Positions 1 to 41,164 of a DNA stretch of 41,164 bases are shown here, in pieces. The translations under genes were made by a program, and so were the position numbers. Origin of the DNA: a virus; the IMG/VR virus record IMGVR_UViG_3300025133_000253, positions 1 to 41,164 of that record; one strand, written 5' to 3'. Positions within the stretch are counted from its first letter, which is position 1; every line of letters starts with the position of its first letter. The notes under the pieces are model-generated. The model was not told where the DNA came from and ran no database searches. It saw nothing but the letters and a program-made list of their open reading frames with translations.

Positions 1-14
1 CTATTGAAGCTAAA

Positions 15-875
15 ATGGATTCATTAGATAATGTTTTTAAGATAAGGGAAACTGCAAATCTTATAGGTGTCTCTCAAGATTCTGTTCTTAATATGTCAGA
101 TAGTACTTTAACAGCTGCAGCAGATAGTGCTTTACAAAAATTACAGGAAGTTCAAGACTTTCCTGAGATAGTTCAAGACCCTCCTGAGAATATGGCATAT
201 TTAAATCCAGATATTACCACATCAAGACCAGGAGGTTGGTTGGGAAGAAATATAAGGGAAAAAATGAGCATTAGAGGTACTGAAATAGCAGAAGGTGGTG
301 AAGATAAAGGTTTTAGAATAGATCCTGATGCTATAGCTCATAGATTACCACCAACAGAAGGAAAAGAATATTTTGAAAGAGTACTTCAGCAATATCATAA
401 AGAACTAAGCAAGCAAAGTGATGTTCTTTTGAGTCCTGGGTCTTATGGTGATTCTAGATTTGGTGAAAAACTAATGCAGTTAAATACTGATTTAAAAATT
501 AGAGAAAATTTAACTCAACAGTTAAGTGATGTGTATAAAACAATACCTGAAACTGAAGAATATAAGAATATAAGAAATATTTATTTATCTAGAATTGAAT
601 CGAATCCCACTGGTAGAAGTATTAGTGCAGGTAAAGAAGATTTTGTTTTACATACTCCATTGTCTGATGAAGAACCAGAAAAATATACCAAGGACTTTTT
701 ACCCATACCTGAAGAAATTGCTGCTTTAGAAGGATGGGGGCGTAATCCATTTATAGAAGTTTCTGATTCTTTAAATGCTATATCTGATTTTAAGGCTGAA
801 TCTTTAGCAGCGGATGTACCTATAACTACACAAGATCAGCCCGAATGGTTTTTTGACCAAGCTTCTGCTGAATAA
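15..875 (+). CDS. Hypothetical protein upstream of the giant virion protein (possibly 5'-truncated)
   Basis: I do not recognise this 286-aa protein. The reading frame is open to the left edge of the window (four sense codons precede the first ATG), so it may be truncated. If the molecule is circular, a TAA in the same frame at 41146-41148 would make the ATG at 15 the first usable start. The protein is charged and mostly helical, with a Pro-rich acidic stretch near residues 48-70. It has no signal peptide or membrane segment. It sits 5 bases before the 3075-aa gene on the same strand, after the adaptor and fibre genes if the map is circular. By position I infer a virion or ejection-complex protein, perhaps a partner of the giant protein. 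No clear ribosome-binding site precedes the ATG. Confidence 0.7.
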   Translation: MDSLDNVFKIRETANLIGVSQDSVLNMSDSTLTAAADSALQKLQEVQDFPEIVQDPPENMAYLNPDITTSRPGGWLGRNIREKMSIRGTEIAEGGEDKGFRIDPDAIAHRLPPTEGKEYFERVLQQYHKELSKQSDVLLSPGSYGDSRFGEKLMQLNTDLKIRENLTQQLSDVYKTIPETEEYKNIRNIYLSRIESNPTGRSISAGKEDFVLHTPLSDEEPEKYTKDFLPIPEEIAALEGWGRNPFIEVSDSLNAISDFKAESLAADVPITTQDQPEWFFDQASAE

Positions 876-880
876 TATAT

Positions 881-3800
881 ATGTCTGCTTACGATCGTTT
901 TAATGTAGATGCTCTACTAGAAGAGATACAAAACCCACCTGTTACAACTGATCTTGCACAACCGCCAAGAGAAGGATTTGGAGCTACTGCATTTGAAGCT
1001 ATGGGTCAAAGTCTTTGGGGTTTTACTACTGGGTTTAGCTGGGGTCTTCCTGAGATAGCAGATATTGCTGATGAGGCGGTAACTGGAAGACCTAATAGAA
1101 TAGAAGAATGGGTAACAAGTATACCTGCTAAAGCATTTACTTTTGGAGATGACAAAGAAAGTTATGCAGGAGATTTTTCTTCATCTGCTACTGATCGGGA
1201 ACTAACACTTCCTGGCAAGATAGGATATACTGTAGGGAATGCAGTTGGTATGCTAGCTAGTTTCGGTTGGCTCGGGAAAGGACTTAGTGCGGGAATAAGA
1301 GGAGTCTCAAAATTAGGTTCAGGAGGTATGACTACTGCAACTAAACTTGCACAGGATGAAATAACTGAATCATTTGGTAAAATAGTATTTAAAGCAGGGC
1401 AGAAAGAAGGAGCAGAGCAGTTTACTGAAGAAGTATCTAAAGATATTGCTACAAATGCTCTTAATATTGTATCAAAATCTGGAGTTCATTACCAGGCAAA
1501 TAAAAAGCTTGGTGATGCTATGATCCAGCAAGGCTTTAAGCAATCTATAAAAGAAGAAGCATTAAGACCTATATTGGGGAATATAGATGATGCTTTACTT
1601 GATAAGTTTGCTGGAGAAACTCTTGAAATAGCAATGAGAAGAAGTCCCAATGAAGGTATGAATATTATTAATAATGGTGTTCTTAACCTGATGAGAAGGG
1701 GCGGTACTATACAAGATCTCTCCAGAGCACAAAGAATTTCTGCATCTGTAGCAGGTGCAAGTGTGTATGATGCATTGCTTGGTACTGTTATAGGTGCTGT
1801 AAGAGGTCTTGGTGAATATAAAATTAATGAATCATATAATTGGAATAAACCTGAATCTGCATTGGGCCATATTCTTGATACTGCTGCTCATGAAGCTGCA
1901 ATCTTTTCAATACTTGGCCCTGTTAAATTTATTAGGGGTGGTGGCCGATTAAGTGCAATTAAAAAAACCAAGGATATGACACGTGGTGTTATTAATAGTT
2001 TAAGACCTGTTAAGAAAATGACTGCAGAACAACTTGAAACTAATATAGAGTTGATGCATCATTTGAGTGGTGGGAATATATCTTCTCATTTAGGTGGTAA
2101 ATGGATTGGTAAAGCTGATGGATGGTGGAAAGGTGCTGGTAAACTATCTAAGAAAGAAGCTGAAAAGTCTGTTAAAGAAATGCGTGAGTTCCTTACAGAA
2201 TCACGTCGTGTATTTTTAAAGGAAGCACCAGGTGTATTTGCCAGTGAAGTAGGAGCAGATATGTTTTATAGTCTTCCTAGAATGATGACTGGTGCTGTTG
2301 CTATGAATCTTACTGGATTGAAACAGGCTATTGATGAATATGGTGTTACTGGTTTTATGGAAGGATTTGGTGCAACTGATTATGAGAAGGTATCGAATAT
2401 CATGACAGCTATGTTCTTTACAAAAACACCTCATTCATTTCATCTCCCAGGAGCAGCTTACCCTGCTTTTGAAACAGGTAATATAAGAAACTTCTCATCA
2501 AGGAAGGGTGAGCAATTTAGTAAAGTAGTTACTGGATTAAATCTTATAGGTGGTAGGAATTATAAAAGTGCATTACAAATAGCATCTCAATATGGTGGTA
2601 TGAGTGATACTACTCCTGCTGATCATTTTAATAAAGTATATAGTAAGTCCTTTGAAGGGGCTGAAGAAATACAACGGATAAGAGAGGTAATAGATCCTCA
2701 TACTTCTGAGAAATACGTTACTCCGCAAGGTGAAGAACCTATAGGTGGACTAAGAGTAGCAGGTGCTAAATATATAGCTGAGAATGTTACTGAGATAGGA
2801 GAAAAAGCTGATTGGAGAAATAAACTAAGTACAGCTTTAAAAATAGTTAGATGGCATGATGAAAATTCTGCAAAGACTATGGACATCAGTGCAGGATTAA
2901 CAAAGGAAGCAGCTGGTGATCTTATTAATAAACTATCATCAATTGAATTTGATGGTAAAAGATTAAGTCCCAGAGAGCCACAACAACAGTTAAATGATTG
3001 GCTTGCTGCAAGAATATCTAGAGAAAGTAATGTTCCTATCAGTATTATAAAAGATTTTGTTGTAGAATCATATAGAGAGCTTGGTGTTCCTAATGTAGGG
3101 GAAATAGATGGTGTAATAGTAGTTCCAAGAATAAATGAAAATCTTTTTGGGTCTTATGTTGATAAAAATACAAATAAAAGAGATGGATCCAGACCTGAAT
3201 CTGGAGAGGCTTTAAGAAGTCTTGTTACAGCAACTCAGCAATTAGAAAAATTAGGTGTTGTAAGATTTGCCGAAGCTGTTCACGATGCTTCTTCAGATGA
3301 AATGATTTCAAAAAGTATTGATGTAAAAAATACTGCTGTTAAGAAGATGATGCAGTATGTACATGGTGATGCATGGGAAACAAAAGCATTAGATGATTCT
3401 ATTCTAAGAAATCCTTCTTGGTATGTTCAGCATAATAAATTATCTGATATCTCTCAGAAACTGAATGTAGAAAGAGTATTAAAAGGTTCAGGTGATCATG
3501 GTCTTGATGAAAATTCTGCGAATAAATTATATGAAGACTTAAGAGACAATCTTTCAGGTAACAGTTTCCCCGAAATAACTACTAAAGACAATCTTGTAAT
3601 GGATGATGTGCAGATAAGTCAGACAGCTGATTTAGCAGGTGCCATTAAAGATATGAGGCGTGTACATAATCTTGTAAATCTTGTAAACCCTCAAAGTATT
3701 TCAGGCCCCCAAAGGAATTTATCAGCAGAAAGATTACTTGAGATTCATGGACAATGGTCAAGGACTCTTGGTGATGCTGTTACTAATGATGTTTTGTACA

Positions 3801-6800
3801 GTAAAATGCAAGAATATTTGGTTGGTAAAGCTATTAAGAATCTGGGTATAAGTCGTCTTTCTGGTGGATATAACCTGCATGCTGGTATACATCAGCTGGT
3901 AACAAATAAAGAATTTATGCGAAGTACTGGCATGCAAATTCCTAAAGTGGAACAAGTAAAGGCTATGCTTGAAGCAAAAGGAGATCAGATTACTCCTGAA
4001 ACACGTGACAGTGTTTTGAAATATTATAATAGTGTAGTTGGGGCTATAACTGAGTCAAGACTTGGAAAAATCCAGGTAAGAGAAATGGTTGAACAGCAAC
4101 AAGGTGCCTGGTATGAAGCAATAAGATCATCTATGCTTACTGGAAGAGGAAGGGCAAGCGAGTTTGCTTATGAAAGAATTTTAGATTTTACGAATCAAGC
4201 ACAGGATCTTCTTGATCAGCATCAAGTCTTTGCAGATGAAATGACGTTGAGTGCATCTAGAGAAGGTATCAATACTATAAAGGAAAAGAAATTAACTGGA
4301 TTATTTATGGCAGCAGAAGGAGATATAAGAAAGGCTGTTGCTCAATATAAGAGTGCTATAGAATCAGGAGATGGATTTATTGTTCATGCATATGCAGATC
4401 GTATGGATAGATCTATGGAATTATTAGATTTAATAACTCAATCTGCTGTTACAGGAACGCATGGTCAGTATACTCAGGAATTATTAAAACTTAGCAGAGA
4501 AGCTATAAGTGAAGCTGAAAGAAGCGGTTGGACTGAATTAACTGTAAAGGAAGAAGCTTCCAGAATAATGGGAAGACATACTATACCAGAAAAAGACACA
4601 ATAAATACAGGGATTCGTGTTTCATCTTCGCAATTTGCTCAAAAATATGATTTAAATATTACAGATATGACAAATATGTTTTTGTCTTATAGGTCAATGA
4701 ACACTACAATGGGTAAGACTGCTGAATCCATATTGAATGTCTTAGATAAAGTGGATCCTATGATGGAATATAATGGTGTAAGAATATTTACACCACAGCA
4801 AGCAAGTGATATTTCAAAGACAAGGGAATATGTAAAGAATGTAATTGCTAAATCTGGATCTCCTGATCCAAATAAATTCTGGCAAGAGATTGTAGATCCA
4901 TTAATGTTCAGTATCAGAACAAATGAAATTGTAAGAAACCGTAGTAAGATTAATAAAGAGCCTGAAGGTGGATGGGATAAATATAACCAAACACTTATAT
5001 CCGACATCAGTTCTATAACTACAGCATATTTTAGTAGTATGCCTGTAAAACAATATTCCTATAGAAATGGTCAATTATTTCTAGGTGAAGCTAAGGTAGG
5101 CTACACAGATAAACATGGCGTACAGGGTGTAATTTCAGCCTTAAATGGCACATCTGAAATATCTATGCTAAGTAATGGTTTTTATATAGGCGGTAAATAT
5201 GTTTCAAAGCCAAATAAGAAACAAATGCAAGAGATTATCAGGGAGATTGAATCAGGTGATGGATTGCATGTTGAGATGGATAATGGACTTAGGGAATATC
5301 TTGGAGATAGAAAAAAGATTGAAGATCATAAAGCAGCGGAAGGTAATGATGCTATTATCCTTAATAAGCAAAGATTTAAAGTTATAAGTGCTGATGAAAG
5401 CACGTTAATGCTTGTAAGAATAGGTAGGGATGGTCGTATTGAGAATGATCTTTTATCTGGCTTTCGTAAATCGGGTAAAAATGCAGATGGTCAGAGAATG
5501 TCTGGTGGACATTTATATGAAAAGATCCAAGCATCATTAGAATACGATCCAATAACCAAGAGTGTAGATTATCCTACTGAAATTTCAAGAATTGTTGATA
5601 GAATCAATGAGGGTAAGCTTACAGATAATGAAATACATGATGCAGTGGTATTGACAAGAATTATTAATGATAGACCATCTCTTATAAGGAAGTTTGCTGA
5701 GTTATCTGCTGAAGAAAGAAAGAAATCCTGGAAGTATCTAAAGCTTAGTGAGATGAAGGGTGGATTTGTAGGTCATGAAGAGAATCTTGCAAGAGTTAGA
5801 TCATTTTTAGAAGGAGCTGCTAGTCAAGATAAGTCTGGTTTTTTTGCAAATGTTTTAGAACAGGCAAGAATATTTTTACCTAAAGATAAGAATGCTAAGT
5901 TTCCAAAGATGAAACTGCTGTCTGTTGCTGATGAAATGGTGCATCAAGATGGTAAGTTAAATATATTTTCATCTATTGATCATAAAATAGCAGAATTAAC
6001 CGATCTGAAATCAAGAGAAATAATTGATGAAGCTACATTTAACGAGAATGTAACTAAATATAAAGCTCTTAGTAAATCTATAGTTGATGGTGAAACATTT
6101 ATATCTAAACGTGCTTATGTAGCTAATCTTGCTATGATGGGAGGTATCAGTCCTGATATGGTTAAGTTTGGCCCTGGTGGTGAGATACAAGAGATAATGA
6201 TAGGTGGTATCAAGCCTACTATATCTCATACAGATGTTAAAACAGACATGAGTGATCTTACAAGTTATGGGAGAGTTAAAGAATTCTATGCAAAGACAGC
6301 ATTCAAATACAATCCTGAGTTTGATCAACTATTTACTGATTTAAAAATAGATGGTATTACATTTAATTCAGCTAATAAGATCAATGAGTATAGAAATAAA
6401 ATATCAGATCCGTGGTACAATACCGATATGGAACAAATGCAATCTACTATTGCAGCTGGGAATCGCAATGTACATGCATCAATAAAACCTATTGAGAGCC
6501 ATGTTGATATGCCTAAAGGTTTTGGTTCCGTAAGTCAATGGTTGGGTAAAATTGGTAATATTATACATCATAGTACAAATATACATGAAATACCTTTTGA
6601 ATCTATCAACTTAAAATCTTTAGGACAGCCTCATGATCCATTAGTAGGATCAAATCTCAGTGTACATATGCATGATAATGTAGGAATCAGGGAATGGATT
6701 GGATTAGATGCTAAGATTAAAAATACATATAGTGCTTTTGAAAAATATGTAGATCCATATTATGCAACAAGATTAGCTCGTGATCTATTTGCTCATTCTT

Positions 6801-9800
6801 CTGATACAGGAGATATGACATGGCTTAATACAGGTATAGATCATTTTCTAAAACATGATGGTCTTTTAATATCCCCATGGGCAAAGACGAAGATAGAAGA
6901 AAAGATTATTCCATACTTTATGAATAATGGTATGATAGCTGCAGGTCGTGTACCAGAAGGATCTTTAGATGTTATGACTGCAGATACTGGAGGTTTAAGA
7001 ACATCTACTGTAAGAACAGAAGCTGATGGTGGCAGATCAGTTCAATTATATGGTGAGTTTGTCCAATCAAAACATGCTGCTGAAAAAGAGTTTAAGATTG
7101 GTGGTGTAGGAAAGAGAGAAGATGTTCAAAGTGTTATTATACAGACTGTTAAGCATGGTAGTTTTGATCGTGAAGGCAATTATGAATTAAGATCTTCAGA
7201 CGCATTTCTTGTTAGACGTGGTAAGGAGAAGTATGTTATTATAGAAGGTAAGGCTATTGATAAGGAAGGTAGTCTAAGAGATATATATGATGATTCAATT
7301 ATAAGCTATAAAGGTAATAATTCTACAGATAATAAACGTGCTAAGGTTGAAAATAGAAAAGTATTTAATGAAGTAGTAGCAAGAGAAAATGAATTCCTTA
7401 ATGATTATGTTCAAAAGGGAATGAATTATAGTGAAGTTATGACACAGCTTTACTGGCACGGTCAGGATCCAGCTTATAAAGAATATGATATGGCACTTGG
7501 CTCACTCAATAATAGACAGCCAAGAAACCAGGCTGGTGATGTTGTAGTTAGCAGGTTGAAAGCACATGAAATAGATGGGAAGGTAATTACACATAATGGT
7601 GAATTTGCTGGTAATAGCAGTAGGATGAATCATGCTGATGCTATCAATCCACAAGATGCTGATTATGATATGGATAAATCTTCTTCATTCCTTGCTGCTC
7701 CAAGCAGATTGTGGGCTGAAGCTGGAAGACTTGCTGGATATAGAACTGTAGATGATATTAAAGGGATAGAAGCTATTTTTGATAAATTTAGTGCAGAGAA
7801 TCCTAAACTTTTTACATGGGAAGGTGATCCTCATCAATATAAAGGTGAGATAAATGCTACTGATCTAGCACGTGGAAGATTTGTAAAGATGCATCAAACC
7901 TTAACTTATATGCAGAATATATTAAGGGACAATCGGGGTATGATGATTAGGATGGCTAATCCTTTTGGTGGTTATAATCCTGTAGAAATTAGAATGAATA
8001 CTAATAAGTTAAGATATCTTAATACAGTTGATGAAGTTTCAAAGAATGTTAAATTATTTTTAGATATGTATAAGGAAAACCCTTTTGGATATACAGTAAA
8101 TCCAGAGCCATTAATAAGGGAATTAATATTTGGATTTGAACGTAGTGGTGTTAAACATGAAGGTTTATTTGATTTATATAATGCTAAGACAGGTGAAAGA
8201 ATAGTAGATCAGAACATAAATGACTCTTCTACTCCAATGAAAAGAGCAAGGGACGATATATATTATGGATTAATATCTCCTGTTGGAAGGTATCTGAAAT
8301 ATAATAAAGGTACTACAACAGATGAAACAAATAGAGATTTATCAGCTACTCTTCAGGATTATCAAAATGCCAGACGTGGTCTTATGTTTTCTATACTACC
8401 AAATAAAAAGGGATTAAACTTTAAAACTGAATACAAAGGTAAAGATGTATTGTATGATAATACAGGTATGTATGAAGCTGCAAATAATTATTTTGCTAAT
8501 TCAGCTAATCCATTTGATGTTGCGATGAAAGGTCTTCATGAAATTGCAAACAAACATCATGGACTGGATGAAACAAAGCCAGGTACTCATCATATATTAA
8601 ATTATCTAAAGGATGGTAGGATGCCAGCAGAATGGTCTCTGCCTCCTAATATAAAATCAGATTTAACAACTGAATTTCAAATGAATAGAATTGCAAAAGA
8701 AGCTATGCATCAACTCGCACAGAAAACAGGAGATATTGTCAAGTTTGAAGAGTTGGCTGCCAATCTTAGAAGGATCAATAGTAAAATAGAATATCTTGAT
8801 GGCATTGGAGGTAATAGAGGTAGGGATATAAAGGAAACAACTGAGTATAGAGAACTTCAAGGTCAAAAAATAAGAACAGAAGAATTAAAGTCTATTGTTG
8901 AAGAACATTTATCATATGATTCCAATAATCCAAAGAATGAATATGTATATAACCCAGCTCAAAAGGAGCCTAAAAAACAGGGTGACTATACTAATTTTGA
9001 AAATAGACCTCTGGTTGTAGTAAATAAAAAGGGTGAAACTAAAGAAGTAATATTGCCTGGAAGAAGAAATATTAAAGATATTTATTCATCTGATCGTCTT
9101 GTTAAAAATGGTCATAGATATGAGATTGTAGATGGTGAAGCTCAAATGGGTTTAAGATCTGATTTTAGAGCTTTTGGAGGTCAAGTAAAATATGTACATG
9201 AAGATGGTAGGATTACTCATATATCAAAAGGGGAGCAAGTATATATAAATTCAGAATACAATAATTTAAGACAAAGAATTAATGAAATGTATGCTAAGCT
9301 TCCTGATCGCACAGGGCCTGTACTTGCTGAATATGCGGCCAGACGTACTTCAGAGATACTTGATTTACTTTCAAGTCCTGAGTTTAGTGGTGATCCTGCA
9401 CGTCAGTTTGCAATGATTGCAAGGATGTTAAGACCCAACTGGGATCCTAATGTTTCACCTATTATACCAACAAGATTTGGACAGCACTCACGTACTTCAG
9501 TAGTTGGATCTATAAAGTTTACTGAAAATAAATTAGCTCAGGGTGTGTGGAATACTCTTGCTCAAGTAGCAAATGGTAGTGTTGAAGTAAGTAAGGGTGG
9601 TATAGATAAAACAATGGCTAATCGGTTATTAAAGGATCTTATCTCTCTTTCAAGGAGTTATTATGTACAGGAGAAGACTGGTATTGAAGTTGATATGAGA
9701 AAATTAGAGAAGATAGGATTTACAGAACCAACAGAACTTCCTCATGGATATATGACAGATGCTCAATATTTAAACAAGGGTATATATAAAATAATGCGTG

Positions 9801-10108
9801 ATGGTGATAAACAGCAGCGGCATGCAGCAGGATTAATGTATGATTATATGTCAGGTAGTAAAATGGTTGATTCAGCTACTCTTTATAAAGCATCTAAAGC
9901 TATGGAAGAAGCGGGGATACGTGTAGATGAACAGTTTATGATGAAGACTTATGATCGGGAAACAAATACATATGGTGATGTTGAAGTAAGAAACTTTGGT
10001 GTTATGGATGCATATAACAGTAGGAATAGAGGGCAAGGTGGTATAGTTAAGGAATCAACTACTGGTAGGGTAAAAGAATTATTTAAATGCCTTGATCTAA
10101 CTAAATGA
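881..10108 (+). CDS. Giant virion protein with a double-psi beta-barrel RNA polymerase signature (candidate virion RNA polymerase)
   Basis: This 3075-aa protein is the largest gene in the window. Residues 2261-2265 read DYDMD followed by Lys (bases 7661-7678). They are preceded by GDVVVSR at 2219-2225. In cellular beta-prime subunits the catalytic loop NADFDGD lies about 35 residues after the Arg of the VLLNR strand. Here the Arg-to-first-Asp distance is 36, and the run INPQDADYDMDKSS keeps the xADxDxD pattern that binds magnesium. The single-chain polymerases of crAss-like phages also use a DxDxD loop. Residues 112-140 and 290-350 are Gly/Ala-rich and hydrophobic, as in ejected internal virion proteins. 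I therefore infer a packaged protein that enters the cell and transcribes early genes. The rest is unrecognised. No Shine-Dalgarno is visible before ATG 881 (TAATATAT precedes it), so translation may be coupled to the gene 5 bases upstream. It could instead be an ejection protein with a chance motif. Confidence 0.7.
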   Translation: MSAYDRFNVDALLEEIQNPPVTTDLAQPPREGFGATAFEAMGQSLWGFTTGFSWGLPEIADIADEAVTGRPNRIEEWVTSIPAKAFTFGDDKESYAGDFSSSATDRELTLPGKIGYTVGNAVGMLASFGWLGKGLSAGIRGVSKLGSGGMTTATKLAQDEITESFGKIVFKAGQKEGAEQFTEEVSKDIATNALNIVSKSGVHYQANKKLGDAMIQQGFKQSIKEEALRPILGNIDDALLDKFAGETLEIAMRRSPNEGMNIINNGVLNLMRRGGTIQDLSRAQRISASVAGASVYDALLGTVIGAVRGLGEYKINESYNWNKPESALGHILDTAAHEAAIFSILGPVKFIRGGGRLSAIKKTKDMTRGVINSLRPVKKMTAEQLETNIELMHHLSGGNISSHLGGKWIGKADGWWKGAGKLSKKEAEKSVKEMREFLTESRRVFLKEAPGVFASEVGADMFYSLPRMMTGAVAMNLTGLKQAIDEYGVTGFMEGFGATDYEKVSNIMTAMFFTKTPHSFHLPGAAYPAFETGNIRNFSSRKGEQFSKVVTGLNLIGGRNYKSALQIASQYGGMSDTTPADHFNKVYSKSFEGAEEIQRIREVIDPHTSEKYVTPQGEEPIGGLRVAGAKYIAENVTEIGEKADWRNKLSTALKIVRWHDENSAKTMDISAGLTKEAAGDLINKLSSIEFDGKRLSPREPQQQLNDWLAARISRESNVPISIIKDFVVESYRELGVPNVGEIDGVIVVPRINENLFGSYVDKNTNKRDGSRPESGEALRSLVTATQQLEKLGVVRFAEAVHDASSDEMISKSIDVKNTAVKKMMQYVHGDAWETKALDDSILRNPSWYVQHNKLSDISQKLNVERVLKGSGDHGLDENSANKLYEDLRDNLSGNSFPEITTKDNLVMDDVQISQTADLAGAIKDMRRVHNLVNLVNPQSISGPQRNLSAERLLEIHGQWSRTLGDAVTNDVLYSKMQEYLVGKAIKNLGISRLSGGYNLHAGIHQLVTNKEFMRSTGMQIPKVEQVKAMLEAKGDQITPETRDSVLKYYNSVVGAITESRLGKIQVREMVEQQQGAWYEAIRSSMLTGRGRASEFAYERILDFTNQAQDLLDQHQVFADEMTLSASREGINTIKEKKLTGLFMAAEGDIRKAVAQYKSAIESGDGFIVHAYADRMDRSMELLDLITQSAVTGTHGQYTQELLKLSREAISEAERSGWTELTVKEEASRIMGRHTIPEKDTINTGIRVSSSQFAQKYDLNITDMTNMFLSYRSMNTTMGKTAESILNVLDKVDPMMEYNGVRIFTPQQASDISKTREYVKNVIAKSGSPDPNKFWQEIVDPLMFSIRTNEIVRNRSKINKEPEGGWDKYNQTLISDISSITTAYFSSMPVKQYSYRNGQLFLGEAKVGYTDKHGVQGVISALNGTSEISMLSNGFYIGGKYVSKPNKKQMQEIIREIESGDGLHVEMDNGLREYLGDRKKIEDHKAAEGNDAIILNKQRFKVISADESTLMLVRIGRDGRIENDLLSGFRKSGKNADGQRMSGGHLYEKIQASLEYDPITKSVDYPTEISRIVDRINEGKLTDNEIHDAVVLTRIINDRPSLIRKFAELSAEERKKSWKYLKLSEMKGGFVGHEENLARVRSFLEGAASQDKSGFFANVLEQARIFLPKDKNAKFPKMKLLSVADEMVHQDGKLNIFSSIDHKIAELTDLKSREIIDEATFNENVTKYKALSKSIVDGETFISKRAYVANLAMMGGISPDMVKFGPGGEIQEIMIGGIKPTISHTDVKTDMSDLTSYGRVKEFYAKTAFKYNPEFDQLFTDLKIDGITFNSANKINEYRNKISDPWYNTDMEQMQSTIAAGNRNVHASIKPIESHVDMPKGFGSVSQWLGKIGNIIHHSTNIHEIPFESINLKSLGQPHDPLVGSNLSVHMHDNVGIREWIGLDAKIKNTYSAFEKYVDPYYATRLARDLFAHSSDTGDMTWLNTGIDHFLKHDGLLISPWAKTKIEEKIIPYFMNNGMIAAGRVPEGSLDVMTADTGGLRTSTVRTEADGGRSVQLYGEFVQSKHAAEKEFKIGGVGKREDVQSVIIQTVKHGSFDREGNYELRSSDAFLVRRGKEKYVIIEGKAIDKEGSLRDIYDDSIISYKGNNSTDNKRAKVENRKVFNEVVARENEFLNDYVQKGMNYSEVMTQLYWHGQDPAYKEYDMALGSLNNRQPRNQAGDVVVSRLKAHEIDGKVITHNGEFAGNSSRMNHADAINPQDADYDMDKSSSFLAAPSRLWAEAGRLAGYRTVDDIKGIEAIFDKFSAENPKLFTWEGDPHQYKGEINATDLARGRFVKMHQTLTYMQNILRDNRGMMIRMANPFGGYNPVEIRMNTNKLRYLNTVDEVSKNVKLFLDMYKENPFGYTVNPEPLIRELIFGFERSGVKHEGLFDLYNAKTGERIVDQNINDSSTPMKRARDDIYYGLISPVGRYLKYNKGTTTDETNRDLSATLQDYQNARRGLMFSILPNKKGLNFKTEYKGKDVLYDNTGMYEAANNYFANSANPFDVAMKGLHEIANKHHGLDETKPGTHHILNYLKDGRMPAEWSLPPNIKSDLTTEFQMNRIAKEAMHQLAQKTGDIVKFEELAANLRRINSKIEYLDGIGGNRGRDIKETTEYRELQGQKIRTEELKSIVEEHLSYDSNNPKNEYVYNPAQKEPKKQGDYTNFENRPLVVVNKKGETKEVILPGRRNIKDIYSSDRLVKNGHRYEIVDGEAQMGLRSDFRAFGGQVKYVHEDGRITHISKGEQVYINSEYNNLRQRINEMYAKLPDRTGPVLAEYAARRTSEILDLLSSPEFSGDPARQFAMIARMLRPNWDPNVSPIIPTRFGQHSRTSVVGSIKFTENKLAQGVWNTLAQVANGSVEVSKGGIDKTMANRLLKDLISLSRSYYVQEKTGIEVDMRKLEKIGFTEPTELPHGYMTDAQYLNKGIYKIMRDGDKQQRHAAGLMYDYMSGSKMVDSATLYKASKAMEEAGIRVDEQFMMKTYDRETNTYGDVEVRNFGVMDAYNSRNRGQGGIVKESTTGRVKELFKCLDLTK

Positions 10109-10211
10109 AAAATAACGAAAATGATTTCATATATATATAAAGTTTTGAAACCGAAAATAGAAAGTCGCCCCTCCCAGCGATTAAAATTTTCAAACCTTTT
10201 AGGAGTATAAT

Positions 10212-13106
10212 ATGTCCAGTGTATTATCATGTGCTTCTCATGTATTAATGAAAGCAAAGAAAAAGGGAGAAAAGCTTTCTCCTGAAAAGAAACAAGCAGT
10301 TTATAATAAAGTGATGGAAATATCTAAGAATTGGCAGACAGGTGCTAAATACAAAAATGTTAAGGATGCTCAATATAACACAATTGAAGTATTTGAACGT
10401 ATTTATGAAGAAGCTACAGGATTTAGTATGGATCCAGTTGAATCGGTAATTCCAAATTTGAAAGATTTAAGAAAAGTTGAGATAAGACTTGAAGAATTCA
10501 ATTCCATACTTGGGACAAAAGATGGAGCTGTATTTGCTAATCTCAAGCTTCCAAGAAGAATTTTGATGCGTTTACCTGAATTGGATAAGTTTCAACAGGA
10601 AATTACTTCTCAATCATCATTTTTTAGAAAAGAAAATGTAGATAATAATCTACGCATTAATGATATTTTACGGAATTTTAAAAAGTTTTCTGGCTCTTTA
10701 GGTAGTGAAAAAGGAGATTATAGAGCTTATAGTCAGCTTGAAGCTAGACTAGAACCTATTATAGCAAATAAACGAGCTGGTAAGAAATTTGATCAAAGAC
10801 TATATACGGAATTAAGACACAAAAAAGCAAATATGCTTAATAATGGTGCAGGAACTGCAAATCTTATTTTATCTGAAGTATTTCAGGGTAGAAGTATAAA
10901 GGATTTGAGAGAACAGTATAAATTTGGTTCTCAAGAGGAAGCATTATTAAATAATATGAAACGTGAATATAATGAAGTAAGAAAGTCTACTTCTGTTAAT
11001 TTAATAAGGGGCTTGCAGAAACTTATTAGTATAAGTAAGGATAGTGACACTCCTGGAATAGAAAAAATATTAGAAGATATAAAGAATAGAATTAAGGAAA
11101 TAGAATTCCAAAAAGTAGGTGATGAAAGAGATAATCCTATTAGGGATTCTGATTTCTTTAAGGCAGATGCAGAAATGCAGGCATTTGGATTTACAACAGG
11201 AGATAGATATACAAAAAAGGTAGGAAATCAGTTTAAGGTTGCAAATAGACAATATATGCCTCAATTTGTTCTTGGTATTCCTAAAATACTTGCAAAAGTA
11301 GAAAAAGCTATACGTGGCGAACCTGTTGAAGGTAAAACTAGAGATCAGTTGCTGGATAATATAAAGAAAGAAGTTGAAGAATTCGGAGGTATAATAGATC
11401 ATGCTAAAGGAAGATCTGTAGCAGATAGTGAGTATAGTCTGGATCCATTTATGTTTTTAAACAAGTATGTGGGTGATGTATCCTTATTTAACTATAAAAT
11501 ACACGTTAAAGACAGTTTTAAGCGTGCATATGATACTTTAGTCAATCAACACATGAAACCAGCTACATTGGCTGGTAATGAAACTGTTGCTGAAGCATTA
11601 GATCATCATTTAAGAGTTGCTACTGATGTTTATAATGCAGTAAAGAAACTTGATCCTGGTGATACCGTTGTTAGTGATAATATTATGAGAACTATAAGTG
11701 CATTAACCTATTTTAGGTTATTAGGAGGAAACATACGTAGTGCGTTCAGAAATGGTACTCAAAGAGTCTATGAATTGAATAAATGGGGTTGGAGAGGATT
11801 GAGTGATGCTAGGAAATTTTATACTGAAGCAGGTGGTACTGAAAATACAGAACTTGCTAATAAAATGGCAAAAGAATTTGGTATTTTATGGTTTGAAGGA
11901 AAAGAAGTTGGTTCTACAATTATTGATGCATTTAAAGGTAAAGGAGATCTTTCATCAGCATCTAGAGGTGCATTACAAGAATCCTTTTTTACTGGTAAAG
12001 GTTTAAAGGTAAGTGCTGAGGGAGAAATTGTAAGATCTACAGATGGTATAAGTGATATAGTTGCACGAGGAGCATCATCATTATCAGATAAAGCAGCATT
12101 TGCACATAAAATTGTTGAAGATTGGAATAGAGCTCGAACATTTAGGATGGGTTTTGCTATTGCTTATAAGAATTTACAAAATATGTCTCCTGAATGGATC
12201 TCACGTAAATCAAAGATTAATCTAAGTGGTGAAGGTAGTGAAGTAAAAATAAAAAACTGGATGGCTAGAGAAGCAGGGCAAATAGCTTATAATTCTGTTT
12301 TAGATATTCATTATGAGTATGCTAATTGGGCAAAAGCTAAAGCATTGCAAGGTGGAAAAGGAGTGAAAGCAAAAGCAGGTACTTTTCTCGGGCAATTTAT
12401 GCATTATCGCTTTTCAAATTTTGATATGATGTATAATTGGTATGATAAAGCTAAACTTTCTGCTAAAGCAGGTGATTTTACAAGTGAATCAATGTTTACA
12501 ATGATGAGACTTGGTATTACTCAAGGTATTATAAACAATATTTTTGCACCATTAACTAATATTAGAACAGATAGTGTATTAAATAATGATGTAGCTGAAA
12601 CAGCAGATGCTGCTTATTCATGGTTTACTACTGATAGAGACGATCCAGAAGCTATGAAAAAACTTGAAAAGAAAACATATGGTCAAGGTGGCTATTATTT
12701 TCTTGGCCCTAATGTTGGTTTTCTTCTTTCTTTAGCTGAAGTTAAAAACTTTAGAGAGATGGATAAGGACTCACATTATAGAGATGATCTTGAATTTGTT
12801 GATGACAGAGTAAAGCAATATAAAACATTGTCTTTAATTAATTCACAACTTGCGAGATCATGGGTATATAGTGTACCATTACTTTACGAACGTGGTTTGA
12901 TTGATTCTATGAGATTAGATCTTGGCTTGTTTCCAGATCAGGATATACGTGATATAAGAGATTGGGCTAAAAAATGGGTTGGTAAGAATCTTCATCCAAC
13001 TTTTAAAGCTGATTGGATGAAATATAATTATGAAAGACTCCCGAAGAGCAAGCAACCAGGACAGAATTCGGATGCTGCTCTTCAGGCTCTAGCTTTATTA
13101 ACTTAA
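10212..13106 (+). CDS. Large internal virion or ejection protein (hypothetical, 964 aa)
   Basis: The start is well supported by TAGGAG a few bases before the ATG. The N-terminal 300 residues are basic and helical. The middle (about residues 490-540) contains a hydrophobic, aromatic helix region with RLLGGNIRSAFRNGTQR. The C-terminal third has long amphipathic helices with aromatic clusters (GQFMHYRFSNFDMMYNWYD) and Gly-rich hydrophobic stretches. This pattern resembles the C-terminal regions of giant phage and conjugative-element polyvalent proteins and of internal virion proteins. I cannot assign a precise domain. It follows the 3075-aa gene after a 103-base leader and is the last gene of the rightward unit. 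It probably travels in the capsid and helps ejection or forms part of the same complex. Its stop codon overlaps that of the opposing leftward operon. Confidence 0.7.
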   Translation: MSSVLSCASHVLMKAKKKGEKLSPEKKQAVYNKVMEISKNWQTGAKYKNVKDAQYNTIEVFERIYEEATGFSMDPVESVIPNLKDLRKVEIRLEEFNSILGTKDGAVFANLKLPRRILMRLPELDKFQQEITSQSSFFRKENVDNNLRINDILRNFKKFSGSLGSEKGDYRAYSQLEARLEPIIANKRAGKKFDQRLYTELRHKKANMLNNGAGTANLILSEVFQGRSIKDLREQYKFGSQEEALLNNMKREYNEVRKSTSVNLIRGLQKLISISKDSDTPGIEKILEDIKNRIKEIEFQKVGDERDNPIRDSDFFKADAEMQAFGFTTGDRYTKKVGNQFKVANRQYMPQFVLGIPKILAKVEKAIRGEPVEGKTRDQLLDNIKKEVEEFGGIIDHAKGRSVADSEYSLDPFMFLNKYVGDVSLFNYKIHVKDSFKRAYDTLVNQHMKPATLAGNETVAEALDHHLRVATDVYNAVKKLDPGDTVVSDNIMRTISALTYFRLLGGNIRSAFRNGTQRVYELNKWGWRGLSDARKFYTEAGGTENTELANKMAKEFGILWFEGKEVGSTIIDAFKGKGDLSSASRGALQESFFTGKGLKVSAEGEIVRSTDGISDIVARGASSLSDKAAFAHKIVEDWNRARTFRMGFAIAYKNLQNMSPEWISRKSKINLSGEGSEVKIKNWMAREAGQIAYNSVLDIHYEYANWAKAKALQGGKGVKAKAGTFLGQFMHYRFSNFDMMYNWYDKAKLSAKAGDFTSESMFTMMRLGITQGIINNIFAPLTNIRTDSVLNNDVAETADAAYSWFTTDRDDPEAMKKLEKKTYGQGGYYFLGPNVGFLLSLAEVKNFREMDKDSHYRDDLEFVDDRVKQYKTLSLINSQLARSWVYSVPLLYERGLIDSMRLDLGLFPDQDIRDIRDWAKKWVGKNLHPTFKADWMKYNYERLPKSKQPGQNSDAALQALALLT

Positions 13107-13420
13107 GTTTTTAAGTATAATTCAGCTCTATGGAGTAAATCAAGCCATTCATTATATTCCATGACAACATAGGCTTCACCCCGATCTTCACGTACTAATG
13201 CAATATCACAGCAATCTGGTGGCTTTAACCATTTTGCTATACGCTTCCTTCTCTTGCATTGTACTTTATACTGACCTATAAGGGCGTCAACCTCTTCTTC
13301 TAGTCCAAGCGACCTTCCATTAGATGCATAGGCTCTTTTGGCCTTTATGCCCCTTTCTTTCGCTTTATTTACACATTCACGCTCAAATGTATTTCCTTTA
13401 ACTTTACTTGGATGTGTCAT
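13103..13420 (-). CDS. PD-(D/E)XK-like nuclease, possible Holliday junction resolvase
   Basis: This 105-aa protein begins KGNTFERECVNKAKERGIKAKRAY. It then has EEEVDALIGQYKVQCKRR at about residues 41-58. An N-terminal Glu in FERE, an Asp in VDALI and a [E/Q]xK strand (here QCK) are the layout of small PD-(D/E)XK nucleases such as archaeal Hjc-type resolvases and phage relatives. The usual Glu of the ExK step is Gln, which occurs in some members of the fold. As the last gene of the leftward replication operon, a role in processing branched DNA before packaging fits. It overlaps the upstream 67-aa gene by 17 bases, and its stop overlaps the stop of the 964-aa virion gene. It could alternatively be an inactive relative. 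Confidence 0.65.
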   Translation of the reverse strand: MTHPSKVKGNTFERECVNKAKERGIKAKRAYASNGRSLGLEEEVDALIGQYKVQCKRRKRIAKWLKPPDCCDIALVREDRGEAYVVMEYNEWLDLLHRAELYLKT

Positions 13421-13607
13421 TAAAATATCCTGTTGCTTCAGTTAGATGATATGTATCAGCTATAAGTTTTATAACAGATTCGGCTTCATTTAAAGATTTT
13501 ACTATTGTATCTATATCTGAAAGTAGAAGTTTCATTTTCATTTCATATTGTTTATCAGTTTGCTCTTCAAGTGCTTTGTCATATTCGTATTGAGATAAAT
13601 CATCCAT
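13404..13607 (-). CDS. Hypothetical 67-aa helical protein
   Basis: This is an acidic, helix-rich small protein. AGGAG lies six bases before the ATG at 13607. A likely coiled-coil stretch covers residues 24-52 (KMKLLLSDIDTIVKSLNEAE). I recognise no family. It overlaps the nuclease-like gene downstream by 17 bases and follows the 70-aa gene by 3 bases, so it is translated as part of a tightly packed operon. A nuclease partner or small replication accessory protein is a guess from position only. Confidence 0.6.
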   Translation of the reverse strand: MDDLSQYEYDKALEEQTDKQYEMKMKLLLSDIDTIVKSLNEAESVIKLIADTYHLTEATGYFNDTSK

Positions 13608-13610
13608 TTT

Positions 13611-13823
13611 TTACTCCTGACTTTGTTTGTTAATATTTTCTTCCCTAGTTCTATCTTTGAAGTTTATATTATGTTTGTCTGCAGTAGTAGGTTCTCCATC
13701 AAGAGCAGCCTGAGCTAACTGTTTCAAATGAATTGGATTTTCCTGATCACCTGCTGTAGCTATTTTACAGAGAGCAAGTTTATACCAATTGAAATATCTT
13801 TCATAATAATCGTCTTCCTTCAT
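13611..13823 (-). CDS. Hypothetical 70-aa protein
   Basis: This small charged protein has an aromatic N-terminal helix (EDDYYERYFNWYKLALCKIA) and a polar, probably disordered C-terminal third. Its ATG overlaps the stop of the preceding 57-aa gene as ATGA, a typical sign of coupled translation. I do not recognise it. The tight coupling on both sides indicates that it is a real gene. Confidence 0.55.
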   Translation of the reverse strand: MKEDDYYERYFNWYKLALCKIATAGDQENPIHLKQLAQAALDGEPTTADKHNINFKDRTREENINKQSQE

Positions 13824-13993
13824 AATCCTAACCTTGATTTGATTATCTTTATATCTGATTGCATTACATTGATCATTTGTTCCAGTTTTTTGATTTTATT
13901 AGACACTAATGTGATGCCAGTCGCTGTCATTTTTCCTTCAGGTTTCTCTTTTTGGAATATTTTATCTTTGAATGTATCTGTTTTTTCTTCCAT
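13820..13993 (-). CDS. Hypothetical 57-aa coiled-coil protein (short gene)
   Basis: This short gene runs from the ATG at 13993 to the TGA at 13820. AAGGAA lies five bases before the start. The product begins MEEKTDTFKDKIFQ. Its C-terminal half is a heptad-like helix (SNKIKKLEQMINVMQSDIKI) suggesting a coiled coil. It overlaps the next gene by ATGA and follows the 64-aa gene by one base. An open frame on the opposite strand here is only its shadow. Function unknown. Confidence 0.65.
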   Translation of the reverse strand: MEEKTDTFKDKIFQKEKPEGKMTATGITLVSNKIKKLEQMINVMQSDIKIIKSRLGL

Positions 13994-13994
13994 G

Positions 13995-14189
13995 TTATTT
14001 CCTTAGGTTGTGTCTGCCTAATGCGATCCACATTAGATCAGGCGTTAATCGTTTAACATTTCCTAGATGGCATCTTTTAGCCATCCTATGAACCATTCTA
14101 TATAGTTCATCTTCTATTGATTCCATGGCTCCAGATCCTAGTTGTACATTACAGGATTTGAATTCATTCTTTATCTGTTTTTTCGTCAT
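13995..14189 (-). CDS. Small basic protein with a possible histone fold
   Basis: The gene encodes 64 residues. A short first helix (TKKQIKNEFKSC) is followed by a loop (VQLGSGA). A long helix of about 22 residues follows (MESIEDELYRMVHRMAKRCH). Then come a loop with KRLTPD and a short last helix (LMWIALGRH). Short helix, long helix, R-x-T loop and short helix is the layout of the histone fold in archaeal histones and NF-YB-like proteins. I infer a small DNA-binding or DNA-organising protein. AAGGAA precedes the ATG. It opens the segment downstream of the gene-free region 14190-14459. It could also be an unrelated helical protein; a structure prediction would decide. Confidence 0.6.
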   Translation of the reverse strand: MTKKQIKNEFKSCNVQLGSGAMESIEDELYRMVHRMAKRCHLGNVKRLTPDLMWIALGRHNLRK

Positions 14190-14459
14190 CTTAGTTTCCT
14201 TTGAAATTTATAGGCAGGATTCTACAACGTTTTTGTGTGACACTTCAAGCGAGGCTTACATCATATCGCCCAGTACGGATCTGGGGAACCCTGCCTAATT
14301 TAATGGCAGTATATATTTTCCTATAGATGAAGTCCCAGATCTTCCATAAGTCTGACTTACACAGTCCCGAATCCCGAGGATTACTGCCAAATTATAGGTG
14401 ATACTATCTCAGTAGCCAACCGATTGCCATGCTTCTTTTAAAGCTAACAGTTTATAATA
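14190..14459 (-). other. Gene-free stretch with three tandem tRNA-sized inverted-repeat domains
   Basis: This 270-base stretch contains no gene. Three domains follow one another, each closed by a perfect pair of arms: TAGGCAGG/CCTGCCTA (14211-14218 with 14290-14297), TGGCAGTA/TACTGCCA (14304-14311 with 14382-14389) and TAGGTGATA/TATCACCTA (14395-14403 with 14458-14466). The last arm runs into the 3' end of the next gene. Inside the first lie AAGC/GCTT (14247-14257) and CCCAG/CTGGG with a seven-base loop (14269-14285). The domains are 87, 86 and 72 bases. They lack the conserved D- and T-loop bases, so I do not call them tRNAs. RNA processing or stability elements of the leftward transcript are plausible. 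Confidence 0.45.
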
Positions 14460-14648
14460 TCACCTAATGTTAGTTTTTTCAATTATTATTTGTATTTTTT
14501 TTAGTTCTTCTAATAAGATTAGAGCTCTTTGTTCTTCAGTTGAAGATGGTTCTGTGTCTTTTAGTACCCTATCTAGTCCTTCTAATAAGATTAGAGGTTC
14601 TTGAATGTGTTCAAATACTAAAATTGGAACTTTCATAGATTTAGCCAT
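14460..14648 (-). CDS. Hypothetical 62-aa Leu/Ile-rich helical protein
   Basis: This small helical protein contains a short internal repeat: PLILLEGL and ALILLEEL, encoded by the same 17-base sequence TTCTAATAAGATTAGAG (plus-strand reading) at about 14507 and 14580. Its start overlaps the stop of the Gp157-like gene as TAATG. I do not recognise a family. It may be a partner of the Gp157-like protein. Confidence 0.55.
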   Translation of the reverse strand: MAKSMKVPILVFEHIQEPLILLEGLDRVLKDTEPSSTEEQRALILLEELKKIQIIIEKTNIR

Positions 14649-15142
14649 TATCTAAATCCCCCAACGAAATTCTTCCTTAGAAGTCTTACACCAGGGATTT
14701 TAGTACCATCTTTTAGTTCATCTAGTATTCTTTTCTTGTCAAGTTTCTTTGTTTGAACGGTTATCCAGTATTCATCGGGTATGTCTTGTTCGTCAATTAC
14801 TTCGACTGCACCAGCGGATTTTCTTATCTTTAATGGATTAAATACAGAATTCTTGGGCATTGTATTCAATTCTCCATGTGATTCGATAACAAGCTGCTTA
14901 ACCCGTTCGTTTGTATTGTGCAGCATTTTCTTTATATTTTTACATTTGGCTATATGGTCATTTACCATTTCCATCTTTTTTTCATTATCACGGTAAAACC
15001 AGTATATACCATCTTCTTTTTGATATAATTCAGTAAACAGTTCTTTAATTTGAAGATTAAACTGTTCTGGATCCATTGACATCTCCATATTCATCTGTTG
15101 AGTCATGATGTCAGTGGTTATATCATTCATCGTCCTTTTCAT
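14648..15142 (-). CDS. Gp157-like phage protein
   Basis: About 164 residues from the preferred start. An N-terminal Met-rich helix and long coiled-coil region (about residues 30-95, YRDNEKKMEMVNDHIAKCK) precede a C-terminal beta-rich part with DIPDEYWI, DKKRILDELKDG and IPGVRLL. This coiled coil followed by IPxEY and an LKxGxxIPG motif is the hallmark of the siphovirus Gp157 family (PF05565), found in replication or recombination regions of many phages. I chose the ATG at 15142 because GGAAG lies just upstream. An ATG at 15166 would add eight residues but overlap the upstream Zn-ribbon gene further. The molecular role of the family is not well defined. Confidence 0.75.
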   Translation of the reverse strand: MKRTMNDITTDIMTQQMNMEMSMDPEQFNLQIKELFTELYQKEDGIYWFYRDNEKKMEMVNDHIAKCKNIKKMLHNTNERVKQLVIESHGELNTMPKNSVFNPLKIRKSAGAVEVIDEQDIPDEYWITVQTKKLDKKRILDELKDGTKIPGVRLLRKNFVGGFR

Positions 15143-15323
15143 ATTGTTCTTCCTTCCCCATTTCATCCCAGTCTGGAGCTTGTGTCTCTGGATCTAAATC
15201 CATACCACATATACCACAGGTAAGTGATTTAGGAGTATTTGTATCTTCTTCTTTTGGTTGATATTCCATATCTTCCTTGGGGTGTTGACATGAAAGATCT
15301 TTGGTTGTAATTATAGCAATCAT
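15123..15323 (-). CDS. Small Zn-ribbon-like protein (66 aa)
   Basis: The protein has a C-x-H pair (SCQH, residues 11-14) and a CGIC knuckle (residues 36-39) separated by an acidic linker, followed by an acidic tail. A single zinc site is plausible. The start overlaps the stop of the primase-helicase as ATGA, so translation is coupled. It could be a small accessory protein of the replisome. Not recognised further. Confidence 0.55.
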   Translation of the reverse strand: MIAIITTKDLSCQHPKEDMEYQPKEEDTNTPKSLTCGICGMDLDPETQAPDWDEMGKEEQYEKDDE

Positions 15324-17059
15324 CCTATTAGTTTTATCCCATCCAGTGATAAGTCAACGTGTAATGTCTCTTTTTCACGGTTAGCAGTGCTCTCAAGCTT
15401 TAATCCTTTGATCAAATTGGTTTCATTTACATCAAATAGGGGTTGCAAGGATAATACCTTATTAACATTATATGCTACTCTAAAAGAGCCTTTAGATGAT
15501 GCAATATTCATACCTTCATGAAATGCACTTTTTGTTATTTCACTTATTACAAATATAATAAGATCGTATTGTACTGCGAGTTCAGTTAAAAATTGAGATG
15601 CTTCTTCTACCTTCATATTATTGTCTTTCATTCGGCTTCTTAACAAGCCAAGATGATCAACAGCAACTATTTCAGGCTTTTGAGGTAACATATTAATACG
15701 TTTCTCTATCTCATATGGATAGCATGAATTATAATCAACTGTAAGCCATTCAAAACTAGCATCAAGTCCATTTTTCTTTTTTGAATAATGTACCTTTAAA
15801 TCTTCTTCATCCCATCCCCTGTTAATCATTATGAATCTGGACATTATCTGTCTAGGAGACATCTCTAATTCCATTAAGTATGTTCTTTTCTTTAATGCAT
15901 TTATCCAATTCAGGATCAGCATTGTTTTCATACTTTTAGGAGGAGCCTGGATCAGTACAACTTCACCAGGATAGATTGGAAATGAATCAACTTGTTCATA
16001 CAAATCTTTAAAATCTATTGGTTTTATGTTACTTGTATAGAAATCAATTAATACATTTTCCATATCTGTAGCTGTCATTACCGATTGATTTTTCTTCGAT
16101 TTATATAGAAAACATGTTGGTTGACATAATTTGTCTTTTACTGGATCAGCACATCCATAATTATATCCACTACCTTTATTAGCAATATAACAAGATGTAA
16201 TAATCTTATCTAATTCTGCTTTTTTAAAGGGAGTATCATGTTTATCAACACGTTGTCTCCAGTCTTCCATAATAAGACGAACAGTATTTTCTGGGTATCT
16301 CCATCTTAGATGAGAACCTAATCTTAATGCTGTCATATGTCTACTACCCTGATTAACACCTTTTAGCATTAATTGAATACAGGTATAGTTTATTGGATCA
16401 GGCTCTCTTCCAAGTTCAGTTTTCTTGATTTCAGTTGATTCTTTTTTAGTTTTTCTTACAAGAACATCAAATACAGGTTCGCAAACCATCTTGGGGTATT
16501 TGAAATCTCTTCTGGGGGTATTCTTAAAGTTTAAAGTAAAATTTGTAAATTCTGAATCATTTAATGGTATCTTCCATCTTCCAGATTTAGTATTAAGAGT
16601 ATTGGGAACTCTTATAATTCTGGTTTTATCAGTTACAGATGGATCAGCATATTTATATATACCAATCTGATTTAATTCATCTTTAACTTTTAAATGGAGA
16701 TCTTTATCTGGTTTCCATCTGAATGCTGTTGATGGTATGTTAAGATGAAATCCACGTCCACTAAAATAGATTTGATACGGAACTTTTAGTTTAGTAAGCA
16801 ATTCTATAAGTGAATTTGTTTTCCATTTGGCTTGTGGTAGATCCTTTCCATCTACATCCAGTATTAATTCATCAGGCATGTAGATTAAACCATCATAACC
16901 AGCAAGCTTTTTATTCTTATTGAAATATTCTACAACATATTCATCATAATCCCATAAAGACATGAAGGTATCTTGGGGAGTACCTTCTAATTCAGACATT
17001 TTGTTGTTTTCATGAAAGTGATGTCTATTAGATAGAGATAATGCAAATTCTTTAATCAT
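15320..17059 (-). CDS. Primase-helicase fusion (archaeo-eukaryotic primase domain plus RecA-like helicase)
   Basis: 579 residues. The N-terminal half has LILDVDGKD (catalytic Asp pair D68/D70), SGRGFHLNIP (100-109) and RIIRVPNTLNTKSG (147-160). These are the signature blocks of archaeo-eukaryotic-type primases of mobile elements. A Cys cluster follows (C290, C303, C312, C316), possibly a metal or Fe-S site. The C-terminal half is a RecA/DnaB-like ATPase with a Walker A region APPKSMKT (372-379) and Walker B EIVAVDHLGLL (Asp468). The Walker A is atypical: Ala replaces the first Gly and Met replaces the Gly before Lys378. The protein should unwind DNA and lay primers at the replication fork. 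It overlaps the 102-aa gene by 8 bases. No polymerase gene is present, so host or separately encoded polymerase must extend the primers. Confidence 0.87.
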   Translation of the reverse strand: MIKEFALSLSNRHHFHENNKMSELEGTPQDTFMSLWDYDEYVVEYFNKNKKLAGYDGLIYMPDELILDVDGKDLPQAKWKTNSLIELLTKLKVPYQIYFSGRGFHLNIPSTAFRWKPDKDLHLKVKDELNQIGIYKYADPSVTDKTRIIRVPNTLNTKSGRWKIPLNDSEFTNFTLNFKNTPRRDFKYPKMVCEPVFDVLVRKTKKESTEIKKTELGREPDPINYTCIQLMLKGVNQGSRHMTALRLGSHLRWRYPENTVRLIMEDWRQRVDKHDTPFKKAELDKIITSCYIANKGSGYNYGCADPVKDKLCQPTCFLYKSKKNQSVMTATDMENVLIDFYTSNIKPIDFKDLYEQVDSFPIYPGEVVLIQAPPKSMKTMLILNWINALKKRTYLMELEMSPRQIMSRFIMINRGWDEEDLKVHYSKKKNGLDASFEWLTVDYNSCYPYEIEKRINMLPQKPEIVAVDHLGLLRSRMKDNNMKVEEASQFLTELAVQYDLIIFVISEITKSAFHEGMNIASSKGSFRVAYNVNKVLSLQPLFDVNETNLIKGLKLESTANREKETLHVDLSLDGIKLIG

Positions 17060-17360
17060 TTTCCATATCCTTTAGCTCTTGTTTTACTTGTATTTGCATT
17101 TTATGTCTTCTATCCCACAATTCTCCACGAAGTTCAGGATTTAACTCTTGCAATTTTTGACGACATCTTCTTATTGATTCAGATGATGGTAATTCTCCAT
17201 TTGCTATTAATGCAAGGAAGTCTACCCATTCTTCTTCAAGTGGTGTTACGCTTTGATACCATACATTTGCAAGAAGCTTGTTATCGTTATCTCTTAAGTG
17301 AGGATGTTTTGTAATAAGATCTTTAACTATATTAATAGTTTTATCTTTTATGTATTCCAT
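17052..17360 (-). CDS. Hypothetical 102-aa helical protein, possible DNA-binding
   Basis: This helical, charged protein contains LPSSESIRRCRQKLQELNPELRG at residues 57-79. Short phage proteins with this helix followed by NPELRG are common next to primase genes and look like helix-turn-helix proteins. I cannot name the family. It lies between SSB and primase-helicase, overlaps the latter by 8 bases and follows a strong inverted repeat. A replisome accessory role (loader or initiator-like) is inferred from position only. Confidence 0.6.
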   Translation of the reverse strand: MEYIKDKTINIVKDLITKHPHLRDNDNKLLANVWYQSVTPLEEEWVDFLALIANGELPSSESIRRCRQKLQELNPELRGELWDRRHKMQIQVKQELKDMEND

Positions 17361-17376
17361 AATAGATCCTTATATT

Positions 17377-17438
17377 TAGAGTAGAGGGCTTTCTAATAGA
17401 GATTTCAAAGGAGATAGAAAGCCCCCTTATATACTCTA
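17377..17438 (-). terminator. Strong nested inverted repeat after the SSB-like gene
   Basis: Outer arms TAGAGT/ACTCTA (17377-17382 with 17433-17438) enclose a perfect ten-base stem GGGCTTTCTA/TAGAAAGCCC (17386-17395 with 17415-17424). The element fills the space between the SSB-like gene and the 102-aa gene. No long T-run follows on the minus strand. It may be a partial terminator, attenuator or RNA-processing site that lets SSB be expressed above the downstream genes. Confidence 0.6.
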
Positions 17439-17439
17439 T

Positions 17440-17994
17440 TTAGAAAGGAACATCATCAGTAGATGCGGTTACTGTTTCCTTAATTTCATCGGTTGTCATT
17501 TCCAACATTTCACCATTGGATTCAGCTGGTTTCTTGTATTGATCATAATACTTTTCACCTTGTTTCTTCCAATAGCTTGCATCGTCATCACTGAATGATA
17601 GAATTTCACCATCCTGAGGAACTGGAGCAACACGATTTAATACACGAAAATATCCTTCATCATTCTTATAGAAGAATACTTGGAGCTTTCTTCCATTAAG
17701 ATTGTTAGCATCATCATCATACTGGATACTTTTTCTTCCAGCAGAATCCTGTACTTCTCCTACAATACCAGCATTTGCAAGCTTAAATAATCTAGCAATA
17801 GCAAATTCTTCACCATCTTTAGATTTAGCTTCGTATAAACGCAGGTTTATAGTTTCAGGGTATTCTTCAAACCAAGCATCAACATAACGTACTTCATTGT
17901 TATACGTTCCATACTTGGCATTCTTTAGAGTAACCTGTTTCCAGCCATGACTCCAGTCACCGCCTCCAGAGCTACTCATTGTTTTTATAGCCAT
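17440..17994 (-). CDS. Single-stranded-DNA-binding protein (SSB-like)
   Basis: 184 residues. The central part is beta-rich and fits an OB fold. The C-terminus is acidic and ends in TDDVPF, closely matching the DDDIPF tail of bacterial SSB proteins that recruits replication and repair partners. The neighbours (RecA-like ATPase upstream, primase-helicase downstream) support the role of coating single strands during replication. GGAG lies before the ATG, within the last codons of the upstream ATPase gene, whose TAA overlaps the start. I do not see a classical SSB N-terminus, so this is an SSB analogue by tail and context. Confidence 0.78.
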   Translation of the reverse strand: MAIKTMSSSGGGDWSHGWKQVTLKNAKYGTYNNEVRYVDAWFEEYPETINLRLYEAKSKDGEEFAIARLFKLANAGIVGEVQDSAGRKSIQYDDDANNLNGRKLQVFFYKNDEGYFRVLNRVAPVPQDGEILSFSDDDASYWKKQGEKYYDQYKKPAESNGEMLEMTTDEIKETVTASTDDVPF

Positions 17995-18740
17995 TATGAC
18001 TCCTTATTAACTAAGGTTTGTAAACTCCACGTTTTACCCGATCCTGGACTTCCTATGATGAGAATCTTGGTAGATGTAAAGTTCTTTTCTTTTACAGCAT
18101 CTAATACTAACTGAAAATCTTGGGGGATTTCTGCAGGTAGTAAATTAGTTCTGTCTTTAGCATGATCATACTTTTCAGTATGCTTTGTTTGCCATATATA
18201 TTCAGTTTTACCTGAAGGAGTATCAATGGTTCTTGTATAGAATACAAAATCAAACCATTTACTGATATCTTCTTTAGTGCTACCGTCTATATAAGGCAAT
18301 ACTTTTGTTGTACCATCATCAAGATCTCTTAGCTTACTATGTACATTTATTACTAATACACCAGGTATTCTTGTAATAAACTCTAACAGCATGTCAAGAG
18401 TATTCTTTAACTTGCCCCAATCCTGCATTTTCATCTTGCCTGTTTTATCAACAAGACTTCTTTGATACTTCTTTGATAATTCACTGAATGTATCAAGTAT
18501 CAATGCATCAATCTGGGTACCATTCTTGGGTATGGTTTCAAGTGTTTCCTGATCAATTTCTATATTGCCAATCTTTGTTTTATGTACTGCTTTTTGGACA
18601 GTATACAATTCAGCAATTACTTTTTTGAATTGATCAAATGTTGTTGGTTGTAGAACAGGATAACCAAACATTTTATGGATGGCATCTGGGCCTCCGAGTG
18701 TTTGTGATCCACGTTCAAGATCAAACATTAAACATTTCAT
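17994..18740 (-). CDS. RecA/Sak4-type ATPase with C-terminal Walker A (apparent circular permutation)
   Basis: The 248-aa product begins MKCLMFDLERGSQTLGG, which matches the strand that normally follows the P-loop helix in phage Sak4/AAA_24 ATPases. Walker B is IDALILDTFSEL (Asp83). A sensor-like strand VLVINVHSKLRDLDDG follows at 128-143. The Walker A, IGSPGSGKTW (229-238), lies just eleven residues before the stop. Normal members carry it at the N-terminus. Both ends look intact: AAGGAGAA precedes the ATG, and the SSB Shine-Dalgarno overlaps the 3' end. Joining the C-terminus to the N-terminus restores the standard order. The expected role is single-strand annealing or recombination with the adjacent SSB. 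Confidence 0.8.
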   Translation of the reverse strand: MKCLMFDLERGSQTLGGPDAIHKMFGYPVLQPTTFDQFKKVIAELYTVQKAVHKTKIGNIEIDQETLETIPKNGTQIDALILDTFSELSKKYQRSLVDKTGKMKMQDWGKLKNTLDMLLEFITRIPGVLVINVHSKLRDLDDGTTKVLPYIDGSTKEDISKWFDFVFYTRTIDTPSGKTEYIWQTKHTEKYDHAKDRTNLLPAEIPQDFQLVLDAVKEKNFTSTKILIIGSPGSGKTWSLQTLVNKES

Positions 18741-18751
18741 TTAACTTCTCC

Positions 18752-18883
18752 TTATGTATGTTCTTTGATAAATTTATTGAGCATAGAAAACATCATAGCT
18801 ATTATAAATATTCCTATACCCCACATTACAACAGCAACACCTAATACTAATAGATTTGCTATCCATTCTGCTATATCAAACAT
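18752..18883 (-). CDS. Small membrane protein, 43 aa (short gene)
   Basis: This short gene reads from the ATG at 18883 to the TAA at 18752. Nearly the whole product is hydrophobic (WIANLLVLGVAVVMWGIGIF, then IIAMMF), giving one long or two short membrane helices with a basic tail (NKFIKEH). The start overlaps the stop of the Zn-ribbon gene by 8 bases (ATGTTTGA), which supports coupled translation. It could be a holin-like or membrane-anchoring peptide. No homologue recognised. Confidence 0.6.
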   Translation of the reverse strand: MFDIAEWIANLLVLGVAVVMWGIGIFIIAMMFSMLNKFIKEHT

Positions 18884-19061
18884 TATCATTTTGGTTACCT
18901 TCACATTTTTTACAGTTTATTCTTGGTAGTTTATATGTAGGAAGGTCAGAATGATAGATTATTGATCCAGTACTACTTTTCTCCCATACATATTTACATC
19001 CTTTACAATACTTTAAACTCATATAAAGAACTCTTTTAGCTTTTTTAGCTTTTTTTACCAT
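18876..19061 (-). CDS. Small Zn-ribbon protein with basic N-terminus (61 aa)
   Basis: Two knuckles, CKGC at residues 19-22 and CKKC at 51-54, spaced by a beta-rich linker, form a typical zinc ribbon. The first twelve residues are very basic (VKKAKKAKR), as in DNA- or RNA-binding proteins. AAAGGAA lies before the ATG at 19061. It may be a small transcription or nucleic-acid-binding factor. It is the first gene after a strong inverted repeat that separates it from the E1-like gene. Confidence 0.65.
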   Translation of the reverse strand: MVKKAKKAKRVLYMSLKYCKGCKYVWEKSSTGSIIYHSDLPTYKLPRINCKKCEGNQNDNV

Positions 19062-19075
19062 ATAATTCCTTTATT

Positions 19076-19151
19076 TAAGAGAGAGACCACATTTAAGTAC
19101 TCGATAGCATTGCTCTCTGACTATAAATGTGGTATAAAGACCTCTCTCTTA
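19076..19151 (-). terminator. Concentric inverted repeat closing the ubiquitin-like cassette
   Basis: Outer ten-base arms TAAGAGAGAG/CTCTCTCTTA (19076-19085 with 19142-19151) and inner ten-base arms ACCACATTTA/TAAATGTGGT (19086-19095 with 19124-19133) enclose a 28-base loop, with an eight-base bulge on one side. It begins three bases after the stop of the E1-like gene. It is probably a transcription terminator or 3'-end stabiliser of the cassette message. Confidence 0.65.
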
Positions 19152-19154
19152 TCA

Positions 19155-19814
19155 TTATTTTGCCATTAGAGACATAGATGGGAAATGGAATATTACTTCC
19201 TTTTCAAATGGTTGCTTGGTTACTATCTTTGCAACAGCATTAGTAATGAAGGATCCAGCCATATTACTACAATAGCTTGTAGCTTTAGCAGTACATGGTT
19301 CTTCGCTTCCTTCATGATCATCATACCAGCATTTTTTATACTTGGTTACAGTTGGCTTCTTAAAAGCATACTGCTGATATGTTTGTGCTCCCATACGACC
19401 ATCTATGAGTATAACTGGTTTAAGTCTTTTTACACTACATGCTATTTCAACTGCTTGTAGCCTACTTGACATATTATCAAATCCTAAGACAATAATATCA
19501 TTTCCATAAGATGCATATTGACTACTATCTACAAATTTGTCTCTTACAGACAGTACAATCGGATCCTGACATATTTCAGACAAGTATTCAGTCAATACAT
19601 CTACCTTATATTTGCCTATATCAGGTGCAGTATACTGACTGACGCCAATATTTTCAAGAGATACCTTATCATAATCATAAAGTGTAAACTTTTCTGCACC
19701 AGATCGGGCTAATTGGGTGGCTGCGGAACTGCCAATAGCTCCGCAACCAAGTATGTGGAAATGAAATTTATCAAAGTTGTTAAATATGCCTTCAAACCTT
19801 GATATTCTGCTCAT
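19155..19814 (-). CDS. E1/ThiF-like ubiquitin-like-protein activating enzyme
   Basis: About 219 residues from the preferred start. The Rossmann core is clear: FHILGCGAIGSSAATQLA (ATP loop), TLYDYDKVSLENIG (the DxDxVxxxN region; the usual downstream R-Q is V-S-Q) and the GFDNMSSR block. LIDGRMGAQTY follows. A Cys-rich catalytic region, EEPCTAKATSYC, lies near residues 172-182. E1 enzymes adenylate the C-terminal glycine of a ubiquitin-like protein, and many then hold it on Cys. I chose the ATG at 19814 because GGAG lies upstream; an ATG at 19826 would add four residues. The gene overlaps the JAMM gene. The ubiquitin-like partner lies 2.5 kb upstream in the same operon. No thiamine or molybdopterin genes are nearby. 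Confidence 0.88.
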   Translation of the reverse strand: MSRISRFEGIFNNFDKFHFHILGCGAIGSSAATQLARSGAEKFTLYDYDKVSLENIGVSQYTAPDIGKYKVDVLTEYLSEICQDPIVLSVRDKFVDSSQYASYGNDIIVLGFDNMSSRLQAVEIACSVKRLKPVILIDGRMGAQTYQQYAFKKPTVTKYKKCWYDDHEGSEEPCTAKATSYCSNMAGSFITNAVAKIVTKQPFEKEVIFHFPSMSLMAK

Positions 19815-20691
19815 TTTCCTCTCCATAATCTACGAAATTAGTAGGATTATATCCACTATAAATCCCAGAATTGAGTTGAAGTTCATTTTCTGTATATTCC
19901 TTAATACTAAAACTTGCTTTCTTTAGTTTAAGTATTTTATTCCAGTTTTTAACTTCCTTCAACCATTCCTTGAAGGTGAATTGTCCTTCTGTGTAAAGAT
20001 CATTCCATTCAGCTACAATTTCAAGACTAGAATCATAGATTTGATCTCCAGAATATCCATGTTTATGACCATAACTAGATTGATAGCCATTTCCATAATA
20101 ATTATGTATATAACTATCTCTATCCCAATCTCTTGTATTGTAAAGAGATGTTTGTTTTCCATTCTTTTTGTAATTAGTCATCACTGTAACTGGTTTATTA
20201 CAAAGTTTAGAAACAGAATCTCTTATAGCTTTTGGAACAGTTCTTGCTTTTGCATCTAATATATTCAGATCTATATCTTCATGAGCTATAATTGGATTCC
20301 ATACACAAACTCTAAATTTATATTCACCACGAATATTAACTACAAGAAATGCAGACCAATCATCACTGGAATATTCTTTCATAGTATTTGTATCAGTTCC
20401 AGACCAGAATGCTGACATACTAGCATGTGAATGCCACCAGACAAATCTAACATCTTTACCATGTTTCATACAGGCTTTTACATAATAATCAGCTACAGCA
20501 GCTTTATCCATTTCTGTGGTACCGCCAGTTACATTCTGTTCTAATATTTCAGGTGCAGATAGTATTATATCTCCATCTTTATCCTTTTCGGCTATTAGAA
20601 AACCGCCAATCTCAGATTTGAATTCATCATAGGATGCTTGGGCATAATCTATGACTTTCTTCCAATCCTTTTGAGTAATGTAAAACTCCAT
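19792..20691 (-). CDS. JAB/JAMM metalloprotease (deubiquitinase-like)
   Basis: 299 residues. Residues 1-150 form a JAB domain: Glu27 in SEIGGFL and the zinc motif H87-S-H89, seven residues, S97-x-x-D100 (WWHSHASMSAFWSGTD). This is the complete JAMM signature of proteases that cleave after the diglycine of ubiquitin-like proteins. A Tyr/Gly/His-rich segment follows (about 195-220), then a helical tail. The likely job is to trim the four residues after GG in the ubiquitin-like protein encoded upstream, to remove it from targets, or both. The gene overlaps the E1 gene, so the two enzymes should be made together. Tail-tip NlpC/JAB proteins of phages are an alternative, but the E1 neighbour argues against that. 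Confidence 0.88.
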   Translation of the reverse strand: MEFYITQKDWKKVIDYAQASYDEFKSEIGGFLIAEKDKDGDIILSAPEILEQNVTGGTTEMDKAAVADYYVKACMKHGKDVRFVWWHSHASMSAFWSGTDTNTMKEYSSDDWSAFLVVNIRGEYKFRVCVWNPIIAHEDIDLNILDAKARTVPKAIRDSVSKLCNKPVTVMTNYKKNGKQTSLYNTRDWDRDSYIHNYYGNGYQSSYGHKHGYSGDQIYDSSLEIVAEWNDLYTEGQFTFKEWLKEVKNWNKILKLKKASFSIKEYTENELQLNSGIYSGYNPTNFVDYGEENEQNIKV

Positions 20692-20701
20692 TAGTATCTC
20701 C

Positions 20702-22234
20702 TTATCTGTTTTGTGCGTTTTGATTTAAAGTAACCCATCTAAGCATATCTTCTGCTACTGTATTAGTATTAGAATATTCCATAGGATAATCATCATTTTC
20801 TGTATCTTCTGAAAGAGTAATACTCTCAACAGGTAATGTTGAAACAACCTTTCTTGTAATCATATCATCTTCTTTAAATATCATACTTATCCTTTCACTT
20901 TCCATGTGTTTAAGATCACTTTGATAACCATGACAATCTTTCATGATATTTTTTGTACAAATCTTATTACAAAGTTCATTTCTTGCAATTGATGTTGTAT
21001 GAAAATTCACCATTCTATCATAACAATGTGATTTACTAAATCCTATTCTATCCAAATAATCTGCTTTTACATTTGAATCTAAATTATTAGGACTACCAAA
21101 ATAAGAAGTTGTTATGTTATTTAGTGGATGAGTTATACCCAATCTGAATGTACTTATCCAGGTATGTACATTTTCTATCCATCTAATTAAATTTATTTTA
21201 GCATGTGATCCATCAACTATATTCATGTTACCAGCACATGTATTAGATGATCTATTATAACTAATAAGCCAATCAGAAGGATTTTGTGCTTGTGTAGCTC
21301 GTCTTTGAGCACTACTACTACTATTATAAATATGATAATTTATAAATGGATGTTTTTGTCCTTGTATATGTGGTTTAAACCAATATCTGGTTATTCCACG
21401 TGAAATACCCGATCTTCCTGAAAGATTTAATGAAGAATACATCAATTGTTCAAGAGTAAGACTATAGCTACTAATAACATTTCCAATTGGAAACGTATAT
21501 ACAGGAACATTATCTTCGACTACAAATACATTCATCATTACATCTTTAAATGGATGAAAAATTGTAATTGTAGACTGATTTGTAATACCAGTTCTATTAA
21601 GAATGATTTTAGGTTTTGTATCATCAAACTTCCACATTTCTGTTAATAGATTATCTCTAAAACGTTTTTCTTCTTGTAATTCTTCTGCTGAATTAGAATT
21701 AAAGTTTGTTTGAATAATGTCTATCCCTTCCTTCATAACATCATCTTTATTGAACATTGCAATATATTTAATATAATCATCAAATATTTTAACAATTTCT
21801 TTAGTACATACATCAAATAACTCTTTAATTTTATTTTTATCATCGAGCCAGACTGCATTTGACCATCGTCTTTGTTGAAGAATCCTATCTACATCAAAAA
21901 CTTTGTTTTTAAATCTGTTAAAACAGTATGATCTTCTGTTTCTATCAGGTCTTATCCAAATGTTCTGAATACTTCCCCATTTGAATTTTTTATTCTTATA
22001 AGATCCTTCCCAGAAGTTCTTAATAATTTCAGCATTTTTAAATGTCCCATGTTTCCATGTAAAATTCTTATTAACATTAAATTTTATTGTAGGATAATTG
22101 GGACTTCCATATTGATCATCTTTAAATTGCCATGGGATTGATCTATTTAATACTTCTACTGCTTCAATTAATTTTGCTTGGGGGCCTATGGGAAGATAAC
22201 TGAAGTCATGTTTCTCTATAAATTTCTTAATCAT
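20702..22234 (-). CDS. 510-aa protein of the ubiquitin-like cassette, possible E2-like domain
   Basis: I do not recognise this protein with certainty. It lies between the ubiquitin-like protein and the JAMM protease, the place of an E2 or of PRTRC proteins B or F in bacterial cassettes. Residues 284-300 read YWFKPHIQGQKHPFINY, and SNTCAGNMNI follows at 330-339 with a helix (INLIRWIENVHTWIST, 347-362). A P-H-[IV] strand, a Cys followed by Gly and then an amphipathic helix ending before a Pro is reminiscent of the HPN-Cys-helix block of E2 enzymes. Cys333 would be the thioester site. An insert separates His and Cys. Further Cys residues lie at 404, 422, 426 and 434. GGAG lies before the ATG. 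Confidence 0.6.
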   Translation of the reverse strand: MIKKFIEKHDFSYLPIGPQAKLIEAVEVLNRSIPWQFKDDQYGSPNYPTIKFNVNKNFTWKHGTFKNAEIIKNFWEGSYKNKKFKWGSIQNIWIRPDRNRRSYCFNRFKNKVFDVDRILQQRRWSNAVWLDDKNKIKELFDVCTKEIVKIFDDYIKYIAMFNKDDVMKEGIDIIQTNFNSNSAEELQEEKRFRDNLLTEMWKFDDTKPKIILNRTGITNQSTITIFHPFKDVMMNVFVVEDNVPVYTFPIGNVISSYSLTLEQLMYSSLNLSGRSGISRGITRYWFKPHIQGQKHPFINYHIYNSSSSAQRRATQAQNPSDWLISYNRSSNTCAGNMNIVDGSHAKINLIRWIENVHTWISTFRLGITHPLNNITTSYFGSPNNLDSNVKADYLDRIGFSKSHCYDRMVNFHTTSIARNELCNKICTKNIMKDCHGYQSDLKHMESERISMIFKEDDMITRKVVSTLPVESITLSEDTENDDYPMEYSNTNTVAEDMLRWVTLNQNAQNR

Positions 22235-22254
22235 GAGATTCTCCTTTAGTTTAA

Positions 22255-22316
22255 AGTCGGGGGTTTATCAACGAATATAGTCTATTTTGACTTTTTCAAA
22301 TAATATTCCCCCGACT
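22255..22316 (-). terminator. Inverted repeat between the ubiquitin-like gene and the 510-aa gene
   Basis: Arms AGTCGGGGG/CCCCCGACT (22255-22263 with 22308-22316) enclose a 44-base loop that itself contains AGTC/GACT. It sits in the 131-base gap after the ubiquitin-like gene. It may be an attenuator making the small ubiquitin-like protein more abundant than the downstream enzymes. The rest of the gap (22317-22365) shows nothing clear. Confidence 0.5.
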
Positions 22317-22365
22317 ATTGTGGTTAACGGAACCGATCAATAATTCCCGCTATTAAAGAAAAGAG

Positions 22366-22578
22366 TTAAGACTTTGTCTCTCCACCTTTCTTATTAGTTT
22401 TAACAGCAGCAACCCGATCATCATCACGAAGTTCGTGAGAATCATTGGCTACAACACGGTTCACGTTAATAGCCTCAGTACTTAAACCAAGTTCTGTACG
22501 AAGTCCACCAACTGTGGTAGATTCTACATTGGTTTCAGTAAAGCTGGCTGTATCATTGCACAAAAGTATATTTGGCAT
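22366..22578 (-). CDS. Ubiquitin-like (ThiS/MoaD-type beta-grasp) protein with near-terminal diglycine
   Basis: 70 residues. The order strand (NILLCND), helix (TVGGLRTELGL, 22-32), strand (INVNRVVA, 37-44), the turn ELRDDDRVAAVK (49-60) and then KKGGETKS matches the ThiS/MoaD beta-grasp pattern, in which the last strand follows a D-D-D-R-V or DGD-x-V turn and ends in GG. The diglycine is at residues 65-66 with four residues after it. A JAMM protease would have to trim it before an E1 could activate it, and both enzymes are encoded in the same operon. The start has a perfect AGGAGG Shine-Dalgarno, among the strongest in the window. This fits a stoichiometric modifier. Confidence 0.78.
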   Translation of the reverse strand: MPNILLCNDTASFTETNVESTTVGGLRTELGLSTEAINVNRVVANDSHELRDDDRVAAVKTNKKGGETKS

Positions 22579-22590
22579 TGATGTACCTCC

Positions 22591-23331
22591 TTATTTGTAG
22601 TTAAATACTGTATTGATTCTTTTTCTTTCCTTAACACAGGAAACTAAGACATCAGTAGGTATGAAACTATAGATTGCATTTTTAACTTCAGACGGATTTC
22701 CAACATTAAGCATATAATACACAAGTTCTCTCATATGAGCCTTTTGCAGCATTTTGCTATATGTTTTCTTATCCTTCTCAAGTTCTTTACGGTAAATACC
22801 CATTGCAAATGAATATGTAGATGCAGATCCACGTTTTGCTAGAATCCGCTTAAACAATCCATGTGCAAATGTTTTTCCAGCCCAATCTTCAAGATTTACT
22901 ATCCTTGAAAGAAATGTGGGTGGAACTGAATGACCATTCATATATCTCCAGAGATATTGATAGCCATCTATGGCTTTACGTTTACTGTTGGTAATAACAA
23001 ATGCATCACCATTACCTTCAATGGATGGTGCTATATACGCAGGTATTTGGGTGTACCCGAGTTTAGTGCATGTGGTTGTTCTTCTATGACCATCAGTAAT
23101 AACATAGTCCTTTGTGATTGTGATTGGCTTTTGTAATCCATGCTTATCTATTGAATGCATTAAAGCTGTCAGTTCCCTTTTAGAGCGTGGATCAGCCCAA
23201 TCTATCCGCATTGGTGGTTGACCAGGATTATTGGTTAATTGATCAATACTTACAACTATAGGTTTCCCTAATTGACCAACTGTTTTACCGTTTTTATTTT
23301 TGATAGTACTTACAGGTCTTCCTTGTACCAT
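22591..23331 (-). CDS. ParB/Srx-like protein of the ubiquitin-like cassette
   Basis: 246 residues. Residues 26-102 form a ParB/sulfiredoxin-type domain: VVSIDQLTNNPGQPP, then ELTALMHSIDKHGLQKPITI, then the phosphate-binding block VITDGHRRTTTCTKLGYTQIP. The DGHRR box replaces the GERR box of chromosomal ParB, as in ParB-like nucleases and PRTRC ParB proteins. Such domains bind or hydrolyse nucleotides. The C-terminal half is helical and basic (GYQYLWRYMNG, LFKRILAKRG) and may bind DNA. It lies directly before the ubiquitin-like gene. ParB-related plus ThiF-related genes are the namesakes of the PRTRC cassette. CTCC (GGAG on the minus strand) precedes the ATG. Confidence 0.83.
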   Translation of the reverse strand: MVQGRPVSTIKNKNGKTVGQLGKPIVVSIDQLTNNPGQPPMRIDWADPRSKRELTALMHSIDKHGLQKPITITKDYVITDGHRRTTTCTKLGYTQIPAYIAPSIEGNGDAFVITNSKRKAIDGYQYLWRYMNGHSVPPTFLSRIVNLEDWAGKTFAHGLFKRILAKRGSASTYSFAMGIYRKELEKDKKTYSKMLQKAHMRELVYYMLNVGNPSEVKNAIYSFIPTDVLVSCVKERKRINTVFNYK

Positions 23332-23365
23332 ACTATCCTCCTTATTGTGGTTTGTTTTACGATTT

Positions 23366-23482
23366 GAAATCTGCCAGTAATCGCTCGGCAGGTAATCCTT
23401 AATACTAAGCTAGCAGCAAAGCTCGGGGATTAAGCGTACAGGAGTTACACCTGTATATTACGTTCCAGTTTAAAGTGCTGGC
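23366..23482 (-). other. Structured gene-free leader upstream of the ParB-like gene
   Basis: The 164-base gap 23332-23495 holds nested short stems: CTGCC/GGCAG (23371-23391), TAATCC/GGATTA (23393-23398 with 23427-23432) enclosing AGCT/AGCT, TACAGG/CCTGTA with a seven-base loop (23437-23455), and GCCAG/CTGGC closing the set (23373-23377 with 23478-23482). Several pairings compete. It may be a structured leader or processing signal controlling the ParB and ubiquitin-like genes. It is not a tRNA. Confidence 0.35.
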
Positions 23483-23495
23483 TACACTCCCAAGT

Positions 23496-24068
23496 TTAAT
23501 CTTCTGATTCAACAGGTGCTTTAAATCTTTTCCAAATTCCTATTGGGGTGAAATAAGAAAAGATATGTTCAATCCTTTTGCTATATGTATCTCTTTGAGC
23601 AGGATCATCAATATCAAGATCATTTTCTTTAAGTACATCTTTGTTGAATTTGTATTCATGTACTGGATCTACATATGTAAGGTATTGATCACAACAGTCT
23701 GCATCATTCAATCTTTCTCCAGCTACTACAGGAGGTAATTCACCTGAAGACCATGTAATATGAAGAGGAAATCCAGGTAATTCATTGCCATCTTCATCGT
23801 ATCTTCTTAATTGATTCCTAAGAATACGATTTGTTGTTCCGCCTTCATGTAATTTAAGGTTTATTAGTGAAGCAAGAATTTCACCATCATCATAAATACC
23901 AATATGATCTAGTTTAATCCAATCATCTTCTTCAACATTCTGTGGAAATGCACAGTTATCAGGTTGATAATGGTATGTAACATGATGTTTACTTAAAGCA
24001 AATGCAGCTTTATTTTCTTTTATAACTGGTTTAACCAAAAATACACCAGTAAATATGTCTCTTTCCAT
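23496..24068 (-). CDS. 2H phosphoesterase-like protein
   Basis: 190 residues. Two H-x-T motifs, KHHVTYHYQP (His29, Thr31) and FPLHITWSSGELPP (His103, Thr105), lie 74 residues apart in beta-strand contexts. This is the layout of the 2H phosphoesterase superfamily, which cleaves cyclic phosphates, 2'-5' links or cyclic oligonucleotides. The phage anti-CBASS protein Acb1 and several RNA-repair enzymes belong here. The protein opens the ubiquitin-like cassette on the transcript. An anti-defence or RNA-repair role is inferred. AAGGAG lies before the ATG at 24068, inside the 3' end of the 39-aa gene. The C-terminal 60 residues are acidic and unassigned. Confidence 0.65.
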   Translation of the reverse strand: MERDIFTGVFLVKPVIKENKAAFALSKHHVTYHYQPDNCAFPQNVEEDDWIKLDHIGIYDDGEILASLINLKLHEGGTTNRILRNQLRRYDEDGNELPGFPLHITWSSGELPPVVAGERLNDADCCDQYLTYVDPVHEYKFNKDVLKENDLDIDDPAQRDTYSKRIEHIFSYFTPIGIWKRFKAPVESED

Positions 24069-24069
24069 G

Positions 24070-24189
24070 TTATCTCCTTCCTAGCATGCCATGATTGCAA
24101 AAACCTTTACAAATTCTCTTTAATTTATAAGGATTTATAAGTTTGCCATCAAGACCACGCTTTTTGTTCTTTTTACGAGTTACTTTCAT
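24070..24189 (-). CDS. Very basic 39-aa protein (short gene)
   Basis: This short gene reads from the ATG at 24189 to the TAA at 24070. The product begins MKVTRKKNKKRGLDGK and has a CKGFC pair at 27-31. GGAG precedes the start. Its 3' end carries the Shine-Dalgarno of the 2H-like gene, so it may couple translation of that gene. It may be a nucleic-acid-binding peptide. No family recognised. Confidence 0.6.
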   Translation of the reverse strand: MKVTRKKNKKRGLDGKLINPYKLKRICKGFCNHGMLGRR

Positions 24190-24480
24190 TGTTTTCTCCT
24201 TTATAAAACCTTTGGGAACATTGTACATGATAGAAGAGGTATAAACCCATAAACCTATCCTTGTTTCCCCTACAATGCTCCCAAATTAATAGGGACTAAT
24301 TTGGCTGGCATCGAATTCCCGCCCTGTATTCACAGTATTACTTAAGTCCCTAATTCTTAATGTTGTGCAAGCTGTCTAAACTTATACTAGCTATGAACCA
24401 GCACCGTTGAATAGAACACAACAGGCTATCCCCCCATCTTCGGTGGAAATGCCTATCATTCGAACGACACAACAAGTTAG
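24190..24480 (-). other. Gene-free stretch with three tandem inverted-repeat domains
   Basis: No gene is visible in these 291 bases. Three adjacent domains are closed by TTTGGGAACATTGTA/TACAATGCTCCCAAA (24211-24225 with 24271-24285; fifteen pairs with one mismatch), TAGGGACT/AGTCCCTA (24290-24297 with 24345-24352) and TGTTGTG/CACAACA (24361-24367 with 24417-24423). A second ACACAACA follows at about 24467. The domains are 75, 63 and 63 bases. This repeats the arrangement seen at 14190-14459. They may be structured RNA or processing sites between the small membrane genes and the ubiquitin-like cassette. Confidence 0.45.
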
Positions 24481-24648
24481 TTAACTTACTCTTCTTTGTA
24501 TTAGAAGTGGACATTCTAGATCATGTCTAGCTTTCTGAGTATGTAGTATATTAATATCATACTGTAACTCTTTAATCACCTTATTCTTTTGTAAGGCATT
24601 AATGATTGCTATGATTAGAATTAATCCTATAAACATATTGTAGATCAT
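24481..24648 (-). CDS. Small membrane protein with charged tail, 55 aa (short gene)
   Basis: This short gene reads from the ATG at 24648 to the TAA at 24481. AAGGAG precedes the start. Residues 5-19 are strongly hydrophobic (MFIGLILIIAIINAL), giving one membrane helix. A charged helical tail follows (QKNKVIKELQYDINILHTQK). This topology suits a spanin- or holin-accessory-like protein, or an anchor, but I recognise no homologue. It follows the 25-aa membrane peptide gene by 13 bases. Confidence 0.65.
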   Translation of the reverse strand: MIYNMFIGLILIIAIINALQKNKVIKELQYDINILHTQKARHDLECPLLIQRRVS

Positions 24649-24661
24649 GTTCCGTTTCTCC

Positions 24662-24739
24662 TTAACTATTTAAAAGACAATAATCAAATATTAAGAATAT
24701 TGCTAAACAGATGACTATTATTATCCAAGATTCTAACAT
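24662..24739 (-). CDS. 25-aa single-pass membrane peptide (short gene)
   Basis: The gene runs from the ATG at 24739 to the TAA at 24662. AAAGGAG is seven bases upstream. The peptide is almost entirely hydrophobic (SWIIIVICLAIFLIFDYCLL). The strong ribosome-binding site and the similar gene directly after it support reality. Function unknown; membrane action is likely. Confidence 0.5.
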   Translation of the reverse strand: MLESWIIIVICLAIFLIFDYCLLNS

Positions 24740-25299
24740 TGTTAGTTCTCCTTTATTAAATCTTTGGTTATAGTCCTTTCAAGACTTGGTGATTGTAATC
24801 ACTATAAAACATATGAACTGATGCATAACGACGTACTTGCAATAGTGAAGCTCTCCTAATGGGTTGGAAGCCCGAGCCCTTGTTGCTTTCCTCATCAAGA
24901 TAGGATCCTGAATAAGTTATAACACCAGTCAAATGAGTGCAGACTCTTTACATGATGTAAACCACTGCGAGATTATAGAATCACAGTTCTATAACAACAT
25001 ATTACCCATTGGTCATCTTTTTAGTGACTGTAATCACCTAATAAGACTAACGGACATTCGCAAGAATGTATCAAATATCTATCTGATCATGACCACGTGA
25101 AGGTTGGGCTGTCATGCCATGTTTTGATTCTAAATGTATAAATTACCACTCTTTACCTGTTGTAGTGGAACGATTTTTTACATTACACAGTTCGGTAGGA
25201 GTTAATATATATATAGTATAAAGTAGTACAGTGTATTGGGGGAAGTATTACTACCTCCCCCTCAGGGCTGTCTCTCCCATTTATTGGTCTAAAGCCGCA
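24740..25299 (-). ncRNA. Long structured gene-free region (candidate large non-coding RNA)
   Basis: 560 bases without a credible gene. Visible structure includes a long-range pairing of GGTGATT with AATCACC, about 24789 with 25037. It encloses AATGGGT/ACCCATT, a TTTACAT/ATGTAAA palindrome near 24950 and a perfect hairpin TTATAGAA-tcacag-TTCTATAA (24973-24994). Outside it lie ACATTC-GCAA-GAATGT (25054-25069, a GNRA tetraloop), CCACT/AGTGG near 25150 and the strong hairpin at 25238-25261. Length and ornate layout resemble large phage non-coding RNAs such as ROOL or GOLLD, but I cannot match a family. It could alternatively hold a replication origin. Strand is assumed from the flanking genes. 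Confidence 0.4.
25238..25261 (-). terminator. Strong hairpin after the first leftward gene
   Basis: GGGGGAAGTA/TACCTCCCCC (25238-25247 with 25252-25261) forms a ten-pair stem with one A-C mismatch, read on the plus strand, and a four-base loop. It lies 39 bases past the stop of the 113-aa gene. It is a likely terminator or 3' processing hairpin, although no T-run follows on the minus strand. Confidence 0.6.
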
Positions 25300-25641
25300 T
25301 TATAGCTTGATTTCCTTAGATGTTTCAGCAAGAAATTCGCCACCATTTTCAATGATGACCTGCATAGCTTCAGGAGTTGTAACAGTGACTTCCTTCTTCT
25401 GCTTTGTTCTGCAGAGGTAGGCTGGTACTTCTATGACTTTTGCTTCGCCACTCATACCAGTTGCAAGTCCAGTAATAATCTGTACAGCTTCATCAACATC
25501 AGCTTCAGCTACTTTACCTAAGAATAGGCGTTTAGCTACAGTTTGTTCACCAGCGGTTAGAACGTTACCTACACTTTTCAGTGCATCAGCATCAAGCCAA
25601 CGATCACGTTCACGCTTAGGTCTACCTATTTGTATTCCCAT
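25300..25641 (-). CDS. Hypothetical 113-aa protein, first gene of the leftward unit
   Basis: The product starts MGIQIGRPKRERDRW and is then helical to about residue 60. A beta-rich C-terminal part follows (KVIEVPAYLCRTKQKKEVTV). The basic N-terminus may bind nucleic acid. GGAGA is seven bases before the ATG. It is the first leftward gene next to the divergent control region, so it should be made early, and a strong hairpin closes it. It is somewhat richer in G and C than its neighbours. I do not recognise a family; a regulator is possible. Confidence 0.65.
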   Translation of the reverse strand: MGIQIGRPKRERDRWLDADALKSVGNVLTAGEQTVAKRLFLGKVAEADVDEAVQIITGLATGMSGEAKVIEVPAYLCRTKQKKEVTVTTPEAMQVIIENGGEFLAETSKEIKL

Positions 25642-26056
25642 TAATGTTCTCCATATTTATTCAAAAAGAATTAAATAATTCAAAATGAAAAATAACGTAA
25701 TCACGATAGTGAAAATCCCACGTTAGGGGGTAGGGTCTATATAAAAGACCACACATCAAAATGCCACAATTTTTAAAACTTTTGTTAAATCATATATTTT
25801 TTATATATTCGCTACCGCAGATTCAAAGAATATCAGCCTTTTAGTCCCCTTGCAATAGTTCTACTACGAGGTTCAGAAGTCGGGTTGTAGGTTATCAACA
25901 TAGTTAACTGAGTTGTCCCCGATACTGCAGAAAACTGCTGAAATATAAGTCTTAAGTATGGGAGAAATAACTGGCTTTAGACGAAATTTTCAGTTAAAAT
26001 TAATTTCTCAGGGGAAAAGTATATCCATTTGTATAATTTTATATGTAGTTTATAGC
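25642..26056. promoter_or_regulatory. Divergent control region between the two transcription units
   Basis: This stretch of about 415 bases separates the leftward unit from the rightward unit and holds no convincing gene. It contains small inverted repeats: GGTCT/AGACC (25734-25750), TCAC/GTGA near 25701-25712 and AACGT/ACGTT around 25694-25725. An AT-rich tract lies at 25771-25810. The sequence AAATGAAAAATAACG (25683-25697) recurs exactly at 10103-10117 in the other major leader. Promoters for both directions are expected here. A replication origin is another possibility. Confidence 0.55.
25782..25809 (+). promoter_or_regulatory. Possible sigma70-type promoter, rightward
   Basis: TTGTTA (25782-25787) and TATATT (25804-25809) are separated by 16 bases in an AT-rich tract ahead of the rightward genes. 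The match is moderate and AT-rich DNA gives false positives. Confidence 0.35.
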
Positions 26057-26260
26057 ATGAAGATATATCACCTTACGATAGGCATTAATGAAGAAATGGA
26101 AGAAGTTGAATTCATCCAGGAAGAGCAATATCATGTAGATCCTAGAGAAGAAGTTCCTGATCCTGTAGTAACAGCAGAAGCAGCAGCAGAAGATGACGAT
26201 TTTCATCAATGGATTAAAAAGCTTATACATAATAGATTTAATATCATAGGACGTGCTTGA
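26057..26260 (+). CDS. Hypothetical acidic 67-aa protein
   Basis: The preferred start at 26057 gives MKIYHLTIGINEEMEEVEFI, then an acidic Ala-rich linker and a basic C-terminal helix (FHQWIKKLIHNRFNIIGRA). The frame is open upstream to an ATG at 25958, but those 33 extra residues look untranslated. Neither start has a good ribosome-binding site. TATAAT at 26032-26037 lies just upstream of 26057. It could be a small regulator or assembly factor. Confidence 0.45.
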   Translation: MKIYHLTIGINEEMEEVEFIQEEQYHVDPREEVPDPVVTAEAAAEDDDFHQWIKKLIHNRFNIIGRA

Positions 26261-26268
26261 ATTATTAC

Positions 26269-26284
26269 GCCCCCTGGCGGGGGC
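26269..26284 (+). terminator. GC-rich hairpin before the terminase small-subunit gene
   Basis: GCCCCC-TGGC-GGGGGC forms a perfect six-pair stem with a four-base loop, between the 67-aa gene and the start codon at 26291. No T-run follows. It is an attenuator or RNA-processing site and may affect the weak ribosome-binding region of the next gene. Confidence 0.5.
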
Positions 26285-26290
26285 TGTATT

Positions 26291-27022
26291 ATGAGACATT
26301 ACAAAGTAAATAAGATAAGTCACACAGTATTTGAGTCTATGGATGAAGTCCCTTCAAGTGTGGACGTTGTACCCGATTGGCGTGTCTCTCATATTGGTGA
26401 TTGGGTACAGGCTGATGATGGCTGCGTAATCCAGGTATTAAGAAAGGGTAAAATGATTCGGAACAAGGGCAAGGATCGTATACGCAGCTATATCGGCACA
26501 TGTACAGGAACATTTGTATGTATACCACGTACTAAGATGGATACATCCAGGAGAAGGAATATTTACTCAATTGGTGGGGAAATGTCTGCAGATGAGCGAG
26601 TCTCTTCCCGAACTACGCTCTCGAAACACGAGGTATTGTTTGTACAGTACCTTTCCTCAGGACTCGCAGCCCAAGACGCATATCTAAGGGCATTCCCTAC
26701 CAATAATCCCCACTATGCTAATACCAAATCATCTAATCTTATAAAAACAGAAAGGGTAATAAAAGCTATGAAGAAAGAATTGGAACCAATTATAGAGGAA
26801 TTGGGAATAAGCCCAAAGTATGTACTTGACAGGATAAAGTCAGAAGCTGATGGTAGTGAAAAGGCAGATACACGTCTTAAGGCATTATTCAAGCTTTCTG
26901 ATATCCTGGATCTGGAAGATAAGTCCAGTACTAAGATAACACAGGTAACGGGAGCTTTGTTTGAAGGTTTCAGCAATGATCAGTTAGAAGCCGTAGAGCG
27001 TCCAAAGGAGTTAGAGGCATGA
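26291..27022 (+). CDS. terS: Terminase small subunit
   Basis: 243 residues. The central part (about 110-205) has LSKHEVLFVQYLSSGLAAQD followed by an AYLRAFP segment and an NTKSSNLIKTERVIKAMKK helix. This is the helix-turn-helix layout of phage small terminases that recognise the packaging site. A helical ADTRLKALFKLSDIL oligomerisation region follows. The N-terminal 105 residues are an unusual beta-rich, basic extension. The gene precedes the large terminase, separated only by a small membrane protein gene. Its stop overlaps the start of that gene (ATGA). No clear Shine-Dalgarno; a GC-rich hairpin lies just upstream. Confidence 0.8.
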   Translation: MRHYKVNKISHTVFESMDEVPSSVDVVPDWRVSHIGDWVQADDGCVIQVLRKGKMIRNKGKDRIRSYIGTCTGTFVCIPRTKMDTSRRRNIYSIGGEMSADERVSSRTTLSKHEVLFVQYLSSGLAAQDAYLRAFPTNNPHYANTKSSNLIKTERVIKAMKKELEPIIEELGISPKYVLDRIKSEADGSEKADTRLKALFKLSDILDLEDKSSTKITQVTGALFEGFSNDQLEAVERPKELEA

Positions 27023-27171
27023 GGTATTGGCTACAATCATTAGCTGAGAATGGATTCGATGTATTCCATGCAGTATATGTACCTATATTACTTATAATAT
27101 ACCATTACTTACTTAGGTGGTATTTAAACATAAAGTTCGATGAAATAAAGAATAAGATAGATAAGTTATAG
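27019..27171 (+). CDS. Small membrane protein between terminase genes, 50 aa (holin candidate)
   Basis: This short gene starts at the ATG 27019 (ATGA overlap with the small terminase) and stops at 27171. The product has one membrane helix (AVYVPILLIIYHYLLRWYL, residues 18-36) and a charged tail (FDEIKNKIDKL). T7-like phages place a small class II holin beside the small terminase, so a holin is a fair guess. No homologue recognised. Confidence 0.6.
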   Translation: MRYWLQSLAENGFDVFHAVYVPILLIIYHYLLRWYLNIKFDEIKNKIDKL

Positions 27172-27174
27172 TTT

Positions 27175-27204
27175 TTGCTTTGTAATTGTCTTTTTTCGTA
27201 TAAT
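27175..27204 (+). promoter_or_regulatory. Possible promoter before the large terminase
   Basis: TTGCTT (27175-27180), an 18-base spacer and a perfect TATAAT (27199-27204) precede the ATG at 27217. The start point would be only a few bases from the ATG, leaving AAGG (27205-27208) as the sole ribosome-binding site, so it may be a chance match. Confidence 0.3.
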
Positions 27205-27216
27205 AAGGTACGATAA

Positions 27217-28773
27217 ATGGCTAATATTAATACAAAAAATGTATCAAAGGCCGAAGAACAGCTAGAATTAGCTAGAAAAGACCTTGTAGCTTTTGGTAAA
27301 TTGTTTCTTCCAGATGATTTTATGCGATCTGAGACTCCATTCTTCCATTATGAAGTTACAGATGCTCTTATGGATAATCAATACAGGCAATTAGCCATTA
27401 TTTTACCAAGGGGTCATGGTAAGACAGTATTAACTAAGTGTAATATAATGCATGACTTCTGTTTCGCAAGAGATCCGCTATTTTATGGCTGGGTAGCGGC
27501 TTCATCAAAGATATCTGTACCCAATCTTGATTATATTAAGTATCATATTGAATATAATGATAAGGTTAGGTATTATTTTGGGGACTTAAAAGGAAGGAAA
27601 TGGACTGAAGATGACATCGAACTCTCAAATGGATGTAAACTTATCTCTAAATCTAACTTATCAGGCATTCGTGGAGGTGCTAAACTGCATAAAAGATACG
27701 ATCTTATTGTCCTGGATGATTTTGAAGATGAGAATAACACTATCACCCCCGAATCCAGAGCGAAGATCTCGAATCTTGTCACGGCTGTGGTCTTTCCAGC
27801 TCTGGAGCCTGCAGACGGCAGGCTTAGAATTAATGGAACACCTGTACACTTTGATTCATTTATACAAAATATCCTTGTTGGGCACGACAAAGCCAAAAAG
27901 GAAAAAGACGCATTCAGCTGGAAAGTGATTACTTATAAAGCTATTATGGATGATGGTACGCCATTGTGGCCTAGTTGGTTTGGACACAAGGAAATGGAGC
28001 GTAAGAAGAAATTTTATGCAGACTCTGGTCAGCCTCAGAAGTTCTATCAGGAATACATGATGGAGGTTCAAAGTGCAGATAATTCTATCTTTACCAGAGA
28101 ACATATCAAATATTGGGAAGGAAGCTTTACCCACGACGTCGAGACGGGATTGTCTTTCATTACCCCCAATGGGCAGGATACTCAACCCTGTAATGTCTTC
28201 TGCGGGGTTGATCCTGCCACCGACAGTCAAAGAAGGGACAGTGACTATTCTGTTCTTATAGTTGTGGCAGTCACTCCAGAAAATAACATATATGTCCTTG
28301 ATTACACAAGGAAGAGATCAATTCCTGTGATATCTATATTGGGTCAGGAGAAGAAAGGTATAGTAGATTATATGTTTGATTATGCCAAGATATATCATCC
28401 ATCTTTGTTTACTGTAGAAGATACCAGTATGAGTAAACCTATATTCCAGGCATTACAGTCAGAAATGCGTAGGAGAAATGATTTTAGTGTAGGATATAAG
28501 GCAGAAAAGCCTGGCACCAGGATGAGTAAGCGTGACAGGATCCAGGAGGTACTTGCACAGAGATTTGCCATAGGTCAGATCCATTTAAAGAAGGAGATGT
28601 ATGATCTTCACAGGGAGATTATAACATTTGGCCCTCGTATGGCACATGATGATACTATTGATGCATTAGCATATGCTTGTAAGTTTGCACATCCACCTAT
28701 GAATTCTAAGAAGGATAAGGCTGGAGACTGGTATAAGCGTAAGCCTAAGGTAAAAGACTGGGTGGTAGCATAG
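27217..28773 (+). CDS. terL: Terminase large subunit
   Basis: 518 residues, the usual size. The ATPase motor has Walker A IILPRGHGKTVL (61-72) and Walker B YDLIVLDDFED (161-171). The nuclease has CGVDPATDSQRRDSD (Asp332), TVEDTSMSK (Glu401) and MAHDDTIDALAYA (Asp478/479), the three acidic sites of the RNase H-like domain. It drives DNA into the procapsid and cuts the concatemer, working with the small subunit upstream and the portal downstream. The middle of the gene is clearly richer in G and C than most of the window. Confidence 0.96.
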   Translation: MANINTKNVSKAEEQLELARKDLVAFGKLFLPDDFMRSETPFFHYEVTDALMDNQYRQLAIILPRGHGKTVLTKCNIMHDFCFARDPLFYGWVAASSKISVPNLDYIKYHIEYNDKVRYYFGDLKGRKWTEDDIELSNGCKLISKSNLSGIRGGAKLHKRYDLIVLDDFEDENNTITPESRAKISNLVTAVVFPALEPADGRLRINGTPVHFDSFIQNILVGHDKAKKEKDAFSWKVITYKAIMDDGTPLWPSWFGHKEMERKKKFYADSGQPQKFYQEYMMEVQSADNSIFTREHIKYWEGSFTHDVETGLSFITPNGQDTQPCNVFCGVDPATDSQRRDSDYSVLIVVAVTPENNIYVLDYTRKRSIPVISILGQEKKGIVDYMFDYAKIYHPSLFTVEDTSMSKPIFQALQSEMRRRNDFSVGYKAEKPGTRMSKRDRIQEVLAQRFAIGQIHLKKEMYDLHREIITFGPRMAHDDTIDALAYACKFAHPPMNSKKDKAGDWYKRKPKVKDWVVA

Positions 28774-28810
28774 TGGCAACTAAAGAATTTTTAAAAAAGG
28801 TACATAAATA

Positions 28811-31111
28811 ATGGCTAAAAAGAAAAAAGCCGAAATGATTCGGCAGTTATTTAACTATACTAACAATTATACAAGAGAGCAATGGCAGAATGTGAATCAG
28901 GAAGGATATGATTTTGCACATGATGAACAGCTTAAGGAAACAGAAGTTGCTTCTCTTCGTGAACAGGGTATGCCAACATTCACAATTAACAGGATACTAC
29001 CTGTAGTGGAAATGTTGAATTACTATGCAACTGCTAATAACCCAAGATGGCAGGCTGTTGGTGTAGAAGGCAGTGATACAGACGTAGCTGCAGTCTTTAG
29101 TGATATAGCAGATTATATCTGGGGTAAGTCAGATGGAGATACTCTTTATTCTAATGCTGTAAATGATTCTATAACTAAAAGTCTTGGTTATCTGATGGTA
29201 GAGATAGATAAGGATGCTGATAACGGGATGGGTGAAGTTAAGATCGGGCAGCCTGAACCGTTTGATATATATGTTGATGAGAAGTCAAGAGATATTATGT
29301 TCAGGGATGCATCATATATTATGATAAGGAAAGTCTTGCCTAAGAGTCATCTGGTCAAACTATTTCCAGAACATAAACGAAAGATTGATAAATCAAGTAG
29401 TGATGAGAATGCAAACTTTTCCTATACAAGAAGACCTATAGGAACAGGCGATCAGAAAACCTTTCTGTATGATGATGATACAATGGATGATATGGGTATT
29501 ACTGCTGAGGGTGAACAGGAACCACTGGTAGAGTTCTTTGAAGTATATGAAAAGATTAAAATCGCATATATGAATGTTTTTTATCGTGTACCGCCAAGTC
29601 CTGAAGAACTTCAGGCTATTCAACAGCAGGTTCAGGTAAGGATGAAAGAGATGCAGTCTGAGATGGAAGTTCAACTCATGGAACAACAGCAGCAGATGGA
29701 ACAGGCTGTGGCTGAAGGTAAGATGATTCCCGAGAGATATGAACTTGAGATGCAGAAAGCTCAGGATATGATGCAACAGCAATTACAGGTTGCCGAGCAG
29801 GAATATATGAGTGAATTACAGGCAGCTCAGTCCAAGATTGAGAATAAAGTTATCTCTGAAAAAGAATATAAAGTGCTTTTGAAAGATAAAACATTTGCAG
29901 TTAACATAGTTGATGCTGTAAAATTTTATGGTGTCAGGATACGTCAATGTTGTATTGCTGGCGATCAATTACTTTATGAATACATTCTTCCAGAGAATGT
30001 GACAGAGTACCCCATTGTTCCCTTTCACTACAAATGGACTGGGACTCCATTTCCGATTTCTGCCGTAAGCCCGCTGATAGGTAAACAGAAAGAGATCAAT
30101 AAGTCACATCAGATCATGGTGCACAATGCATCGCTAGGCAGCAGCTTACGGTGGATGTTTGAAGAAGGTAGTATTGATGCAGAAATGTGGGAGAAATATT
30201 CAGCCGCACCAGGAGCATTACTTCCTGTAAGACCTGGAGCAGAAAGACCAACTCCTGTAATGCCTGCTCCCCTATCTAACGCTTTCTTTACTATAGTTCA
30301 GGAAGGTAAATCAGATATGGAATACCTTGCTGGTATTTATTCTTCTATGCAGGGTGATACTCAACAACAGCATGAAACATTTCGTGGTATGCTTGCTTTG
30401 GATGAGTATGGTACCAGGCGTGTAAAACAATGGATGAAGAATTCAATAGAACCTGCATTAAAACAACTAGGTACTGTTGTTATGCAGTATTCACAAGCTA
30501 TTTATAGTGCAAATAAAAGATTCAGGATAGTTCAGCCTTCTGCTTTGCAGGAAGATCGTGAAGTAGAGATCAATATCCCAATATTCAATGATATGGGAGA
30601 AGCTATTAGTAAATCAATGGATTATTCTGCTGCTAAGTTTGATGTAAGGATTATATCTGGATCCACTCTTCCAATTAATCGCTGGGCATACCTGGCAGAA
30701 TTAAAAGAGTTATTACAACTTGGAGTAGTAGATGATCTTGCTGTATTAGCTGAAACAGATATTAAGAAGAAAGATCTTATTGCCAAGAGAAAGAGTTTAT
30801 ATTCTCAATTACAAGGACAACTGCAACAGCTTCAGGAAGCCATGAAAGACAAGGAAGGCACTATTGAAACTCTAGAAAGGCAACTTGTCCAGGCTGGTAT
30901 TAAAGGCAAGGTTATGCAGGCTGAGATGGAAATCACCAAACAGAAGGAACAAGTCAAGGGTGATACCCAAGATGCATACAGGCAGACTGAAGCAGAACAG
31001 AAGCTTTTACAGAATGTAATGGGCAATGAAGCAGCAACTAAAAAGAAAGAAATGCAATTAGAGATACAAAAGGCTAGAAATCAATTGCAAAGTAATAATA
31101 AAAATTCGTAA
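28811..31111 (+). CDS. Portal protein
   Basis: 766 residues, in the P22/podovirus portal size range. The body has the MPTFTINRILPVVEMLNYY start, a DIYVDEKSRD segment and SAVSPLIGKQKEINKSHQIM (around 415-435). It sits directly after the large terminase. Residues 265-345 are an inserted Gln/Glu/Met-rich coiled coil (QQQVQVRMKEMQSE) and the last 110 residues are another coiled coil, probably the barrel. Twelve copies should form the DNA gate. AAGG lies before the ATG. Confidence 0.92.
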   Translation: MAKKKKAEMIRQLFNYTNNYTREQWQNVNQEGYDFAHDEQLKETEVASLREQGMPTFTINRILPVVEMLNYYATANNPRWQAVGVEGSDTDVAAVFSDIADYIWGKSDGDTLYSNAVNDSITKSLGYLMVEIDKDADNGMGEVKIGQPEPFDIYVDEKSRDIMFRDASYIMIRKVLPKSHLVKLFPEHKRKIDKSSSDENANFSYTRRPIGTGDQKTFLYDDDTMDDMGITAEGEQEPLVEFFEVYEKIKIAYMNVFYRVPPSPEELQAIQQQVQVRMKEMQSEMEVQLMEQQQQMEQAVAEGKMIPERYELEMQKAQDMMQQQLQVAEQEYMSELQAAQSKIENKVISEKEYKVLLKDKTFAVNIVDAVKFYGVRIRQCCIAGDQLLYEYILPENVTEYPIVPFHYKWTGTPFPISAVSPLIGKQKEINKSHQIMVHNASLGSSLRWMFEEGSIDAEMWEKYSAAPGALLPVRPGAERPTPVMPAPLSNAFFTIVQEGKSDMEYLAGIYSSMQGDTQQQHETFRGMLALDEYGTRRVKQWMKNSIEPALKQLGTVVMQYSQAIYSANKRFRIVQPSALQEDREVEINIPIFNDMGEAISKSMDYSAAKFDVRIISGSTLPINRWAYLAELKELLQLGVVDDLAVLAETDIKKKDLIAKRKSLYSQLQGQLQQLQEAMKDKEGTIETLERQLVQAGIKGKVMQAEMEITKQKEQVKGDTQDAYRQTEAEQKLLQNVMGNEAATKKKEMQLEIQKARNQLQSNNKNS

Positions 31112-31146
31112 AATTATTCAACAGTATAACTAAAAAGAGGTAAACA

Positions 31147-32061
31147 ATGGACGAATTAGTTCAACAATCAGTAAGTAACCCAGAGCAGGTTTCTGAAGAT
31201 CAATCTATTGATCGTACAGAACAAGCAGTCTTTGGCTCTTCTGAAGCATCTTTTTTTGACGCTCTAGAGAATGAAGTAAACGGAGCAGTACAAGAAACCA
31301 CTGAGGCAACCCAACCCCAAAATAGCGATCCCGAACAGGTAACTCGCACCCAAGAAAGTGTTGGCTCCAATAGTGTGGACTGGGACAATGACGGTAATCC
31401 TTACAAGAAACGATATGCAGACAGCAGTCGTGAAGCCGTCAAGCTCGCTGAACAGTACAAGAGTGTAGAACCTTTTGTTCCTGTTCTTGAAGCAATGAAA
31501 AACGATAGCGGGCTGGTAGAGCATGTCCGAGACTATCTGGTAAATGGCGGGCAACCGTCAAAGAGCATCCAATCATCCCTTGGTCTGGATGAGGATTTTA
31601 TGTACAATGAGCAGGAGGCGATGTCTGATCCAGATTCGGATAGTGCAAAGCTGATGAATGCTCATGTTGATAAAATTGTCCAGCAGAGGGTAGGTGGTAT
31701 GATGCAGCGTGAAAAGGAACGTGCTTCTCAACAGGCAGTTGAAAGAAAGCGTTTAGATGAAGAAACTAAATTCCGTAAGGAATCTGGTATGTCCGATGAT
31801 GAATACATGCAAATGGTGGATTGGGCAAAAACACATACTCTTACTCTAGATGATATCAATTACCTGAAGAATAAGCAGAAAGTTGCTTCTAATGTTGCTG
31901 ATGCTACTAAGAAAGATATGCTTGGTCAGATGAAAAATGTCAGGAACATGCCGTCTACAGTCAGCGGAGCAAACAGTCACGCTCAAGAGAAAAGTTCAGA
32001 AAATTCTGTCTTTGATGCTCTCTTGGGTACTGACGGTGAATTAGACAACCTGTTCGGATAG
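31147..32061 (+). CDS. Capsid scaffolding protein
   Basis: 304 residues, very acidic and Ser/Gln-rich in the first 90, then helical with a coiled coil (MMQREKERASQQAVERKRLD). It ends in FDALLGTDGELDNLFG. Position between portal and capsid protein, acidity, low complexity and helical C-terminus are standard for phage scaffolds. AGAGG precedes the ATG. Its first half is clearly richer in G and C than the surroundings. No protease motif seen. Confidence 0.85.
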   Translation: MDELVQQSVSNPEQVSEDQSIDRTEQAVFGSSEASFFDALENEVNGAVQETTEATQPQNSDPEQVTRTQESVGSNSVDWDNDGNPYKKRYADSSREAVKLAEQYKSVEPFVPVLEAMKNDSGLVEHVRDYLVNGGQPSKSIQSSLGLDEDFMYNEQEAMSDPDSDSAKLMNAHVDKIVQQRVGGMMQREKERASQQAVERKRLDEETKFRKESGMSDDEYMQMVDWAKTHTLTLDDINYLKNKQKVASNVADATKKDMLGQMKNVRNMPSTVSGANSHAQEKSSENSVFDALLGTDGELDNLFG

Positions 32062-32108
32062 ACTAAATTTTATGTCGTCTGTCTGAACTTTAAATAAAGG
32101 AGTTCGTA

Positions 32109-33731
32109 ATGGCTGATTATGTATCAGTTATAACGCCTAACACAGATCTCACTGTGGCGGACTTTGACGGGCGAGGCCCAGGTACCAGTACCAATCTTTC
32201 TACGGGTGATATTCGGAGAAAGTATAACTTTGGTAGTCGTGTATCTGAACTAGCTATCCCTCAAGATCCCTTCTTTCGATTTCTGAGTCAGGCGGCAAAA
32301 AAACCGACAGACGATCCTCAGTTTAAGTTTACTGAGAAACGTCCTTCGTTTAACAAGAGATACGCCTATGTAATGGGTTATGTGCAAAATGATGGTACAG
32401 ATGAATTTGGAGATGATACTATTGAAGCGTATAATGACGGTGGTACTGGATCTTCTGTAGCTGTTGGTGATACTTTAAAACTGTATATGGCAGGTGATTA
32501 TAAGTATCAAGGTAACGTACAGAATATCTATGGTAACACGTCAAACAAAGTTGATGTTGGAGCAAGTGGAACTACACCAAAGTTCTTTATTCCAGGTCAA
32601 ATAATCAAGATCCCTACTATGACAGATTCTGCAAGTGCGGCTACATCATGGGGTTCAAGTTACATGCTTGCCAGGATTTCAGCGGTTGATGCATCTACAT
32701 GGGAAAGCTCTGCAAAGGATAGTAAATATCCTGCAGTGGTTACATGTAAGGTAGTTAAAGCTTCAAGTTCAAGTTATGTTGGCTATGCTGGATTTTATGA
32801 CAATAATTTTAGTCCTTCTGGCGATTCTGCTGGTGACGAAGTTGTTGCTGATAAATCTATTGCAAGTACACTTGAAAGAGCCAGGACTTATGTAGTTGGT
32901 TCAGCACATGCTGAAGGTTCTGGTTTTCCAGAAACCTGGATCGATCAACCTTATCAAAGCAATCATGGTCTTACTCAGATCTGGAAGACTTCAATGGCAA
33001 TGACCAATACGGCTCGTGCTACAGTATTGAAGTTTGAATCCAGTGAGTGGGCACGTGTTTGGCGTGAAAAGCTGATCGAGCATAAGTGGGATATTGAAAC
33101 ATCATTACTATTTGGATCTCAGTATACAGATGGTGATAGTGTTCAATACACTCAAGGAGCTGTTGATTACATTTCAAGCTATGGTAATGCATTTAGTTTG
33201 GCTGTGGCAACAAAGTCTCAAGATAGCTTCTTAGACGATCTGTCTAATCTTCTTGATCCTCGCTACAATAACAGTTCAGCAACATTGTTCTTCTGTTCCA
33301 CAGAAGTATACAACTGGTTGCATAAGCTAAGTGGATACTTTGCTAACAATATTGGTTCTGTTCAGCCTTGGTCAGGTGGATCACCTAATACAACAGCAGG
33401 ACAGTCTGATAGTCATACTTCAGCAAGTATGAGTATTACAGGACGTAAGAAGGTCTTTGGTGTTGATATTACATCAATCTCAACTGTTTATGGTGACATG
33501 AATGTTGCACGGAATGTGCATCTGGATGGAACTAATGTTAAGATGTTAGGTGTCAACTTGAAGAACTGTGCTTACAGACCTCTTGTTGGTAATGGACTTA
33601 ATCGTGATACATCTATTTATGTTGGTGTTCAAACACTTGAGAATTCAGGTGTTGACCGCAGAGTAGATCAGATCTTAACCGAAGCTGGTATGGAATGGTC
33701 AATGGCCGAATCCCATGCTATCTGGACATAA
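32109..33731 (+). CDS. Major capsid protein
   Basis: 540 residues, following the scaffold, with a strong AAAGGAG ribosome-binding site. It contains FKFTEKRPSFNKRYAYVMGY near residues 73-92, a beta-rich insert (about 100-270), a long helix region (SSEWARVWREKLIEHKW), and a C-terminal part with VFGVDITSISTVYGD. The layout fits an HK97-fold capsid protein with a large inserted domain. The assignment rests mainly on context, size and expression signals. Confidence 0.87.
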   Translation: MADYVSVITPNTDLTVADFDGRGPGTSTNLSTGDIRRKYNFGSRVSELAIPQDPFFRFLSQAAKKPTDDPQFKFTEKRPSFNKRYAYVMGYVQNDGTDEFGDDTIEAYNDGGTGSSVAVGDTLKLYMAGDYKYQGNVQNIYGNTSNKVDVGASGTTPKFFIPGQIIKIPTMTDSASAATSWGSSYMLARISAVDASTWESSAKDSKYPAVVTCKVVKASSSSYVGYAGFYDNNFSPSGDSAGDEVVADKSIASTLERARTYVVGSAHAEGSGFPETWIDQPYQSNHGLTQIWKTSMAMTNTARATVLKFESSEWARVWREKLIEHKWDIETSLLFGSQYTDGDSVQYTQGAVDYISSYGNAFSLAVATKSQDSFLDDLSNLLDPRYNNSSATLFFCSTEVYNWLHKLSGYFANNIGSVQPWSGGSPNTTAGQSDSHTSASMSITGRKKVFGVDITSISTVYGDMNVARNVHLDGTNVKMLGVNLKNCAYRPLVGNGLNRDTSIYVGVQTLENSGVDRRVDQILTEAGMEWSMAESHAIWT

Positions 33732-33742
33732 GGAGGAATATA

Positions 33743-34258
33743 ATGGCAAATCCAATGTATGGACAAAATAGTTTCGATAATAGAATTGGCGAGAAATTGT
33801 TCTCTGAAGCTGGTACAGGTCGTGAACATGAAAACACGACTACAGCTGCAGATCTATTTTCTTATTACATTCCAGCTAATAAACTAGAAGAAGGGGATAT
33901 TGTTAGGATTAAAGTTTACTGTACAGTTGTTGACAGCAATGGTTCAGATACTTTAACACCTATCCTTAATTTTGGTGGTACGGCTATTGCTACTGGAGCA
34001 GCTCTTGATGTTGCTGATAGTGATGTAGTATATGCCTGGGCTGATGTTCATGTAACAAAGTCAGGTAGTTCTGGAACATGTACAGCAATTTCTGAAATCA
34101 GAACAGATGCACTAGGTGCTACTGTTGTTATGGCTACGACAGCATTAACGTCAATGGATACTACAGGCACTTTGGCTGTAGCTCTAAATGTTGATTGGGA
34201 TGCTGCTCATGCTGATAACGAAGTAAGAATCGACGCTGTAAGTATCGAGTTAGTTTAA
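33743..34258 (+). CDS. Probable head decoration or cement protein
   Basis: 171 residues from the ATG at 33743, which has AAGGAGG upstream; an in-frame ATG at 33695 inside the capsid gene is unlikely. The sequence is beta-rich, Ala/Thr/Asp-rich and repetitive (TLTPILNFGGTAIATGAALD), as in decoration proteins and fibre jelly rolls. It comes directly after the capsid gene. A small fibre or spike is an alternative. Confidence 0.65.
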   Translation: MANPMYGQNSFDNRIGEKLFSEAGTGREHENTTTAADLFSYYIPANKLEEGDIVRIKVYCTVVDSNGSDTLTPILNFGGTAIATGAALDVADSDVVYAWADVHVTKSGSSGTCTAISEIRTDALGATVVMATTALTSMDTTGTLAVALNVDWDAAHADNEVRIDAVSIELV

Positions 34259-34302
34259 TCTGAAATTCATGATTAATAGCATGATATAAGGATGGAAATA
34301 TT

Positions 34303-34324
34303 GGGGGGGCTTCATTGTCCCCCC
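34303..34324 (+). terminator. G/C hairpin between decoration and adaptor genes
   Basis: Seven G (34303-34309) pair with six C (34319-34324) around a nine-base loop. It is followed by ATATTCATTT and then the ATG at 34338. It is a likely terminator or processing hairpin that separates abundant head proteins from later genes. The ATG downstream has no Shine-Dalgarno. Confidence 0.6.
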
Positions 34325-34337
34325 ATATTCATTTAAA

Positions 34338-37300
34338 ATGGCTACAACAAATATAGAATTAGATATAGAAAATGTAACTGGTGTTTCAGATGCTGATGAC
34401 CAGTTCGTTAAGAGTGCTCAGAAATTTGTAGTCTCAAGCATTCCTAAAAATTTATTACATTGGGCTGGAACAAGTACTGCAAGTGCGACTCACGGTGGAG
34501 ATGATTCTCCAACTGCTGTAACTTTACCACAGCCAACAGACAATATTTTAGATGTACAAAGAAATGGATTTAGTGCTGAAGAAGTACCTGAATCCATGCA
34601 GGGATTTATTGCTAATTCTTCCAGTATGCATTTAGCAACTAAAACATATCCTAAATATTATACACAAGCAGGTAGTAAAGTAGTAGTAAAACCAGATCCT
34701 ACTGCAAGTGAAACAGTATTAGTAAATTATGTAGATTTTTTAAAGATAGATGATGATTCTGATTTAAGAAATGCTGTTGTTTTTCATGCTTGTGCAAAAG
34801 AATTTACACAATTGGCTACTTCAGCTGTACCAACTTGGAGTGATGTTGCAGTTCCTATAGCACCTGTTGCTCCTGATTTTGGTAGTGATTTATCAATTAA
34901 TTCAATAGGGCCTTCATCACCTACTATATCTACAGTAAGTTATTCAGATGCAACTAATGCTGATTCTACTGCATCTACTATTGGTGCCATTACAGTAGCA
35001 TCTGTTTCAAAAGCTGATATAAGCGGTGATGTCCCAACTTATACCAAACCATCTCTTACAACTAGAGTTTCTTTTGATACATTCTTTGATGGTTCTACGA
35101 ATTCATTTGGCGATAGTGATCCTGGTGTATTCACTATTTCTGTTGTTGCTCCTATTATGGGAAGTATAAATACAGTATCTTACACAGATGCAACTAATGC
35201 AGATGCTTCTGCTTCATCTATTGGTGCTATAACAGTTACAGCAGTTTCAAAAGCTGATATAAGTGGAAATGCTCCAGCGTACACAAAACCTACATTAACG
35301 ACTCAAACATCATTTAATGATTTTTTTGAAAGTGGTTCTAAAAATCCTTTTGATGATAGCGATCCAGGAGCATTTAGTATTTCTGAAGTTGCTCCAACAG
35401 TACCTACAATTACAGCTTCTACGGTAAGTTTTAGTCAAACAGCTCCTACATATACAAAACCTGTAATAACATTAAGTGATGCACCATCTATTAGTAATTT
35501 AACTATTAAAGCAATTGCTCCAGCACCACCTACGAGTCCTTCAATATCTGGTGGTTCTGTTGGAGCAATTACAATAGATGCTTTACCGTCTGCTCCTGAT
35601 TATACTACACCTACTACAACAATAAGTGGTGTTGTATGGGCTACAGAATATCCTTCTGAAGCATCAGCTATTACTACAGCTTTAACTGCAATCAACGCAA
35701 ATGTTGATCTTGCTAATGCAACAGTAGATGTAATTCCAGTACCTCCAGATAGTCCAACTTTATCTACAGGTACATCTGTATCATTTAGTACAAGTGCACC
35801 TGTGTATACGGCACCAGCTATTACAACAACTGGATCTGATAGTACATCTGTAGATTTAACTAAACTTGATACTGCTACTTGGACTGCATTGGATTATGAT
35901 TTTGATGATGAAAATATTGATCCTTTAAAATGGTTCCAAGTTGCTGGAGATATGATTCAGAATGAAGAAGATCCAGAATTAGCTCAGGTACAATTACAGA
36001 AGATAGCTACTTATATACAGGCTTATAGTACAGCTATGCAGAATCAATTAAATAAATTTAATGATGCTAATGCAGAATATCAGATAGAATTTCAAAAATC
36101 TTTAAAGAATGCTGATTTTGATAATGAAGAAGATGCTAGGTTATTACAGAAATATCAGGCAGAACTTGGAGTTTATCAGGGAGAAATAGCTGCTATGTCT
36201 GCTCAATCTCAAGGTTATCTTCAAACAGCACAGGGATATGCTAGTGAAGTTCAAACTAGATTATCTTCTGCTCAGATAAAAGTATCAGAGTATCAAGCAA
36301 GAGTTAAGGATGCTTTAAATGTATTCAATGAAGGTAATGCTGTATATCAAGCAGCAATACAAAGAAATTTACAACAAGCACAGATAGATATGCAGGATGC
36401 TCAGAAAGAAGCTGATTTAACTTTGCAAGCATCAATACAGGATTATACTTTAGAACTCCAGTTATTTCAGCAAAAAATTGCAAAATATCAAGCAGAAGTA
36501 ACTGATGAAGTTCAAGAGTATCAACAAAACCTTCAAGGTGATCTGCAGGTCTGGCAAGCTGAAAGACAGACAGATTTACAAAAATATGCTTCAGATATTC
36601 AAAATGAATTAAATGAGTATAATAAAGAGAATGCAGTATATCAAGTAGAACTGAAAAAATCCATTGAGAATGCACAATTAGAATCTGCTGAAGAAGCTCA
36701 AAAATTACAGAAGTATTCTGGAGAAATTCAGGAATACCAAGCAAAAGTTGTAACTGAAGTTCAAGAATATCAGGCTAAAATGTCCAGATATCAATTAGAA
36801 GTAGGTACAGCTTATACAGCATGGCAACAAACTGAAGCAGATAATATAGCAGTTTTTCAAGCAGATATTCAAAATGAGTTAAATGAATTCAATAAGGAAA
36901 ATTCTATATATCAAGCTAATATACAGGCAGAACTTGCAAAACATAGTAGTGACCTTCAAAAAGTATTAACACAAGCACAATTGGATGCAACCGATGCACA
37001 GCAGGAAGCTTCATTGACTACAGATGTAAGTAAATTCAATAAAGCACAGGATCAAGCTTTGGCTCTTCAGAATGCAGCTAAGCAAATAGAAGACGTTATA
37101 GCTGATAATGGTATTAAAATTCAGAAATATCAGGCAGAATTACAAAATTATCAAAATGATATTAATGGTCAAGTACAACAATATACTCAAAAGCTTTCTC
37201 GTTATCAATCAGAATTACAAAGTGTTATTGCTGCTTGGTCTAAAACCGAAGATGATTCATTACAGCAGTATCAATTAGATATACAGAATGAATTAAATGA

Positions 37301-37853
37301 GTTTAACAAAGATAATGTAAGATATCAGGCTAATATTCAAGCTGAATTAGCTAAACACAATTCAGATCTTCAAAAAGCATTGAATCAAGCTCAATTAGAT
37401 GCTCAAGATGCTCAACAAGAGGCTTCATTAACTACAGATGTAGATAAGTTTAATAAAGCACAAGATCAAGTATTAGCTTTAGCTAACGCTGCAAAACAGA
37501 TAGAGGATGTTATAGCAGATAATGGTATTAAGATCCAAAAGTATTCAGCAGAACTTCAATCATACCAGGCTGATGTAAATAAAGAAGTACAGGATTTTAC
37601 TAATACACTTAACAAAGAAGTACAGGAATACCAAAGTAAAGTTGCTTTGTATACAGCTGATTTACAGAAATACCAGGCAGAAGTAGCTTCAGAAACTCAA
37701 AAAACAGCCTTAAATTCACAGAAGGCTCAAGTTTATGCAGTAGAAGCTGATAAATATTACAAATGGGCTGTTGCTGAAGTACAAAGTTATGTTCAGAACA
37801 ATTCAAAAATGATTGGCATGCAGATGGCATCACAATCACAACAAAGGAGGTAG
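34338..37853 (+). CDS. Large adaptor/coiled-coil structural protein with internal repeats
   Basis: 1171 residues in three parts. Residues 1-170 contain VLVNYVDFLKIDDDSDLRNA followed by a conserved-looking helix (VFHACAKEFTQL), similar to phage head-tail adaptor proteins. Residues 195-520 hold Ser/Thr/Pro-rich beta repeats; two copies of an 80-residue unit (bases 34932-35171 and 35172-35411) share TNADxxAS and SKADISG. Residues 540-1150 are a long Gln-rich coiled coil (YQAELQNYQ) with a 138-residue unit duplicated (36861-37274 and 37275 onward). It may form a long whisker, collar or fibre stem. No Shine-Dalgarno is visible. Tape measure is unlikely because no tail genes surround it. Confidence 0.75.
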   Translation: MATTNIELDIENVTGVSDADDQFVKSAQKFVVSSIPKNLLHWAGTSTASATHGGDDSPTAVTLPQPTDNILDVQRNGFSAEEVPESMQGFIANSSSMHLATKTYPKYYTQAGSKVVVKPDPTASETVLVNYVDFLKIDDDSDLRNAVVFHACAKEFTQLATSAVPTWSDVAVPIAPVAPDFGSDLSINSIGPSSPTISTVSYSDATNADSTASTIGAITVASVSKADISGDVPTYTKPSLTTRVSFDTFFDGSTNSFGDSDPGVFTISVVAPIMGSINTVSYTDATNADASASSIGAITVTAVSKADISGNAPAYTKPTLTTQTSFNDFFESGSKNPFDDSDPGAFSISEVAPTVPTITASTVSFSQTAPTYTKPVITLSDAPSISNLTIKAIAPAPPTSPSISGGSVGAITIDALPSAPDYTTPTTTISGVVWATEYPSEASAITTALTAINANVDLANATVDVIPVPPDSPTLSTGTSVSFSTSAPVYTAPAITTTGSDSTSVDLTKLDTATWTALDYDFDDENIDPLKWFQVAGDMIQNEEDPELAQVQLQKIATYIQAYSTAMQNQLNKFNDANAEYQIEFQKSLKNADFDNEEDARLLQKYQAELGVYQGEIAAMSAQSQGYLQTAQGYASEVQTRLSSAQIKVSEYQARVKDALNVFNEGNAVYQAAIQRNLQQAQIDMQDAQKEADLTLQASIQDYTLELQLFQQKIAKYQAEVTDEVQEYQQNLQGDLQVWQAERQTDLQKYASDIQNELNEYNKENAVYQVELKKSIENAQLESAEEAQKLQKYSGEIQEYQAKVVTEVQEYQAKMSRYQLEVGTAYTAWQQTEADNIAVFQADIQNELNEFNKENSIYQANIQAELAKHSSDLQKVLTQAQLDATDAQQEASLTTDVSKFNKAQDQALALQNAAKQIEDVIADNGIKIQKYQAELQNYQNDINGQVQQYTQKLSRYQSELQSVIAAWSKTEDDSLQQYQLDIQNELNEFNKDNVRYQANIQAELAKHNSDLQKALNQAQLDAQDAQQEASLTTDVDKFNKAQDQVLALANAAKQIEDVIADNGIKIQKYSAELQSYQADVNKEVQDFTNTLNKEVQEYQSKVALYTADLQKYQAEVASETQKTALNSQKAQVYAVEADKYYKWAVAEVQSYVQNNSKMIGMQMASQSQQRR
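36861..37688 (+). repeat. Tandem 414-base repeat in the coiled-coil region
   Basis: Two adjacent copies start at 36861 and 37275. Encoded landmarks in both are DIQNELNEFNK, AQQEASLTTDV and QIEDVIADNGIKIQKY. A partial third relative begins near 36594 (DIQNELNEYNKENAVYQ). The repeats point to growth by duplication of a fibre-like coiled coil. The right edge is approximate. Confidence 0.7.
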
Positions 37854-37854
37854 A

Positions 37855-38346
37855 ATGGCAAATCAAATTAGAATACATACTTCTTGTGAAGTTGTGCAAG
37901 ATAATGATGTTACAGTACAGGGGATAGCATACACACATAAAATATTAGATGGTAATGCTGACTCACGCTCATGGGGAGGAAGTTATAATATAGCAACAGC
38001 ATATACAGATGCAGATGTATGTTATTGGAAAGGTGTGGTTGTTTCTGCAACTTCTGCTGATGGTATAGGGGATAGCGGATGGACTGAAGCTTCTGATGTT
38101 AGTGATGGGACTATTCCAACTACAGCTCATGTTGTAGCAGTTGAATATGTTGAACAATCAGTAGGATCTGCTAGTGAAATTACTGTACAAATAAATTCAG
38201 AAGTTCATGCATTATTAACGCCTGGAGAAGGAGTTGTTATTCCATTAAGTGCGGGAGAATCACCTGCAAATATTGAAGTTTTTGATGCTAATTATGGTAA
38301 TGGAACAAGAGAAGCAAAAGTAAATGTTATGATAGCTGGTGTATAA
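37855..38346 (+). CDS. Hypothetical structural protein (163 aa)
   Basis: The start at 37855 has AAAGGAGG overlapping the end of the coiled-coil gene. The product is beta-rich with ITVQINSEVHALLTPGEGVVIPLS. It ends in AKVNVMIAGV. No family recognised. Its place between the coiled-coil protein and the small paralogous beta proteins suggests a head-neck, whisker or fibre component. Confidence 0.65.
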   Translation: MANQIRIHTSCEVVQDNDVTVQGIAYTHKILDGNADSRSWGGSYNIATAYTDADVCYWKGVVVSATSADGIGDSGWTEASDVSDGTIPTTAHVVAVEYVEQSVGSASEITVQINSEVHALLTPGEGVVIPLSAGESPANIEVFDANYGNGTREAKVNVMIAGV

Positions 38347-38351
38347 TAATA

Positions 38352-38735
38352 ATGGCAACAACATACAAAGTAAGGTACAAGAACCATTGTACACCACAAG
38401 AGCAAATTGCTTCTGGTGGTAGATATTATTTAGATAGTGATTGTGGTAGAAAGTTAACTGGAGATGCTGAAACATCTGCTACTCTTTCAGCGACTGGAAC
38501 TCTTGCTACTGGAACAAGTATATCAACATCAGCAACTCAAATAGCATCAAGCAAAGATTTTGTATATGTAAAAAATACTGGATCTACTAATGTTTTAGTT
38601 ACTTTAGATAATAGCAATTATTTGATATTGCTTTCTGAAAATGAAGCTTTTGCATCAGAAATTAGTACATCTGCCGATGTAAGAGTAAAAACAAGAAGTG
38701 GAACTTCTACAATAGAGCACTTTACGGAAACATAA
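38352..38735 (+). CDS. Small beta-rich structural protein (127 aa), paralogue of the next gene
   Basis: The C-terminal half contains DFVYVKNTGSTNVLVTLDN and later VRVKTRSGTSTIEHF. The next gene has the same block order (LAFLYIKNLGASRVSVSLNG, VFVKSSGKATIEWI), so the two are probably diverged duplicates. The likely fold is a beta sandwich, possibly a decoration, neck or fibre cap. The gene is coupled to the next as TAATG. No Shine-Dalgarno before its own ATG. Confidence 0.6.
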   Translation: MATTYKVRYKNHCTPQEQIASGGRYYLDSDCGRKLTGDAETSATLSATGTLATGTSISTSATQIASSKDFVYVKNTGSTNVLVTLDNSNYLILLSENEAFASEISTSADVRVKTRSGTSTIEHFTET

Positions 38736-39232
38736 TGCCGAATGCAAGAAGAGTAATATTTAGTACATATGTAGTCCCAACTCAGTCTCTTGAAATGGAA
38801 GAAACTTCTGTAAGACAAACAACTTTCCAAGCTAGTCCAAATGGGGCTTTAGGTGGTAAGGGTATTGCAACTATTAATACAACTCAATGGGGAGATGGAT
38901 GGACATCATTTGCTCATCAAGATGCAACTTGGGATGACCAAGATGATAATTGGGATTTATTTGGTGAATTATGGAGTGGTTTTCTTAATATAGAAACAGA
39001 TCCAATTCAATTAACAGAAGATTCAAGTGACTTAGCATTTCTATACATAAAAAATCTTGGAGCAAGCAGAGTATCAGTATCCCTAAATGGAACGGGTGGT
39101 AATTATTATATAGTAATACCAGTTGGAGGTAGTGTACATTTAAGAGGAGATGGAACACTTTTAGAGTGTAATGAAGTATTTGTAAAAAGCTCAGGTAAAG
39201 CAACAATAGAATGGATAATAGCAAAAGCATAA
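38735..39232 (+). CDS. Small beta-rich structural protein (165 aa)
   Basis: Starts by TAATG overlap with the preceding paralogue. The N-terminal half has Trp/Asp-rich GDGWTSFAHQDATWDDQDDNW. The C-terminal half is the shared beta domain with YIVIPVGGSVHLRGDG. It is probably a virion surface or neck protein; function not recognised. Confidence 0.6.
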   Translation: MPNARRVIFSTYVVPTQSLEMEETSVRQTTFQASPNGALGGKGIATINTTQWGDGWTSFAHQDATWDDQDDNWDLFGELWSGFLNIETDPIQLTEDSSDLAFLYIKNLGASRVSVSLNGTGGNYYIVIPVGGSVHLRGDGTLLECNEVFVKSSGKATIEWIIAKA

Positions 39233-39254
39233 TGCCTTAATAGGAGAAACTGAA

Positions 39255-40172
39255 ATGGCAACTTTAGCAAGTACAGCAATAAAAGATACATACCCCCTAT
39301 TATTAAAAATAGATTCAACTGGGGTAGATGGAACATTAAGAAAAGTAGAAGATGGTGATGGGAGTGATTCATCACTATCAATATCAACTACTGCAATAGC
39401 AATAGACGCAACAGATAAATTATATTTTGATGGTGGAACTCATACATATATAGACGAATCGGCTGCTGATATTATGGATTTTTTTGCTGGTGGAACTCAC
39501 ATGCTTAGTCTTGATAAAACAAATACTGAGGTAGTGATAAATGAATCAAGTGCAAGTGTAGATTTTAGAGTAGAATCTAATGGAAATATAAATGCTCTAT
39601 TTGTTGATGGTTCAGCTAATAATATTGGCATAGGTACATCTAGTCCTGATGCTGCATCCAGTCTTTATATTCAAGGTAATGGTACAGGAAATTCTACAAA
39701 TGCTTGGATTTATATAGATGGTGCTCAAGATTCTGGTTTAAAAATCTTGGATGGTGGTACTATGAGATGGGAAATATTTAATTCAACTAGTTCTTCTGAT
39801 AGATTATACATTCGTGACGAAGAGAGTGACACTGGTGTTTATATAGCTCAGGATGCTACGGATTGGACTAGTCTTTCAGATATATCATTAAAAACAGATA
39901 TATCAAGTATATCAGATGCTTTGAGTAAGGTAAATAGTATTAGAGGCGTGAACTTTAAGTGGAAGAAGTATAAGCCTGATGGTTCTAAACCAATTCCATC
40001 AAGAGATAGGAATAGAATAGGATGCATAGCTCAGGAAGTTAATGAAGTATTGCCAGAAGCTGTAGATACATCAAAAGATGGCGAGTGGGGAGTGTCTTAT
40101 AGTACTCTTATACCATTACTCGTAGAAGCAGTTAAAGAATTATCAGCAAAAGTAACTGTATTGGAGGGATAA
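39255..40172 (+). CDS. Tail fibre or spike protein with C-terminal S74 intramolecular chaperone
   Basis: 305 residues. The N-terminal 200 are beta-rich fibre repeats (GNINALFVDGSANNIGIG). The C-terminus is a Peptidase_S74 domain: SLSDISLKTDI (Ser208, Lys213, the self-cleavage dyad region), FKWKKYKPDG, IGCIAQEVNEVLPEAV and a final helix LIPLLVEAVKELSAKVTVLE. Such domains guide trimerisation and then cut themselves off. The protein probably binds the host surface. TAGGAGAA lies before the ATG. It is short for a receptor fibre, so it may be a fibre tip or spike. Confidence 0.88.
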   Translation: MATLASTAIKDTYPLLLKIDSTGVDGTLRKVEDGDGSDSSLSISTTAIAIDATDKLYFDGGTHTYIDESAADIMDFFAGGTHMLSLDKTNTEVVINESSASVDFRVESNGNINALFVDGSANNIGIGTSSPDAASSLYIQGNGTGNSTNAWIYIDGAQDSGLKILDGGTMRWEIFNSTSSSDRLYIRDEESDTGVYIAQDATDWTSLSDISLKTDISSISDALSKVNSIRGVNFKWKKYKPDGSKPIPSRDRNRIGCIAQEVNEVLPEAVDTSKDGEWGVSYSTLIPLLVEAVKELSAKVTVLEG

Positions 40173-40453
40173 TGAAGGTATTAGAAATAATGGAAAGAGT
40201 AGGTGTAACTGATACTGGAAGAGCTATAACTTACATTAAGGATGCTCTTGAAGAAATGAACATGATCTCAGAAACTCATGTTAATACTGAAAGGATTGAT
40301 ATTACTGCGGATCAAAGATTCTATGAGTTTCCAAGTGATATGCTCAAAGTACTTGATATTAGATGTAAGAATCATCTAAATGTTGATAATGAATACCGAT
40401 CCATACCAAGAATGATAGGTGAACCTATAAGGAAGGACGCAGATGGCAACTAG
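40172..40453 (+). CDS. Head-tail adaptor-like protein, small (93 aa)
   Basis: Begins MKVLEIMERVGVTDTGRAIT, then YIKDALEEMN and RFYEFPSDMLKVLDIRCKNH. A helix, a beta strand with YEFPxDMLKV and a basic turn are typical of the first part of phage adaptor proteins that sit under the portal. It starts on the last base of the fibre gene and overlaps the next by 11 bases in another frame. The pair may correspond to one longer protein in other phages. Confidence 0.6.
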   Translation: MKVLEIMERVGVTDTGRAITYIKDALEEMNMISETHVNTERIDITADQRFYEFPSDMLKVLDIRCKNHLNVDNEYRSIPRMIGEPIRKDADGN

Positions 40454-41138
40454 CAAAGAATATGCATATTATTTAAAGGGTAATAAACTTGCTATTGTAC
40501 AGAAGGATTTAGTATTCTCAAGTGGTCAGACTCTTACACAGCCTGGATTGAATGATTTAGGCATTGCTGGTCGTCTATTATGGAAGAGTCCCAAGGAGAG
40601 TATAGCAGATGGCCTTGAAATACAGTATGTACATAGTCCTGATTATTTTATAAATGAAACTGATGATAAGAATACTGCTATAGACACGTATGTATCTCTT
40701 GGTGGGCTACTAAAACTTATAGATCAAGGGGATGATAATTACTCTGCATCTCCTGAAAGTTTAAGTGATGGAAGCTATATAGTATTAAGGAAAGCTGGTA
40801 AATGGAATGGATTACATAAAGTAAAGGAAGCTGGTACGGGATATGTAACTCTTTATACTAAGTGTAGTGATAGTGCTACTGTACAACAAGAGTTTGAAGA
40901 AAGTCCAGAATTATACTATAATGTAGATGTTCTTAATGATGAAGATGATGAATTGGATATTCCAAGATACCTGGCAACTGCTGTTGTATACTATGTAAAA
41001 GCTAAGTATGCAGAAGATATTGGAGAGATAGAAACTAAAGAATATTTTATGAGAGAATTTAGAGCAATTACTGAAAAATTTCATGCAGGTAAACAAAAGG
41101 GCCCATTTAGGGTTCAAAGTTTTAGTATGTTAACTTAA
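40443..41138 (+). CDS. Head-tail adaptor or minor structural protein (231 aa)
   Basis: AAGGA lies six bases before the ATG. The product starts with KEYAYYLKGNKLAIVQKDL, has a LEIQYVHSPDYF strand and a beta domain (SYIVLRKAGKWNGLHKVKEA). A C-terminal helix follows (LATAVVYYVKAKYAED, MREFRAITEKF), as in adaptor proteins that contact the portal. It follows the 93-aa adaptor-like gene. If the molecule is circular, the next gene is the 286-aa gene at base 15. The last 26 bases of the window hold nothing recognisable. Confidence 0.65.
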   Translation: MATSKEYAYYLKGNKLAIVQKDLVFSSGQTLTQPGLNDLGIAGRLLWKSPKESIADGLEIQYVHSPDYFINETDDKNTAIDTYVSLGGLLKLIDQGDDNYSASPESLSDGSYIVLRKAGKWNGLHKVKEAGTGYVTLYTKCSDSATVQQEFEESPELYYNVDVLNDEDDELDIPRYLATAVVYYVKAKYAEDIGEIETKEYFMREFRAITEKFHAGKQKGPFRVQSFSMLT

Positions 41139-41164
41139 ATTAACGTAAATTAATAACGGATCCA

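Follow-up and report, generated by a model that had tools for sequence, protein, structure and literature searches.

A phage gene cassette predicted to encode a complete ubiquitin-like conjugation system beside replication genes

The viral record of 41,164 bases analysed here (the window) carries, among its replication genes, a cassette that we read, with a probability of roughly 0.7, as a complete and reversible phage-encoded ubiquitin-like (Ubl) conjugation system whose targets would most likely be proteins of replication or recombination. Four genes form this cassette and encode a Ubl modifier, a probable E2 (named E2' below), a JAMM isopeptidase and an E1/ThiF-like adenylating enzyme. The same quartet marks a phage lineage that includes dozens of uncultured relatives.

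Results

Layout of the locus

The window contains terminase, portal, major head and tail-fibre genes. In a search among 50,697 phage records, the closest relatives of its portal and primase proteins were only distant. Between positions 24068 and 19155, six intact genes follow one another on the minus strand and encode a 2H-like protein, a ParB_N-domain protein, the Ubl, a protein of 510 residues, the JAMM protein and the ThiF/E1 protein (Table 1). The gene order is accordingly ParB-Ubl-E2'-JAMM-ThiF, and the start of the E1 gene overlaps the end of the JAMM gene by 35 nt. These reading frames all lie where the first-pass annotation had placed them, and its descriptions of a 70-residue beta-grasp protein ending in KKGGETKS, a full JAMM protease, an E1/ThiF fold with two cysteines and a ParB-like protein were borne out by the analyses reported below. 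On the plus strand, an ORF of 3075 codons (881-10108) is without Pfam or PHROG match, and another of 1171 codons (34338-37853) is without Pfam match and has a marginal PHROG match.

Table 1. Positions of the cassette genes and of flanking features in the window.
Feature	Length	Position	Strand	Characteristics
2H-like protein	190 aa	23496..24068	-	HVTY and HITW motifs; optional neighbour
ParB_N-domain protein	246 aa	22591..23331	-	PF02195; optional neighbour
Ubl	70 aa	22366..22578	-	beta-grasp modifier; C-terminal KTNKKGG-ETKS
RNA hairpin, Ubl/E2' intergenic		22240..22366	-	folding energy compared with shuffles
E2' (putative)	510 aa	20702..22234	-	helical N-terminus, UBC-like core about 183-380, Cys-rich tail
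JAMM isopeptidase	299 aa	19792..20691	-	Pfam Prok-JAB; catalytic motif
E1/ThiF-like adenylating enzyme	223 aa	19155..19826	-	Pfam ThiF
Zinc-ribbon protein CxxC...CxxC	61 aa	18876..19061	-	neighbourhood and alignment
Sak4-like ATPase	248 aa	17994..18740	-	PHROG 124, E 1.2e-24; downstream of cassette
Primase-helicase	579 aa	15320..17059	-	DnaB_C, PHROG 16345/19; constant neighbour

The Ubl modifier

AlphaFold2 models the Ubl as a beta-grasp fold; the mean pLDDT is 91, and confidence is low in the C-terminal tail. When the model was compared with the PDB by Foldseek and VIA, the structural matches were ThiS, TtuB and MoaD, which are the closest folds, together with SAMP2 and ubiquitin; the MoaD structures included the MoeB-MoaD acyl-adenylate complex. 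Pfam ThiS matched the window protein below its cutoff (E 0.007), and it matched 16 of 21 family members, the best at 1.7e-5.

Alignment of 21 homologues shows K-[TKV]-G-G as the final ordered motif. K-x-G-G is present in every one of them and at the C-terminus of 47/47 Ubls of a wider IMG/VR set. The diglycine, encoded at 22381-22386 in the window, is followed in most of the 21 proteins by 0-5 residues of no fixed sequence, a few of the proteins having a longer extension there, while some Ubls end exactly at GG. Judged by its sequence, this C-terminus resembles that of a processed ubiquitin-like precursor. In two relatives (L038, 674-1111; L042, 3004-3441), an extension of about 50 residues continues beyond the GG, and it is likely a precursor fusion for JAMM.

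The Ubl gene is preceded by the ribosome-binding site AAGGAGG. Between it and the E2' gene, a hairpin is predicted (MFE -36.3, z -4.2, none of 200 shuffles as strong), in the base of which the E2' ribosome-binding site is paired. In the window, this hairpin could set a high Ubl:E2' ratio.

The JAMM and E1 enzymes

The JAMM protein scores 27.1 bits with Pfam Prok-JAB (cutoff 25) and carries an intact motif, E27...H87-S-H89-x7-S97-x2-D100 (H87-D100 at 20433-20392), which is the E...HxH-x7-S-x2-D signature of JAMM/MPN+ isopeptidases. E27, H87-S88-H89, S97 and D100 are invariant, also in the crAss-like homologue. Rpn11-type deubiquitinases head the PDB matches of the JAMM profile, with E-values that are modest (0.0015 or higher).

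The E1 protein matches Pfam ThiF with an E-value of 1.1e-22. The PDB matches of its profile are E. coli ThiF, which is the best, MccB, UBA5, MoeB, Cap2 and BubCD. Residues G27, G29, D51, N59, K74, D117, R122 and C178 are common to this protein and the ThiF of the plasmid PRTRC cassettes; D53 and R10 are also conserved across 18 phage E1s. Its two cysteines are C178 and C186, the former (codon 19293-19295) being invariant in the 18 phage E1s and PRTRC ThiF. The window thus encodes both a beta-grasp modifier with C-terminal glycine and an E1 with intact adenylation residues and a cysteine, as a conjugation system should. In the E1 tree, the phage, PRTRC and crAss-like groups are separate, and their deeper order is not resolved.

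The 510-residue protein as a putative E2

The first-pass annotation listed this protein but missed it as a probable E2. Among its 23 homologues, at 11-64% identity, Cys333 (codon 21236-21238) is invariant in all, as are W359 and P370; T368, G380, C404, C426 and C434 are nearly so, the three cysteines lying in the Cys-rich tail. The predicted model (pLDDT 72) contains a helix (183-201), four strands (209-214, 221-238, 246-260 and 281-288), the Cys loop and a further helix (349-361), and this modelled alpha-beta4-Cys-alpha order is that of the UBC core. VIA placed at the top a chain of the THO complex (chain E, Z 4.7), followed by one of BRISC (chain C, Z 4.5); all PDB Z scores for this protein are below 5 and hence weak. 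We take these chains to be THOC5, with its RWD domains, and BRE, with its UEV domains, both UBC-like.

Foldseek gave no significant match in the PDB, single-sequence scans of Pfam, PHROG, NCBIfam and PADLOC gave no useful match, and a search of the window with PF14460 (protein B, E2 family D) gave none. Profiles of the family had no significant match to any of the E2 families. As hhalign comparisons of shallow and deep alignments with PRTRC_B (E 0.08-0.29) were not significant alone, a shuffle test was used. The core profile gave its best alignment with PRTRC protein B, the PRTRC representative of the prokaryotic E2 family D, and the positions that pair are precisely C-x-G-N and W..F...TH. This alignment scored 17.9; the shuffles averaged 11.1 (sd 1.8), and one of the 200 scored as high.

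On account of the invariant Cys333, the UBC-like order, the weak VIA rows and the PRTRC_B alignment, the protein was named E2'. With moderate strength, we infer that it is probably an E2, and the gene set would therefore form a cascade. It might instead be a target or a scaffold, the Ubl being moved onto it or by E1 alone. The fast evolution of the family (mean identity 24%), its size range (427-701 aa) and the lack of a significant match to E2 profiles suit such a role, and the strict invariance of the cysteine, the UBC-like order and a gene position that matches PRTRC_B by synteny speak against it, so that we hold it to be unlikely.

Conservation of the quartet

The E1 profile matches 322 loci in IMG/VR; among the loci kept, 34 have at least 5 kb of upstream sequence and 54 have 3.5 kb of downstream sequence. 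Ubl, E2', JAMM and E1 are all encoded in 34/34 of the former, in the order Ubl-E2'-JAMM-E1 in 33, and a primase-helicase lies nearby in 54/54 of the latter, these loci being contigs, some of them close relatives, rather than independent events. The Ubl gene stands after E1 in a group of more distant loci (L052-L056). Between the window and its relatives, dN is far below dS (0.038 versus 0.267 for Ubl, 0.089 versus 1.28 for E1). The presence of the quartet in every testable locus and this low dN indicate that the cassette is not a chance assembly. Furthermore, the correlations between the distance matrices of the four quartet proteins are 0.86-0.96, and their correlations with the neighbouring primase are 0.77-0.88, in general lower than within the quartet. 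The view that the phage carries its own Ubl modification system among replication genes, put forward in the first-pass annotation, is upheld by these observations.

In the bacterial genomes searched, only large Cap2-like E1s were found, and no cassette of the window type on chromosomes. The ThiF of plasmid H37 was considered as a relative and rejected, as it belongs to an unrelated YcaO/TfuA locus.

Optional and flanking genes

The ParB protein is just over the PF02195 cutoff (26.7 bits; cutoff 26.3). Its gene is present in 3/34 IMG/VR loci with enough upstream sequence and the 2H-like gene in 5/34; both had been counted as members of the cassette and do occur in the window, but they are optional neighbours rather than cassette parts. 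As to the 2H assignment, the two motifs (H29-V-T-Y and H103-I-T-W) are indeed conserved in six homologues, but no Pfam, PHROG or PDB profile supported the label.

Directly downstream of E1 in the window, a zinc-ribbon protein (CxxC...FPxYGL...CxxC) is encoded, and in many relatives such a gene directly precedes E2'. It is a candidate accessory or E3-like factor. In the Sak4-like ATPase, Walker A (GSPGSGKT) is C-terminal and the rest of the AAA_24 domain N-terminal, so that the protein is apparently circularly permuted. Four close relatives examined have the same arrangement, and a similarly placed ATPase in L041 and L052-L056 has an N-terminal Walker A.

Comparison with known systems

Plasmid PRTRC cassettes have the order ParB-E-C-F-B-A-ThiF, with near variants. 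PRTRC cassettes, found on plasmids and ICEs, and the window have the order ParB-Ubl(C)-E2(B)-JAB(A)-ThiF in common. PRTRC_A shares the motif HSH-x4-AF[FW]S-x-TD with the window JAMM (hhalign E 1.4e-4, probability 52%), the C-x-G-N...TH motif of protein B pairs with E2', and most protein C sequences, tailed or not, have [KT]xKG(G) at their end, comparable to the phage Ubl. In two plasmid loci (L023, 213-608; L024, 192-566), protein C has a long C-terminal extension past KGG or GTKG, so that some plasmid Ubls look like precursors too. The window cassette differs in being phage-borne and replication-linked, in an E2' about twice as long and in that ParB is mostly absent from phage loci. Moreover, no PRTRC E or F gene was found among the window ORFs scanned, and the curated PRTRC models scored far below their cutoffs, TIGR03736 (ThiF) giving 27.5 bits with the window E1 (cutoff 144.75) and TIGR03735 (PRTRC_A, JAB) 12.8 bits with the window JAMM (cutoff 101.8). 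The resemblance to PRTRC noted in the first reading therefore holds for gene order and motifs but not for the curated models, and the cassette is PRTRC-like rather than PRTRC. Bacterial Ubl-JAB-E1-E2 operons have been described (Iyer et al. 2006, PMC1779556), and PRTRC fits row 6d of that survey.

A related four-gene module (Ubl domain, E2'-like protein, JAB and ThiF) is present in crAss-like phages (Steigviridae) and in the Flavobacterium phage Fpv1 (Fipvunavirus), and in both groups the E2'-like protein has a C-[LI]-G-[SE] motif. In crAss-like loci, the module adjoins the DNA primase, as the cassette is primase-linked in the window lineage. However, in both groups the Ubl domain is fused into a protein of 227-312 aa without GG, and in crAss-like phages the JAB protein has 394-426 aa and E1 forms a separate clade in the tree. 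The motif of the window E2' pairs with that of the crAss-like E2' profile, with a score not above shuffles (64/200 as high); the score of crAss-like E2' with PRTRC_B was not above shuffles either (126/200 as high). The match between the crAss-like and window E2' is one of motif only.

Type II CBASS (Cap2/Cap3), 6A-MBL and Bub systems have an E1 domain related to the window E1, but there E2 and E1 are joined in one longer protein, whereas the window E1 is stand-alone. Scans with Pfam, PHROG, NCBIfam and PADLOC found neither a cyclase nor an MBL nor any other partner gene of defence with the window cassette, and PADLOC matched only its general E1-E2 and JAB models. The cassette is not a type II CBASS operon, as it has neither a fused E2-E1 nor a cyclase. 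The tail genes TAPI/TAPK of lambda and T1 combine a phage Ub-like domain with JAB (PMC1779556), but they are tail assembly genes outside the replication region and are accompanied by neither E1 nor E2.

Discussion

In the mechanism that we propose, JAMM would trim those Ubls that have a variable tail past the diglycine, and E1 would adenylate the Gly-Gly terminus and pass the Ubl, possibly via its Cys178, to Cys333 of E2'. E2' would then move the Ubl onto a lysine or another nucleophile of target proteins, from which JAMM could take it off again. Since the quartet keeps its place next to the primase-helicase throughout the lineage, phage or host proteins of replication or recombination are the likeliest targets.

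The main rival to conjugation is a role as sulfur carrier, in which E1 would convert the Ubl to a thiocarboxylate after exposure of its GG by JAMM, and the 510-residue protein would sulfurate a nucleotide, a tRNA or a metabolite. JAMM proteins that expose the GG of a carrier are known from the pairs QbsD/QbsE and Mec+/CysO. This role agrees with the Ubl folds closest to the model, with E. coli ThiF as the best E1 match and with exact GG ends or short tails, which suit carriers too. However, no sulfurtransferase, rhodanese or cysteine desulfurase was found among the ORFs tested in the cassette and the replication region, and the partner protein has an invariant cysteine and PRTRC_B as its best profile partner; we thus regard a sulfur carrier as quite improbable.

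A conjugation variant with a different target, in which the cascade would tag host-defence or rival-phage proteins or compete with Bil or type II CBASS, had also been suggested at first; bacterial Ubl pathways do act against phages, as in cGAS conjugation (PMC10097602), and a viral cascade could invert this, but the constant linkage of a core, position-fixed set to the primase-helicase, in place of a variable accessory locus, favours a core role and makes this variant very unlikely. The best reading remains that the cassette is an autonomous, reversible Ubl system at work in the replication of the phage and not an accessory island of defence genes. In its widest form, namely that a large uncultured tailed-phage lineage possesses a core, replication-linked and complete Ubl cascade, also present in diverged form in crAss-like phages, and uses it to tag replication or recombination proteins reversibly during infection, the proposal is tentative and stands at a little under even odds.

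In the survey of bacterial operons cited above (Iyer et al. 2006, PMC1779556), the only phage Ubl and JAB proteins described are those of tail assembly. No phage Ubl-E1-E2-JAB cascade was found in the open-access literature searched. Ubl tagging machinery, known from bacteria and plasmids, does not figure in this literature as a core viral gene set.

Bacterial Ubl cascades have mostly been discussed as antiphage weapons or as plasmid cassettes of unknown role. If our reading is true, viruses run a ubiquitin-like regulation of their own, as a fixed core module beside their replication genes. The little-studied PRTRC family would gain a testable setting, and a compact four-protein system would become available for reconstitution. 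The crAss-like version would extend the cascade to human gut phages with cultured hosts.

Follow-up and report, generated by a model that had tools for sequence, protein, structure and literature searches.

A probable phage-borne ubiquitin-like tagging cassette with a precursor tag, located beside replication genes

Complete pathways that tag proteins with a ubiquitin-like protein (Ubl) are known in bacteria, where they reside on chromosomes or on mobile elements, and some of them are antiviral. Operon type 6d of Iyer et al. (2006) combines a Ubl with a JAB, an E1 and an E2-like protein (PMC1779556). Bil comprises a Ubl, an E2, a JAMM and an E1, and there the Ubl has its C-terminal glycine exposed by the JAMM (PMC11354881, a review).

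The window analysed here, i.e. the whole stretch of 41,164 bases of a virus record, carries on its minus strand a cassette with candidates for the same four components (Table 1). As judged from sequences and predicted structures, the smallest of these genes quite probably encodes the tag of a phage-borne Ubl conjugation-deconjugation pathway in which the tag is made as a precursor.

Table 1. Features of the cassette and of its immediate surroundings in the window
Feature	Positions	Strand	Basis
E1/ThiF-like adenylating enzyme; start 19814 better than 19826	19155..19814	-	ThiF match, invariant residues
JAMM/JAB metalloprotease, 299 aa; E27, H87, H89, S97, D100	19792..20691	-	Prok-JAB match, motif conservation
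E2-like protein, 510 aa; HP 295-296, C333 candidate catalytic Cys (codon 21238-21236), C404/C422/C426/C434	20702..22234	-	alignment, AF2, hhalign
Large mRNA hairpin (inverted repeat), Ubl/E2-like intergenic	22255..22316	-	folding z-score, compensatory pairs
Smaller hairpin, upstream of the large one	22325..22352	-	RNA folding
Ubl precursor, 70 aa, ending NKKGG/ETKS (slash: putative cleavage site)	22366..22578	-	ORF translation, beta-grasp model, Foldseek, GG 33/33
ETKS codons, residues 67-70, putatively cleaved tail	22369..22380	-	translation; variable among homologues
Diglycine G65-G66 codons, invariant	22381..22386	-	translation and family alignment
AGGAGG Shine-Dalgarno of Ubl, overlaps ParB-like stop codon	22586..22591	-	sequence, anti-SD energy
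ParB-N-like protein, just upstream of Ubl	22591..23331	-	ParB_N 6e-6

The Ubl precursor, its tail and its mRNA

The initial annotation described a Ubl with a diglycine at residues 65-66 followed by ETKS, and translation of the minus strand bore this out. Structure prediction, which it proposed as a check, returned a ubiquitin-like beta-grasp domain with a mean pLDDT of 89.8, falling to 56 over the last ten residues; translation and model delimited a single 66-residue domain ahead of the tail. Foldseek matched the model to TtuB, Caldiarchaeum ubiquitin, MoaD, SUMO, NEDD8 and ubiquitin (probabilities 0.99-1.00), TtuB and MoaD being among the closest folds; E-values were modest, as is to be expected of a domain this short. 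Within Pfam, ThiS alone was matched recurrently by the family (26 of 33 members with E no higher than 1; lowest value 1.7e-5), the Ubl of the window lying below the cut-off (17.3 versus 22.5 bits). A Ubl profile gave a weak MoaD match among PDB sequences, while PADLOC and the PRTRC protein models returned no match for the Ubl of the window. As modelled, the 70-residue protein is a beta-grasp ubiquitin-like domain.

Homologues were gathered by scanning contigs of viruses with proteins as well as alignments, which matched several dozen distinct contigs, and by running a Ubl profile over the ORFs of these contigs, which picked out small proteins adjoining the other cassette genes. The resulting family consisted of 33 distinct full-length sequences, including that of the window, and formed 15 clusters at 70 % identity. 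Its alignment, also suggested at the outset, displayed the expected combination of an invariant diglycine and a tail variable in both sequence and length. G65 and G66 were the only invariant columns (33/33), K63 being nearly invariant, and by this alignment the conservation of the diglycine exceeds chance. It was followed by no residue in six sequences, one in ten, two in four, three in eight, four in three, five in one and 117 in one. Tails shared no common motif, several of them starting or finishing with cysteine (GGC, GGCQ, GGSSC), and one of the 70 % clusters held both states, the tail being absent in one of L027 and L028 and reading KIVVK in the other. A diglycine that is kept and a tail that is not form the pattern predicted for a precursor whose diglycine must be exposed. 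The longest extension belonged to locus L053 (2288-2878), where about 117 extra residues past the diglycine gave the Ubl the appearance of a fusion-type precursor.

The perfect AGGAGG, located 7 nt ahead of the Ubl ATG and initially rated the best ribosome-binding site, indeed formed the strongest anti-SD duplex of the 19 window genes tested (-13.6 kcal/mol), followed by that of the ParB-like gene (-12.2). In 14 of 29 homologous cassettes, the best site among the four genes was that of the Ubl (25 % expected by chance; binomial P 0.006, the loci being related and not independent). The inverted repeat reported 3' of the gene is real as well. Its 9-bp arms (AGTCGGGGG/CCCCCGACT) lie in an intergenic stretch whose RNA folded at -36.5 kcal/mol, with a z-score of -4.15 against dinucleotide shuffles and a better energy than all 200 of them. 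Two compensatory pairs separated the window from L003, a comparison of only two sequences for which the shuffle control is uninformative, and similar hairpins in a second group (L015, L016, L018, L073 and L074) displayed four covarying pairs. The smaller hairpin was invariant in L003 and hence offered no covariation evidence. An intrinsic terminator was considered and rejected, since the repeat was followed by no U tract and was not called as a terminator; the window as a whole gave no Rfam or tRNA hits. Between the Ubl gene and the next one, the repeat gives the mRNA a conserved hairpin rather than a terminator. This hairpin might shield the end of the Ubl mRNA, which would fit the suggestion that the Ubl is the most abundant product without showing its abundance.

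Partner proteins and genome setting

Ubl, E2-like protein, JAMM and E1 were all present in every locus whose cassette was uncut by a contig end, a count that leaves out the more distant JAMM-E1 loci L056-L065. Gene order was Ubl-E2like-JAMM-E1, or E2like-JAMM-E1-Ubl in five contigs (L029, L031, L034, L035 and L040). The JAMM that had been annotated as a neighbour of the Ubl was thus found, with an intact metal motif, in the same cassette of every complete homologous locus. It matched Prok-JAB above the Pfam cut-off (4e-6), and E27, H87, H89, S97 and D100 were kept in essentially all aligned homologues; the HxHx7SxxD motif was intact in all six members with a tailless Ubl. In L089 (3979-5584), a stretch that includes an ORF for a LAGLIDADG endonuclease interrupts the JAMM gene at the WWH-SH metal motif; Rfam detected no intron at this place.

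The E1 had ThiF as its best Pfam match (1e-22). Residues D53, K74, D117 and C178, numbered from the start at 19826, were invariant (47/47 homologues), which is consistent with a predicted nucleotide site and a conserved cysteine. The inner ATG (19814) is preceded by GGAGAGG and homologue L005 begins there, making it the more likely start. The protein displayed neither the usual NxxRQ arginine (SQ here) nor a separate Cys domain, and it matched CBASS E1-E2 profiles in PADLOC. CxxC zinc pairs are usual in ThiF and MoeB; the sequence of the window E1 contains no CxxC.

The 510-aa protein received no name from Pfam, NCBIfam, PHROGs or PADLOC, nor did its 31 relatives from Pfam; the Pfam E2 models Prok-E2 and UQ_con matched none of the 32 family members, and the PRTRC protein models did not match the window protein. 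Its E2-like character emerged from motif, topology and profile comparison. C333 was present in 36 of 36 homologues, most of which displayed HP(F/Y)(I/V) before it and xG after it, i.e. HP(F/Y)(I/V)..CxG. In the AF2 model, which has a mean pLDDT of 79 and reaches 85-93 over most of the E2 region, a helix (183-201), a four-strand meander (209-288), HP295, C333 and a further helix (349-361) follow each other in the order of the E2 topology. When compared by hhalign with E2-like proteins adjoining JAMM/E1 in cellular genomes and other phages, the family aligned its HPF..C.G with their HPHV..CLG (probability 90.4, E 1.4e-6). The score was 58, whereas none of 30 column shuffles exceeded 18 and the reversed alignment scored 14; the JAMM and E1 alignments, serving as controls, gave probabilities below 1. 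One protein of the comparison set reached UQ_con across the HP..C motif at a sub-threshold E of 0.058.

Fold comparison was consistent with this reading. The structural aligner VIA ranked BRE first and second (6gvw_C, Z 5.9; 6h3c_C, Z 4.9) and THOC5 twelfth (Z 4.4), both of which we take to hold UEV and RWD domains of E2 fold; Z values under 6 prove little by themselves. Foldseek returned no E2-type match to the model in the PDB at E below 1e-3. With the whole model it listed kinases at low probability, largely through the N-terminal part, and these were not taken as homology; family sequence profiles retrieved only coiled-coil or unrelated PDB chains. Six unnamed viral proteins in BFVD matched with E-values between 1e-19 and 1e-13; the fold is therefore a recurrent, though unannotated, one among viruses. 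A search of 282 genomes with Prok-E2_D and Prok-E2_B for a bridging set gave nothing, its controls being silent too. Past the E2 region, helices carry C404, C422, C426 and C434 (Cx17Cx3Cx7C), which are nearly invariant and which we would guess to form a metal (zinc) or Fe-S site. Altogether, the 510-aa protein appears to be E2-like with good, if not final, confidence, and with this identity a matured Ubl would become part of a whole conjugation pathway. Two further architectures were encountered. In a 191-kb phage (L061, 4806-5861), the E2-like protein (HPHIDSGGRVCFG) has a C-terminal part that is rich in cysteines, resembles RING or IBR and matched nothing in Pfam; the protein may be a fusion of E2 and E3. 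In L056 (4342-5985), the E2-like protein begins with a pentapeptide-repeat domain and adjoins a Ubl ending in KGGRK, a JAMM and an E1.

The ParB-like gene accompanied the cassette in only three of 35 related loci and, by this distribution, is an optional neighbour outside the conserved cassette. Downstream of the window E1, and on the same strand, lie Sak4-like, SSB-like and primase-helicase genes, "SSB-like" being our own reading of a DDVPF end in a protein that matched no family. Among the 35 loci, a relative of the primase-helicase was found downstream on the same strand in 27, the SSB-like gene in 20 and Sak4 in 11; these are lower bounds, as loci end at different distances. L007 displayed an ERF recombinase in that region. 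Most cassettes were thus located just upstream of phage recombination or primase genes. The terminase did not indicate a host (best identity about 25 %).

More distant versions were also detected. Phage loci L056, L061 and L062 had different E2-like and Ubl-like genes beside their JAMM-E1 pair, and two large phages (L063, 3420-3740; L065, 3936-4265) encoded, together with an E1 relative, a small protein ending in GGEI or GGAAQE, perhaps a tailed Ubl. Two cultured phages, crAss001 (gp79-gp76; L091, 1286-5696) and Flavobacterium phage FpV4 (L090, 1595-5606), have a comparable row of genes: a Ubl-like domain prolonged by a long extension comes first, followed by a putative E2-like protein with HSH..CxG, a JAMM and finally a ThiF. 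Existing annotations of these genes go no further than hypothetical, metalloprotease and thiamine biosynthesis. Their E1 proteins were about 28-31 % identical; a link between the E2-like family and their putative E2 found no support in hhalign. Since the extension starts past KSGA or KSGG, a strict terminal diglycine is not universal. A scan of bacterial and archaeal genomes yielded 14 relatives, all divergent and many of them from short contigs of MAGs; several were accompanied by an E2-like protein, a JAMM, an E1 or a Ubl ending in GG, and they look like operons of the known bacterial kind.

Proposed pathway and rival readings

Translation, which is probably strong, would yield a Ubl precursor that ends in a short tail. 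By analogy with the respective families, the adjacent JAMM would cut this tail off after Gly66, and the ThiF-fold E1 would adenylate the exposed diglycine and take over the Ubl on Cys178 as a thioester. The E2-like protein would receive it on Cys333 and transfer it to a lysine of the target, and the Cys-rich module at the C-terminus of the E2-like protein perhaps guides the choice of target. The same JAMM may later strip the tag from targets.

Given the predicted fold, the invariant diglycine, the variable tail and a JAMM in the same cassette, trimming of this precursor by the JAMM is the most likely reading. Tail removal alone cannot explain why the JAMM is conserved, as the six tailless members keep it intact; a second role in removing the tag from targets (deconjugation) is probable and would account for its presence there. 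A different division of labour, in which the JAMM deconjugates only and the tail is either removed by another protease or is functionless, the Ubl being used unmatured, would suit those six homologues and the lack of a common tail motif. It is nevertheless decidedly improbable: 27 of 33 members are tailed while the diglycine is invariant, as expected if it must be exposed, the 117-residue extension of one homologue would need a dedicated cut, and maturation by the JAMM of the same cassette has been described for BilC and BilA (PMC11354881).

The main mechanistic rival to conjugation is sulfur transfer. The Ubl would then be a carrier of the ThiS/MoaD, CysO or QbsE type, trimmed by the JAMM and adenylated at its diglycine by the E1, and its thiocarboxylate would donate sulfur to a tRNA, a nucleotide or a cofactor. 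The ThiS matches of the Ubl family, the ThiF match of the E1 and the closeness of TtuB and MoaD among the folds all agree with such a role, as do the tails that start or finish with cysteine; in QbsE, moreover, a JAMM removes a dipeptide after the diglycine. We consider it quite improbable, because every whole cassette includes an E2-like protein with an invariant cysteine, the E1 has no CxxC zinc pairs, and non-systematic inspection of some neighbours showed no rhodanese or sulfurtransferase.

As to the purpose of a conjugation pathway, the position beside recombinase, SSB-like and primase-helicase genes suggests that the cassette is probably expressed together with the replication genes, and it might act on replication-associated proteins of phage or host. 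Its stable place favours a replication-linked role. That it is instead a captured defence cassette of Bil or Bub type, directed against competing phages or countering tagging by the host, appears unlikely; this concerns purpose and not mechanism, and overlaps with the preferred explanation. The component list is the same as in bacterial ubiquitin operons, some of which are antiviral, and PADLOC related the E1 to CBASS; on the other hand, neither the E2-like protein nor the Ubl was recognised by PADLOC, and the cassette keeps its position adjoining replication genes across divergent phages rather than occupying a variable cargo spot.

More tentatively, and short of an even chance, we propose that a group of tailed phages carries in its replication module a complete Ubl pathway of its own, made of a precursor Ubl, a JAMM, an E1 and an E2 from a new family that includes a Cys-rich module, that it thereby tags replication proteins of phage or host reversibly during infection, and that crAss-like and Flavobacterium phages carry distant versions. 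If so, phages themselves would use protein tagging, by means of a conserved, self-contained cassette beside their replication genes. The compact set of four genes, its E2-like family with no Pfam model and the cultured distant relatives crAss001 and FpV4 provide material for tests, and a series of tails from none to 117 residues within one family makes the proposed separate roles of the JAMM, maturation and deconjugation, directly testable.

Comparison with described systems

With type 6d, the cassette shares the four components, a stand-alone small Ubl with a C-terminal glycine, and separate genes for JAB, E1 and E2-like protein; type 6d differs by an alpha-helical protein, a JAB-N domain and an E2 without the classical His (PMC1779556). 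In contrast, the phage cassette displays the HP motif and its own E2-like family with a four-Cys module, and no helical partner was seen. Type 6d presumably corresponds to PRTRC, and membership in PRTRC was rejected, scores being far below cut-off for PRTRC_ThiF (27.5 versus 144.75 bits) and PRTRC_A (12.8 versus 101.8). As to the ParB-related gene of PRTRC cassettes, the window has a ParB-like gene next to its cassette, a neighbour seen in only three of the 35 related loci.

Bil (BilABCD) likewise unites Ubl, E2-like protein, JAMM and E1, but in that system two Ubl domains are found in BilA, a CEHH motif in BilB and a Cys domain in BilD; in the phage genomes, the Ubl is single, the E1 minimal and the E2-like family a different one. 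Bub is also a bacterial ubiquitin-like conjugation operon (PMC13373217); it was reported from bacterial genomes together with stress regulators. Phage lambda tail genes TAPI and TAPK also encode a Ubl and a JAB peptidase together (PMC1779556), but they are tail assembly genes with no E1 or E2, whereas the present cassette includes both an E1 and an E2-like gene and lies in the replication region. In crAss001 and FpV4, a Ubl-like N-terminus, a putative E2-like protein, a JAMM and a ThiF likewise adjoin replication genes or a uracil-DNA glycosylase, but the Ubl continues into the long extension and has no terminal diglycine.

Measured against prokaryotic Ubl conjugation operons as a whole (Iyer 6a-6e, Bil, Bub), the predicted Ubl, E1 and JAMM agree with what defines the kind. 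For the E2 fold, topology, the invariant cysteine and the hhalign result speak in favour, against the missing Pfam E2 match and the weak fold Z. No report of a full phage-encoded cassette was found in the literature searched, which did not cover several important papers, so that absence is not established. The component list is that of type 6d, and maturation of the Ubl by the JAMM of the same operon is described for Bil. The present cassette differs in that tailed phages carry it, in its E2-like family, in having one Ubl whose tail varies, and in where it lies.
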